IMG/VR virus record: IMGVR_UViG_3300049207_000024
Location: 1-24,729 of that record
Reading direction: 5' to 3' (one strand)
DNA from: a virus
DNA length: 24,729 nt
The translations under genes were made by a program, and so were the position numbers. The notes below the pieces were generated by a model, which did no database searches, had not been told where the DNA came from, and worked only from the letters and a program-made list of their open reading frames with translations. Below, one piece after another: positions 1-24,729 of the stretch; position 1 is the first letter of the stretch; each line of letters starts with the position of its first letter.

Positions 1-144
1 GGCCGGTGCCGTGCACATCGCGCTCGTGGCGGCAATCTCGGCCTTCACCTCGGCCAATTGCTGCTCGTACCGCCAGGCGCGCACCGCGAAGAACGGCGCG
101 AGCGCGGCGACGAGCACGAGCGCAAGCTCAATACAGCGTCTCAT
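1..144 (-). CDS. Small membrane protein, truncated by the window edge (possible lysis protein)
   Basis: Only the first 48 codons are present, and the frame stays open to the left edge. The start is ATG at 144, overlapping the end of the DUF1996 gene by 17 bases. The N-terminus is a short basic stretch (MRRC) followed by a hydrophobic segment of about 18 residues, then a charged helix-like region rich in Glu, Lys and Ala (YEQQLAEVKAEIAA). One N-terminal membrane anchor followed by a predicted coiled coil is the shape of an Rz-type inner-membrane spanin, and lysis genes often follow tail-fibre genes. That role is inference from shape and place only. The protein could be any small anchored phage protein. 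Confidence 0.6.
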   Translation of the reverse strand, partial: MRRCIELALVLVAALAPFFAVRAWRYEQQLAEVKAEIAATSAMCTAPA

Positions 145-1264
145 TGGGGGTAAGCCCGAGAAGGTGGGCGTGGCAGTTCAGCGAGGCATGCAGACAGCCC
201 TGCACCATCTGCGTCAGCACGGAGGAGTTCCAGCCGTTCCACCAGTCGCCGTGGGCGCTCAGGCCACCTGCAGCGTAGCCGAGCGCGTAGGTATCGGAGG
301 CTAGGCGCCAGTTCTCGGGTCTGGCGCTGGCGCTGACCTTGTAGCGGATGTTGTAGCTAATCTGCGGGATCATCACCGGGTGCGTACCGGGGCAGCCCGT
401 CGATGGGTTCTCGTAGGCCATGTGACTCTGGTGATTCACCGAATCGAGGTTCACGCCATCCCAGCACTGCGGGAAGAACACGATCAGCTGCACGTCTGAT
501 CCGTTGGCGCAGCCGGCGCCCGGGATCGTGGCCGAGAAGTTCTGTCCGAGCGGGCATTCCCAGCGGTAGGTGTTGCCCAGCGTCGTCGATGTGTTCGCCG
601 GGTTGCCTGCAATGATGCGCAAGTCGGCAGGCGGCACCGTCACCGCAGTCAGGTTGGCCTTGCGGTAAGCTGACTCATTCTTGTAGTAGACGATGTTTGC
701 GTAGGGGATGACCGGGAAGCCCGTCGTCGTGTCGACGACCGCCGGCACCCAGTACGCACTGCGGTTCGCGATACCACCAACGCAACTACTGCGCCCGACC
801 GTCGCAAGTTGCGTGGTCGGCGCAGTCAACTCGGAGATGTCTGAGTTTCCGAAGAAGTTGTGTAGGTGGCTCTTCTTCGGGTAGCCGACGCCGCCGACCG
901 GTGGATAGACGATTGGATCGAAGAACCCGAGATGACTGGTCGCGCATACGATGCGGAAGGCGCCGCCGTCTGGCGTCGACTCCGGTTGGATCGCGCCGCT
1001 CGTGTTGTCGCGCTTGCGCAGCGTTGAGAAGCCGTAGCTCGGCGCCGGCAACGCACCACCGTTCACCTCGAACTGGAGCGAGGGCCACATCTCGAAGACG
1101 CCGGCAGCAGCAGCCACCGGATAACTCGGTGCAGCGACGCTGTCCAGTTGCCCCATCACTCCACCGCCAAGATCGACGCTCGGAAGATTGACCGAGAAGC
1201 CGGCCACAGCACCGGCAACCGATGCAAGGAGAGCGGCGATCGTGAGCTTTCTAAGTCCGAGCAT
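128..1264 (-). CDS. Secreted DUF1996-domain protein in the tail-fibre module
   Basis: 378 residues, starting at ATG 1264 in a TGATG junction with the upstream gene, with GGGGA ahead of it. An export signal is visible: basic MLGLRK, a hydrophobic run to about residue 22, then a polar region. The body carries hallmarks I associate with DUF1996: HLHNFFGN at about 133-140, CWDGVNLDS with NHQSHMAY at about 267-284, a CPGTHP segment at about 291-296, and HGDWWNGW near residue 340. DUF1996 is known mainly from secreted fungal and actinobacterial proteins and has no firmly established activity. The conserved His and Asp residues suggest metal or carbohydrate binding (inference). It is last in a run of tail-adhesin genes, so it may act on the cell surface or be exported by a lysogen. 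Family call fairly sure, role unknown. Confidence 0.8.
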   Translation of the reverse strand: MLGLRKLTIAALLASVAGAVAGFSVNLPSVDLGGGVMGQLDSVAAPSYPVAAAAGVFEMWPSLQFEVNGGALPAPSYGFSTLRKRDNTSGAIQPESTPDGGAFRIVCATSHLGFFDPIVYPPVGGVGYPKKSHLHNFFGNSDISELTAPTTQLATVGRSSCVGGIANRSAYWVPAVVDTTTGFPVIPYANIVYYKNESAYRKANLTAVTVPPADLRIIAGNPANTSTTLGNTYRWECPLGQNFSATIPGAGCANGSDVQLIVFFPQCWDGVNLDSVNHQSHMAYENPSTGCPGTHPVMIPQISYNIRYKVSASARPENWRLASDTYALGYAAGGLSAHGDWWNGWNSSVLTQMVQGCLHASLNCHAHLLGLTPNETLY

Positions 1265-2391
1265 CAGAATCCCCGAGAGACGAAACCTTGGAGCGCGCAG
1301 CCGATCGCGGCGACACTCGTGCTTGGGTTGTTGCACCATGGGTGCATGTACACCTCTGGATCGGACACCAGCGTCCAGGTGTACTGAAGTTCCCAACTGA
1401 TGCCGCCGTCCTCCGACGTGTCGAAGTGAACCTCACCAGACGGCATGTCTCGGCGGATGCGCACGCGGCAAAGCGACGACGGGCTCGAGAACGTGTACAG
1501 CGACCCAACCGCCGTGCCGTCTTGGAACGGGCGTGCCGTGCCATTGGTGACGCGGACCGAGTGGTCCATCTCGTTGAGCGTCTGCCCGGCCGACGTGTTC
1601 ATCTTCAGCGCGATGGAGCGGACCGCCGCATCGGTGTCGGCAACCTGCATCTCCACCCAGCCGCTTGTCTCCAGCTTGGCCTGATGCGCAGAACTGCCGA
1701 ACGTCGCCTGCGTTAGCGGGTGGCACTGCGTGGTGCCGCCGCTGCCCGAGTACACGAACCCGCCAGCACCGCTTGTCAGTACGGTGAACGTCGTCACCAG
1801 CGTTGCAGCCGTTGCCGGCACCGGGAACCCGTTGGCGACCGTCACCGCAGAGAAGCTGGGGGCGAGGTTGCCGGCGTAGTCCTTCACCCGCAGCGAGTCC
1901 GTGGCCGATTGCGTGTAGGCAATCGTTGGCAGATCGCCTGGAACGAAGTTGCTAGACACCTTGACCTTGACCGTGTTGTCAGCCGCAGTGGCTGACAGGA
2001 CCGTCTTGGCCGTGGCTACAGTGCCGGCGACGACGAACTGCGCCGCACCAAGCGCGTTGGTGGACAGTTGCTTGTTGTAGGTGATGAGCACCTCATCCGG
2101 CGCTGTGATGAGGATCTGCACGCCGTGGCGCCGCGGTGCTGTGGTATCGAGTGTCAGGCCGACGACGCGCGGCGTCAGCGTGGCGCCATCGTCAGCGGCT
2201 TGGACTGTGTACTCGTAGTACGAGGCGCCGGCCGCGCTCTGTGCGCCAGAGATGTCCACTCCGTTGCGCTGAATGAAGATCTGGCCGTGATATCCAACCG
2301 GCAGCACGACACGCAGAACCTGTCCAACGAAATACGGCGTTGGCGCATTCCTGCGCTGTGCTCTACGGGCTGTAGCGATCACGGACAGCAT
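1264..2391 (-). CDS. Tail-associated protein with SWM/Ig-like repeat and C-terminal binding domain
   Basis: 375 residues, ATG at 2391 preceded by GAGGATGAACG. Three parts can be seen. An N-terminal beta-rich region (about 1-80) has a GYHGQIFIQRNG segment. A domain at about 88-190 runs from VQILITAPDEVLITYN to VKDYAGNLAPSF and resembles the SWM/SwmB repeat (Ig-like, found in large adhesins). The C-terminal part, about 205-375, is rich in short beta strands and may be a concanavalin-like or other binding fold (inference). There is no signal peptide, in contrast to the next gene. It sits between a beta-helix protein and a DUF1996 protein and shares a TGATG junction with the latter, so a virion adhesin role is likely. 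The exact target cannot be read from sequence. Confidence 0.75.
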   Translation of the reverse strand: MLSVIATARRAQRRNAPTPYFVGQVLRVVLPVGYHGQIFIQRNGVDISGAQSAAGASYYEYTVQAADDGATLTPRVVGLTLDTTAPRRHGVQILITAPDEVLITYNKQLSTNALGAAQFVVAGTVATAKTVLSATAADNTVKVKVSSNFVPGDLPTIAYTQSATDSLRVKDYAGNLAPSFSAVTVANGFPVPATAATLVTTFTVLTSGAGGFVYSGSGGTTQCHPLTQATFGSSAHQAKLETSGWVEMQVADTDAAVRSIALKMNTSAGQTLNEMDHSVRVTNGTARPFQDGTAVGSLYTFSSPSSLCRVRIRRDMPSGEVHFDTSEDGGISWELQYTWTLVSDPEVYMHPWCNNPSTSVAAIGCALQGFVSRGF

Positions 2392-2400
2392 CGTTCATCC

Positions 2401-3393
2401 TCAGCAGGAGAACAGGAAGAACGCCGGAGCACTCGACGCTACCGGAGGGGTGTCGTACTCCCACGCACCAATGTCGTAGCCGGCGCCGACGGGCCGACTT
2501 GTGCCAACGATGTCGGCCGCAGCATTCGTCGCATCCGTCGTTCCAGCATCGACCATGGCCGACGTGGACTTGATGCGGTAATCGCGCGTCGCGTCGGTGA
2601 TGTTCTCGAAGCCGGAGCCGGTCGTCGTGTTGTATGTGATCTGCGTGAAGCCGGTCGGCGGCGAAGCAACGTCGGTGCGGCACGTCGTGTAGCTGGTGGT
2701 CGCGCTGCCGCTGGATACGGCAGACACACCGAATACGGCGCAGTTTTGCAGCGTCGTCGTGCCCGATGTGTACGAGTACGCAATGCCAGCAGACGAGCCG
2801 GCCAAACCACTTGGCTTCGCGATCGTGCAGTTGTACATGCTCACATTGCCCTGGACAGAGCAAATGGAGCCGGCATTCGCCGAGCGCTTGACGATTATTG
2901 AATTCTTGACGATGCCTGCCGTTGGGGTGCTGGTGAGCACACCGTGCGATGCATCTGCCTGCCCTTCGATGATGCACTGCGAAACGACGTAGTTACCGCC
3001 GTTGTTGATGAGCAGCGCCTCACGACCGCCGTTGCCCTGAATCTGTAGCTTCGTCAGGCGCGCGTACTGCTCGCTGACGATCACGGCCGCGCCGTAGTTA
3101 TCCCCCGCGCTGATGCTGGTCCCGTTGGAGCTATTCCAACGGAGTGCGTTTGTCAGTTTGTTGGCGTGGTCTGCAAAGCTCGCCCCAGTGTTGGTGGTCA
3201 ATTCCTTGTAATGCGTGGAGTCCACCGTGCTGCCGGCAATGGTCAGGACGGTTCCGCTGGCGGTCGCATTGAACCCCGACAACATCAGGCCGCGCCAGAT
3301 GTTCCCATCCGTCACGAGGTTGGCCGGGGAGGCGTCCTCCCACGCCTGAAGCGTAGAGTAGTCGCCGCCACTGCCGATGGTGCGGTCAGTCAT
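2401..3393 (-). CDS. Right-handed beta-helix tail or adhesin protein
   Basis: 330 residues, ATG at 3393, overlapping the preceding gene by 8 bases. The N-terminus (MTDRTIGSGGDYSTLQAWED) is the typical opening of phage and bacterial proteins of the pectate-lyase-like beta-helix fold, where GGDYSTLQAW leads into the helix. The rest is short repeating strands rich in Asn, Thr, Ser and Gly (for example NNGGNYVVSQCIIEGQ, VSMYNCTIAKPSG, TLQNCAVFGVSA), matching successive rungs. It ends in a DIGAWEYD motif often seen at the C-terminus of such proteins. The fold is typical of receptor-binding or polysaccharide-degrading tailspikes. No catalytic residues can be assigned, so whether it cuts sugar or only binds is open. 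Confidence 0.8.
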   Translation of the reverse strand: MTDRTIGSGGDYSTLQAWEDASPANLVTDGNIWRGLMLSGFNATASGTVLTIAGSTVDSTHYKELTTNTGASFADHANKLTNALRWNSSNGTSISAGDNYGAAVIVSEQYARLTKLQIQGNGGREALLINNGGNYVVSQCIIEGQADASHGVLTSTPTAGIVKNSIIVKRSANAGSICSVQGNVSMYNCTIAKPSGLAGSSAGIAYSYTSGTTTLQNCAVFGVSAVSSGSATTSYTTCRTDVASPPTGFTQITYNTTTGSGFENITDATRDYRIKSTSAMVDAGTTDATNAAADIVGTSRPVGAGYDIGAWEYDTPPVASSAPAFFLFSC

Positions 3394-3766
3394 CGCCGCC
3401 TCCCAAGATGTTCGGGTCAGGCCGCTTCGGCTTGCGCACCTTGCGCGCCATGATGTCGTCGGCAGTCATGGTCGCGGTGTCCGCTGGCAGCGCATCGATA
3501 TCGAGCCGGAACGCGCGCCGCTGAAGCATTCGGCTTGGCGCTGACGGGTTGGTGTTGAACTCTCGGCCTAGGAACGACTCGCCGACAGCGAGCGGCACCA
3601 GTGGCACCCTGACAATGCTGTACTGCGGGTCGTCAAGTTCGGCTCGCCCCCACTCCCATCCGTCGGGGACGGCGACGATGACATCCCCGCGCTTCGTGCA
3701 TTGCGCGTCCAAGTAGGGGTCGTCCGCATTCACCTTGTCGATGACGCGCACCAACAGTTCACACAT
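3386..3766 (-). CDS. Conserved phage protein of unknown function
   Basis: 126 residues, ATG at 3766 with an AAGGACGG stretch upstream. Features visible are MCELLVRVIDKVN at the N-terminus, a DAQCTKRGDVIVAVPDGWEWGR segment (about 20-41) and a basic, Pro-rich tail ending in GGGDD. The 'KRGDVI..PDGW.WG' pattern recurs, to my memory, in small phage proteins found near tail genes, but I know no function. There is no signal peptide, membrane segment or catalytic motif. It lies between the cupin-like and beta-helix genes and overlaps the latter, so it is probably co-expressed late and may be a virion or assembly factor. Confidence 0.75.
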   Translation of the reverse strand: MCELLVRVIDKVNADDPYLDAQCTKRGDVIVAVPDGWEWGRAELDDPQYSIVRVPLVPLAVGESFLGREFNTNPSAPSRMLQRRAFRLDIDALPADTATMTADDIMARKVRKPKRPDPNILGGGDD

Positions 3767-3781
3767 GGGTGTCCGTCCTTC

Positions 3782-4195
3782 TTAGGCGTAAGCCTTTTCC
3801 CAGCCGTCGTACACCTGCACGATCTGGCCGAAGCGTTCATCGGCCATGGCCATGAGCTTGTCGAGCAGCGCGTCGTACTCGGGATCCTTGCCCTTGTGGT
3901 CCACCAGCGCCTGCGGCACGCGGTGGGCATAGACGCAGTGCCCGATGCTGCCGTCTTCCACGGCGGTGATGCGGTGCCGCACGCCGGCCTTGATGAGCAC
4001 CCAGTTATGCCGCTCGCTGGCGCGCTTCACGACCGACTTCACGGCATCACCTTCGGCATCCAGCAGTTCCACGCGCAGTGCCCCGTGCGGGATGTAGGTC
4101 GTGTGATCGAAGGTGTGCTCGTGGCCGATGATCGAGTCGCCGGCATTCTCGAAAATCATCTCGCGAAGGAGGATGTTGCCGCTTACGTATTCCAT
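3782..4195 (-). CDS. Cupin-like small protein in the tail module
   Basis: 137 residues, ATG at 4195, three bases after the stop of the 1074-residue gene. The centre reads like a small cupin barrel: GHEHTFDHTTYIPHG at about 24-38 supplies a cluster of His residues in the place of cupin motif 1, and VLIKAGVRHRITAVED at about 66-81 resembles motif 2 with its His. Cupins of this size often bind a metal or a small ligand or sugar. The C-terminal 40 residues look helical. The role in the phage is unknown. Placement among tail-adhesin genes suggests a virion accessory or sugar-binding part, but a soluble enzyme is equally possible. The family call rests on pattern only. Confidence 0.7.
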   Translation of the reverse strand: MEYVSGNILLREMIFENAGDSIIGHEHTFDHTTYIPHGALRVELLDAEGDAVKSVVKRASERHNWVLIKAGVRHRITAVEDGSIGHCVYAHRVPQALVDHKGKDPEYDALLDKLMAMADERFGQIVQVYDGWEKAYA

Positions 4196-4198
4196 GGT

Positions 4199-7100
4199 TC
4201 AGACCTTGATGTAGTAGGTGTCGTTGGCGTCTGCCTCGTGGACAAGGCAGTTGATGTGCGGAACCCAGTCGAGCGGCCGATAGTTCTGGTTGTTGCTGCC
4301 GCCGTCGTAGTTCCATGCCGGCAGGCCGTCGCCGCCTACCGTGATCGTGCTCACGGTCCATGCGTTGGTGAGAGGACTGCTCGCTGGCGGAGTCAGCACA
4401 TGGAGCGTGTTCCCGCTCTGGTTGATCCGCGCATAGAACGCCTTATTGACCGGGTGCCACACCCAGTTGATGCCGTTCTGCGATGGCAAGGTGCCGGACA
4501 GTGTGAGCGACGTCTGCCCGGCCGCGAAGTTGCCGAGTTGCCATGCTTGGAGGTGGCTGCCGTGCATGATCAACAGCAGTCGTGCCGAGTCATAGATGAC
4601 ACTCGACCAGTAGTCGCCGCCCTGCTGCGACGGCGACGAGAAGCTCGACGTCGTACTCCAGGCGTAGCTCGTCGGGTTCACCTGTAGATAGGCGAGTTGC
4701 GTCTGCCCGTTGTTGAACGCCGTGACGTAGTAGCGTTGAGTCGTTGGGTCGTAGGCGGCGCAACCAACGAATCCGACGCCAGCGAAGGTGCCCGTGACAG
4801 CACGCTTCGTGAGTCCAGTCGAAAGGTCAACGTAGTGCGCGGTTGGGCTTTCGAACGAGTCCGCCGTTGCACCAGCCCTGCCAACCGTAATGACGGACCC
4901 GAGCGTTCCGCGCTCAAGCGGCTGCAACTGGCCGTACTGGTGCGCTGGTGCGGCCAACTCTCCAGCAGCATTGTTCGCCGCAGTGATCGCGTAGTAGGGG
5001 CTGCCGGTAGTGTCACCGGCTGGGAACCCTGAGCCCTGGTATGAGGCCGCCGTGTAGTTCGCCCCGCCTGTGCCGTTGATGTTCGGCACGCGCTGCCATG
5101 ACTTCGTCGTCAGGTTGTTGACGATCGCGTCATAAATGCCGGCATTGTTGTGCCCGCCAGGGAGCCACTTCACACGCGCACCGAGCGGATAGCTGAAGTT
5201 CTTGACGTAGGCAGTGCCTGAGTAGCTGTTGAACAGCGCCTGCTCCTGCTCGGACGCGGTATGCGTAGAAGCACGTACCGACGAGGCCGTAGCACTCACA
5301 GTGTTAATCACCTTCAATGAGGTGTTCGTCGTGCTAGGCGGCGTGAACGGAAGCGCGGTGGCAGTCGCTGTTACACGAGGAACGAAGGCCCACTTCGGAT
5401 AGTTGTTCCAACTGCTCGATGCGTTGGCCGACCAGCTATCGGATGACGTCAGCCGCAGGTATGCGTCTGACGCCCCCGTGGCGCCGTGGTCCACGGCATA
5501 GCACAGCGCCGCGTTCGCAATCGCCCAGTAGTTGTCTCCGACCATGTTGGTCGGGTCGCTCCCGCTGGTGCCCTGGCGCGCAGTCCCTGCGACGCTGTTG
5601 CCAGCCCCGTAGCTGACTGCAAACACTTCGCCCCACGACTGATAGCACGTGGCCCCAGAGCCATCCGTCGCGAACCTGAGGCCGTAGCTCGCGCCACGCA
5701 TGCCGTCGTAGTCCTGATAGGCGCCGCTGATACCCATCCGCCCGACGATCCACTTGTAGTGGTGATCGCGAACCGCGTTCTGGTTCGTCATCGACGTGAG
5801 CGGCTTCAGGTCTGACAGCATCCCGTGCGTCATCGTGACGAAATCGAGTTGCCACGGCGGGATAGATCCAAGGTGCGGACTGCCGGCGCTGGCCGGGTAG
5901 TCCCATCCGGTGGTGTTGCCGGTCGGTCCACCGAAGTCGTAGATGTAAAGCGCACCACTCCAAACCTGAGTAGCACCAGATTGGCGGATCGTGTTCAGGC
6001 TGTCGTAGTTGGTGGACAGCAGCGTGCGGTATTCGGCAGCAATACCTCCAGCTTGCAAGTGCGTATCGCGTGCCGCCGCGACGTACTGGCCGATTGTGCG
6101 CAACTCCCAGGCGTGGCCGCGCGTCTGGTGCGTCTGGATCAAACGCGATGTTCCGTTGCCCTTGGAGTTCCCGGCCGACAGGTAGCACAACGCGGCCTGC
6201 AGCCCCATCGTGTCGTAATGCCAGCGATCACCAGTCACCAAGTAGGCTACGTAGCCACCCGAGCCATGGTGGTTGGCCTCCCACTCCAGCACACCGGCTG
6301 CCGTTCCTGGGTTGCCTCCGCCGCTCGGCCCACCCTGATCCCAATTGGCGAAGTCTGACGGCTTTGGGATGTCGTCCGTGTTCTTGGCACGAACGCAGAT
6401 TGCATACGAGCGCAGCGAAGACGCCATCGCGACCATGGCCCGATAAGCGCGGGCATCACCCGTGGCGATCCAGAAGGCGTCCGACGACGTGAGAAGGCCA
6501 ATCTGCGGTTGTTCTCCGGTGCCGCCCATGTCCTCGGCGAGAACGTTTCGCCCCATCGCCGCATAGGTGCCGTCCAGCCCGTTAAGCGTTGCCGCATCGG
6601 CCCCGGTGTAGCCCTGGTTCGTGACCATCTTCGAGGCGCGCCAGTGCGACATGTTGTACGCAGGCGGCTGAATCTGTGGGTCGGTTCCGTTGACCCAGTA
6701 CCAGCCGTCATAGCTGTTTTCCGCCTGGATGCTCGATCCCTTGTAGACAGTGAGCGAGGCGCTGCCGTTGTTCCAGACAACCGTTCCATTGAGCGTGAAC
6801 GACGGAGTGAAAGTCCGGTCCACGTTCGTCGAAGTAGCGCCGGCCCCGTTGTCCAGCATCGGGTTCTCGATGATGGCCTTCGCCCTCACCTGCCCATTCT
6901 GGTAGACCTGCGTGTACAGCCATGCGAGCATCCCAGACGAGCCGATCGGGGCTACATACTGGAACTCCGACATCTCGTGGCCCTCGTACCACTGTGTCTC
7001 TACGGCGTCGGTTTCAATGTTGAAAGTCACGGACCCATGCGCGCCGGCACTGATCGTGTAGGCTCCGGTTACGGCAGATGCGCCGATGTTGGAGCGCGTA

Positions 7101-7423
7101 ATGGCAGTCCCGCTCGGCGGTGTCCCGTTGGTGACGCTCACCGCCGCAGAGGGCGACATTGAGGCACGGCCGGTGATGAACGCATGGCGCACATAGCCAC
7201 TCGGCCAGTGGGCCGTGACATCGACCTGATAGTTCGTCAGGTCAGTCGCCACTGACATCGTTTCACCGTCCGCGAACGTCAAGCCGACCGGTGGAAACGG
7301 GTACGTGCTATTCGCCGCAGTAGTGGTCAGCGTGAACGACGTTAATTCCGAGCCACCACCACCGCCGCCGGACGACACCACCCGGCGCTTCTGCCGCATC
7401 GGCAAGAGCGAGCCGAGAATCAT
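4199..7423 (-). CDS. Large candidate polysaccharide-degrading tail protein (RIFT-barrel/lyase-like)
   Basis: 1074 residues, ATG at 7423 in a TGATG junction with the tail-fibre gene; an in-frame GTG lies one codon upstream. After a basic start and a Gly-rich linker (about 19-24), residues about 27-130 have the VTAHWPSGYVRHA pattern I associate with the N-terminal RIFT-barrel domain of PcRGLX/YetA-like exo-rhamnogalacturonan lyases. A helical middle (about 280-650) carries aromatic and His-rich segments such as WEANHHGSGGYVAYL (about 378) and RGHAWELRTIGQY, like an alpha-toroid. From about 725 a propeller- or Kelch-like region follows (GARVKWLPGGHNNAG, AAYDPTTQRYYV). Together this suggests a capsule or exopolysaccharide depolymerase. 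Being a structural protein is certain only from context; the enzyme call is inference. Confidence 0.8.
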   Translation of the reverse strand: MILGSLLPMRQKRRVVSSGGGGGGSELTSFTLTTTAANSTYPFPPVGLTFADGETMSVATDLTNYQVDVTAHWPSGYVRHAFITGRASMSPSAAVSVTNGTPPSGTAITRSNIGASAVTGAYTISAGAHGSVTFNIETDAVETQWYEGHEMSEFQYVAPIGSSGMLAWLYTQVYQNGQVRAKAIIENPMLDNGAGATSTNVDRTFTPSFTLNGTVVWNNGSASLTVYKGSSIQAENSYDGWYWVNGTDPQIQPPAYNMSHWRASKMVTNQGYTGADAATLNGLDGTYAAMGRNVLAEDMGGTGEQPQIGLLTSSDAFWIATGDARAYRAMVAMASSLRSYAICVRAKNTDDIPKPSDFANWDQGGPSGGGNPGTAAGVLEWEANHHGSGGYVAYLVTGDRWHYDTMGLQAALCYLSAGNSKGNGTSRLIQTHQTRGHAWELRTIGQYVAAARDTHLQAGGIAAEYRTLLSTNYDSLNTIRQSGATQVWSGALYIYDFGGPTGNTTGWDYPASAGSPHLGSIPPWQLDFVTMTHGMLSDLKPLTSMTNQNAVRDHHYKWIVGRMGISGAYQDYDGMRGASYGLRFATDGSGATCYQSWGEVFAVSYGAGNSVAGTARQGTSGSDPTNMVGDNYWAIANAALCYAVDHGATGASDAYLRLTSSDSWSANASSSWNNYPKWAFVPRVTATATALPFTPPSTTNTSLKVINTVSATASSVRASTHTASEQEQALFNSYSGTAYVKNFSYPLGARVKWLPGGHNNAGIYDAIVNNLTTKSWQRVPNINGTGGANYTAASYQGSGFPAGDTTGSPYYAITAANNAAGELAAPAHQYGQLQPLERGTLGSVITVGRAGATADSFESPTAHYVDLSTGLTKRAVTGTFAGVGFVGCAAYDPTTQRYYVTAFNNGQTQLAYLQVNPTSYAWSTTSSFSSPSQQGGDYWSSVIYDSARLLLIMHGSHLQAWQLGNFAAGQTSLTLSGTLPSQNGINWVWHPVNKAFYARINQSGNTLHVLTPPASSPLTNAWTVSTITVGGDGLPAWNYDGGSNNQNYRPLDWVPHINCLVHEADANDTYYIKV

Positions 7424-10290
7424 CACGGCCTCATCGTGCCGATTAGGTACACCTTAAGTCCGGCCCCTGCCACCGTACTGCCGACCTGATCGATGTCGAT
7501 CGTGATTTCGGCGTCATCGGCCAGCGCGGTATCGGTGATACCGGCAGCGGTCGCTGCTGTGGTGCTGGTCTTCTCGGTGGCGTCGATCGACAGCTTGTTA
7601 GTCGTCATGATCGTGCTACCGCCCTCGTTGATGTCAACGATGAGGGTCGCTCCCGTCGGCGCGGTCGTCACGCTGGCGCGCACCGCCGTCAGCGTCATGG
7701 CGTACGGCATGCGGAAGGTAACCTTCGCCGTGCCGGTGGTCAGTGCCGTTGTCTCGTCGCCTACAGCAACAGCCAGCACCGTCTTCTGCACGAGCGGCAG
7801 GCCACTCGCGCGGGAATAGTTGGTGACACGCCAGTTGCCAGAGCCAGAAGACGTTACCCAGAACGCATCGTCAGCAGCAGCCGTGATATCGGCGCCGCCC
7901 GGCAGGTTCATGCTCGTGGCGTTGTACGTCAGCGTGAAGGCGCCGGTAGCGATCGCGTACTTGGTGATGCCCGCCGCGACAGTGTCGAAGGCAGAGATTG
8001 CCGACGTACCACTGATCGAAATCTTCGAGCCGGCCAGCGCGCCAATGTTGGTTGTCGCCGACGAGGCAATCGCGCTCGTGGCGCCAAGGTCCAGCGGCAG
8101 AGCCCATGACGGATTGGCGGCCGATCCGCCGCTTTGGAGGTAGTACTTGCTGGACGCAGCAGCGGCAAGTCGCGTCCACGTCGTGGCGTTGCGGTACAGG
8201 ACATCGCCCTGAGATGCGCCCGTGAACGCATCGACGGACCACACCGTGCCGGAGCCCGAAACGGTGACGTCGCCCTTGTCGCCATCGCTGATGCCGCCGC
8301 CAGCGCCGTCGTTCAGCAGATGCCACACCGCTGCGCCAGCCGCGTTGCTCTCGCAGATGTAGGCTGCGTTGCCGGTGACGTTCAGCCAGAACGATCCGGG
8401 GCCGTAGCCGTCCGCGATGTCGTCGGTGACGGCCGGCGCCGCGGTGGCGTCGTACTTGTTCAGGTAGCCGCCGTCGCCGTACAGGTTGTACGCCGTGCCG
8501 TCATCCCGAATCGTCAGGTGCAGTTTGCCGTTAGCTTGGATGACAAGCACATGCGCGGCGGTCGTCCCGGTCGCCATGTTGAAACACGACGGCATCGTCA
8601 GTTGATGCGGCGCAGAGTCCGTGTTCGTGACGATGAGCTGGAACCACTTGTTGGCAGTGCCTGCCGCCGTGCTAAACGTGAACGTCGAATCTGCGCTGAT
8701 CGACTTGGTGTTAATGACCTTCGTCGTATCGATTACCAGCGCGCCCATGGCGTTGGCAGTCAGAATCTCAGCGCCGTCCTGAGTCGTGATCCCGGAGAAG
8801 GTAGGAGTCGTGATCGTCGGCGAGGTGGCGAAGACGGCGGCCCCAGTCCCGGTCTCATCGGTCAGCGCGGAGCGCAGGTTCGCGCTGGAAGGCGTCGCAA
8901 GGAACGTCGCAACGCCAGCGCCGAGCCCGGAAACACCGGTTGAAATCGGCAGGCCAGTCGCGTTCGTCAGGGTTGCAGCCGACGGCGTGCCGAGGTTCGG
9001 CGTCGTCAGGGTTGGCGATGTCGCGAACACCGCCGCGCCTGAGCCGGTCTCATCCGTCAGGGCCGCAGCGAGGTTGGCACTCGACGGGGTGGCAAGGAAG
9101 GTGGCAACGTTGGTGCCGAGACCTGACACGCCAGTCGAGACAGGCAAGCCGGTGCAGTTCGTCAGGGTGCCGCTGGTCGGCGTACCGAGAACCGGAGTGA
9201 CGAGCGTCGGGGACGTGGCAAACACCGCAGCGCCCGTGCCGGTCTCGTCGGTCAAAGCCGTGCGAAGGTTGGCACTGGATGGGGTAGCGAGGAAGGCCGC
9301 AACACCCGTCCCGAGGCCACCGACCCCGGTGCTGATCGGAAGACCCGTGCAGTTCGTGAGCGTGCCGGCCGCCGGGGTGCCGATGTCAGGAGCAACTAGC
9401 GCGGCGCCAGTCGCCCGGACAAGCCCGCCAGTGCCGGTCGAAGCCGCGCCGCCCAGCGTGTCCACCATCGCCGCGACGGTGGCGTCATCCAGCACCGTGG
9501 CCGCAGCAGCCGTGATACCGTGGGTGCCGGAGGTGACGCCAGCGTGGGCCGCAACAGCGCCGGCCGCCTCGAAATGCGTCGTACCCAGCGCGTTGACGAA
9601 CTGGGTGCCGTTGTGGCGGATGACGTGGCCTGACGCCGGGGTCGTGATCGCCACGTCCGCCAAGTCGTCGAGGCTGACGGATCCACCGCCCGTGGCGTCC
9701 GTGTCGTTCTGCCAGTTGGTGCCGTTGTACTTGAGCACCTGACCCAGCGTCGGCGACGTGACGACTACATCGGTCAGCCCGTCGAGGGTCGTCGAACCAC
9801 CACCGCCGCCGGCCGCGTCGATCGTCGTGCCGGTGATGGTCAGGTTTGTCCCGAGTGTCAGATGCTCGTACCTGCCCGCCGAGTCATCCCAGAACAGGAG
9901 CCGATCCGCGTTGGGGTCGGTCAGGTCAGCGATCTGCTGCAGTTGCGGGTCAAACGCCTGAACGTCGGAGCCGACATCCAGCACCTCCGCTGCCAGCATC
10001 GTCACGAAAACCTGTTTCGTGCCGGCGCTGAAGTTGACCGCAGCATTGCTGTTGCTGCTGGCGACCACCGTCGTCCGGGTCAGCGTGTTGGCTGACGAGT
10101 ATGTGCCAGTGCCGACTTCCCACTCATCGGCGGTCGTGTGCTTGATCCGATAGGCGAAGGTGTCACTGACCTGAACGCCAGCAGCCTGCGGCGTCCTGTG
10201 CCCTTCAAGGGCGGTCGTGCTGAGAGTGAAGGCGCCCGTGCCGGTGGACGTGGACGTGGTGCCGCATGCATCGGCGCGGAATTGAGCCAT
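7423..10290 (-). CDS. Tail fibre protein with tandem 65-residue repeats
   Basis: 955 residues, ATG at 10290 preceded by AAAGGGGA at good spacing. The N-terminus (MAQFRADACGTTSTSTGTGAF) is a typical phage-fibre start and may attach to the virion. A Gly linker lies near residue 160, then two related segments (LDGLTDVVVTSPTLGQVLKYN and a similar LDDLADVAI copy). Residues about 304-498 are three tandem 65-residue repeats of the GTPxxGTLTNCTGLPIS...TDETGTGAAVFATSPT type. The last 120 residues (FRMPYAMTLTAVRASV to AGAGLKVYLIG) form a conserved C-terminal domain seen in many phage structural proteins. It is the first gene of the host-interaction block and is translationally coupled to the lyase-like gene. 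There is no endosialidase or intramolecular chaperone motif that I can see. Confidence 0.9.
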   Translation of the reverse strand: MAQFRADACGTTSTSTGTGAFTLSTTALEGHRTPQAAGVQVSDTFAYRIKHTTADEWEVGTGTYSSANTLTRTTVVASSNSNAAVNFSAGTKQVFVTMLAAEVLDVGSDVQAFDPQLQQIADLTDPNADRLLFWDDSAGRYEHLTLGTNLTITGTTIDAAGGGGGSTTLDGLTDVVVTSPTLGQVLKYNGTNWQNDTDATGGGSVSLDDLADVAITTPASGHVIRHNGTQFVNALGTTHFEAAGAVAAHAGVTSGTHGITAAAATVLDDATVAAMVDTLGGAASTGTGGLVRATGAALVAPDIGTPAAGTLTNCTGLPISTGVGGLGTGVAAFLATPSSANLRTALTDETGTGAAVFATSPTLVTPVLGTPTSGTLTNCTGLPVSTGVSGLGTNVATFLATPSSANLAAALTDETGSGAAVFATSPTLTTPNLGTPSAATLTNATGLPISTGVSGLGAGVATFLATPSSANLRSALTDETGTGAAVFATSPTITTPTFSGITTQDGAEILTANAMGALVIDTTKVINTKSISADSTFTFSTAAGTANKWFQLIVTNTDSAPHQLTMPSCFNMATGTTAAHVLVIQANGKLHLTIRDDGTAYNLYGDGGYLNKYDATAAPAVTDDIADGYGPGSFWLNVTGNAAYICESNAAGAAVWHLLNDGAGGGISDGDKGDVTVSGSGTVWSVDAFTGASQGDVLYRNATTWTRLAAAASSKYYLQSGGSAANPSWALPLDLGATSAIASSATTNIGALAGSKISISGTSAISAFDTVAAGITKYAIATGAFTLTYNATSMNLPGGADITAAADDAFWVTSSGSGNWRVTNYSRASGLPLVQKTVLAVAVGDETTALTTGTAKVTFRMPYAMTLTAVRASVTTAPTGATLIVDINEGGSTIMTTNKLSIDATEKTSTTAATAAGITDTALADDAEITIDIDQVGSTVAGAGLKVYLIGTMRP
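8797..9381 (-). repeat. Three tandem 195-bp coding repeats in the tail fibre
   Basis: Three consecutive units of 65 codons, reading from 9381 downward, encode near-identical blocks. They differ at a few positions only (TNCTGLPIS, TNCTGLPVS, TNATGLPIS; ANLRTAL, ANLAAAL, ANLRSAL). The DNA copies differ at many third positions, so they are not very recent duplications, or they have been diversified at synonymous sites. Such repeats usually extend the shaft of the fibre and are hot spots for recombination between phages. Confidence 0.9.
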
Positions 10291-10395
10291 GGCTTCCCCT
10301 TTGGGGCGGGGCCATGGAACAGGTCACAGGTGCTTGCCCCACCATCCAGGGGCGATGGTTCCGGGATGGCGCTGACAAATTAAGGGTGGAACCTG
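10291..10395. other. 105-bp intergenic gap ahead of the tail fibre
   Basis: This is one of the few real gaps in the minus-strand gene run. It holds the tail-fibre ribosome-binding site (AAAGGGGA on the minus strand just before ATG 10290) and a GGTTCC/GGAACC inverted repeat with a long spacer (about 10357-10393). I see no convincing terminator, since there is no T-run, and no clear -35/-10 pair. A late promoter here is possible but not supported by a recognisable motif. Confidence 0.4.
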
Positions 10396-10743
10396 TCAGC
10401 CGGCCGGCTCGTCAATGTCTGCGGCCCATGATTCGATCACCTCAACCGCCTTACGGAAGATGTCGGGCGACTCCCATGTGTAGTAATTCACCTGACAGTC
10501 AACAGGTCCGCGATTGATGTAGTGCTGTCGGCTTGGGCCAAGGGCATACGAGTAGATCGTCAGCCCGCACGGTTCATCGAAGCCATCCTTGCCGTCCAGG
10601 TAGTCCCAAATGGCCGGGAACTGGAGTTCGCACCACCCTTCGGACGACTTGCCACTGATACCTTCCGGAGTGGCTGAAAGCTTCTTGTACGCAGCCAGGA
10701 GCGTCCGGCGCACGTCTGCCATGCTGAACTTGGATTGGATCAT
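10396..10743 (-). CDS. Hypothetical phage protein
   Basis: 115 residues, starting at ATG 10743 in a four-base ATGA overlap with the upstream gene; the longer reading frame upstream is an overlap artefact. Visible segments are a helical N-terminus (MADVRRTLLAAYKKL), a WCELQFPAIWDYLDG stretch (about 44-58), and an aromatic region with IYSYALGPSRQHYINRG (about 69-85), then an acidic helical end (VEVIESWAADIDEPAG). I do not recognise the family. It is the last gene of the small coupled block before the tail fibre. Confidence 0.7.
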   Translation of the reverse strand: MIQSKFSMADVRRTLLAAYKKLSATPEGISGKSSEGWCELQFPAIWDYLDGKDGFDEPCGLTIYSYALGPSRQHYINRGPVDCQVNYYTWESPDIFRKAVEVIESWAADIDEPAG

Positions 10744-10949
10744 CGCCACAGACTCCAGATGACCACGCCTGCGATCATCAAGGTCCCAGACAGGCTGGAG
10801 GCGATAGACACGATTCCGATGCATTGGGCGATCCTTTCCACCACGCCGCCACGGCTTGCCGGACCATCGATAGAGACGGCTACGCACCACAGCGCCATGC
10901 CCACCACAAAAGCAGTCATCCCAATTTGCGCGATCAACCATGCGGTCAT
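10740..10949 (-). CDS. Small protein with two membrane segments
   Basis: 69 residues, ATG at 10949 in an ATGA overlap with the gene before it, and itself overlapping the next by four bases. Two hydrophobic segments are visible, about 3-27 (WLIAQIGMTAFVVGMALWCVAV) and about 42-67, separated by a short polar loop with SIDGPASRGG. The size and double-pass shape fit a class II holin, but small two-pass membrane proteins are also common among phage genes of no known role, and no endolysin gene is adjacent. I therefore leave the function open. Confidence 0.7.
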   Translation of the reverse strand: MTAWLIAQIGMTAFVVGMALWCVAVSIDGPASRGGVVERIAQCIGIVSIASSLSGTLMIAGVVIWSLWR

Positions 10950-11212
10950 GGCGTGCTCCTGAACTTGGATCGGATGTCGTAAGCGCACCCGCTCACAGCC
11001 TGATTCCAGTCCGACGTGTCCCAGTCTGTCTCGTGACACTCGCGCGCCTCGCACAACTTGGCACACTCTTCAGCCACTAGGGAGGCGAATTTCTGCAACT
11101 CATCACTGATGTCGGCACCACCTTCAAGATCGGTGCGGGCAATGAGTTTGCCGTCGTACTCGTATGCGAGACCAGCCTCCTTGGACAGCCGTTCGATCAG
11201 GCTCTTGTCCAT
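10946..11212 (-). CDS. Hypothetical phage protein
   Basis: 88 residues, ATG at 11212 in a TGATG junction with the upstream gene. The sequence begins MDKSLIERLSKEAG and includes ELQKFASLVAEECAKLCEA (about 40-58), a helical segment with two Cys, then a Trp-rich TDWDTSDWNQAVSGCAYDIRSKF. The 'F..LVAEECA.LCE....AI..RF' pattern is widespread in small phage proteins, to my memory, without assigned function. It could bind metal through its Cys and His residues (inference). It is translationally coupled on both sides. Confidence 0.75.
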   Translation of the reverse strand: MDKSLIERLSKEAGLAYEYDGKLIARTDLEGGADISDELQKFASLVAEECAKLCEARECHETDWDTSDWNQAVSGCAYDIRSKFRSTP

Positions 11213-11493
11213 CACTGTCCTCCAGCCTCGTTGAGTACGGTCACGTCGCCACTGGCAATCCAACTTATCCCAGCCTCGCCCAAGGCGTCATGCCCACGCG
11301 CATCACCTAGTGCCCATTCGCCGGGATAACGCTCATCATCTTCGCATTGCCACAGCGGCGTAAGGTGGACCACCGCGCCACGTAGCGCCGCAACCTCCGT
11401 CTTCAGTGACATGCCGAGATAGGTCTCACGCAGCGTGAGACGGCACGCTACAGTCCTGTATTGCAGACTTGCCCAGTCGGTCGTCTCGTCCAT
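11212..11493 (-). CDS. Hypothetical phage protein
   Basis: 93 residues. I chose ATG 11493 rather than the adjacent ATG 11496 because GGAGGT then lies six bases upstream. The stop-start junction is TGATG. The protein starts MDETTDWASLQYRTVACRLTL and has a short acidic region with CEDDERYPGEWALGDARGHD (about 49-68). No known motif, signal or membrane segment is seen. Codon use and coupling to neighbours support it being real; function unknown. Confidence 0.65.
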   Translation of the reverse strand: MDETTDWASLQYRTVACRLTLRETYLGMSLKTEVAALRGAVVHLTPLWQCEDDERYPGEWALGDARGHDALGEAGISWIASGDVTVLNEAGGQ

Positions 11494-11828
11494 CATTCAA
11501 CCTCCACCGCAGCCACAAGCTGCGCCTTGATGCGGAAAACGTGCCGCGCGCTGACTCCTTCTCGCGCCGCGATGCTGGATGTTGCTTGCCCATCACGGAG
11601 CAGCGCTCGGATGCGCTCATCCCGTGCAGCCTTGTGCGCCTTGCCGATCTTAGGCTTGTAGATGCGCAGTTGCTCCCCTTGCGGGGCCATCTCCCACAGC
11701 AGTTCCTCGATCACCCCGGGCAGCACGCTTTGCACCGCAGCAATGACAGCCGTCTGTATACGGGGATGTTTCGCGGAGCGCTCGGCCAAGGTGGTGACTA
11801 GGCCGGTGCGGGTGGTCTTCTCGATCAC
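11493..11828 (-). CDS. HTH protein, Mor-like transcription activator candidate
   Basis: 111 residues, ATG at 11828 in an ATGA overlap with the NinX-like gene. The N-terminal half (VIAAVQSVLPGVIEELLWEM, about 28-47) is helical. The C-terminal half has a helix-turn-helix: RDERIRALLRDGQATSSIAAREGVSARHVFRIKAQL, about 69-104. An N-terminal dimerising helix pair followed by this kind of HTH is the layout of the Mor/C activator family of phage Mu. Here the loop before the HTH carries RIYKPKIGKAHKAAR, like the Mor linker strand. It may switch on late genes, such as the tail-fibre operon downstream. Family assignment is moderate; a simple HTH regulator is the safer statement. Confidence 0.75.
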   Translation of the reverse strand: MIEKTTRTGLVTTLAERSAKHPRIQTAVIAAVQSVLPGVIEELLWEMAPQGEQLRIYKPKIGKAHKAARDERIRALLRDGQATSSIAAREGVSARHVFRIKAQLVAAVEVE

Positions 11829-12175
11829 AGTTCCACCTCGTCGCCGAGTTTGCTTGCGACGTAGGCGCGCATGGCCGCGATGAGTGCGGTTGGCCCAGCC
11901 TGCGTATTGACGCAGGCGAGCACCGCGCCCGCAATGGTTGACTCATCTACGGGCCAAATTGCCAGCCACTCACCATCTTCCCAAGCGACGGTGATGTGCT
12001 CGCGCTCGATGATCGGGCCTCCCATGTCCCATGTCTTAGTCGGCGTGTAGACGCGCGTCGCAAAGATCGGGCGGCCCCTGATGCATATGTGCCCGCCCTC
12101 AATCGTCCAGCCATTGGCAAGCGCCACCGCCGCGTCCAGCAGCGGACCATCCAACTCACTGACCTTGTGCTTCAT
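11825..12175 (-). CDS. NinX-like protein (DUF2591)
   Basis: 116 residues, ATG at 12175 in an ATGA overlap. It matches the pattern I know for P22 NinX/DUF2591: MKHKVSELDGPLLDAAVALA at the start, WDMGGPIIEREHI in the middle (about 50-62), and GPTALIAAMRAYVASKLGDEV at the end. Function is not established in the family; in lambdoid phages it lies in the nin region next to replication genes. Here it is placed between terminase and tail fibre, which is unusual. Family call firm, role unknown. Confidence 0.88.
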   Translation of the reverse strand: MKHKVSELDGPLLDAAVALANGWTIEGGHICIRGRPIFATRVYTPTKTWDMGGPIIEREHITVAWEDGEWLAIWPVDESTIAGAVLACVNTQAGPTALIAAMRAYVASKLGDEVEL

Positions 12176-12426
12176 GTCGAACTCCGCATCCCGGCCGCGA
12201 TGGCGGCCTGCATCTGCTCGTGGGCGAGGAGTTCGGCGGCGACCTCGCGCCATTGCGCTTGCGTCCAGATGGCTGACGTTTTCGTGGCGACGCAATAGGT
12301 CCCGTTCACCCAGCACGCTGGTGTTTCAACAGGTCCGCTCTCGCGAGTCACCATCCGATCCGGGTCCACCCCACGCAGCCTGCACAACTCTCGCGCGGCT
12401 GCCTCGCGTTGTTGGTCGGTCATCAT
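12172..12426 (-). CDS. Hypothetical phage protein
   Basis: 84 residues, ATG at 12426 with AGGAG nine bases upstream; the preceding gene stops inside the start (ATGATGA arrangement). The N-terminus MMTDQQREAAARELCRLRGVDPD looks helical, with the spacing of small phage proteins that open 'REAAARELCRLRG.DPD'. The middle has CWVNGTYCVATKTSAIW and the end is a helix (WREVAAELLAHEQMQAAIAAGM). No catalytic motif. Probably real because of coupling on both sides. Confidence 0.7.
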   Translation of the reverse strand: MMTDQQREAAARELCRLRGVDPDRMVTRESGPVETPACWVNGTYCVATKTSAIWTQAQWREVAAELLAHEQMQAAIAAGMRSST

Positions 12427-12899
12427 GGCTTGTGGCTCCTTTGCAGCTCCTTCTCGGCACGTTCTAGGTACTGCAGGTTCCAGCCGTCGATGACCGCCGG
12501 GCTCCAGTACGCCGAGGGGTTGGCCTGCGCCTGCGCGCGCCTCTCGGCCTCATCCTCAACGGACGCTCGTGGGTAGTCGCGGCCATACCAGACGATCTCG
12601 TTGCTGGTTTGCGGAGGATCGCCATCGCGCAGCACCAGGGCATAGCGCTCGCGCTCCGTCTTCTGACAGGTGCGTGTGAAGCCCTTGACCTTGCCGAGCT
12701 TCACCGCGCGTTCGACGCAGGCCTCGTACGCCACGATGTTGGCCTTTGCCTCCATCGCCTCTTGCATGAGTTTCTCGGAGCGGGAGCGCTCCACTGACTC
12801 CGTCACTTCCTTGGAGATCAAGGTGCCAGATAGCACAAGGGCGAGTGTCGATGCCACGATGGCGTAATTGCTTGCGGTGGTGCGGCGCGAATCATTCAT
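12423..12899 (-). CDS. Membrane-anchored protein of unknown function
   Basis: 158 residues, ATG at 12899 just after the terminase stop, with GGAGATGAC ahead of it. One hydrophobic segment lies at about 12-31 (ASNYAIVASTLALVLSGTLI), followed by a long charged, probably coiled-coil region (VTESVERSRSEKLMQEAMEAKA) and a soluble tail with two Cys (YEACVERAV, FTRTCQKTERER). It looks like an N-in membrane protein with the bulk on one side. It is the first gene after terminase, where a portal or head-tail gene would normally be expected. I do not recognise the family. Confidence 0.75.
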   Translation of the reverse strand: MNDSRRTTASNYAIVASTLALVLSGTLISKEVTESVERSRSEKLMQEAMEAKANIVAYEACVERAVKLGKVKGFTRTCQKTERERYALVLRDGDPPQTSNEIVWYGRDYPRASVEDEAERRAQAQANPSAYWSPAVIDGWNLQYLERAEKELQRSHKP

Positions 12900-12900
12900 G

Positions 12901-14961
12901 TCATCTCCAAGAATTCCCAACGCCGAATCCACCACGGATGCGGCCTCTCTTCTTCACCGGACGCTCCGCCGGGGCTGGCGCTTCTGCCGGCGGTTGTGGT
13001 AACTTCGGTTCAGGCTCTGGCTGCGGAGCAGGCTCTGTCGCCGGCTGCTTTTGCGGAGCAGGTTCGGCGGCCACGGGAAGTGGCTGAACACGGCGCTCGT
13101 ATTTTTTCCAGTCGCCCTCGCCCCACCGATCGACGCCGGCCCAGTGCGCGCCAGCAAGGGCATACACAGAGCAGTCAAGGTCTTCGTTTCTCTTGCCGGG
13201 CGGCAACACCCACTCCGACTTCTTGCGTCCCTTCACGTACTTGGTGACAAGCCGCTCCGATGTGAGTTGCTCGAAGCACTCGTCCGGCAGCGCCTTGGAC
13301 AGAAGGACATAGCCAGGACCGGGCGCAGCCACCCGCAACCGGCCGTAGAACTCTTCCTTGGCCGTGTCAGTACCAATGGGCCACAACTTCACGGCGCGCT
13401 TGAGCTTGAGGCCGCGCCAGTTAATGCCTACCTCACTTGGCTTTCCGATGATCGGCTTGCGCGCCTGGCTCTGACCCTTGATCGCCATGACGCGCTCTGC
13501 TCCGTGCGCACGGACATATGCGTAGACCGCCTGGGTGTTATGCCCACCGGAGTCCACCATCGTGCAAAGCAGCGGCACTTCTCGTCCATGGACGTTCATG
13601 ACAGATGTACGGCGGTACTCCGTGAGCTCCGCCCATGGCGAGCCCTGGGCATCCTCCGGCAGCGCTGCGTCGCCCGTGATGATGTGCCGGTCCACAAGCT
13701 GGCGACGCATACCGCGACCCCATGCCCACAGGCCGCAGTGCAGGCGATCAGGCTGAACGTCCACGGATAGCGTCATGACGCAGTGCCCGTCCTGCACCAC
13801 CCGCAACGGAATCTCAGAGGCACGCTTGCGGAGCTCGTGCTCATTCGCGCGCTCGCCATGGTCCTCATACGTCTCCGCAAGACGTGTGTTGATGAACACC
13901 CGCAGCAGGGATAGGTCGCCCTTCGCCACCGCCGCCATTGCGGCAACCCACTCCTTGGCGATATCGAACCAACTCAGCCACCCGAGCGGGCTGTAGAGGC
14001 TGGAGAGGTGGAAGCCGCGGACCTTGCCATCAGCAAGCGGGTTCTCCGCCACCCAACGGCCAGCGTCCAGCATTGCGGTCTTGGCGTGCTCCTTGATCTC
14101 GCACCCGTTGACCCGGCACACGTACCGCACCGATGCCCGAATCGGCTGGCCCTTCTCGTTTTTGTCCCAGCGTAGCCCGTGCGGCTTGTCGGCGCCGAAC
14201 TCCAGCGGCTGGAACTCGCCGCAGTGCTGACACGGCACGTAGTACCGGCACTGATCGCTAGCGAGGTATGCCGCCTCGATCTCGCTCGCCTCCTTCACCG
14301 TCGGCGTGCTGGTCTTCAACCGCTTGCGACGGGAAAAAGAGGTTTGCCGCGCCTCGGCTAGCTGACCGGGCCGACCCTCACCTGGGATCTCGATCGGGTA
14401 CCGGTCCACCTCGTCCATGAAGATGTCGCGCATCGGCATGGAACTGAGGTCTGCGCCAGCATTCGCCCCCACAATCGCAAGCACGCCACCCGTGAAGTCC
14501 TTCAGGAGCATCGTGTTCGCTTCGTCGCGCGACTTCTGCGGGCTGATCTTGCGGCGCAGCGATTCGGTCGCCTGGAACATCGGCGTCAGCCGCTGCCGGC
14601 TGTTCCGCTTGGCGACACTCAGGGTCGGCCACAGGGCCATCATCGGACCCGGGTTGTGGTCGATGGTGTAGCCAATCCAGTTCGTCCCAACGGTCGTCTT
14701 GGAGGTCTGTGCCCCCCACATCAAGACGACTTCCTCCACGTCACTGCGGGCGCCGAGGCAGTCTTGCGGTTCGCGGGCATATGGCGTCCGGCGCACCCTG
14801 TACGGCCCGGGTTCGGCGGAATCCTTGCCCGACAGGATGCGGTTCGCCTCCGCCCACTCTGTCACCGTGAACTGCGGCGGCGGCGCGCACTGCTCTCGCC
14901 AGATGCGGTCGAATATGGCATCCGCCTCGGCGTCATCAAAAGCGAGGTCACGCGCGCCCAT
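12901..14961 (-). CDS. Terminase large subunit, lambda gpA family
   Basis: 686 residues, ATG at 14961 (GGGGCGAGCA upstream), overlapping the small-subunit gene by 14 bases. It packages DNA into the capsid as ATPase and nuclease. Visible: an N-terminal WAEANRILSG segment, an adenine/Walker A region with WGAQTSKTT (about 82-90), Walker B IFMDEVD (about 180-186), a coupling STPT motif (about 218-221), and a Cys cluster (C-x2-C in PCQHCGEF, then VCRVNGCEI) that may bind zinc. The nuclease half has acidic residues in SVDVQPDR (about 399), CTMVDSGGH (about 466) and NEDLDCSVYA (near 591), as in gpA/GpA-like enzymes. A Pro/Glu/Ala-rich tail of about 60 residues (from about 625) with basic KKRGRIRGG is an unusual extension. 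Confidence 0.95.
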   Translation of the reverse strand: MGARDLAFDDAEADAIFDRIWREQCAPPPQFTVTEWAEANRILSGKDSAEPGPYRVRRTPYAREPQDCLGARSDVEEVVLMWGAQTSKTTVGTNWIGYTIDHNPGPMMALWPTLSVAKRNSRQRLTPMFQATESLRRKISPQKSRDEANTMLLKDFTGGVLAIVGANAGADLSSMPMRDIFMDEVDRYPIEIPGEGRPGQLAEARQTSFSRRKRLKTSTPTVKEASEIEAAYLASDQCRYYVPCQHCGEFQPLEFGADKPHGLRWDKNEKGQPIRASVRYVCRVNGCEIKEHAKTAMLDAGRWVAENPLADGKVRGFHLSSLYSPLGWLSWFDIAKEWVAAMAAVAKGDLSLLRVFINTRLAETYEDHGERANEHELRKRASEIPLRVVQDGHCVMTLSVDVQPDRLHCGLWAWGRGMRRQLVDRHIITGDAALPEDAQGSPWAELTEYRRTSVMNVHGREVPLLCTMVDSGGHNTQAVYAYVRAHGAERVMAIKGQSQARKPIIGKPSEVGINWRGLKLKRAVKLWPIGTDTAKEEFYGRLRVAAPGPGYVLLSKALPDECFEQLTSERLVTKYVKGRKKSEWVLPPGKRNEDLDCSVYALAGAHWAGVDRWGEGDWKKYERRVQPLPVAAEPAPQKQPATEPAPQPEPEPKLPQPPAEAPAPAERPVKKRGRIRGGFGVGNSWR

Positions 14962-15403
14962 TGCTCGCCCCGCTGATGCGCCCCAGGACCAGCAGGACAG
15001 CGTCCATGATGGCGTCCTGGCACTTAGCGATGTCAGACTCCGCCGCAACTACAGGCGCAAGCTGGGCCGGCATCTGGAGCAGGCTCTCCCGCACGGCCGC
15101 GGCCTTCTTCTCCTCGGCCCGCTCTACAGATGAACGGCGGATGAGCTCGCGGCTCAACTCCGCCGCCTTAGCCTCGGCGATGTCGGCCTCAGCAATCTCC
15201 CGTCTAGTACGAGCTGCATCCCGAGACTCGTCCGGCCCCTCGGGGTCTGGCTTGCGCTGGGCTACGTTCAAGTGCTTCCGTCGCCACTCCCGAGCAGCCA
15301 CAGCCGAGTGCCCAGGCATCCCCTGCTTGATGAGCTTGTTTACCATCGCCGGGGATATGTCCAAGGCAACGGCTAGCTCTCGCTGCGTAAGGGGTTTGTT
15401 CAC
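14948..15403 (-). CDS. Terminase small subunit, Nu1-like
   Basis: 151 residues. The start is GTG 15403; the ribosome-binding site is weak. An N-terminal winged-helix DNA-binding region (LTQRELAVALDISPAMVNKLIKQGMPGH, about 5-32) resembles the Nu1 fold that recognises the packaging site. It is followed by a long charged helix (about 60-100, DAARTRREIAEADIAEAKAAEL) and a helical C-terminus that in this family contacts the large subunit. It overlaps the large-subunit gene by 14 bases. DNA recognition upstream of this gene would place the packaging site in or near the 15404-15506 gap (inference). Confidence 0.9.
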   Translation of the reverse strand: MNKPLTQRELAVALDISPAMVNKLIKQGMPGHSAVAAREWRRKHLNVAQRKPDPEGPDESRDAARTRREIAEADIAEAKAAELSRELIRRSSVERAEEKKAAAVRESLLQMPAQLAPVVAAESDIAKCQDAIMDAVLLVLGRISGASNGRA

Positions 15404-15506
15404 CTGTTCACCAAAACTAAAAATCGTTCTCTAGCGCTATTTCGAGAGTCGACCCGACCCGCATATGGGGCACACCGGGTAAGGACCCACTCACTTTCAC
15501 ATTGAT
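15404..15506. other. Intergenic gap before the terminase genes, candidate packaging site
   Basis: This 103-bp space breaks an otherwise overlapping gene run. It contains an imperfect dyad CTCTAG...CGAGAG (15430-15449) around the palindrome AGCGCT, a GTCGACCCGACCC stretch next to it, and a T-run on the minus strand just before the start of the small subunit. In phages with gpNu1/gpA terminases cos often lies directly upstream of the small subunit gene, so this is the best place to look. No cos consensus can be checked by eye, and a promoter would be an equal explanation. Confidence 0.3.
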
Positions 15507-15953
15507 TCAACAAAGGATGCGCTGTCCGTCTCTGTCGCATAGCGCGGGCCGCAGCGCCTCAGCCCACACATTGCGTATCAGGTACTCGGGACAAGCGAAG
15601 CCGTCTTCCCCTATCTCACCACTTGCTTTGCTCCTCTCAAGATCAGCCTTGATCGCCGCGCTCTCCGCCTCAAGGCGAGCAGCGTGTTCGTTGATGCTTC
15701 CGATGGTCCTTGCCTGTGCCTCGTGGTTGCGGTGCAAGTTGTTGAACACTGGCCCCAACGTTTGAATGGCGAGCCTCTCCGCCGCCTCCGCCTCTTCTCT
15801 GGTGTCGAACCACTCGACCTCGATCTTGGCGATGAACTCGAACCAGCGTGCCCCTTGCTTGTGCTGGGCCAGCCGCCCTATCGCGCATAGGCTTATGCCG
15901 ACATAGAGCAGGGTTCCGTGGTCGTCGTAGTGCCGATACAAGGCGGTCCGCAT
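15507..15953 (-). CDS. GIY-YIG-like nuclease domain protein
   Basis: 148 residues, ATG 15953 with GGGAGGT at good spacing; a GTG two codons upstream overlaps the previous stop but has a worse site. The N-terminal 75 residues look like a GIY-YIG domain: ALYRHYD for the first strand, LLYVGIS (about 15-21) as the YIG part, then R27, H31 in RLAQHKQGARW, E59 in AEAAERLAI, and N71 or N72 near the end. These fit the catalytic set of Tyr, Arg, His/Tyr, Glu and Asn, although the first 'GIY' is degenerate. The C-terminal half is a coiled coil (EHAARLEAESAAIKADLERSK) and a short Cys/Trp region. It lies immediately upstream of terminase, where cos phages often encode an HNH nuclease. Confidence 0.75.
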   Translation of the reverse strand: MRTALYRHYDDHGTLLYVGISLCAIGRLAQHKQGARWFEFIAKIEVEWFDTREEAEAAERLAIQTLGPVFNNLHRNHEAQARTIGSINEHAARLEAESAAIKADLERSKASGEIGEDGFACPEYLIRNVWAEALRPALCDRDGQRILC

Positions 15954-15955
15954 AG

Positions 15956-16522
15956 TCACCTCCCGTTAAAGCGTCGAGTGTAGAAAGCCGCTTCCCTGGC
16001 GAACACCTCAGGAAACTTCTTAAGGATGTACGCCGTCACCCTAACTTTGATGCGGCGGGTGTTGAACATGCCTGGCACGGTGAGTGTGGACAGCGCTTTG
16101 ATGGGCAGCCGCTTCGGCCCCACCCGCTTGAATGCCGTCCGGCCAGCGTTGCCAATGAAGCCCTTGCCGGATACCAGCACACGCCCGCCTTCCCGCTTGA
16201 TCTTGGCAGTCAGGCCCTTCTTGGTCTGCCTTGCAGCGAAGTTGATTATGTTGACGCCACGGCGCTTGTCGATCGACTCCAAGGTGGCGCTTAGGCCGAA
16301 GCGTCCCTGCGCGAACGTGGCCTTTCGCACGAACAGTTTCTCCCGCACCTTGGCTGCAGTGATGTTGAACTCGGCGCGAATCTGGCGGCTCATCTCCGTG
16401 CGGCCCTGCTCCGTGGTCTTGTTGAGCGCGCTCGCCAGGGCCTTGGTGGCGATGTCCTTTCGCATGGCGTCTAGTTGACGCTGTACGTTGGAGAAGTTGG
16501 TTTTGATGTTGAGGGTGACCAT
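15956..16522 (-). CDS. Minor tail protein, lambda gpZ-like
   Basis: 188 residues, ATG at 16522 in a TGATG junction. The pattern fits the phage minor tail protein Z family: N-terminal LDAMRKDIATKALASALNKTTEQGRTEMSR (about 18-47), a middle with INFAARQTKKGLTAKIKREGGR (about 90-111) followed by a GKGFIGNAGRTAFKRVG region, and a C-terminal PGMFNTRRIKVRVTAYILKKFPEVFAREAAF stretch. In lambda, gpZ acts late in tail completion and head joining. It is highly basic. The place, between small early-type genes and terminase, differs from lambda where Z follows the head genes. Confidence 0.85.
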   Translation of the reverse strand: MVTLNIKTNFSNVQRQLDAMRKDIATKALASALNKTTEQGRTEMSRQIRAEFNITAAKVREKLFVRKATFAQGRFGLSATLESIDKRRGVNIINFAARQTKKGLTAKIKREGGRVLVSGKGFIGNAGRTAFKRVGPKRLPIKALSTLTVPGMFNTRRIKVRVTAYILKKFPEVFAREAAFYTRRFNGR

Positions 16523-16755
16523 CAGATCCTCATCCAGCCTTCTTGCCCACCAAGGCGGATGTACGTATGGCCGCGCTCTGTGTTGTGCCACATGGTCCCC
16601 GGCGCAGCGTCTGACGGCCACGGCGGATAGGCGCTTGCGCTCGCCATAGGGACGACGATCTTCCGCACCGGCATGAGCACGCTTGCGCCGACGTAGGCCG
16701 GGGCTACGCCAGCGGCCAGCATCGCTCCAAGGAATCCGCGGCGGCTCGTGTCCAT
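16522..16755 (-). CDS. Small protein with a twin-arginine-type signal peptide
   Basis: 77 residues, ATG at 16755 in a TGATG junction. The N-terminus MDTSRRGFLGAMLAAGVAPA has the S-R-R-x-F-L motif followed by a hydrophobic run that ends near an Ala-rich segment, which is the form of a Tat signal peptide. The mature part (about 40 residues) has WPSDAAPGTMWHNTERGHTYIRLGGQEGW, a compact aromatic region. Function unknown. Small phage proteins with such signals occur near tail or lysis genes in my memory, but I cannot name a family. Export by the Tat system is a prediction. Confidence 0.75.
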   Translation of the reverse strand: MDTSRRGFLGAMLAAGVAPAYVGASVLMPVRKIVVPMASASAYPPWPSDAAPGTMWHNTERGHTYIRLGGQEGWMRI

Positions 16756-16967
16756 CAATCCATCTCCGGTGCTTCGCAGCTACCCACGAGGCGCTTCCCG
16801 CACAGCCGGCAACTGAACGCGACTGAGCAGCAGCCCATTCGGCCGCATCCGTACTTTCGATCCTCCTCAGGCGTCACCGGCACACTGTCTGCATAGCCGC
16901 CGCAAGTGCATGGCGCCGCCTCGGCTGTACGCGATACGGTCTCTGCAAGTTCTTCGCCGATCAGCAT
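16755..16967 (-). CDS. Cys-rich small protein
   Basis: 70 residues, ATG at 16967 with AAAGGGG upstream, overlapping the previous gene by 7 bases. It carries seven Cys residues: PCTCGGY, then KYGCGRMGCCSVAFSCRLCGKR and GSC. The CxC and CRLC pairs suggest one or two zinc sites. Small zinc-ribbon proteins of this kind are common in phage early regions with no assigned role. No membrane segment. Confidence 0.65.
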   Translation of the reverse strand: MLIGEELAETVSRTAEAAPCTCGGYADSVPVTPEEDRKYGCGRMGCCSVAFSCRLCGKRLVGSCEAPEMD

Positions 16968-17134
16968 TCCAGTACCCCTTTCAGCATGTACTTCCTGAGA
17001 TAGACACGCGCTTGGGCGTGTGTCCTGAACGCCTTCACCAACACGCCGCCCCAATACAGGCCCCAATGACCACAGTGAGGATGCCCAACGATTTCCCATC
17101 CGATCCGCAGCGCATCACTCTCCCACTGGGTCAT
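16961..17134 (-). CDS. Small hypothetical protein
   Basis: 57 residues, ATG at 17134 in an ATGA overlap. It starts MTQWESDALRIGWEIVGHPH and continues with CGHWGLYWGGVLVKAFRTHAQARVYLRKYML. The 'G.YWGG.LVKAF.T..QAR.YLR' segment looks like one small alpha/beta unit. No function can be assigned. Coupling to both neighbours supports it. Confidence 0.6.
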   Translation of the reverse strand: MTQWESDALRIGWEIVGHPHCGHWGLYWGGVLVKAFRTHAQARVYLRKYMLKGVLEC

Positions 17135-17301
17135 GATCTGTCGCCATAAAAGGCGAGCGCCACAGCGACCCAGAACACGCCCCACCCGACACCGAAGCTG
17201 CCAGATCCAACGCCAATCGTTATCGACCCAGCGATGATTAGGAGGGCTTGGGCAACACGCCGCAGAGGCCAGTTCATCATTTCATCGCCCAATCTGCTCA
17301 C
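17131..17301 (-). CDS. Small membrane protein
   Basis: 56 residues from GTG 17301, which overlaps the previous stop (GTGA); ATG 17280 and ATG 17277 are possible shorter starts. Two hydrophobic segments are visible: ALLIIAGSITIGVGSG and GVGWGVFWVAVALAFYG. It is probably a two-pass or hairpin membrane protein. Phage proteins like this can be holins or membrane-modifying early proteins; no evidence for either here. Confidence 0.6.
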   Translation of the reverse strand: MSRLGDEMMNWPLRRVAQALLIIAGSITIGVGSGSFGVGWGVFWVAVALAFYGDRS

Positions 17302-17519
17302 ACCCTCACCCCTTTCCTCAGTTCCTGCCACCTCTGATGCTCTGCCGCTACCTCTGCGATGAATGCTGGCCTCTCGCTTGCTGGTAGTTGGTCATACTTG
17401 TGTTGCCTCAGTGCCTTCGGGGCTAGAGCGACTGCTCGCACGTCACACCCACGGCACCCGTTCACGTACAGGCCACAGTGAGGGTTGACCTTCGCTCTTT
17501 CGCAGGCCAAGCAGGTCAT
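17298..17519 (-). CDS. Zinc-ribbon-like small phage protein
   Basis: 73 residues, ATG at 17519 with a full AGGAGGT ribosome-binding site. It has CLAC at 3-6 and HCGLYVNGCRGCDVRAVA at about 14-31, so four to five Cys could hold a zinc ion. After this comes a helical region (KYDQLPASERPAFIAEVAAEH). The 'C.AC..AK..P..GLY..GC.GC..RA.A' layout is one I have seen repeatedly in small phage proteins near replication genes, but no role is known. The strong site suggests high expression compared with the weakly led neighbours. Confidence 0.75.
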   Translation of the reverse strand: MTCLACERAKVNPHCGLYVNGCRGCDVRAVALAPKALRQHKYDQLPASERPAFIAEVAAEHQRWQELRKGVRV

Positions 17520-17626
17520 GCTGACCTCCTGTACTTCGTGTTCCAGTTCCTGTACGCCATCTGTGGCGACAGCCCGTGACCAGCCCAACCCTCACCATCG
17601 ATGCGGCATACCCAAATGGCGCGCAT
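17516..17626 (-). CDS. Very small coupled ORF (36 residues)
   Basis: ATG 17626 overlaps the stop of the ORF before it (TGATG), and its own stop overlaps the start of the next gene (ATGA). The peptide begins MRAIWVCRIDGEGWAGH and continues LSPQMAYRNWNTKYRRSA. The 'GHGLSPQMAYRNW' part resembles the C-terminal motif of small phage proteins in which an aromatic strand is followed by 'G.SP..AY..W'. The perfect fit to the coupling pattern of the operon is the main evidence. It could alternatively be the continuation of the preceding ORF through a frameshift. Confidence 0.5.
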   Translation of the reverse strand: MRAIWVCRIDGEGWAGHGLSPQMAYRNWNTKYRRSA

Positions 17627-17739
17627 CAAACCGCGCATCGGAAACCGCCGCACTTGGCACATCTGAATGTGCTAGCCATGCCTGTGCCCGCGGCGCGGAA
17701 GCCGGGCTCCTTGCGGGGGATGATGTTGTCAGAGCTCAT
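17626..17739 (-). CDS. Very small Cys-containing ORF (37 residues)
   Basis: ATG at 17739, three bases after the stop of the upstream gene. It reads MSSDNIIPRKEPGFRAAGTG and then MASTFRCAKCGGFRCAV. The CAKC and FRC elements look like half of a zinc ribbon. It ends in a TGATG junction with the next small ORF. There is no strong ribosome-binding site. If a one-base shift joined it to the next ORF the product would be about 73 residues with a fourth Cys (WVCRIDG). Real coding is plausible because it fills an otherwise empty 220-bp stretch. Confidence 0.5.
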   Translation of the reverse strand: MSSDNIIPRKEPGFRAAGTGMASTFRCAKCGGFRCAV

Positions 17740-17742
17740 CGA

Positions 17743-18150
17743 TCAGCGAAGTTGAAGGCTCTGCTTGAACTGCTCGCCGAAAGTGAACAGAGTCTGTGCC
17801 ATACGCTGATCTAGCCATGACTGGAACATGACTGCGAACCCGTTGCCGATAGCTTCCTTGATGTGCTTGTCGAGTTGGTCGGCGTGCTCTGTGAGCCATG
17901 CTTTGCAGGCCGCATCTACGCGCGACTTCAGGAGTTCCTTCACGTGAGCCACCGCGAAGGCATCGGCGTACTTCTGCTCCTCGTTCCAGAGCCTCTTCTC
18001 GATTGGCGTCCGCGTGAAGAACGCTTCGTGGAGCGCCTTGTCCACGAGGGTCTTCAAGTCCTCGTCGGTCATCAGGTCGCCGATCTGGTCGCGGATGCGT
18101 GCGCCCACGCGCTCCTGAAGTGTCTTGGCTTGGGTAACTTCGTTGCTCAT
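17743..18150 (-). CDS. Helical hypothetical protein
   Basis: 135 residues, ATG at 18150 in an ATGA overlap with the nuclease gene; a longer upstream frame overlaps that gene and is unlikely. The sequence is almost wholly helical and charged, with LQERVGARIRDQIGDLMTDEDLKTLVDKAL (about 11-40) and AACKAWLTEHADQLDKHIKEAIGNGF (about 79-104). No known motif. An oligomeric helical protein is likely. Function unknown. Confidence 0.75.
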   Translation of the reverse strand: MSNEVTQAKTLQERVGARIRDQIGDLMTDEDLKTLVDKALHEAFFTRTPIEKRLWNEEQKYADAFAVAHVKELLKSRVDAACKAWLTEHADQLDKHIKEAIGNGFAVMFQSWLDQRMAQTLFTFGEQFKQSLQLR

Positions 18151-18452
18151 ATTGATGTCCGTCCTTTCGCCCACTCAAGGGCCTTGATCGCCTCTTCCAG
18201 CGACCTGACCTTGCTCGTCACTTGCCACGCCATGGAGTGCCAGCGCTCTTGTGCTGCTGTGAGCTTTTGAGCTCTGAGTGGCTTGGCCCCATCCTTCAAT
18301 TCCAAAAAGTGCGGCATGCCCGGTGCCACAGCGACGGCCAAGTCAGGAATACCGTCACCCGCTCCAGATAGGTCGAGAACCACATACCCGAGACCTCGCA
18401 ACCCATCGCGAATTGCCGAGTGGTTCGCATCTGTGCGCTTTGCATGTCTCAC
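18147..18452 (-). CDS. VRR-NUC-type nuclease
   Basis: 101 residues from GTG 18452, which overlaps the previous stop (GTGA) and has GGAAG eight bases upstream; family members usually start close to the conserved DAN motif, so the longer frame is not chosen. Key features are RTDANHSAIRDGLRGLG (about 6-22), GAGDGIPDLAV (about 30-40) and FLELKDGAKP (about 49-58), which supply the D and ExK active-site set of PD-(D/E)xK VRR-NUC proteins, then LTAAQERWH. In phages such stand-alone nucleases may resolve DNA branches during replication or recombination. Lies in a block with replication genes. Confidence 0.85.
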   Translation of the reverse strand: MRHAKRTDANHSAIRDGLRGLGYVVLDLSGAGDGIPDLAVAVAPGMPHFLELKDGAKPLRAQKLTAAQERWHSMAWQVTSKVRSLEEAIKALEWAKGRTSI

Positions 18453-18874
18453 CCCCAAAACTTCCACCAAGGCCTGGGCCGGCAATGAACGACTGCAACC
18501 CATTCGCCAGCAGGATTCGAACCGGTCTGCCTCTCCTCCCATCGGCGCCCGGCCTTGCCGCATGTCGTTGAGAGATCATGCCCACGCTGCACGCTGCAAT
18601 AGGAGTCGCCTGCTCCAGCGACCAAATCGGCCACATCAGGATGAGCGCACTTGGCGTACCTAAATCGAGCGCCGACCTCTTGGAAGTCGTTACTCAGTTC
18701 AATGTGACGGCAGTCTTTGCACAGGCGACGCGGTAGCTGCGCCGGCTCCGGGCGACCGCGCAACCGCTCGATTTCGTCCGCGGCCTGATGCAGCACGTCT
18801 CGCGTAATGCCCTGCTGGTGCATTGGCTTAGCCTTGGAGACACGAAGCACGTCAACAATGTCTTTTTCGCTCAT
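18449..18874 (-). CDS. Cys-rich hypothetical protein
   Basis: 141 residues, ATG at 18874 in a TGATG junction with the upstream gene. The first 60 residues are helical (DVLHQAADEIERLRGRPE). A Cys set follows: LCKDCRH (about 52-58), AKCAHP (about 75-80), YCSVQRG (about 93-99) and TCGKAGRRWE (about 104-113), a four-part pattern that suggests a zinc site. The tail ends in PRPWWKFWG. I have the impression of a widespread phage protein with 'CKDC.H......KC.HP' but no function is known. Confidence 0.75.
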   Translation of the reverse strand: MSEKDIVDVLRVSKAKPMHQQGITRDVLHQAADEIERLRGRPEPAQLPRRLCKDCRHIELSNDFQEVGARFRYAKCAHPDVADLVAGAGDSYCSVQRGHDLSTTCGKAGRRWEERQTGSNPAGEWVAVVHCRPRPWWKFWG

Positions 18875-19068
18875 CACTTGTCCGCTCCGGTAAACACAAC
18901 CCACAGGATCAGCGCAATGCAGATCGCGAACACCACATCAAGCACCAGCGCCTGAGCACCGCGCTCGGCGTCTACGGTGTCTTCTCGGGGGACTGGGATG
19001 GGCCCCCTGCCTTGGTTTGCGTCAGGGCTGTACAGGTTGGGGTCTTGGCGACGGTTGGGCCAGTTCAT
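18874..19068 (-). CDS. Small single-pass membrane protein
   Basis: 64 residues from ATG 19068, chosen because CAGGAG lies six bases upstream; ATG 19086 is in frame and overlaps the helicase stop (ATGA), so it may be used instead. The first 40 residues are polar (MNWPNRRQDPNLYSPDANQG), followed by one hydrophobic segment near the C-terminus (LVLDVVFAICIALILWVVF). It looks like a tail-anchored protein. Function unknown. Confidence 0.65.
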   Translation of the reverse strand: MNWPNRRQDPNLYSPDANQGRGPIPVPREDTVDAERGAQALVLDVVFAICIALILWVVFTGADK

Positions 19069-19082
19069 GGTGTGCTCCTGTG

Positions 19083-20015
19083 TCATGCGGCATCGCGGAT
19101 GGAGTACGGCTCGACCGAGCGGCCCAGCGTGTCGCAGAAGCGAAGGCTCTCGTCGTGGAACCACAGCTTGATGCCGCCTTCCCACGCCCCATTGCGCTGC
19201 TTCACCACCGACACCACGCCGTCTGGATCGTTCGGGCTCGACTTGCCGTCGCCCGCCTCCATAGAGGCACGCTTGGCCTTGTTCTCCCAGACCGTGATGA
19301 CGTTGGAGACTTGATCGCTGATCGCGGCAGATCCACGAACGTCGTACTTGCTGGGAGGCTTCGACTCGTCGCCGCTCGCCGGCTTGCGGCAATGCACAAC
19401 GAGATGGACGTGAAGGCCAGTCTCCTGCGCCAGCCTGCACAGGTCCGTGACGAACTGCTTTTGCTCGTCCATCGACTCTTCCGAGGCGCACACCATCATC
19501 ATCGAGTCGATGAAGACGTGCCGACCATGGAGCTCCTGCGCGAAGTAGTTGCAGACCGCCATGCACGCCTTCGGATCGATGCGCCCGAGGTGGTCGAACA
19601 GCCACAGCCGGCCATCCGACCAGCGGTTGAACTGCTCGCGCCACGGCTGCGACGGCCGGGCCACTGCGGAGGCTTGCCGAGCCATCCGGGCCAGCGTCTT
19701 CCCGGGAGACATCTCGAACGACGCCAGCAGCGTGCGCTGACGCTGGACGCACAGGTCAAGCGACACCTGGCTGGTGAACATCGACTTGCGATGACCGTTG
19801 TAGCCGGCCCATGCTGTCACCTCGCCCGGCCGGAACTCGATCACGTCGCGCAGCTTGGTCGAGAACATGACCGCCTGCTGGGTGCGCGGCCTGTCGGAGA
19901 ACTCGGCCTCCAAGTCCTCGGCAAACGCCGATGCCGGCCGGACCTTCGTCCGCGCTTCCGTCTGCCGCTCGTAGGTCTGCCAGTCGATGTCGTCGAACTC
20001 AAGCGTGCGCGCCAT
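19083..20015 (-). CDS. DnaB/RecA-fold replicative helicase-like ATPase
   Basis: 310 residues, ATG at 20015, overlapping the upstream gene by 17 bases. The RecA-like core of the DnaB family is clear: Walker A at 71-78 reads GYNGHRKS, LLASFEMSPGKTLARM (about 96-111) corresponds to motif 1a, HVFIDSMMMV (about 166-175) is Walker B with D170, LVVHCRKP (205-212) is motif 3, and DVRGSAAISDQVSNVI (225-240) is motif 4. It lacks a primase or N-terminal collar domain, so it resembles a helicase half of T7 gp4. The Walker A has Arg in place of the usual Gly before the Lys. It likely unwinds phage DNA with the neighbouring initiator. Confidence 0.88.
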   Translation of the reverse strand: MARTLEFDDIDWQTYERQTEARTKVRPASAFAEDLEAEFSDRPRTQQAVMFSTKLRDVIEFRPGEVTAWAGYNGHRKSMFTSQVSLDLCVQRQRTLLASFEMSPGKTLARMARQASAVARPSQPWREQFNRWSDGRLWLFDHLGRIDPKACMAVCNYFAQELHGRHVFIDSMMMVCASEESMDEQKQFVTDLCRLAQETGLHVHLVVHCRKPASGDESKPPSKYDVRGSAAISDQVSNVITVWENKAKRASMEAGDGKSSPNDPDGVVSVVKQRNGAWEGGIKLWFHDESLRFCDTLGRSVEPYSIRDAA

Positions 20016-20394
20016 GCGCCTCCCTCGGGGCGATCACGCCCGCTGTGTCGTACATCCAGACCGTCTTGAAGGCCACGAACTCGTCCTGGCCGATCTGCTC
20101 CAGCAGCGTGTAGACGACCCGCTTTGCGCCGGCTTCCTCGATGGCGTGCGCCACCGTCTTCACGCGCTTTGCATCCGTCCCGGACACGTTGACCACCATG
20201 CCGAGAAGCGGGCGCCAGTCGATCCGGCCCACCACCTCGCCGGCCGGGATGTCGATCGTTGCCCTGTCCTGGGTGTTGTGCTGCCACTGCGACCACACCG
20301 GCTGGGTGTGCAGCGGAGAGTCCACATCCACGAAGGCCATCGACGGCTTGTAGCCGGCGCGACGCATCGCCACGAGCGGTTGCATGCCCTTCAT
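19999..20394 (-). CDS. Replication-region protein of unknown function
   Basis: 131 residues from ATG 20394, in an ATGA overlap with the initiator gene and with GGGAG upstream; the longer frame would run inside the initiator gene. It starts MKGMQPLVAMRRAGYKPSMAFVDVDS and has a WSQWQHN segment, then GRIDWRPLLGMVVNVSGTDAKRVKTVAHAIEEAGAKRVVY, which reads like an alpha/beta fold. The place between initiator and helicase suggests a helicase loader or accessory replication factor, but nothing in the sequence proves it. No Walker motif is present. Confidence 0.7.
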   Translation of the reverse strand: MKGMQPLVAMRRAGYKPSMAFVDVDSPLHTQPVWSQWQHNTQDRATIDIPAGEVVGRIDWRPLLGMVVNVSGTDAKRVKTVAHAIEEAGAKRVVYTLLEQIGQDEFVAFKTVWMYDTAGVIAPREAHGAHA

Positions 20395-21095
20395 ATCGCT
20401 CCCGCCCATGGCGCGTCGCTGCCGTTTGTCCTTCCCTTCCCTCGACCCGAGTCCTGCTCCTTGCTCAACCAGCGTGTCACGAACGCACCGATGCCGCGAG
20501 CCGTCTTCCGATTCGACCGGTTCGTGATGCACCACTGCCGCATCTCGCGCAGTTCCTGCGGCACATCAACAGCGGGGTATGCCTGCGACCACTCGTCCAC
20601 CTGTTGCTGATGAACCGGGTGTTCAGACCCATCGACGAGCGTCAGCGTGATGAAGGGCGGCGGCGAGTCCGCTTGCGGAGCCTCGCCGCTATCCTCTCCA
20701 TTCCCTTCCCTTCCTTGATCCGCAGCTGAGTCCTCGCGAGGCTTCGCGAATTCTCGCGAGCGCTCTGGCGGAGGTGGTATTTTTGATGGAGAAGGCTTGT
20801 CGATCTTCTGGTGAGTCAGCCACGCATTGACCTGGATGTACTGATCCCCGTCGATGGTGTATCGAGTGATGCACGACTCAGCGTCGAGGTCGCAGAGCCA
20901 CTTGTCGATGTGCTTTTTTGCATCATCGTCATACGGGTAGAGAAGGCTCGCGAGCATTCGCGAATTCCCGCGAAGCCTCCCCGCATCGTCAGCCAGTGTC
21001 CAGAGCAATACGAAGCAAAGTCTCGCCTCGCGGCTGACCCTCCCCATGCTCTCTGACTGCGGGAACTCGGGCTTGATCGTGCGAATGCGTGCCAT
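20391..21095 (-). CDS. Replication initiator-like protein (phage O-type)
   Basis: 234 residues, ATG at 21095. The opening MARIRTIKPEFPQSES with RLCFVLLWTLADDAGRLRG (about 27-45) is the common start of phage replication proteins with an N-terminal winged-helix domain. A Pro/Glu-rich linker (about 120-155) separates it from a C-terminal segment (ELREMRQWCITNRSNRKTARGIGAFVTRWLSKEQ, about 180-213) that recurs in such proteins, perhaps for helicase loading. It precedes a small unknown gene and the helicase, consistent with an O/P-like replication module. Specific origin recognition is inferred. Confidence 0.82.
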   Translation of the reverse strand: MARIRTIKPEFPQSESMGRVSREARLCFVLLWTLADDAGRLRGNSRMLASLLYPYDDDAKKHIDKWLCDLDAESCITRYTIDGDQYIQVNAWLTHQKIDKPSPSKIPPPPERSREFAKPREDSAADQGREGNGEDSGEAPQADSPPPFITLTLVDGSEHPVHQQQVDEWSQAYPAVDVPQELREMRQWCITNRSNRKTARGIGAFVTRWLSKEQDSGRGKGRTNGSDAPWAGAI

Positions 21096-21127
21096 GCCGT
21101 AATTGTTCTATTGCGGGCTCAAAAAGC

Positions 21128-21149
21128 CTGTGGACAGCGCTGTGGAAAT
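21128..21149. other. Paired CTGTGGA repeats resembling DnaA boxes
   Basis: CTGTGGA occurs at 21128-21134 and again at 21140-21146, twelve bases apart. Extended to nine bases they read TGTGGACAG and TGTGGAAAT, each 7 of 9 to the reverse DnaA box TGTGGATAA. They sit in the 87-bp gap directly upstream of the replication initiator gene. Two imperfect boxes are weak support for an origin; a regulator site is also possible. Confidence 0.3.
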
Positions 21150-21182
21150 ACGGGGGACATCCGGTGGCGTCTCATCCAGATT

Positions 21183-21371
21183 TCAGCGAACCACCCGGTA
21201 CGTCACGAGGCCCTTGCGCTCGCCCTTGACGATGCGCTCGCCCGGCTTCAGGTGGTGCCGGCCTTCCGCAATTCGCTTCCAAGGCGCCACGGAAACGCCC
21301 AGCGCGAGCATCTCCATGGTGGTCATCGCGCGACGGCGAAGGTGGCGGTACAGAATCTCTGCTTGCGTCAT
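21183..21371 (-). CDS. Small helical DNA-binding-like protein
   Basis: 62 residues from ATG 21371 in an ATGA overlap; the much longer frame upstream is not needed. Sequence MTQAEILYRHLRRRAMTTMEMLALGVSVAPWKRIAEG looks like a short winged-helix or HTH unit (helix, turn, LALGVSVAPWKRIAE recognition-type helix), then HLKPGERIVKGERKGLVTYRV as a beta wing. Proteins of this pattern are frequent in phage early operons. Function unknown; regulatory or replication accessory role is inferred. Confidence 0.72.
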   Translation of the reverse strand: MTQAEILYRHLRRRAMTTMEMLALGVSVAPWKRIAEGRHHLKPGERIVKGERKGLVTYRVVR

Positions 21372-21574
21372 GCGCTTCCCCTTTCCATCTCCATCCGTTC
21401 CATGATCCGCTCGACATCGCGCTGCCACGATTTCGCAAGCGAAGGCCAGCCGATCTTTGTGGCCTGTGCCACCTGACGCTCGGCCGCGATCAGCATCCGC
21501 TTCAGTGCGCGCGGGTTGGTCGTGCTCTGGAGCTTGGAGTCGCTGAACAGCCAGGTGCCGCCTGTTGCTCTCAT
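21368..21574 (-). CDS. Small hypothetical protein
   Basis: 68 residues, ATG at 21574, coupled by ATGA to the next gene. Sequence begins MRATGGTWLFSDSKLQSTTN and then forms a long charged helix (ALKRMLIAAERQVAQATKI, KSWQRDVERIMERMEMERG). No recognised family. Real because of coupling and codon continuity. Confidence 0.6.
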   Translation of the reverse strand: MRATGGTWLFSDSKLQSTTNPRALKRMLIAAERQVAQATKIGWPSLAKSWQRDVERIMERMEMERGSA

Positions 21575-21583
21575 GGCTCGGCC

Positions 21584-22009
21584 TCAGATGAGTGCAGGGT
21601 CGTCGCTGCGACGCAGCAACTCTTCGACATGCACATGCAGCCATCCGGCCTTGCGCATCATCTCGGCGCACAGGTCGGCGGCCGACTCAAATGGCTTGCT
21701 GCGGGCGCGCTTGGGCTTGTTGCGGGCCATCCAGCGAAGCTCGAACTCGTCAGGAGTGCCGGGGTGCTTCGCGGTCTCGGGGGCCGCCTCGTAGGCCTTG
21801 ATGGCCTCGCGGTAGGCGGCATCCTTCTGCGACCAGTGGTCAGGCGAGTAGCCGAGGACAGCGAAGCCCTGCGAGATGTTTGCGTCACTGCGCGACTCGA
21901 CGCGCTTGCTGGCCTGCGCCGACACGCGAGGCTGAGCTTTCTTTGCCGTCGCCTTGAATTGGTCGGCAGTGACTTGCCGGCCGCCAACCGTGTACGTGAT
22001 TTCGCTCAT
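21584..22009 (-). CDS. Hypothetical early protein
   Basis: 141 residues from ATG 22009, in an ATGA overlap with the CII-like gene. It begins MSEITYTVGGRQVTADQFKATA, is strongly basic in the middle (KKAQPRVSAQASKRVESRSD, MARNKPKRARSKPFE), and ends in a helical region (DLCAEMMRKAGWLHVHVEELLRRSDD). It may bind nucleic acid (inference from charge). No motif recognised. Confidence 0.7.
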   Translation of the reverse strand: MSEITYTVGGRQVTADQFKATAKKAQPRVSAQASKRVESRSDANISQGFAVLGYSPDHWSQKDAAYREAIKAYEAAPETAKHPGTPDEFELRWMARNKPKRARSKPFESAADLCAEMMRKAGWLHVHVEELLRRSDDPALI

Positions 22010-22488
22010 GCGACCGCCATCAGGTGATGCTCGATCGGCTTGCCCGCCAGGTTCCGCGCCTGGATGTGCTGCAGCGTCGCGTTGATCGCTGCCATCAGTT
22101 CCAGGCACTCGCGCTGGATGTCCCTGGCGTCGTTGTCGGAGATGTGCCCGTCAGAACTGCGGTCGGAGATGGTGGCGATTGCGTCACCGAACTCTTTTGC
22201 CAGCCTCACGAGGTAGCTGGCCGTGACCTCGCCACCCTCCCCTTGCTGCGGCAGCGGAACGAACATGCCGCCGAAGTGCGCGCACATCAGTTGCATCGGG
22301 GTGGAGTCGGTCAACTCCATGATTTCCAGCGCATCGAGCAGGCCGAGCTTGGCCGTGCTGCCAGCAGGAGGACGCACCTCGTGGCTCAGGGTCGTCGGGC
22401 GCTTGCCCAACCGCGGAGCCAGCGCTTCTGCGCCGCCCGGGTAGGTCTTGTGAACGAGGTTGTGGAAGGCGTCGAGAAGGCGTTGCAT
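22006..22488 (-). CDS. CII-like phage regulator (CP76 family)
   Basis: 160 residues, ATG at 22488 with GGGAGA eight bases upstream. The opening MQRLLDAFHNLVHKTYPGGAEALAPRLGKRPTTLSHEV holds a helix-turn-helix of the kind seen in the Phage_CP76 family, to which the 186-type CII regulator belongs. LGLLDALEIMELTDSTPMQLMCAHFGG (about 48-74) is also characteristic. The C-terminal part is helical (ISDNDARDIQRECLELMAAINATLQ), likely for oligomerisation. In 186 CII activates an establishment promoter for the repressor; here a candidate promoter lies just upstream on the opposite strand. Confidence 0.87.
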   Translation of the reverse strand: MQRLLDAFHNLVHKTYPGGAEALAPRLGKRPTTLSHEVRPPAGSTAKLGLLDALEIMELTDSTPMQLMCAHFGGMFVPLPQQGEGGEVTASYLVRLAKEFGDAIATISDRSSDGHISDNDARDIQRECLELMAAINATLQHIQARNLAGKPIEHHLMAVA

Positions 22489-22512
22489 TGCAGATGTCTC
22501 CCTTGGCTGTGA

Positions 22513-22542
22513 TTGATCTATGTCAACGGCCCGCCAAATACT
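22513..22542 (+). promoter_or_regulatory. Candidate plus-strand establishment-type promoter with dyad
   Basis: TTGATC (22513-22518) and AATACT (22537-22542) are separated by 18 bp and each match 4 of 6 to the sigma-70 consensus. The same place holds the dyad TTGATCTATGTCAA (22513-22526), 9 of 10 conserved bases of an FNR-type box. A weak -35 next to a CII-like gene would be expected of an activated promoter that transcribes towards the repressor gene, antisense to the HTH and Cro genes. By-eye call only. Confidence 0.35.
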
Positions 22543-22578
22543 TCAGCCGTAGACAACAACGAAGAAGAAAGGCTTGAT

Positions 22579-22845
22579 ATGAGCGACGGAGAGAGGGCGC
22601 GCCGCACAGTGCGTCGGCCGGAAGAAAAGATGCGCCCAGCCCCACCACACGGGGAGCCGGGCGCAAAGGCCGCGGGAGCGGCCAGGGAGGAGCCTGTAGA
22701 TCCAGCGCTATGGGCCAAGGCGGCACTCCAGAGGTTCCTGGTCCGCGCGCTGGTTGGCCTTGCCCGTGAGCACAAGGCGATAGCGATGGAGCACAACGCC
22801 GCAGCGTTGGAGCTTTTGCAAGCTGCCTCGGAGCAGCGGCTTTGA
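22579..22845 (+). CDS. Plus-strand small ORF in the regulatory region
   Basis: 88 residues, ATG at 22579 with GAAAGG seven bases upstream, in a 368-bp stretch without minus-strand gene. The product starts MSDGERARRTVRRPEEKMRP, continues with a Pro/Gly/Ala-rich region, and ends in an amphipathic helix (WAKAALQRFLVRALVGLARE, then HNAAALELLQAASEQRL). It is not a recognised family. It lies opposite in direction to its neighbours, downstream of a candidate activated promoter, so it may be made only when that promoter fires, or be non-coding leader. Moderate support. Confidence 0.55.
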   Translation: MSDGERARRTVRRPEEKMRPAPPHGEPGAKAAGAAREEPVDPALWAKAALQRFLVRALVGLAREHKAIAMEHNAAALELLQAASEQRL

Positions 22846-22856
22846 TTGCGCATGGC

Positions 22857-23279
22857 TCAGGCGGCGGCGCGCTTGGCATCAAATGCCTTGCGGCCATTCG
22901 GTGTGACATAGCCGGCCTTGACCAAGAGCCGCCACACGGTGCTGTACGAAACCGACGCAGCGTCGGCAATCTCCCTCAGGCCCTGACCGGCGCGGTACGC
23001 CTCACCCCACGCGGAAACCGGGTGTTCGCGCTGTGGGCCACGCGGATTCTTGGGTACGCACCTGGCGCCGGTGGCCGGGGTCTTACCGTCAAGTCGGAAT
23101 CCGACTCTGGCGGCCCTGTAGTTAGCGCGCGTGCTGATGCCAAGCATCGACAGGCAGACCCGCACAGAACCGAGCGGCGCCTCAATGCGCTCCGCGATTT
23201 GAATCGCGTTCAAGCCTTCGCCGACCAATGCGCGGAGTTCGGCCTCGGACGTGTGGCGGGCGCGTTTCGGATGTCCCAT
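22857..23279 (-). CDS. Protein with two helix-turn-helix segments
   Basis: 140 residues, ATG at 23279, three bases after the stop of the Cro-like gene. Two HTH-like parts are visible: TSEAELRALVGEGLNAIQIAERIEAPLGSVRVCLSMLG (about 10-47) and GEAYRAGQGLREIADAASVSYSTVWRLLVKAGY (about 91-123). The middle is basic and Pro/Gly-rich, perhaps a linker on DNA. It is a likely second early regulator. A GcrA- or resolvase-like HTH is possible but not distinctive. Confidence 0.72.
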   Translation of the reverse strand: MGHPKRARHTSEAELRALVGEGLNAIQIAERIEAPLGSVRVCLSMLGISTRANYRAARVGFRLDGKTPATGARCVPKNPRGPQREHPVSAWGEAYRAGQGLREIADAASVSYSTVWRLLVKAGYVTPNGRKAFDAKRAAA

Positions 23280-23282
23280 GGC

Positions 23283-23654
23283 TCAGCGCCTCTCGCTGCG
23301 GGGCTTGCTGGGCCGGTCGCTGCCTTTGGGCAGGGGGCGCTCGGTGGCGCCGTAGAAGATGCGAACAGCCTCCACCGCAGCGGCGTGCTCAGCACTGGCC
23401 GTGGGCGGCGGCCCACTCTGCCTGCGCACAGCCTTCCAGTCGGCGCTGGGGCAGAGCCACTCGCAGAAGATGGGCGTGCCCTTCTCGCGGGTCTCGCGCT
23501 CGATCCCGGGGCAGTAGCGAGCAGGCACTTCGTTGGCCTTGTTCAGCCAGTAATAGACGTGGCCGGTCTCGACATCCGCACCGGCTGCGGCTGCAACAGC
23601 TTTCTGGCTGCCGAGCACATCAATGGCGGCCATGAGGGCCTCGCGGGGGGTCAT
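23283..23654 (-). CDS. Cro/YdaS-like regulator
   Basis: 123 residues, ATG at 23654 with AGGAGAG at good spacing. The N-terminal 55 residues (LMAAIDVLGSQKAVAAAAGA, then VYYWLNKANEVPARYCPGIERETREKG) match the short YdaS/Cro HTH, in which a GSQ..VA helix pair is followed by W.N....VPA.YC..IE. The rest is a basic, Pro-rich tail ending in RPSKPRSERR. It is the first gene of the leftward early operon and divergent from the repressor, the classic place for Cro. Its promoter is overlapped by an operator dyad. Confidence 0.85.
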   Translation of the reverse strand: MTPREALMAAIDVLGSQKAVAAAAGADVETGHVYYWLNKANEVPARYCPGIERETREKGTPIFCEWLCPSADWKAVRRQSGPPPTASAEHAAAVEAVRIFYGATERPLPKGSDRPSKPRSERR

Positions 23655-23684
23655 GAAAGCGGCTCTCCTACAAGATTGTTTGCG

Positions 23685-23714
23685 AGTTTAAAGCACAAAC
23701 GTTCTTGTGCACAA
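23685..23714 (-). promoter_or_regulatory. Leftward early promoter for the Cro-like operon
   Basis: On the minus strand TTGTGC (23714-23709) and TAAACT (23690-23685) are 18 bp apart, 3 and 4 of 6 to the sigma-70 consensus. The operator-like dyad at 23693-23710 lies across the spacer and the -35, so binding there would block this promoter. Start of transcription would fall near 23678, about 24 bases ahead of the ATG at 23654. Confidence 0.6.
23693..23710. promoter_or_regulatory. Operator-like dyad in the repressor/Cro gap
   Basis: GCACAAACGTTCTTGTGC is an inverted repeat with six-base arms GCACAA/TTGTGC around a six-base centre. Fifteen of its inner 16 bases recur at 24522-24537. A second perfect palindrome, CTTGTGCACAAG (23704-23715), shares the right arm, so two protein units could sit side by side. 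Likely bound by the repressor, Cro or both (inference). Confidence 0.7.
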
Positions 23715-23735
23715 GTGGGGACAAAATGCTTTGCT

Positions 23736-24215
23736 GTGAAAACACTCGGCGAACTGGTCAAGACGTGGCGCGAGGGCTCCGGGTTAACCCACCCGGAGCT
23801 GGCGCGCCGCATCGGCCATGGCGTCAAGTACCAGAACCTTCAGCAGTTGGAGGGCGGCAAGGCGAAGCACCCGCGCTACATCAGCCACCTGGCACGAGCG
23901 ATGGGGACCACGGTGGAGAACCTACTTGCCCTGCGCCTGCCGCCCCTACTGGAGGATGGGAAACAACCAGCGGCGCCGGAGGAGGCGGCCGCAGGGGTGG
24001 TGCTGAACGACATGCAGCGCCGCCTACTGGTGGCATTCGACGCACTCATTGCTTCCGAGCGCGCGACGGTCCTGCAACAGATAGAGAAGAAGGCCGCCGA
24101 GGAGCGGGAGAGGGAAAAGAAGATCTGGCGCGAAAAGTACGGCCTCGCCACGCCACCAACCAGGGAGCAACTGATTGCCTCCATGGAAGAGCAATCAAGG
24201 AAGAAAAGGAAGTAG
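23736..24215 (+). CDS. Phage repressor-like HTH protein
   Basis: 159 residues from GTG 23736. The long frame upstream is antisense to Cro and not used. The start has no good ribosome-binding site (GGGGA is about 15 bases away), so it may be translated poorly or from a leaderless transcript as in lambda PRM. The first 65 residues are an XRE-type HTH: TLGELVKTWREGSGLTHPEL, ARRIGHGVKYQNLQQLEGGK, HPRYISHLARAMGTTVENLL. The rest is a linker and a highly charged helix (IEKKAAEEREREKKIWREKYG). There is no S24/LexA-like autocleavage domain, so control differs from lambda CI. Divergent from the Cro-like gene. Confidence 0.85.
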   Translation: MKTLGELVKTWREGSGLTHPELARRIGHGVKYQNLQQLEGGKAKHPRYISHLARAMGTTVENLLALRLPPLLEDGKQPAAPEEAAAGVVLNDMQRRLLVAFDALIASERATVLQQIEKKAAEEREREKKIWREKYGLATPPTREQLIASMEEQSRKKRK

Positions 24216-24461
24216 ATGAAGCGTCCGTTCCATCTCGTTCAGTCGGAGATATCCGCGGACACGCAGAAGTGCGTGGACGCTATCGCCGACGGGGTAAGGG
24301 CAAAGAGGGTCATCGGCTTCGCCGCAGTCGTGATCTATGCCCAACGCAACTACGAACTGCGCCTGTGTGGCGAGGCAGACCGCTCGCCGACATTCACCAG
24401 AGGCGCCGTGGCCGCCCTCGACGATGAGCTAGGCCGCCGGGTTCGAGGCACTGACGACTAG
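24216..24461 (+). CDS. Small protein coupled to the repressor
   Basis: 81 residues; ATG 24216 follows the repressor stop (TAG) without a gap, so the two genes are certainly co-transcribed and probably coupled. It starts MKRPFHLVQSEISADTQKCV and has AKRVIGFAAVVIYAQRNYELRLCGEA (about 29-54), a beta-rich core, then a helix (RGAVAALDDELGRRVRG). It has no HTH. It may be a partner of the repressor, such as an anti-repressor or stabiliser; this is inference from the coupling only. Confidence 0.78.
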   Translation: MKRPFHLVQSEISADTQKCVDAIADGVRAKRVIGFAAVVIYAQRNYELRLCGEADRSPTFTRGAVAALDDELGRRVRGTDD

Positions 24462-24483
24462 CGATTACAAGCACGCACCACCC

Positions 24484-24510
24484 AGCCCGCCAACTTCGGC
24501 GGGCTTTTTT
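24484..24510 (+). terminator. Rho-independent terminator after the repressor operon
   Basis: Stem AGCCCGCC (24484-24491) pairs with GGCGGGCT (24498-24505) around a six-base loop, followed by six Ts (24505-24510). It sits 22 bp after the stop of the 81-residue gene and ends the rightward repressor transcript before the next promoter. Confidence 0.9.
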
Positions 24511-24520
24511 GTATCAGGGA

Positions 24521-24538
24521 CCACAAACCTTCTTGTGG
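24521..24538. promoter_or_regulatory. Operator-like dyad, second copy
   Basis: CCACAAACCTTCTTGTGG has arms CCACAA/TTGTGG around six bases. Its inner 16 bases differ by one from the site at 23694-23709. It overlaps the -35 of the promoter at 24533-24561. Confidence 0.7.
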
Positions 24539-24561
24539 CCCACAAAGTTTCTTGCTACAGT
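24533..24561 (+). promoter_or_regulatory. Rightward promoter for the last gene
   Basis: TTGTGG (24533-24538) and TACAGT (24556-24561) with a 17-bp spacer, 3 and 4 of 6 to the sigma-70 consensus. Operator-like sites cover the -35 and the spacer. Directs transcription into the gene at 24605. Confidence 0.6.
24541..24556. promoter_or_regulatory. Operator-like half-matching third copy
   Basis: CACAAAGTTTCTTGCT matches the left arm and centre of the other two sites but has a degenerate right arm (TTGCT in place of TTGTG). It lies 19 bp from the second copy, within the promoter spacer, so two units could bind on the same face of the helix with modest helical phasing error. Confidence 0.5.
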
Positions 24562-24604
24562 CCACTCATCCCGCCGAACACGGCACGAACAAAGGGGCGA
24601 TGAG

Positions 24605-24729
24605 ATGGAAGCGAAGCACACGCCAGCCGCCGTTGTTGCTGCGGCAAAGGAACTCAGCAAGCGCGCCGCCGCCGACTGCAACGTCGATGCGGACGACATG
24701 TGGAAGACCTACGGCGACGACTACCTGCG
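24605..24729 (+). CDS. Partial gene at the right edge, repressor-controlled
   Basis: Forty-one codons are visible and the frame is open at the edge. Start ATG 24605 has AAAGGGG seven bases upstream; ATG 24600 in another frame lacks this spacing. The peptide begins MEAKHTPAAVVAAAKELSKR and continues AAADCNVDADDMWKTYGDDY, helical and acidic towards the end. Unknown family. It is read from a promoter overlapped by operator-like dyads, so it is probably repressed in the lysogen or responds to Cro. Confidence 0.65.
   Translation, partial: MEAKHTPAAVVAAAKELSKRAAADCNVDADDMWKTYGDDYL

Follow-up and report, generated by a model that had tools for sequence, protein, structure and literature searches.

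The fungal literature on DUF1996 proteins is split. The Vlp1-3 proteins of Beauveria bassiana are reported to be vacuolar and to lack signal peptides, and fungal members of the family are tied to stress and metal tolerance, both of which are altered by deletions (PMC4738358). On the other side, CBM1, CBM6 and WSC domains are found together with the fungal domain, and an association with polysaccharide degradation has been proposed (PMC7679414). In our literature search, no DUF1996 protein had a reported activity, binding partner or structure, and none of the open papers that mention the family deals with phages, judging by title or abstract. Two exported phage proteins provide a second point of comparison. 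In unrelated FhuA phages, the Cor cassette comes directly after the tail fibre cluster (PMC13164509). The T5 receptor is blocked by Llp, which is believed also to keep the progeny from adsorbing to lysed fragments (PMC9586334). Here we describe a phage-borne, exported DUF1996 protein in a late-operon setting, which appears to be unreported in the searchable literature.

The analysed stretch of DNA (hereafter, the window) is an IMG/VR virus record of 24,729 bp that contains a GpA terminase gene. Its early region comprises a Phage_CP76 CII-type regulator, a YdaS-type gene and a repressor-like HTH gene, hence the phage looks temperate. The virus record, the terminase and the CII-type and YdaS-type genes bear out the original prediction that the DUF1996 gene is carried by a phage. 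The gene itself (128..1264, minus strand; start codon ATG at 1264, last base of the stop codon at 128) encodes 378 amino acids, and a Pfam profile search matched the protein to PF09362 over the complete profile (positions 1-237 of 237; E 1.4e-38, 133.7 bits at a gathering cut-off of 27), confirming the family membership for which such a search had been proposed. Chance similarity to DUF1996 was considered and ruled out by this E-value.

The domain spans residues 116-345 (230..919, minus strand) and carries the signatures DPIVYP, HLHNFFG, YWVP, CP and HGDWWNGW. The window protein thereby shares DPIXXP, HXHX3G, YWXP, CP and HXDX3GW with the described PF09362 members, that is, Vlp1-3 and the actinobacterial and betaproteobacterial secreted proteins or lipoproteins. 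The test for the DPIXXP head and the HXDX3GW-type signature returned DPIVYP at 116-121 and HGDWWNGW at 338-345; HLHNFFGN (133-140) and NHQSHMAY (277-284) were located as well, so that all three segments named in the original prediction are in place, along with the signal peptide. The strict spacing formula of PMC4738358, which describes 14 fungal proteins and is distinct from the Pfam criterion, does not fit the window protein: the spacer from P to HXH is longer, N167 stands for D, and the middle part is shorter. Compared with the fungal proteins, the window protein is phage-encoded, has a signal peptide and an operon-like late setting, and carries N for D before xSxYW.

The predicted Sec signal peptide (residues 1 to approximately 22, MLGLRKLTIAALLASVAGAVAG; 1199..1264, minus strand) is positively charged at its start and contains a hydrophobic run and, around the cleavage site, small residues, but no lipobox cysteine; here and below, signal peptides were called by a home-made heuristic. 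It is kept in relatives at 35-56% identity (L001, L007, L010, L013, L017-L020 and L029), which supports the predicted export. Searches of PHROGs and NCBIfam with the protein gave no match, and searches of PDB by sequence and by profile gave nothing meaningful. As there is no PHROG match, exported phage proteins of this type escape phage family libraries.

Like Cor and Llp (T1, phi80, HK022, N15, T5), the window protein is predicted to be an exported phage protein whose gene lies directly downstream of tail-fibre-type genes, and the genetic logic of its placement resembles theirs. However, it is outside that family: the receptor that Cor and Llp block is a protein and both are small lipoproteins, whereas the window protein, with 378 residues and no Cys lipobox, is soluble, of another family and probably aimed at a glycan. 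It shares an adhesin neighbourhood and a presumed glycan target with the tail-associated polysaccharide depolymerases, but these are virion parts, characterised by the lack of a signal peptide and by a virion attachment domain, whereas in the window protein a signal peptide is predicted and a virion domain is missing. Another phage DUF1996 protein with a signal peptide, at 40% identity, is UOF76731.1 of Siphoviridae sp. ctgwJ031 (MW202423.1). It differs in being annotated as hypothetical and in lying outside any recognisable adhesin or lysis block.

Directly upstream of the DUF1996 gene lies gene A (1264..2391, minus strand), whose 375-aa product had no match in Pfam, PHROG or NCBIfam and none in a search against phages; it is called adhesin-like because of its composition and position. 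Further upstream, again on the minus strand, are a gene for a 330-aa, probably beta-helical protein with a choice-of-anchor Q domain (2401..3393; NF041518, E 1.5e-8), two small ORFs, a gene for a 1075-aa protein of the tail/adhesin block (4199..7426; no family match, 84% nucleotide identity to L008 and L010), and a gene for a 955-aa repetitive tail-fibre-type protein (7423..10290), whose tblastn matches in Synechococcus, Rhizobium and other phages are annotated as tail fibre proteins. In L002 and L006, a 215-aa protein takes the place of the choice-of-anchor Q protein. The position just after adhesin and tail-fibre-type genes, as originally predicted, is thus supported by the overlap with gene A and by the tail-fibre-type protein further upstream. 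The DUF1996 gene may not be the last one of the block, as was originally stated, since it is followed by a short gene for a membrane protein, of which the window contains the 5' part up to its edge (1..144, minus strand). In L010 the genes that follow the homologue of this membrane-protein gene include a TIGR02594/CHAP endolysin, and therefore the window probably runs into a lysis cassette too.

The place between the fibre genes and, probably, the lysis genes, together with the signal peptide, suggests action on host-surface sugars late in infection. The reading that we prefer, and to which we give roughly even chances, is that of a late, exported, glycan-acting protein involved in receptor removal or masking, in matrix loosening at lysis, or in both. 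Taken separately, the first of these roles is a tentative possibility and the second a still more tentative one.

The stop codon of gene A and the start codon of the DUF1996 gene share one base (TGATG). The same one-base overlap is seen in L007, L010, L013 and L014, and persists at protein identities as low as 58%. The two genes also form a putative recombination module of approximately 2.4 kb (13..2430, minus strand) that is 97.4-97.5% identical to L002-L004, with zero coding differences in the DUF1996 gene between the window and L002. Its edge is sharp and mosaic: between 2430 and 7352 blastn finds no match in L002 and L003, and from 7352 on similarity is back at 89-91%. Thus, gene A and the DUF1996 gene appear to be exchanged together between phages.

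This coupling bears on the possibility of a lysogenic-conversion (moron) gene, where a prophage would export the DUF1996 protein and alter the surface, stress tolerance or metal tolerance of the lysogen, to the benefit of the host. The lysogeny-type control region with its CII-like, YdaS-like and HTH repressor-like genes would agree with such a role, as would the tolerance phenotypes of the fungal deletions and the presence of cellular copies in many free-living bacteria. However, the overlap with the upstream gene leaves no intergenic room for a promoter of its own, and most relatives share the operon-like setting, so we regard lysogenic conversion as unlikely. In 42 of 50 viral loci, at most 60 nt separate the DUF1996 start from the preceding gene on the same strand, or the two overlap, often by four bases or one base; this count is approximate, as the genes were found by a home-made caller and the starts chosen by the signal-peptide heuristic. 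These tight junctions, with the one-base overlap in the window, do not support the lysogen-exported option of the original prediction.

DUF1996 was found in approximately 80 IMG/VR loci in two scans, and the non-redundant set comprised 59 loci, including the window and one INPHARED record; five INPHARED records have a match, just one of which looks like a genuine complete phage genome. Subject to the same approximations, 51 of the 54 non-redundant viral loci with a testable start have a predicted signal peptide (the exceptions are L021, L024 and L160), and four have a lipobox-like site. If the protein, processed or not, were a virion component on the tail tip, a receptor-binding or depolymerase subunit, its gene could be expected to adjoin the fibre genes and to be co-inherited with an adhesin-like gene, as is observed. 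But the signal peptide is near-universal in the viral copies, the eight conserved cysteines are typical of an oxidising compartment, and a search of 56 viral DUF1996 proteins found no tail-attachment or other virion domain. The signal peptide and this negative domain search together disfavour the virion-protein reading, which we consider improbable. The tail association suggested in the original prediction is hence not supported, and its other option, release or export in place of assembly, is favoured.

Tallies of PHROG and Pfam hits among the neighbours of DUF1996 were too scattered to place lysis genes at each locus, and endolysins were instead sought per contig (PF00959, PF00182, PF05838, PF01510 and PF05257 in 40 contigs). 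An above-cut-off endolysin was present in 18 contigs, and in 15 of these it lies less than 3 kb from the DUF1996 gene, while 4.1 would be expected and none of 100,000 simulations with random placement reached 15; the test assumes uniform placement, and the contigs are fragments, the related ones among them not being fully independent. If one of the two contigs of the window's clade is dropped, the count becomes 14 of 17. The three contigs with a more distant endolysin are G008, G032 and G039. The operon-like setting, the closeness to endolysins, and the overlap and shared module with gene A make a late-expressed, exported protein more likely than a virion component or a lysogenic-conversion product.

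The same closeness, with the clustering with small membrane-protein genes and the TIGR02594 endolysin downstream in L010, would also fit a lysis accessory without glycan activity, that is, an exported periplasmic protein, for example a metal- or outer-membrane-binding one, that contributes to envelope disruption as one product of the lysis cassette. In the window's clade, however, the tight partner of the DUF1996 gene is the adhesin-like gene and not a lysis gene; besides, the cellular and fungal proteins have no known lysis role, and the CBM fusions point to sugars. We therefore consider the lysis accessory rather unlikely, although it is the strongest of the alternatives. The neighbourhood also weighs against the glycan-acting reading to some extent. 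The adhesin-like gene is directly upstream only in the window's clade, its place being taken elsewhere by another fibre gene, a holin-like gene or an unassigned one, and some viral copies (L021, L024 and L138) appear to lie near replication genes. In favour of a glycan target, upstream neighbours in the viral loci include carbohydrate-esterase types (GDSL/SASA) and a pectate-lyase-like protein.

The best 80 genome matches are mostly from Betaproteobacteria (Hydrogenophaga, Rhizobacter, Methylotenera) and Actinomycetota. On the maximum-likelihood tree of 131 sequences, built by a quick method with SH-aLRT support only, the viral/cellular label switches at least 18 times, 9 of the switches being forced by well-supported branches, although some of the "cellular" copies could be prophages; the window's clade has six members, all viral. 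Such traffic, with at least 9 and up to 18 switches between cells and viruses, is what one would see if the gene were a passenger acquired from hosts with no role for the phage. In this case, the gene would hardly remain intact in the compared relatives, recur in the same genomic position and spread as a module. The dN/dS ratio of the window gene is 0.02 against L005, 0.11 against L006, 0.17 against L007, 0.19 against L008 and 0.25 against L010, and thus the gene is maintained by purifying selection; we regard the passenger explanation as very improbable.

The glycan-acting reading draws on the domain company of the cellular and fungal relatives. Additional domains in the 75 cellular DUF1996 proteins are DUF4124 (n = 9), RTX repeats (n = 4) and CBM6 (n = 2), as well as one each of CBM35, CBM35_2, a CBM13-like domain and alpha-1,3-glucanase D1; these are domain counts, and the proteins may overlap. 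Since the protein is predicted to be exported, is linked to adhesin or lysis genes and has relatives with CBMs, we consider late action on a glycan of the envelope or matrix most likely. On the other hand, the CBM fusions are few among the 75 proteins, and the vacuolar location and the stress and metal link of the fungal members (PMC4738358) speak against a glycan target.

In the alignment of the 131 sequences, D116, Y171, Y193, P212, C237, C252, C267, G270, H281 and C291 are invariant, and R104, C107, H133, H135, C161, N167, W172, K195, W268, D274, H278, H295, D324, H338, D340, W345, C357 and C364 are nearly so. These positions include six His, four Asp, two Tyr, one Lys and eight Cys residues. 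With so many conserved acid/base residues and cysteines, a secreted enzyme seems more likely than a lectin, and the His, Asp, Tyr and Cys residues are compatible with a His/Asp pocket. Metal or sugar binding by the domain is a guess.

Under the glycan-acting reading, a soluble, Cys-rich protein would be made late, along with the phage adhesins, and exported through Sec. Its DUF1996 domain would then target a glycan of the host surface or the matrix, by catalysis more likely than by lectin binding; the site of action would be either the periplasm or, following release, the cell surface. If the receptor of the co-inherited adhesin were stripped or masked in this way, the progeny would not stick to debris and sister phages would be excluded; in addition or alternatively, the extracellular matrix would be loosened as the cell lyses. 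A bolder, rather doubtful proposal is that DUF1996 constitutes a new class of secreted glycan-active enzymes, repeatedly taken up by phages of exopolysaccharide-forming bacteria as a receptor-destroying companion of the adhesin. If so, it would be a phage counterpart of a viral neuraminidase, removing the sugar of the adhesin with which it is inherited as a single module, and a glycan-directed analogue of the Cor/Llp strategy. DUF1996 is widespread (fungi, Actinomycetota, Betaproteobacteria) and we found no established activity for it; the linkage to adhesins and endolysins in phages narrows the hunt for a substrate to the host envelope, and deletion of the phage gene makes the function testable.

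Several further features were observed in the relatives. A domain of approximately 60 amino acids with the consensus FSWVPCAEEGQTCTVPGTSKVRYGAATKWVTKTVVTGSVTCSNATFGSDPAPGVVKECEVK, in up to three repeats, lies N-terminal to DUF1996 (L015, L017-L020, L117-L119, L122, L123 and others). It is present in 32 viral and cellular loci and absent from the window, and in the viral proteins it had no Pfam match. In L019, a viral contig of 322 kb, the DUF1996 gene is followed by DUF1800 and DUF1501 genes (6919-10478). The DUF1800/DUF1501 pair is usual in bacteria, so the record could represent either a very large phage or a bacterial contig that was misclassified. Finally, in two unrelated phage groups, genes for exported PEP-CTERM (exosortase-sorted) proteins (PF07589, TIGR02595) lie antisense to, and directly downstream of, the DUF1996 gene (minus strand; L002:7208-7891, L006:6891-7592, L007 at approximately 7196-7990 and L136:6858-7688; also the L138 contig near 24878). 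Work cited in PMC12642866 links PEP-CTERM proteins to exopolysaccharide and floc formation.
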